From contig NZ_ALCA01000082.1 in assembly GCF_000278725.1 (NCBI RefSeq), positions 1 through 12,779 of the forward strand: 12,779 bases of DNA. Direction: 5' to 3'. How positions within the stretch are numbered: position 1 is the first letter of the stretch; each line of letters starts with the position of its first letter. Shown in pieces: positions 1 to 12,779 of this stretch. The notes below the pieces were generated by a model. It was not told the origin of the DNA. It made no database searches and worked only from the letters and a program-made list of their open reading frames with translations. The position numbers and the translations under genes are program-made. The stretch comes from Actinomyces sp. ICM47. Lineage in GTDB: Bacteria > Actinomycetota > Actinomycetes > Actinomycetales > Actinomycetaceae.

Positions 1-32
1 CCGCTCGCCGTCCGCGCCGCGAGCTTTGCTCG

Positions 33-263
33 GCGCGTCGTCTCGAAGCCCGGCCAGGCCCTGCCACCGCCCACCGGCACCGCAACCAGGCCCCTCCGAC
101 ACCCCCACACCAGTGGCGCTCGGTATGCTGACGTACGGTTTAGCACATCATCCCGACACCCCTCCAGGCCCTACCCCACCCACCGGCACCGCAACCAGAC
201 CCCTCCGACACCCCCACACCAGCGGCGCTCGGCATGCTGACGTACGGTTAGCGCATCGTCCCG
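33..263. repeat. Tandem ~110-bp intergenic repeat, two copies plus a partial third
   Basis: Two near-identical direct copies lie at about 54-155 and 164-263. Both run from CCAGGCC through CACCGGCACCGCAACCAG, CACCCCCACACCAG and GCTGACGTACGGTT to an A/GTCxTCCCGA end. The period is 109-110 bp, with single-base indels. A third, partial copy of the unit's end is seen at 33-53, which matches 251-271 with three differences by eye. The block is C-rich on the plus strand. An open plus-strand frame crosses it but encodes only a Pro/Thr/His-rich product that repeats with the DNA, so I do not call a gene. Function unknown; it may continue beyond the left window edge. Confidence 0.75.
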
Positions 264-327
264 AAGCCCGAGTAGGCACCGCCTCCACTCACAGGCACGG
301 AAGCCGGACCCCGCTTCCACGGTGCCG

Positions 328-430
328 CTTGTTCCTAAGTGGTGTTACACCATTTAGCTGGGCATTACACCACTTCCCAGGCGGTGTAATGCTCCCTAAC
401 TGGTGTAATGCTCCCTAACTAGTACAGACC
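328..430. repeat. Structured intergenic repeat block, copy 1
   Basis: The block begins CTTGTTCCTAAGTGG and contains TGGTGTTACACCA, a palindrome around one central base. It next carries GCATTACACC and, 11 nt later, its perfect inverse GGTGTAATGC. It ends with two copies of a 19-bp unit (C/TGGTGTAATGCTCCCTAAC) and a diverged tail, AGTACAGACC. The core GGTGTAA thus appears in both orientations and could fold on either strand. It begins directly after the stop codon of the minus-strand gene at 431-1513, so a role as terminator or transcript end for that gene is possible; there is no T-tract. A second copy lies at 1689-1810. Confidence 0.8.
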
Positions 431-1513
431 TCATCGAGCATGGACATGAAAACGTCGGCTTGGACCATCGCACGCGGCAGACGGCAACGCCCACAACGCC
501 TCAGCATGCTCAGGGATGGCAACTTGATGCGGACGAAGGAGCTGGATCGCCCACGCACGTAACGCATTGAAGTCTTCATAGTCTCTCCAAGAGACCCTGT
601 GGATCCTCCAACCGGCACTACGCAAGTCATTTTCGCGCTGGATCCAGTCACGCTTCGCCCGGGCAAACTCAGCATCGTCCTTGCCCAACTTTCCAATGCC
701 ATCGAACTCGAAGATGATCATGAGCCCCGGAATCGCAATATCCGCGAAATAGCGGCGTCCGTTGATAATGATCTCGAACTGGGTCACGACTTCGAAGACG
801 GTCACCGACTTCAAGACCCACAGCAACGCAGCCTCGGCTGGGTTGTCACACCCGGGATCAGCGGCGACTATCAGGCCCTGTGCCCGCCTGTAGGGGACAC
901 ATTCTTTTTGATTCCGATACAGATCCAAGCATTCAAGCATCTTGCCTCGAACGCGTTCAGCTCGTTGCCTACTTTCTTCCTGAGATAGCAACACGAACCG
1001 AGACTCGTGGCGCAACGCCATGCAAATCGCCACGAATCCGCTGAGACGTTCCGAATAACAAGCCATGCGAACTGCCGCTTCAACGACAGATTCACATCGC
1101 AACCGATCAACGATCTCGATGTTGCATTCACAGGGCTTCTTCACTGTCGAACACACAAACGTCGATGGAATAGTCACCGTTTGCATGGTGACAGCCGGCA
1201 TTGAGCGCCTACCATGCCGCGACGCGCACCAGATCACGACATCGGGATTTGCCTCCCAGAGCGGTATCGACCGTGCAACGAATGAACTAGCGCCTACGAA
1301 CACCGGAGAGCAGGAGCTACTGTCACTCACGACAAGTAATCGAGCCCTGGCTACGAGAGCCCATATCTCCCAGTAGGTCATCGGCGGGCCGGATCGATCG
1401 ATCATGACGTAACGTCCGCGCTGAATACGAAGTACATTTCCTGACGACAGATCCCCCACTGAAGGCCGTCCATCTGTCGAAGACCTAATAACAGTCAGCG
1501 ATTGAGCGTTCAT
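431..1513 (-). CDS. DUF559/Vsr-fold protein with AbiEi-like N-terminal part
   Basis: A 360-residue protein, start ATG 1513-1511, with only a weak purine-rich stretch (GGATGATGG) upstream. Residues ~28-37 (RIQRGRYVMI) resemble the end of the winged-helix part of AbiEi-type antitoxin domains, followed by the WxxWALVARARLL and PVFVGASSFVARSIPLW segments seen in actinobacterial orphan AbiEi-like proteins. The C-terminal ~130 residues look like a DUF559/Vsr endonuclease fold: E227 in EAALLWVLK, D258 in FADIAIP, E269/D271 in FEFDG, then GWRIHRVSWRDY near 301-312. These would be the acidic PD-(D/E)XK-type residues. No toxin partner (AbiEii) is adjacent. It looks less GC-rich than the iron operon and sits between two copies of one repeat, so transfer is plausible. 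The target is unknown. I am confident that it is a real gene, less so about nuclease activity. Confidence 0.75.
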   Translation of the reverse strand: MNAQSLTVIRSSTDGRPSVGDLSSGNVLRIQRGRYVMIDRSGPPMTYWEIWALVARARLLVVSDSSSCSPVFVGASSFVARSIPLWEANPDVVIWCASRHGRRSMPAVTMQTVTIPSTFVCSTVKKPCECNIEIVDRLRCESVVEAAVRMACYSERLSGFVAICMALRHESRFVLLSQEESRQRAERVRGKMLECLDLYRNQKECVPYRRAQGLIVAADPGCDNPAEAALLWVLKSVTVFEVVTQFEIIINGRRYFADIAIPGLMIIFEFDGIGKLGKDDAEFARAKRDWIQRENDLRSAGWRIHRVSWRDYEDFNALRAWAIQLLRPHQVAIPEHAEALWALPSAACDGPSRRFHVHAR

Positions 1514-1564
1514 ATGCCCATCATCCGCACGACGACAAGCGTTGTCACGACCTGAGAGCAGACC

Positions 1565-1603
1565 TGTGGATAAAGCCCAGTCGCTCCGAAGGTATGTGGA
1601 TAA
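1565..1603 (-). promoter_or_regulatory. Pair of consensus DnaA boxes
   Basis: TGTGGATAA occurs exactly at 1565-1573 and again at 1595-1603, each being the reverse complement of the DnaA box TTATCCACA. They share one orientation and lie 30 bp apart, roughly three helical turns. A one-mismatch box in the opposite orientation (TTCTCCACA) follows at 1674-1682, and TATCCACT at 1683-1690 is weaker. The sequence match is direct. Whether DnaA binds and why (regulation of the gene at 431-1513, DnaA titration, or chance) is inference. No dnaA, dnaN or AT-rich unwinding region is in view, so I do not call an origin. Confidence 0.5.
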
Positions 1604-1688
1604 CTGCCACTCTCGTATGCATCTGTGAACACTCGTGGCACAATCGCTAGTCGAAATCGATCAAACGCCAGCATTCTCCACATATCCA

Positions 1689-1810
1689 CTTGTTCCTAAG
1701 TGGTGTTACACCATTTAGCCGGGCATTACACCACTTCCCAGGCAGTGTAATGCTCCCTAACTGGTGTAATGCTCCCTAACTGGTGTAATGCTCCCTAACT
1801 GGTGCAGAAC
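1689..1810. repeat. Structured intergenic repeat block, copy 2
   Basis: Near-identical to the block at 328-430: same CTTGTTCCTAAGTGG opening, same TGGTGTTACACCA palindrome and same inverted GCATTACACC arm. It has three instead of two copies of the 19-bp unit TGGTGTAATGCTCCCTAAC, and one arm is altered (CAGTGTAATGC instead of CGGTGTAATGC). It ends GGTGCAGAAC. It lies 3' of the ApbE gene, about 120 bp past the stop codon, just as copy 1 lies 3' of the DUF559-type gene. The change in unit number indicates slippage or recombination between copies. Confidence 0.8.
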
Positions 1811-1929
1811 TACCCATCACATGACGCAGTAATCGAGATAGGCACGCAAGGACACAGCAGAAGCTCACGCCCCCGATGGACTCAACCGCCACGTGCCCGA
1901 CTCAAGCCACATGCGGCGGACGCACGGCC

Positions 1930-4038
1930 TCACCCCCGCTCTGCCCGCACCAGGCCAACGACCTGCGCCGAGGCCGGGGTGCCCGTCACGCGAGCCCAGC
2001 GCGCCACGACCGCGTCAACATCCAGCGATGGGTCAACGAGGAGGGCCGTCGACAGCGCTTCTGCTAGCACCCCCGACGTTGCCACCACGCTCACCTGGCG
2101 CACCCCCGCACGCGCCGGATAGCCTGTGCGCGGGTCGATGATGTGGTGGTCCAGCAGGCGCGAGGAGGGTGCCGCCCCATCGGCGTGAGAGGACACGGTA
2201 GCATCGGTCGCACACACGGGTGTTTCACGCAGGGACGAGGCCTGCCCTCCCCCGGTGGGCGCGCCCGGCTCGGCAGCAATAACAGTGGCATGAGTACGGG
2301 CATCAGTGCGAGCCTCAGAAATCACACCATCAGAGCCAGCACCACCCGCGACAGAACTCTCGCCTGACACGCCACCACCAGCACAGCCCCCACCGCCCTG
2401 CGCACCGCCATGTACACAGTCCCCACCGCTCTGCGCACCGTCATATACACAGCCACTCGCACCTGTTTCACGGGTTGTTTCACGCGCGACAGCGTTCACT
2501 GCGACGCCGCTACCATCGACGGGACGAGCGCCATCGCAGTGATCGGGTGCGCACTCGCGAGCATGATCATCAGCAGAATCGGCAACCCCACGCTCGCCGT
2601 CACGCGCGGCGCAAAGGCCGCCCAGCGGCCCCAAGTTGTCCCCCGACGTTGACAGGGACGCCATATCGCCCGCGGGAAGTTCCACGACGCCAGAAACGGC
2701 CGTGGGCGCGCCGTTCGGGTCGCGCAGGCCTGCCCGCCACGCAGAACCGTCGGCACGAGTCCCAAACACGGACACCGACGACGTCCCCACCGACACGAGG
2801 ACGCCGCGCGCCCCCATAGACACCGCGAGATCGCGGCATGTATCGGCCGTGTATCCCTTCGCAATCCCGCCGAGGTCCACGCGCGGACTCAGCGCGTCAT
2901 GCCCCTGATCGCCTGGAAGCACAGCCGCGCCCAAATCCGTCTCGCAGCCCACCAGTGCACGCGCGCCCGAGGCATCAACGCGTGCCGCGTCTTGTGCACC
3001 GCTGGAATTGGCAGCATCCTCTCGCCGCCCTGACGAACGTTCACGCTGCTTATCGCGGGTACCGTCGCCTGGCACGCAGGGTGCGCCAACGTCGGCAGTA
3101 TCGGTCCCGCACGCAGAGTCGTCAACGCTGCGCAGCGCCCACTGCCTCTCGCCGACGCGCGACAGCAAGCGCCACGACGAGGCATGCAACGCCGCCTCGA
3201 CGACACGAGCAGACGGCGCGGGAGGTAACGGCGTACCCGCGACGAAGGCGGCCCGCATGGCCCGCACGTCCCACGCGGCAACGAGCGGCCCTACCAGCGG
3301 ATTGAACGCTCCCCCAGTCGCCTCCGCGAGCGTCAGCGCGTCGCGCAGCAGCCGGTCGGTTTCTTCGCTGACGACGAGGCCTGGGCTGACCTTCGCGTCA
3401 CAGGCTCCTTCGCGGGATGGTTGCGGGCGGTGCGAGGCGGGATGCAGTGCATCAGAATTCTTGGTTGTGTCGGAGGACGTAGCGGACGCTCCAGCGGCTG
3501 TCGGGCCGGTGCTCCCATGCGCGCCATTGATCGCGAGAATCCCTGAATCTGACACGCACGAGGTATCAACGCGGAACGCAGCGTTGAGCCGCGATACCTC
3601 GGAGGATGACCGGAACACGCTCCACAGGTCTTCGTGGCGTGCCACGACCTCAACGAGGGCATTCACGATAGCCATGCCCTCGCCGCCCCACCCGATGATG
3701 TCGACGCGAGTGCCCATCGCGGGGAAGGACGAGCGCCACATCGGTGGGACGGAGGGAACCGCAGCCCCCTCATGAGCAGCGGCACCGGTGAGCGTTTTCT
3801 CTGCGGTGCCCGACGCGCCGGACGCTCCGCGAGAATCGGTGGCTGCATCGCCGCACGTCTCAGCCGCAGCATGCGACGCACCCGCAGCGCGGGCAGACCC
3901 CGAGGAAATAGCCACGGCCTCGTCCCCCGAGCCGCCCGCAGAGCGCACGGCACCCACGGAACCCCCAGAGCGCACAGGACCCGCAGAGTCCACGGCACCC
4001 ACAGGGCCCGCAGAGTCCACGCAGCCCACGGCGCGCAC
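1930..4038 (-). CDS. apbE: ApbE-type FAD:protein FMN transferase with long low-complexity insertions
   Basis: Transfers FMN from FAD to a Thr/Ser of FMN-binding domains; its likely substrate is the lipoprotein encoded just upstream. Family motifs appear in order (702-residue numbering): MGTRVDI at 108-114, LWSVFRSSSEVSRLNA at 138-153, GGAFNPLVGPLVAAWD at 242-257, DLGGIAKGYTAD at 388-399, WRAGLRDPNG at 434-443, LSTSGDN at 462-468, HIIDPRTGYP at 632-641, and AEALST at 659-664. ApbE proteins are usually about 300-350 residues; this one is twice that. The excess is an Ala/Gly/Ser-rich N-terminus (~1-99) and insertions at ~173-218, ~305-385 and ~468-628. Start: I chose GTG 4038-4036, four bases after the upstream stop, but no convincing ribosome site is visible. 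Further GTGs and ATG 3741 (just before the ApbE core) are alternatives. No signal peptide or lipobox is seen. E660 stands where an Asp metal ligand is common. The ApbE assignment is firm; start and localisation are not. Confidence 0.85.
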   Translation of the reverse strand: MRAVGCVDSAGPVGAVDSAGPVRSGGSVGAVRSAGGSGDEAVAISSGSARAAGASHAAAETCGDAATDSRGASGASGTAEKTLTGAAAHEGAAVPSVPPMWRSSFPAMGTRVDIIGWGGEGMAIVNALVEVVARHEDLWSVFRSSSEVSRLNAAFRVDTSCVSDSGILAINGAHGSTGPTAAGASATSSDTTKNSDALHPASHRPQPSREGACDAKVSPGLVVSEETDRLLRDALTLAEATGGAFNPLVGPLVAAWDVRAMRAAFVAGTPLPPAPSARVVEAALHASSWRLLSRVGERQWALRSVDDSACGTDTADVGAPCVPGDGTRDKQRERSSGRREDAANSSGAQDAARVDASGARALVGCETDLGAAVLPGDQGHDALSPRVDLGGIAKGYTADTCRDLAVSMGARGVLVSVGTSSVSVFGTRADGSAWRAGLRDPNGAPTAVSGVVELPAGDMASLSTSGDNLGPLGGLCAARDGERGVADSADDHARECAPDHCDGARPVDGSGVAVNAVARETTRETGASGCVYDGAQSGGDCVHGGAQGGGGCAGGGVSGESSVAGGAGSDGVISEARTDARTHATVIAAEPGAPTGGGQASSLRETPVCATDATVSSHADGAAPSSRLLDHHIIDPRTGYPARAGVRQVSVVATSGVLAEALSTALLVDPSLDVDAVVARWARVTGTPASAQVVGLVRAERG
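2383..2455 (-). repeat. 33-bp tandem repeat inside apbE encoding Cys-Gly repeats
   Basis: Two 33-bp units (starting at 2382 and 2415 on the plus strand, e.g. CACAGYCCCCACCGCYCTGC) followed by a degenerate third encode CVYDGAQSGGD, CVHGGAQGGGG and CAGGGVSGE. The three cysteines fall at residues 530, 541 and 552 of the 702-residue reading, exactly 11 apart. The repeat lies in the largest insertion of the ApbE protein, between its TSGD and HIIDP motifs. Confidence 0.7.
3935..4034 (-). repeat. Imperfect minisatellite encoding the apbE N-terminus
   Basis: Four imperfect units beginning CCCGCAGAG or CCCCAGAGC lie at about 3935, 3963, 3980 and 4007 on the plus strand. They encode a repeating V-D/R-S-A-G-P/G pattern at the presumed start of the ApbE protein. 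Units are spaced in multiples of three bases (3980 to 4007 is 27, 3935 to 3980 is 45), so length changes would keep the frame. Confidence 0.6.
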
Positions 4039-4042
4039 GGGC

Positions 4043-4606
4043 TCAGCTGTCGGAGCCGTCGACGTCGCTGTCCTTCGTGGAGTCGTTGAGGCCGGGAATG
4101 TCGATGTCGTCGGCACCGTCGGGAGAGACGCCCTGGGCGGCGGCGATGGCGCGGATCGCGGCCTGCACGAACTGCTGGTGGGCGACGGTGGCACCGGTGA
4201 TGACATCGACCTTGGCGGGGTCGCCGACCTGGGTGAGGTTGTCGGAGTACTCCTGGTAGGAGGCGACAGCGGCCTGTGCTTTCTTGTAGTAGTCCTCGTT
4301 GAAGACTTCGCCCGACGAACTCTTGCCGTATTCAGCACCCTTGTCGGTGCCGTCGGCGAGCGTCGTCTCGTAGGAGGTGGCTGTGATGCGCCCGCCTTCG
4401 ACGGTGATGGTGATGGTGCCGATAGAACCCTGGTCGTCGGCGTTGGACTGGGCGGTCCACGTGCCGTCGCTGAGCGGCTTGCTCATGTCGAGGCCGGTGG
4501 TGGGCGTGCAGGCGGCCAGGATGGTCGCGCCGAGCGCACCGAGGACCGCGAACGAGGCCGGGGCGACCCAGCGGGATCGGGTATCGAGCGTGGTGGGCGT
4601 GGTCAT
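4043..4606 (-). CDS. FMN-binding-domain lipoprotein, predicted flavinylated electron carrier
   Basis: A 187-residue secreted lipoprotein. The N-terminal hydrophobic segment (~15-32) ends in the lipobox LAAC with Cys33 as the lipidated residue. An FMN-binding domain (PF04205 type) follows, with the flavinylation motif DVITGAT at 134-140. By family rule T140, the last Thr of Dxx[S/T]GA[S/T], would receive FMN by a phosphoester bond from ApbE, encoded next. The C-terminus (~150-187) is Asp/Ser-rich and probably flexible. The ATG overlaps the stop of the ATPase gene (ATGA, 4606-4603), implying translational coupling. In this operon it is best read as an extracytoplasmic one- or two-electron carrier for iron reduction or redox cycling, in the place where the Campylobacter locus has thioredoxin-like proteins. 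The partner that feeds it electrons is not identified. Confidence 0.88.
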   Translation of the reverse strand: MTTPTTLDTRSRWVAPASFAVLGALGATILAACTPTTGLDMSKPLSDGTWTAQSNADDQGSIGTITITVEGGRITATSYETTLADGTDKGAEYGKSSSGEVFNEDYYKKAQAAVASYQEYSDNLTQVGDPAKVDVITGATVAHQQFVQAAIRAIAAAQGVSPDGADDIDIPGLNDSTKDSDVDGSDS

Positions 4607-5418
4607 CGCACCTTGTCCTTTCCGCTGCGCGCGGCGCCATCGCGGCCAGGCAGGACGAGGCCGGAGGCGCGCTGTTCAAAATCGTGGTCGTGCCACGTTT
4701 CCTTGACGACTTTACCGTGGTCGAGCCGGATTTCGCGCTGGCCCTGTTCGGCGACGAGCGCGTCGTGTGTGACGACCATGAGGGTCGTGCCGTCCTGGTG
4801 GAGCTGGTTGAACAGGTCGAGGACGATTTCCTCGTTGGTTTCGTCCAGGTTGCCGGTGGGTTCGTCGGCGAGGACCAGCTTGGGGTAGTTGATGAGGGCG
4901 CGGGCCACGCACACGCGCTGCTGCTCGCCGCCGGAGAGCTGGCGGGGCAGGTGACTGGCGCGGTCGGCCAGACCCACGCGGTCGAGAGCCTCGAGGGCTT
5001 CCTTTTCGTCGGGCATCGAATGGTAGTACTGCGCGACCATGACGTTCTCGAGGGCGGTCAGGTGGCCGATGAGGTGGAACTGCTGGAAGACGAGGCCGAT
5101 CGTGCGGCAGCGGACCTCGGTGAGTTCGTCGGCGGTCAGGTCGGAGATGTCGTGCCCATCGAGCATGACGGTGCCCTCGGTGGCGGTGTCCATGGCTCCG
5201 ACGATGTTCATGAGGGTCGTCTTGCCGGAGCCGGACGGGCCGACAATGGAGACCCACTGGCCGCGTGGGATCTCGAGGGACACGTTGTCGAGGGCGTGCA
5301 GGTCGCCGTAGATCTTGGAGACGCTCTCCAGGCTCAGCAGCGCGTCCGTGGAGGTCGACGAGGCCTTGGCGGCCTCGGGCGCATCGGCGGCGGCGGTGGG
5401 GGTGTCGGGGGTAGTCAT
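4603..5418 (-). CDS. ABC transporter ATPase, LolD/MacB type
   Basis: A 271-residue nucleotide-binding subunit. Motifs: Walker A GPSGSGKT at 60-67, Q-loop VFQQ at 110-113, signature LSGGEQQR at 161-168, Walker B LVLADE at 181-186 followed by PTGNLD, and H-loop His218 in VVTHD. The sequence pattern is that of MacB/LolD/FtsE-like ATPases that pair with FtsX-type permeases, which fits the two permease genes directly upstream. An upstream in-frame ATG at 5505 exists, but it lies inside the preceding permease gene. ATG 5418 follows GGAGAATGAGAGAGCCACC, a good ribosome site, and leaves 10 nt after the permease stop. The first ~25 residues are an Ala/Thr/Ser-rich tail before the domain. It corresponds in place to Cj1663 of the C. 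jejuni iron locus. Substrate unknown; mechanotransmission or extraction of a surface complex is as likely as solute transport. Confidence 0.93.
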   Translation of the reverse strand: MTTPDTPTAAADAPEAAKASSTSTDALLSLESVSKIYGDLHALDNVSLEIPRGQWVSIVGPSGSGKTTLMNIVGAMDTATEGTVMLDGHDISDLTADELTEVRCRTIGLVFQQFHLIGHLTALENVMVAQYYHSMPDEKEALEALDRVGLADRASHLPRQLSGGEQQRVCVARALINYPKLVLADEPTGNLDETNEEIVLDLFNQLHQDGTTLMVVTHDALVAEQGQREIRLDHGKVVKETWHDHDFEQRASGLVLPGRDGAARSGKDKVR

Positions 5419-5428
5419 GGTGGCTCTC

Positions 5429-6613
5429 TCATTCTCCGCGCAGGACGAGCGCGGGATCGACGGCCAGTGCGCGGCGCACGGGCGGGAGGCAGGCGAGGAC
5501 GGCAATGAGGATCGAGCAGGCGACCGTGCCGAGGAGGATCACGGGGTGCAGCGAGATGGACCGGTGGAACACGGAGGTGGAGATGAGGACGGCGAGGCCG
5601 TAGCCGGCCCCGGCACCCAGGACTCCTCCGATGAACCCGAGCATGACGCCCTCACCCATGAACTCGCGGGTGATGGATCGGGCGGTCGCGCCCAAGGCCT
5701 TGCGCAGGCCGATCTCGTTGCGGCGCTCGGTGACGACGGCGATCATCGTGGTGGATACGCCGATCATGGTCAGCGCCAGGACGATGACGGTGATGACGAT
5801 GAGCAGGGACCTCAGCATGGTGAGGACGCCCGCGTCGGACTGGGCGAGGCGTCGCACGGTCTGTGCATGAATGTCAGGGTTCGCGGCGTTCATCGCGTCC
5901 GCAACGGCACTGAGCTGTTCGCCTTCCAGGGTGATCGAGTACTCGGCGAGCGACACGGTGCCGCTGGTCCCGGTCAGCGCATCCATGTCCGAGGTGGACA
6001 TGTACACGTAGCCGTCTTCGTTGCCTCCGGTCTTGAGGATGCCGGACACGGTCAGGGTGACGGTCCTCGGATCGACCTTGAGGGCCGAGGCCTGCGCCCC
6101 GGACTGCGCAGCAGCCTTCGACGAGGCGCTCGCGTCCAGCTGGCTGATTGTGATCGTGTCTCCGGCCTTGACGTCGATGGTCGAGGCGACCTGCTCGCCC
6201 ACGAGGACCTGGCCCGAAGCCTCGGGCCACTCCCCGTCCACAAACCAGTACGGGTTCATGGCGTGCACGGCACCCAGGTCTGCCCCGCCCGCGACGTAGG
6301 GCTGGTCGTTGATGGTGACGGTCTCGTAATCAAACGCGGCGGATCCGACCAGAGCGCTCGCGGGCACCTGGGCGGTCGAGGTGGCCACGGCCTCGTCCGT
6401 GAGGACCCCGTCACCGGCGGGCGTGACGACGAGGTTTGCGCCGTAGGAGCGGATCTCGCGGGCCATCTGCGCAGGCACATCCACCGCGATGGTGACGAGG
6501 CCGGACAGGGTCGTCGCACCGATGGCGACGGCGAGAATCGCGATGAGGACGCGGGAGCGGCGGCGCAGGATGGAGGAGATGACCATCCGCCAGAACATTG
6601 CTCGTCTGGACAT
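5429..6613 (-). CDS. MacB/FtsX-type ABC permease (second of two)
   Basis: A 394-residue membrane protein with the MacB/FtsX layout: one N-terminal membrane helix (~21-43), a large extracytoplasmic domain, then three C-terminal helices around the stretch containing RRNEIGLRKALGA, the typical FtsX coupling segment. Its SYGANLVV (residues 57-64) matches SYGANIVV in the neighbouring permease, so the two are paralogues and likely form a heterodimer over the shared ATPase. Start: ATG 6613-6611 is placed 8 nt after GGAAGG. GTG 6622 and ATG 6619 are also in frame, but they overlap the previous stop and sit too close to that ribosome site. Its position matches Cj1662 of the C. jejuni P19 iron locus. 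Confidence 0.9.
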   Translation of the reverse strand: MSRRAMFWRMVISSILRRRSRVLIAILAVAIGATTLSGLVTIAVDVPAQMAREIRSYGANLVVTPAGDGVLTDEAVATSTAQVPASALVGSAAFDYETVTINDQPYVAGGADLGAVHAMNPYWFVDGEWPEASGQVLVGEQVASTIDVKAGDTITISQLDASASSKAAAQSGAQASALKVDPRTVTLTVSGILKTGGNEDGYVYMSTSDMDALTGTSGTVSLAEYSITLEGEQLSAVADAMNAANPDIHAQTVRRLAQSDAGVLTMLRSLLIVITVIVLALTMIGVSTTMIAVVTERRNEIGLRKALGATARSITREFMGEGVMLGFIGGVLGAGAGYGLAVLISTSVFHRSISLHPVILLGTVACSILIAVLACLPPVRRALAVDPALVLRGE

Positions 6614-6618
6614 AAGCA

Positions 6619-7896
6619 TCACCTTCCGTGCAGGACTTCGGCTGCGTTGAGGCGCAGCAGGTAGCGGATCGCCGGGATGGAGGCTCCCAGGACGACGAGG
6701 ATGACGAGGACGGCGACGAGGCCGACGACGACGGGCGCGAACGCGATGGACGAGTGGAAGACCATGTATCCGATCGCCTGGGCCAGAGCGAGGCCTCCGC
6801 CGTAGCCGAGAACCCCGCCGGCCAGGCCCACGATGATCGTCTCCGTGAGGAACAGGGCGATGATCTGTTTATCTTTCGCGCCCACGGCCTTCATGAGGCC
6901 GATTTCGCTGGAGCGCTCCATGACGCCGGCGGTCACCAGGTTCGCGATGGCCAGGGCCGAGGCGATGAGAGCCAGGATGGTCACGAGGACCATGAGCAGC
7001 TGGGTCTTCTCCAGGATCGTGCCTTCGGACTGGGCGACCTGGCGGACCGGGCGGGCCACGGAGTCCGTCATGACTTCCTCAATCTGGTAGGCGATCGAGG
7101 AGACGTAGGCCGTGCAGTACCACGTTTCCTTCTCGGACACGCTCAGCGAGTTCGGGTTCTTCGCGGCCTTGCGGGCCAGGTCATTGTCGGGGGTCGTCAG
7201 CGCCGAGACCTCGACGCTTCCGACGGCCCCCTCACGCCCGATGAGTGTCTGGGCGGCGGGAAGCTGGATAAAGACGCCGCGGTCGGCGTCGTCACCGCTA
7301 GTGATGATGCCGCGCACCGTGAAATCCTGGGAGACGCCCTCGCGGGTGAGCGTGAAGGTGTCGCCCACGTTCAGGCCGCGCGCCGAGGCGTAGGACGTGC
7401 CAACGATCGCGCCGGTCGCGTCATCATCCGCCGGCCACGCGCCCTGAAGACCCCACCAGCCGCGCAGCTTGTCCAGACCAGTCTCGACGCTCTCGCCGGT
7501 GGCCAACTCGAGGTGGTGGCTGAACCACGTCCCCGTCGTGGGCACGTGCTCGCCGCTGGCGTCGGTCGCCGACACGTTCAGCAGCGGCGCAAAGTCGAGA
7601 ATGTTGTAGGTCCAAAAGATCGTTTTGATGTTGCCCAGCTCGTCCTCGCGCAGGTACGAGCGCGCCTCTGAGGCCTCGCCCGTGTTGTACAGGTCATCGA
7701 GGACGGCCGCGCCCTGAGGACGCACAACAATATTGGCACCGTACGACTTAAGTTCCTGGTTGACCTTGTCGCCCACGTTGAACATGACGGAGAGCATGGA
7801 CGTGGCCACACCCGCGCCCAGGGCGACGGTCAGGGCGATCATGAGGTGGCGGTTACCGCGCCTCGTGAGGGCCCCTCGCAGCATTCGGAAAAACAC
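6619..7896 (-). CDS. MacB/FtsX-type ABC permease (first of two)
   Basis: A 425-residue membrane protein: N-terminal helix (~17-38), an extracytoplasmic domain of about 250 residues, and three C-terminal helices flanking MERSSEIGLMKAVGA, the FtsX-type coupling region. A WYC sequence in the outer domain (SEKETWYCTAY) carries an unpaired cysteine. Start: GTG 7896-7894 follows AAAGGGA at a 5-nt gap, with 10 nt after the DUF2318 stop. An ATG at 7938 would overlap the upstream gene and lacks support. It ends 5 nt before the next permease. Its position matches Cj1661 in the C. jejuni iron locus. Transported substrate unknown; in such loci it is needed for iron use but does not look like a solute importer. 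Confidence 0.9.
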   Translation of the reverse strand: MFFRMLRGALTRRGNRHLMIALTVALGAGVATSMLSVMFNVGDKVNQELKSYGANIVVRPQGAAVLDDLYNTGEASEARSYLREDELGNIKTIFWTYNILDFAPLLNVSATDASGEHVPTTGTWFSHHLELATGESVETGLDKLRGWWGLQGAWPADDDATGAIVGTSYASARGLNVGDTFTLTREGVSQDFTVRGIITSGDDADRGVFIQLPAAQTLIGREGAVGSVEVSALTTPDNDLARKAAKNPNSLSVSEKETWYCTAYVSSIAYQIEEVMTDSVARPVRQVAQSEGTILEKTQLLMVLVTILALIASALAIANLVTAGVMERSSEIGLMKAVGAKDKQIIALFLTETIIVGLAGGVLGYGGGLALAQAIGYMVFHSSIAFAPVVVGLVAVLVILVVLGASIPAIRYLLRLNAAEVLHGR

Positions 7897-7906
7897 GTGA
7901 GTCCCT

Positions 7907-9226
7907 TTACTTCGCGAAGATGGAGGCCGAGGCCTCAAGCGCCGAAATCGGCACGGTCAGTGTCCCGTTCGAGACCTTGTAGTCAATGGGGATCGGGTTA
8001 CAGCCACCCTTAAAGCCGATGGTCGCGATGTTCATCGCCACTTCACACAGCTTGCAGATGACCTTGCCGTCCTTCTCGTAGTAGCCGGTGGGGCCGCAGA
8101 TCTCGCACGCATCCAGACCCACGCCATAGGAGGAACCGGACTTTTGAATGACGATGAAACGCACCTTCACGCCGCCCGAGGTCGTGTACTCGAAGCGGTG
8201 CAGGTGGCCGTCAGAAATGTCGGCCAGGTTGACGCTCACCTGGTCCTCGACGACGCTGTATGACTCGGGGGCGGACAGCTCGACTTCCTGGCTACCGTAG
8301 GCGACACCGACGGTGATAAGCAGCGCACCGCACAGATAGCCGATGGCGGCGGTGCCCGCCATGGACTTATAGAGGCGCGAGCGGGCACGGCCCAGGCGGC
8401 CCTCGGCCGGGTTGGCTCCAACGGTCGGAATGGAGCGCGAGGCCACCCACGTCAAAACAACGACGATGCCCAGGGCCACGGCGGCCACGATGGTGAAGAC
8501 GGCCTCGTTGTTGATGAACCAGGAGATGACTGCCCACGCTTCCTTGGACGTCTTGATCCAGCGCTTCGCCTTGAGGATGCGCACGAACAGCAGCGCGTAG
8601 TTCGACAGCAGCGCAGCCAGGATCACGGCGGCCGGCCACACGCGGTTATTCCACGCGCACAGCCGGTACGACACCCACGTCAGGAAACACACGAGCACCC
8701 ACGCCAGCGCATAACCGACAATCGCGAGCACCATCGGCGTCGAATACAGCTGCACGCCGCCCGACGTCATCATGAGCGCCTGATTCATTGCGGTGGGCAC
8801 GCCGCGGAACAGGGCGAAGGCAATGAAAAGCGCGCCGACCAGACGCACGAGGCCATCCCCGCGCAGGGCGGTCTCCATGGACGAGGCAGCCCGGGCCTCG
8901 TCGTCCATGGTTTCCGTCAGGTGAGCGCGCATCCGGCGTGCGCGTACAGCAACCAGAGCGAGAAAAATCAGGGCGAGGACCACCGCGATCGGCAGCGTGT
9001 AGAGGCCCACGGTCTGGCGGTTAACAGACTTGGGGGCTTCAACATTGATAATCGTGAGGGCCAGGGAGGACGCCATGCCCACGATGATGCCGCCCCACAC
9101 GGCCCTCGAGCGCGCCAACTTTCCGCGGCGTCCCCGTCCAGCTGCGGGCATAAAGCGGATGACGGCTCCGACGGCAAGCATCGTCAGCAGCAACGTCAGC
9201 GTCGCCTCACTCATCTGCACAAGCAT
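7907..9226 (-). CDS. DUF2318 membrane protein with extracytoplasmic Cys cluster
   Basis: A 439-residue protein with about eight predicted membrane helices (near 8-26, 42-62, 73-95, 128-146, 162-184, 196-216, 243-262 and 290-310), followed by a C-terminal DUF2318 domain (~311-439). The domain shows DGHLHRFEY (His341, His343), DACEICG (C374, C377), VICKLC (C391, C394) and GGCNPI (C409). The CxxC...CxxC...C set is the family hallmark and explains the common label 'Fe-S-membrane protein'; the cofactor has not been shown here. Start ATG 9226 follows GAGAGGAAAGCC, a good site. It corresponds to Cj1660. In the operon it could be the membrane component linking electrons or metal to the P19 and FMN lipoproteins; this is inference. 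A 136-nt gap with a strong hairpin separates it from p19. Confidence 0.9.
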   Translation of the reverse strand: MLVQMSEATLTLLLTMLAVGAVIRFMPAAGRGRRGKLARSRAVWGGIIVGMASSLALTIINVEAPKSVNRQTVGLYTLPIAVVLALIFLALVAVRARRMRAHLTETMDDEARAASSMETALRGDGLVRLVGALFIAFALFRGVPTAMNQALMMTSGGVQLYSTPMVLAIVGYALAWVLVCFLTWVSYRLCAWNNRVWPAAVILAALLSNYALLFVRILKAKRWIKTSKEAWAVISWFINNEAVFTIVAAVALGIVVVLTWVASRSIPTVGANPAEGRLGRARSRLYKSMAGTAAIGYLCGALLITVGVAYGSQEVELSAPESYSVVEDQVSVNLADISDGHLHRFEYTTSGGVKVRFIVIQKSGSSYGVGLDACEICGPTGYYEKDGKVICKLCEVAMNIATIGFKGGCNPIPIDYKVSNGTLTVPISALEASASIFAK

Positions 9227-9286
9227 TGGCTTTCCTCTCTCACCAAAGGCACACCGAAGTCATGCGGCTCCGGTGCCGAGTGTAGT

Positions 9287-9345
9287 CCCCCACGGGGGCG
9301 CGGGGCGAGGCCAGCGATCCCGGGTGGACCACGGCCTCGTCCCCG
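9287..9345 (-). terminator. Hairpin(s) between p19 and the DUF2318 gene: attenuator or partial terminator
   Basis: CGGGGCGAGGCC (9301-9312) pairs with GGCCTCGTCCCCG (9333-9345) through 12 GC-rich pairs with a single bulged T, around a 20-nt loop. Beside it CCCCCACGGGGG (9287-9298) can also pair. No T-tract follows on the minus strand, so a classical intrinsic terminator is not shown. This is the only wide gap (136 nt) inside the operon, so reduced read-through, or RNA processing that favours FTR1 and P19 output, is a reasonable guess. Confidence 0.5.
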
Positions 9346-9362
9346 CGTTGCTTAAGCGTCGA

Positions 9363-9989
9363 TCACCACGAAACGGCGGTGGGGTCCCACTGCCAATCCG
9401 GGAACTCGGCGACGAGGGGTTCGGTCCAGAAACGGCCCTCAACGCCCGTGGTCTTATCGGTGTGCAGCAGCCAACCGCTGGGGGGCTTGATCGTGAAGGT
9501 CACGTCGTAGGTGCCGGCGTCGAGCTTGGGCAGGTTCAGGCCGTAGTGCGGGCCGTCGGACGCGTTCATCGGCATGAGCGTGCCCTCCTGGACGGCCGTG
9601 CCGGACTTGTCCTTGATCGCGTAGTCGACGGTCAGGCCGGGGACGAAGTCGCCCGCGCCGTAGCCAAGCTTGTTGTCAGCGGCGGCGGAGACGTCGGCCT
9701 CAATGTGCATCGAGGACTCGGCGGCCGGGGTGCCCATCTCAGGCTCCATATCGACGGGCTGGAAGTAGACGCCACCCACGACGAGCGGGCCGACGTGAAC
9801 ATCGTCACCCAGGGGCTGCTCCTCGAAGCCAGCGTCCTCGCCGGGCGCCGCGCCCTCGGAGGCCGAGGTGGAGGTGGAGGTGCCCGTCTTGGAAGTGGAC
9901 GAGGAGGAACCGGCGGAGCAGGACGCCAGGGTACCTGCGAGTGCCAGCGTGGCCAGGGCCGCGCCGACGCGGAACAGAGAGCGCTTCAT
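9363..9989 (-). CDS. P19/FetP-type periplasmic iron-copper binding lipoprotein
   Basis: A 208-residue lipoprotein: signal peptide with lipobox LASC (Cys24), a Ser/Thr-rich linker (~25-45), then a P19/Tp34-family (PF10634) domain. Family landmarks are GGVYFQPVDMEPE (72-84), MHIEADVSA (94-102), LMPMNASDGPHYG (138-150) and H176. By spacing, H95, E97, M141, H148 and H176 match the copper/iron site residues known from FetP of E. coli and P19 of C. jejuni (H-x-E, then M 46 residues after the His, then His 7 further on), so the metal site looks intact. Known members are dimeric, bind copper, and act with FTR1 in ferrous iron uptake. ATG 9989 follows AGGAG with an 8-nt gap; the gene lies 56 nt after FTR1. 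It is lipid-anchored, as expected in a monoderm, unlike the soluble Gram-negative forms. Confidence 0.93.
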   Translation of the reverse strand: MKRSLFRVGAALATLALAGTLASCSAGSSSSTSKTGTSTSTSASEGAAPGEDAGFEEQPLGDDVHVGPLVVGGVYFQPVDMEPEMGTPAAESSMHIEADVSAAADNKLGYGAGDFVPGLTVDYAIKDKSGTAVQEGTLMPMNASDGPHYGLNLPKLDAGTYDVTFTIKPPSGWLLHTDKTTGVEGRFWTEPLVAEFPDWQWDPTAVSW

Positions 9990-10045
9990 ATGATGATCTC
10001 CTGTGCGTGTTGGTTGGGTAAAACGTCGGTGTCGCTCGAGAGGAG

Positions 10046-11668
10046 TCAGTCCTCAGCCCGCGACTGGGCGGCCTCGCGGGCGAGGCGAGCTTTTCCGAAG
10101 AAATAGAGACCGACGATGATGGCGAGAACGATGGCTTGCGCGGCCAGGTTCTCCACTCGGGGGTAGATCCCCAAGAGGTCAATGGTGGGGAAGCCGGAGA
10201 TGGGCGTCAGAGACACGACGTCCGCCTCCTGCAGTTCCCCGATACCAGAACCCGTGAACGTGAAGGCCATGAAGGCCATCAGCAGCGAGGTAATGGTGAA
10301 GAAGGGGCGCAGCGGGATGCGAACCGCCGCGAACTGGATGAGCAGGTAGATGACAACGAGGGCCACGAGGCCGACCGCCAAGCCGATCCACACGTAGTGG
10401 ACCTTGTCGCCCGCGGCGGCGACGATCGGGACATAGAAGAGGATCGTCTCGGCACCTTCGCGCAGGACCGCGAGGAAGGAGATGAAGGCGAGGCCCAGCA
10501 GGGAGCCGCTGCTCAGCGACGCATCCGTCTGCTTCTTGATGTACTCATCCCAGGCCTTGTTGGAGGATTTGTTGATCATCCAGTTGGAGACCCAGATGAG
10601 CATGACGACCGCGAAGAGCGCGGCGAAGCCCTCAAGGAGTTCCTGGTTCGCGCCCGCCAGGGAAGTGACGTAGCTGAAGAGGACGGCCAGACCGATGGAC
10701 AGGGCGAAGGCGAGCGCCACGCCACCCCAGACGATCGGGGCCTTGTTCTTGTGACCGGCCTTGGCCAGGTAGGCCAGGACTGCGGCGACGACGAGGATCG
10801 CCTCCATGCCCTCACGCAGGATCACGAGGAGGGAGGGCAGGAACTGCGCGAGCCACGGGGAGGTGCCCGAATCCTGAGCGGCCTTGCCGGTGTAGCCGTC
10901 GAGGCTGTTGGCGTCCTCGCGGATGTAATTCGTCAGCGTCGCGAGGTGCTGGTCGACCGCCGCCGAATCATCATCGGTCATGGCCTTCTTGAGGAGCGAG
11001 AACTCCATTTCGACCTGGGAGACGCGCGAACCGGAGATGCGGCTCATAACCTGCTTCTCCATACCGGTGATCTCGTAGTGCTTGTAGTAGGCCTCGTTGA
11101 CCTTGTCCTTACCGGCCTTGGCGTCGCCGCCCTTGTAGGCGTTGGCACCGTCATTAAGGATGCCGTTGATAGTCTTGGCGACCTCGCCCCACGCGCCGGG
11201 GCTGTAGTCGTTCGACGAGGCCTGGGAGGACGTACCGGGGGCTACACCGTCCAGGGACGCGGCGTCTTCAACGATGTACTGCTTGAGGGTCGTGGCATAA
11301 CTGTCGACGCCCGCGCTATCACCGTCCGTCATGGCCTTCTTGAGGAGGGAGAACTCCATTTCGACCTGAGAGACACGCGAACCGGAGATGCGGGCCATGA
11401 CCTGCTTCTCCATACCGGTGATCTCGTAGTGCTTGTAGTAGGCGTCGTTGACCTTATCCTTGCCGCCCTTAGCGTCGCCCCCCTTAAAGGTGGACACGCC
11501 TTCGTCGATGAGGCCGTTGATCGTCGTCGCGACGTCGCCCCACGTCTGGTTGGCCGCGCGCGACGGCACAGCGACAATCGCCACGACGAGAGACGCCATG
11601 ACCAGGGCGATGAGAAGACGAATAGACCGCTGGACAACATGATCTGCGCGAGCACGAAGCACTGCCAT
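10046..11668 (-). CDS. FTR1-family iron permease with duplicated extracytoplasmic domain
   Basis: A 540-residue permease. Residues 14-38 form a signal/anchor segment with a likely cleavage after SRA (38). Two tandem copies of a 117-residue unit follow (starting at WGDV 43 and WGEV 160), each with YYKHYEITGMEKQV and a Glu-rich helix (EMEFSLLKK). From ~275 on comes a seven-helix FTR1 domain with both signature motifs, REGME (285-289) and REGAE (403-407), whose glutamates bind iron in this family. Start: ATG 11668 lies 6 nt after AGGAGG. An ATG at 11743 would add 25 residues but lacks such a site. First gene of the operon, with the DtxR-like box about 100 bp upstream. It corresponds to Cj1658. 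Presumed role: moving iron across the membrane with P19. The overall family is certain; the redox state of the substrate is not. Confidence 0.95.
   Translation of the reverse strand: MAVLRARADHVVQRSIRLLIALVMASLVVAIVAVPSRAANQTWGDVATTINGLIDEGVSTFKGGDAKGGKDKVNDAYYKHYEITGMEKQVMARISGSRVSQVEMEFSLLKKAMTDGDSAGVDSYATTLKQYIVEDAASLDGVAPGTSSQASSNDYSPGAWGEVAKTINGILNDGANAYKGGDAKAGKDKVNEAYYKHYEITGMEKQVMSRISGSRVSQVEMEFSLLKKAMTDDDSAAVDQHLATLTNYIREDANSLDGYTGKAAQDSGTSPWLAQFLPSLLVILREGMEAILVVAAVLAYLAKAGHKNKAPIVWGGVALAFALSIGLAVLFSYVTSLAGANQELLEGFAALFAVVMLIWVSNWMINKSSNKAWDEYIKKQTDASLSSGSLLGLAFISFLAVLREGAETILFYVPIVAAAGDKVHYVWIGLAVGLVALVVIYLLIQFAAVRIPLRPFFTITSLLMAFMAFTFTGSGIGELQEADVVSLTPISGFPTIDLLGIYPRVENLAAQAIVLAIIVGLYFFGKARLAREAAQSRAED
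10980..11490 (-). repeat. 351-bp in-gene tandem duplication in the FTR1 gene
   Basis: The stretch from 10980 recurs from 11331, an offset of 351 bases (117 codons). Over the first ~157 bases I count about 14 differences by eye. At protein level residues 71-122 and 188-239 differ at only four of 52 positions, while the flanks are more diverged. The core was duplicated recently or is kept alike by gene conversion or strong selection. Confidence 0.8.
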
Positions 11669-11711
11669 CGCTTGCCTCCTGAGGGACCGGCGTGATGGGC
11701 GCGCCGGGATG

Positions 11712-11728
11712 ATGGGTTTTCTACCCAT
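11712..11728 (-). promoter_or_regulatory. Small hairpin in the FTR1 leader
   Basis: ATGGGT (11712-11717) and ACCCAT (11723-11728) form a perfect 6-bp stem with a 5-nt loop, 44 nt before the FTR1 start, in the presumed 5' leader. Function unknown; it could be chance. Confidence 0.3.
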
Positions 11729-11768
11729 TGAGCGTAGCCACATCTCGCCCAGGTGAAAAGTAGTCCGA

Positions 11769-11782
11769 TTAGGTTCTCCTAA
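11769..11782. promoter_or_regulatory. Putative DtxR/IdeR-family metal-responsive operator
   Basis: TTAGG-TTCT-CCTAA is a 5-bp perfect inverted repeat. It matches the left 14 bases of the DtxR/IdeR consensus TTAGGTTAGSCTAACCTAA in its arms, but the outer right part (CCTAA again) is missing, so this is a half-length or divergent box. On the minus strand it lies just after TTGCAA (11789-11784), a possible -35, and would cover the spacer of an FTR1 promoter; no good -10 is evident. Its position before an iron operon supports iron-dependent repression. It could also be bound by an MntR-like relative. Confidence 0.5.
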
Positions 11783-11850
11783 ATTGCAACCCCGTCGTAA
11801 CGTTATTTAGCGCCCCCTCGCACTCACCTTCTGGGACCAAAGGCCCGCAA

Positions 11851-11878
11851 TTATTGTTTAGTGACACGATGCCATAAA
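11851..11878 (+). promoter_or_regulatory. Weak candidate promoter for the CPBP protease gene
   Basis: TTATTG and CATAAA with a 16-nt spacer, about 120 nt before the GTG start, in the AT-richer part of the divergent region. CATAAA matches four of six positions of TATAAT; the -35 match is poor. Offered as a candidate only. Confidence 0.25.
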
Positions 11879-11997
11879 CGCGCTTGCTTGCAGCGATTAG
11901 TCAATGTCACCACTCCCCCGCCAGACGCCGTTCTATTTCAAAGTCTGTCAGAATATCCCCGCACCACCCTTCAACGACAGGAAGCACCCAACAGCCC

Positions 11998-12779
11998 GTG
12001 ACCACCGACCCTCACCCCGCCGAAATCTCCCTTTCGCCACAAACACCGACCGAATTCCCCGCCCCCCTGCCTACCGTCACCACGACGGCGGACGCCACCC
12101 CGGCCTCGTCCCCCACGCGCCCCACCCGCGCCGACTGGGGGCGCATCGCGATCTTCGGGATCCCCTACGCAGCGTTCTTCCTGCTCGGGCTGGTGCCGGC
12201 TTCGATCATTCCGCAGTCGTGGGACCTGACCACGGTCAATATCGCGATCGATTCTGTCTTCCTGGTCATGGTGTTAACTTTCTTCTGGCGCGAGTTCGCC
12301 TCCACTTTTTCCTACCTGCGCACACACCCTCTCCTCAAGATTGCCGTACTGTTCGGCCTGTGGTTCGTCGTCGCGGTCGTCCAGCTTGTCTCCCGCCTGG
12401 CCATCTACGGCATTAACCCGCCGGTCGCCGAGAACCAGCAGCTCGTCATCGACGCCCTCACAAGCAGTCGACTCGCGCTGCCGTTCGCATTCTTCGTCGC
12501 CGTCGGCGTGCCCCTGGTGGAGGAAATCTTCTACCGCCACATCCTCATCGGCAAGCTCAGCGCGTATGCGCCCACGTGGGCCGTTGCGTCGATCTCTGCG
12601 CTCCTGTTCGCCTACATGCATTGCCACCAGTGGCAGGACATGATCGCCTACCTGCCCATCAGCATCGTCCTGACGCTCGTTTACGTGTTCTCCCGCAAGA
12701 GCGTCGCCTACTCGTGGATGTTTCACGCGCTCAACAACTCGATCATGGTGGCCCTGATTTTCGCCATGCAGGGAGCTTT
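11998..12779 (+). CDS. CPBP/CAAX-type intramembrane protease, 3' end cut by window
   Basis: Begins at GTG 11998 and is still open at the window end after 260 codons, so it is incomplete here. The first ~45 residues are Pro/Thr/Ala-rich and probably cytoplasmic, followed by hydrophobic helices at ~48-70, 80-97, 112-135, 159-174, 191-206 and 216-231. CPBP (PF02517) motifs are present: EEIFYR (E175, E176, R180), FAYMH (204-208, His208) and FHALNNS (His243, Asn247), the presumed catalytic and metal-site residues. Family members include prenyl-protein peptidases, bacteriocin self-immunity proteins and anti-sigma proteases; nothing here selects among these. AGGAAG at ~11980 is 13 nt from the GTG, a long gap, so the start is moderately certain. 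It is divergent from the iron operon and no functional link is visible. Confidence 0.85.
   Translation, partial: MTTDPHPAEISLSPQTPTEFPAPLPTVTTTADATPASSPTRPTRADWGRIAIFGIPYAAFFLLGLVPASIIPQSWDLTTVNIAIDSVFLVMVLTFFWREFASTFSYLRTHPLLKIAVLFGLWFVVAVVQLVSRLAIYGINPPVAENQQLVIDALTSSRLALPFAFFVAVGVPLVEEIFYRHILIGKLSAYAPTWAVASISALLFAYMHCHQWQDMIAYLPISIVLTLVYVFSRKSVAYSWMFHALNNSIMVALIFAMQGA

What the first reader, a model, noticed from the sequence alone, without database searches (positions are those of the whole stretch)
1930..11668. P19/FTR1 iron operon with a flavinylation module in place of thioredoxins
The order FTR1, P19, DUF2318, permease, permease, ATPase is seen directly and equals the C. jejuni Cj1658-Cj1663 order as I recall it. 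That locus ends in thioredoxin-like proteins (Cj1664, Cj1665). Here the end is a lipobox-bearing FMN-binding protein with a DxxTGAT site plus ApbE, coupled by overlap and a 4-nt gap. Inference: a covalent-FMN carrier replaces a thiol carrier in giving or taking electrons during surface iron handling (for example Fe3+ reduction for P19/FTR1). This would be a monoderm, flavin-driven version of the FetMP/P19 system.
Basis: partly seen in the sequence, partly recalled or inferred. Interest (0 to 1): 0.72.

Follow-up and report, generated by a model that had tools for sequence, protein, structure and literature searches.

The report
Flavin-type P19/FTR1 iron uptake operon
This is a known kind of bacterial iron-uptake operon that uses a flavin-carrying surface protein, but the enzyme that attaches the flavin appears to stay inside the cell while its target is exported, which is unusual and testable.

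Summary
In detail: one minus-strand operon reads FTR1, P19, DUF2318, two FtsX-type permeases, ATPase, FMN-binding lipoprotein (DVITGAT), ApbE. The headline interpretation is not new: Liu 2018 and Méheust 2021 (260 clusters) reported FMN-binding proteins where Proteobacteria have thioredoxins, and the Bifidobacterium breve version has mutant phenotypes. It is not monoderm-specific. Three points go further. (1) The operon's ApbE has no leader: 0 of 45 non-identical FMN_bind-ApbE neighbour pairs, although all 45 partners carry a lipobox; ApbEs elsewhere in operon-bearing genomes have a hydrophobic leader in 27 of 30. Exactly one FMN_bind protein was detected in 29 of 29 actinobacterial genomes searched. 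The likely reading is one cytosolic ApbE for one exported lipoprotein. (2) The DUF2318 C-terminal domain is predicted to have a Rieske fold with CxxC-x13-CxxC in place of CxH/CxxH. (3) In 20 of 48 loci with enough downstream sequence, mostly Clostridia, the operon continues into a cytochrome-b-like/FrdA/FrdB-like trio, a candidate membrane electron conduit. Electron direction is unproven; published B. breve chelator data lean towards ferric reduction.

The parts
11769..11787 (.). Candidate DtxR/IdeR-type iron box, about 100 bp upstream of FTR1
   Evidence: 26 of 42 upstream regions (window plus relatives, including duplicates) reach p<=0.02.
10046..11668 (-). FTR1 iron permease with a duplicated extracytosolic N-terminal domain (540 aa)
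   Evidence: PF03239 155 bits; the repeat is visible in the translation.
9363..9989 (-). P19 iron-binding lipoprotein (208 aa)
   Evidence: PF10634 169 bits; 18 distinct solved P19-family sequences match.
7907..9226 (-). DUF2318/FtrD-like membrane protein (439 aa): membrane bundle 1-312 plus C-terminal beta domain
   Evidence: model pLDDT 93.7.
7937..8248 (-). Rieske-fold domain of DUF2318 (residues 327-430) with CxxC-x13-CxxC (Cys374, 377, 391, 394) in place of CxH/CxxH
6619..7938 (-). FtsX/MacB-type ABC permease 1
   Evidence: PF02687 and PF12704 above cut-off.
5429..6622 (-). FtsX/MacB-type ABC permease 2
   Evidence: PF02687 and PF12704 above cut-off.
4603..5505 (-). ABC ATPase (probable start ATG at 5418)
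   Evidence: PF00005 122 bits. FtsE/MacB/LolD-like, below equivalog cut-offs.
4043..4606 (-). FMN-binding lipoprotein, SifE-like (187 aa); lipobox Cys33; flavinylation motif DVITGAT
   Evidence: PF04205 20.8 bits (cut-off 22), NF041941 PplA-like 45.6 bits (cut-off 325); motif conserved.
4187..4207 (-). DVITGAT, predicted FMN attachment site (last Thr, residue 140)
   Evidence: acceptor Thr/Ser kept in all 65 survey FMN_bind proteins. That the last Thr/Ser is the acceptor is recalled.
1930..4038 (-). ApbE, FAD:protein FMN transferase, leaderless, with low-complexity inserts (702 aa from GTG)
   Evidence: PF02424 145 bits; no hydrophobic N-terminal segment. Glu at the metal-site Asp position.
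2149..2637 (-). Hypervariable Gly/Ala/Ser-rich insert in ApbE between STSGD and HHIIDP
   Evidence: the STSGD-to-HHIIDP span is 168 aa here and 168-390 aa (30 lengths) in the 120 best-listed of 1800 homologues.

Best explanation
This is the actinobacterial, FMN-type form of the FetMP-FetABCD / BfeUO-SifABCDE iron-uptake system. P19 and FTR1 bind and import iron (established for relatives). The leaderless ApbE attaches FMN to the threonine of DVITGAT in the cytosol, before or during export of the lipoprotein (inferred). The exported flavoprotein then exchanges electrons with the all-cysteine Rieske-fold site of DUF2318, which passes single electrons to Fe3+ at P19/FTR1 so that iron enters as Fe2+ (inferred; direction about 0.55 reduction, 0.25 oxidation). 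The FtsX/MacB-type ABC unit supplies ATP-driven conformational work on the surface complex rather than classical substrate import (inferred). What reduces the flavin in this organism is not encoded in the operon.
For: Gene content and order. Conservation: FMN_bind as the seventh gene in 65 of 81 loci; of the other 16, 13 are cut by contig ends, 1 has a divergent FMN_bind, 2 are unexplained. ApbE linkage: 28 of 28 fetched Actinomycetaceae-family loci, 25 directly downstream and 3 divergent upstream. Pairing: exactly one FMN_bind detected in 9 of 9 and 20 of 20 actinobacterial genomes, and ApbE at one place in 9 of 9 and 26 of 26. Leaderless ApbE with lipobox-bearing partner: 0 of 45 and 45 of 45. 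Rieske fold. Genetics from print: sifA-E and apbE (Bbr_1825) transposon mutants of B. breve grow normally without chelator or with ciclopirox but poorly with dipyridyl and phenanthroline, while bfeU/bfeO mutants fail with all three (PMC5449479, table passage). The authors call dipyridyl a ferrous chelator, ciclopirox a ferric one, and phenanthroline a binder of both. That Sif is dispensable when Fe3+ is chelated but needed when Fe2+ is chelated fits a role in using Fe3+ (my reading).
Confidence: 0.55

Rival explanations
1. Electron-sink reading: FTR1 imports iron only if Fe2+ is oxidised on the way, and the flavoprotein (thioredoxin in Proteobacteria) removes those electrons. In anaerobic Clostridia they would go through the cytochrome-b/Frd-like complex to fumarate.
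For: In the Clostridia-type loci the FrdA-like subunit keeps the dicarboxylate-site residues in 21 of 21 (Ser or Thr at one of them) but has Gln at the covalent-FAD His in 21 of 21, and its cytochrome-like subunit keeps four His in 15 of 15. Residue roles, and that E. coli FrdA His44 mutants keep fumarate reduction and lose succinate oxidation, are recalled. PMC11966278 passages describe Cu2+-bound FtrA oxidising Fe2+ and yeast Ftr1p taking only Fe3+ made in situ. PMC10783030 suggests FetE/F may act as oxidases.
Against: B. breve bfeU/bfeO mutants fail with ciclopirox but sif mutants grow normally, so the permease works without Sif there. Covalent FMN domains are low-potential carriers (recalled). 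The window's operon has no Frd-like genes.
Confidence: 0.25
2. The leaderless ApbE is in fact extracytosolic (exported without a classical leader, or released by lysis) and acts on the lipoprotein after export, as other ApbEs do.
For: The ApbE review says most bacterial ApbEs seem to be secreted and act on secreted targets (PMC12052999 passages).
Against: 0 of 45 linked ApbEs have a hydrophobic N-terminal segment, and in 25 of 45 the longest possible reading frame begins within 17 nt of the FMN_bind stop, leaving no room for a leader. 37 linked ApbEs form one supported clade (100/99), so this is not scattered mis-annotation.
Confidence: 0.2
3. The ABC unit and flavoprotein handle another substrate (haem or siderophore), and their link to FTR1/P19 is only regulatory.
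For: Fusobacterium L001 has DUF2318-permease-permease-ATPase-FMN_bind without FTR1/P19 in the fetched 18.5 kb. B. breve transcribes bfeUO and sifABCDE separately and the mutants differ.
Against: P19 found in 77 and FTR1 in 74 of 81 loci. C. jejuni fetA-D mutants behave like fetP mutants (PMC10783030 passages).
Confidence: 0.12

Closest known systems
FetMP-FetABCDEF of Campylobacter jejuni (CJJ81176_1649-1656)
   Same: First six genes and their order (PMC6083913, PMC10783030 passages).
   Different: Thioredoxins FetE/FetF are absent; an FMN_bind lipoprotein and ApbE take their place.
BfeUO-SifABCDE of Bifidobacterium breve UCC2003
   Same: Same seven functions, including FMN-binding SifE; required under ferrous chelation (PMC5449479 passages).
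   Different: Two transcription units; apbE lies elsewhere in the genome (Bbr_1825).
P19-associated flavinylation clusters of Méheust et al. 2021
   Same: P19 + FTR1 + FMN_bind, mostly Gram-positive; 260 clusters (PMC8238504 passages).
   Different: [quoted passage not shown] such loci may be in its tables, but the passages found do not remark on leaderless ApbEs. It places P19 among clusters that lack a transmembrane electron system, whereas part of the Clostridia-type loci carry a Frd/cytochrome-b-like one.
Cytosolic ApbE of Klebsiella
   Same: ApbE without a leader (PMC12052999 passages).
   Different: Its target is a soluble fumarate reductase; here the only detected FMN_bind target is an exported lipoprotein.
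Rieske ferredoxins
   Same: Predicted fold of the DUF2318 C-terminal domain.
   Different: Four Cys instead of two Cys and two His.

Membership tests
FetMP-FetABCD / P19-FTR1 iron uptake operon | FTR1, P19, DUF2318, two FtsX permeases, ATPase in this order | tested here: met
FetMP-FetABCDEF, Campylobacter form | Thioredoxin as seventh/eighth gene | tested here: not met
   The window's seventh and eighth genes are FMN_bind and ApbE. Among 146 unlabelled ORFs of 90-280 aa within 7 kb in 81 loci, 2 have [WYF]CxxC and neither looks like a thioredoxin (motif test only).
FMN-type P19 cluster (Liu 2018, Méheust 2021) | FMN_bind protein with D-x-x-[ST]-G-A-[ST] and export signal beside P19/FTR1 | tested here: met
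   PF04205 20.8 bits against cut-off 22 for the window copy.
FMN-type P19 cluster (Liu 2018, Méheust 2021) | Covalent FMN on the protein | not testable with these tools
   Needs a flavin-fluorescence gel or mass spectrometry.
ApbE (FAD:protein FMN transferase) | PF02424 match with conserved core motifs | tested here: met
   in a 72-row alignment, Lys of AKG in 72 and His of the HHIIDP motif in 71.
ApbE acting on exported targets | Signal peptide or lipidation on ApbE | tested here: not met
   0 of 45 linked ApbEs, and the window's, by hydropathy.
Rieske [2Fe-2S] protein | Rieske fold | tested here: met
   [not shown]
Rieske [2Fe-2S] protein | CxH ... CxxH cluster ligands | tested here: not met
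   CxxC-x13-CxxC invariant in 63 rows.
Listeria PplA extracellular electron transfer lipoprotein | NF041941 match over its cut-off | tested here: not met
   45.6 bits against cut-off 325.
FtrABCD | Cupredoxin FtrB in the operon | tested here: not met
   no such gene among the eight.
EfeUOB | EfeO/EfeB partners (imelysin, DyP peroxidase) | tested here: not met
   none among the eight genes; NF041756 EfeU 145 bits against cut-off 255.

The most novel reading that the evidence does not exclude
A clade of leaderless, cytosolic ApbEs flavinylates one dedicated lipoprotein before it leaves the cell, so a covalently flavin-bearing chain is exported. Outside, the flavin works with an all-cysteine Rieske-fold domain in DUF2318 as a new two-cofactor iron redox unit, which in Clostridia is wired through a diheme-cytochrome-b/Frd-like complex to a cytosolic dicarboxylate couple.
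Probability: 0.35. Interest if true: 0.75.

Novelty: new variant of a known kind. Interest (0 to 1): 0.5.

Why it matters
How FetMP-type systems power iron uptake is an open question in the papers read here. A Rieske-like site in DUF2318 and a Frd/cytochrome-b-like partner in Clostridia give concrete, testable electron carriers for clusters that Méheust 2021 placed among those without a transmembrane electron system. A leaderless ApbE with a single exported target would mean flavinylation can precede export, so a signal-peptide filter on ApbE alone would undercount flavinylation. The B. breve apbE mutant phenotype, attributed in print to Fe-S repair, becomes evidence for flavinylation of SifE.

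Tried and rejected

Results against my reading: L031 and L034 have P19-DUF2318 but no FMN_bind found. Three unlinked ApbEs (L188, L209, L210) show no hydrophobic leader; for L209 and L210 the domain start is unsure. In the second actinobacterial family 2 linked ApbEs keep Asp rather than Glu and 1 is truncated. The DtxR-like box in the window is only marginal. Linked ApbEs are not all one clade: the L014/L165/L175/L177 group and L065 fall elsewhere. The cytochrome-b-like subunit and C2 match no Pfam or NCBIfam family.

Rows dropped: identical ApbE C-termini removed before counts; L053 and L057 ApbEs moved to the unlinked set because they are not behind FMN_bind. The 80 loci are the best 80 of 307 confirmed, themselves from a capped list, so they are biased to close relatives. 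In one search L007 was missed by the script's distance rule; counting it by hand makes 13 of 57 with adjacent ApbE. Searches left out G432 of the 33 family genomes over the cut-off; G001, G003, G006 and G008 were already held.
Full report
What is there. The window (an uncultured Actinomyces/Schaalia-type sequence: its DUF2318 protein is identical to one named 'uncultured Actinomyces sp.', and 84% identical to Schaalia odontolytica's) holds one minus-strand operon: FTR1 (10046-11668), P19 (9363-9989), DUF2318 (7907-9226), two FtsX/MacB-type permeases (6619-7938, 5429-6622), ATPase (4603-5505), FMN-binding lipoprotein (4043-4606) and ApbE (1930-4038). The window's FMN_bind protein falls just under Pfam's cut-off (20.8 against 22), but aligned relatives keep the motif and several pass the cut-off.

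What is already known. Liu et al. 2018 (PMC6083913; passages) compared 33 species. All have the first six genes in this order; most Proteobacteria have a thioredoxin as the seventh, while Actinobacteria, Firmicutes, Spirochaetes and Synergistetes have an FMN-binding protein, and both are proposed to supply reducing power to ferric iron. Méheust et al. 2021 (PMC8238504; passages) counted 260 P19 clusters with an FMN-binding gene and drew the same parallel. In Bifidobacterium breve the operon pair bfeUO-sifABCDE, with FMN-binding SifE, was studied by transposon mutants (PMC5449479; passages). So the core of the finding is a rediscovery. It is also not monoderm-specific: the 81-locus survey has FMN_bind versions in Spirochaetaceae, Pelosinus, Pectinatus and Selenomonadales, and Fusobacterium has the DUF2318-ABC-FMN_bind part.

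Survey. Profiles built from the window found P19 in 77, FTR1 in 74 and FMN_bind in 65 of 81. Of the 16 without FMN_bind, 13 are cut by contig ends, L014 has a divergent lipoprotein that Pfam scores 21.7 bits as FMN_bind (cut-off 22), and L031 and L034 are unexplained. The acceptor Thr/Ser is kept in all 65. Among 146 unlabelled ORFs of 90-280 aa within 7 kb, 2 carry [WYF]CxxC and neither looks like a thioredoxin; an earlier test used a faulty expression and is void.

ApbE linkage. ApbE lies directly behind FMN_bind in 12 of 57 loci with at least 900 bp downstream by script, 13 with L007 counted by hand. In the window's own family, DUF2318 passes the cut-off in 33 of 151 genomes; drawn from the whole class it passes in 1 of 296, and that one is the centre genome itself. 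Of 28 family loci fetched, 25 have FMN_bind-ApbE directly downstream, and 3 have ApbE divergent upstream of FTR1 with no FMN_bind found by my profile. In those three genomes, as in L014's genome, Pfam finds one FMN_bind, lying within the same locus. In a second actinobacterial family 11 of 18 genomes have ApbE, and 10 loci show FMN_bind-ApbE behind the ATPase. Genome-wide, ApbE is found in 39 of 40 operon-bearing genomes (7 of 14 control genomes). In actinobacterial genomes exactly one FMN_bind was detected in 9 of 9 and 20 of 20, and ApbE matches lie at one place in 9 of 9 and 26 of 26. The two Clostridia with linked ApbE have one FMN_bind (G011) and one plus a weak second below cut-off (G016); Pectinatus (G015, leaderless ApbE upstream) has one; seven genomes with unlinked ApbE have 2 to 7 matches, some of them repeats in one protein. 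Divergent FMN_bind proteins could still be missed.

The linked ApbE is leaderless. Among 45 non-identical neighbour pairs, 45 of 45 FMN_bind proteins have a lipobox signal and 0 of 45 ApbEs have a hydrophobic N-terminal segment; the window pair agrees. ApbEs not linked to the operon, in other operon-bearing genomes, have one in 28 of 32, or 27 of 30 after removing repeats. In an IQ-TREE tree of 72 ApbEs, 37 linked ones, from Actinomycetota and two Clostridia and including the window's, form one clade (100/99), while L065 and the L014-type group fall outside. All 37 have Glu where 29 of 30 unlinked ones have Asp; in the second family it is Glu in 7, Asp in 2, with 1 truncated. Counted along the alignment, this position is Asp284 of the solved chain 4xdt; that it is a Mg2+ ligand is recalled. 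[quoted passage not shown] The ApbE review, in the passages read, describes cytosolic ApbEs with intracellular targets (PMC12052999). Two paper searches showed, in the rows listed, no paper on a leaderless ApbE with an exported target; one search listed 10 of 77. The simplest reading is flavinylation in the cytosol before export. How a flavin-bearing chain crosses the membrane is open; twin-arginine signals are not consistent.

A candidate membrane conduit in Clostridia-type loci. In 20 of 48 loci with at least 4.5 kb after FMN_bind, and 22 of 81 in all, the operon continues with a membrane-anchored protein (C2), a cytochrome-b-like subunit, a FrdA/SdhA-like flavoprotein and a FrdB/SdhB-like iron-sulfur protein; none of these 20 has linked ApbE. 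Most are Clostridia; L053 is Atopobiaceae. The two catalytic subunits match Pfam and NCBIfam families. The cytochrome-like subunit and C2 match none, so that name rests on hydrophobicity, position and four His invariant in 15 of 15. The FrdA-like subunits keep the substrate residues but have Gln at the covalent-FAD position in 21 of 21 (residue roles recalled). An independent sample of 246 genomes gave 9 matches to the cytochrome-like profile, including the query genome. Eight loci were fetched: one shows the whole operon, one shows it from P19 onward, one has the trio beside FTR1/P19, one beside ABC genes, one alone with C2, one is on a partial contig, and two are weak. Méheust's main text, in the passages found, does not mention this link; its supplementary tables could not be read. 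One search joining fumarate reductase, FTR1, P19, FMN-binding and iron uptake listed three papers; two were read in passages and the third, a C. jejuni transposon screen, only in the listing.

How it works, most likely. Shown: gene content, conservation, the leaderless/lipobox pairing, the predicted fold. Known for relatives: P19 and FTR1 carry iron, and loss of FetA-D or of sif and apbE genes harms growth on low iron. Inferred: the flavoprotein feeds single electrons through the DUF2318 site to Fe3+. The B. breve table supports this direction. Over none, two dipyridyl doses, ciclopirox and phenanthroline, sifA-D give +++/-/-/+++/-, sifE +++/-/-/+++/+, apbE +++/+/+/+++/- and bfeU/bfeO +++/-/-/-/-. 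The authors read this as ferrous transport; mntH gives a similar pattern (+++/+/-/+++/++). The opposite direction, flavin as oxidant, remains a serious rival because of the Gln-bearing Frd-like subunit and the oxidase-like FetE.

Verdict. Real, conserved, and in its main claim already in print. The new parts are the leaderless dedicated ApbE clade, the Rieske-like DUF2318 domain and the Frd-like partner; all are computational and need bench tests.

Noticed in passing
window 1930-4038 (insert 2149-2637, minus strand): ApbE carries a Gly/Ala/Ser-rich insert inside its catalytic domain; the STSGD-HHIIDP span has 30 different lengths (168-390 aa) among the 120 best-listed homologues. P0125 is the window's protein plus one 78-aa copy; other lengths look like further imperfect copies, judged by eye on four sequences.
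   Followed up: partly
L013-L081 Clostridia-type loci, e.g. L081:14749-15249: The membrane-anchored protein C2 beside FMN_bind has a D-x-x-[ST]-[GS]-[AP]-[ST] motif near its N terminus in 17 of 18 (two exact DAVTGAS), a possible second flavinylation site next to the cytochrome-like gene.
   Followed up: partly
window 316-423 and 1677-1784: A 108-nt direct repeat (93%) with 19-nt tandem units brackets ORF 431-1513, which has only a weak MTES_1575 endonuclease hit (15.3 bits, cut-off 38.2); possibly a mobile or repeat element.
   Followed up: no
L125, L127-L138, L140, L142-L145: 18 Clostridia-class loci carry a short DUF2318 protein (open frames of about 167-199 aa) with none of this operon's other genes within about 1.5 kb.
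   Followed up: no
L003, L005: Contigs titled Sanguibacter keddieii and Xylanimonas cellulosilytica hold Schaalia-type operons (DUF2318 83-85% identical) and recur in the family sample of G001; the titles look like mislabelled genomes.
   Followed up: partly
L001 (NZ_CP084075.1): A 2.1-Mb Fusobacterium record is filed as a plasmid; its genes beside the match look chromosomal, so it is probably a chromosome.
   Followed up: no
L014, L165, L175, L177: A subgroup (L014 is Actinomyces gerencseriae) has a divergent FMN_bind lipoprotein (LAGAS in L014) and a separate ApbE lineage transcribed away from FTR1.
   Followed up: partly
upstream of FTR1 in L171-L174, L152, L176 and others: Near-perfect DtxR/IdeR-like boxes (17 of 18 positions of a recalled consensus) lie about 30-70 bp upstream of the longest FTR1 frame.
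   Followed up: partly
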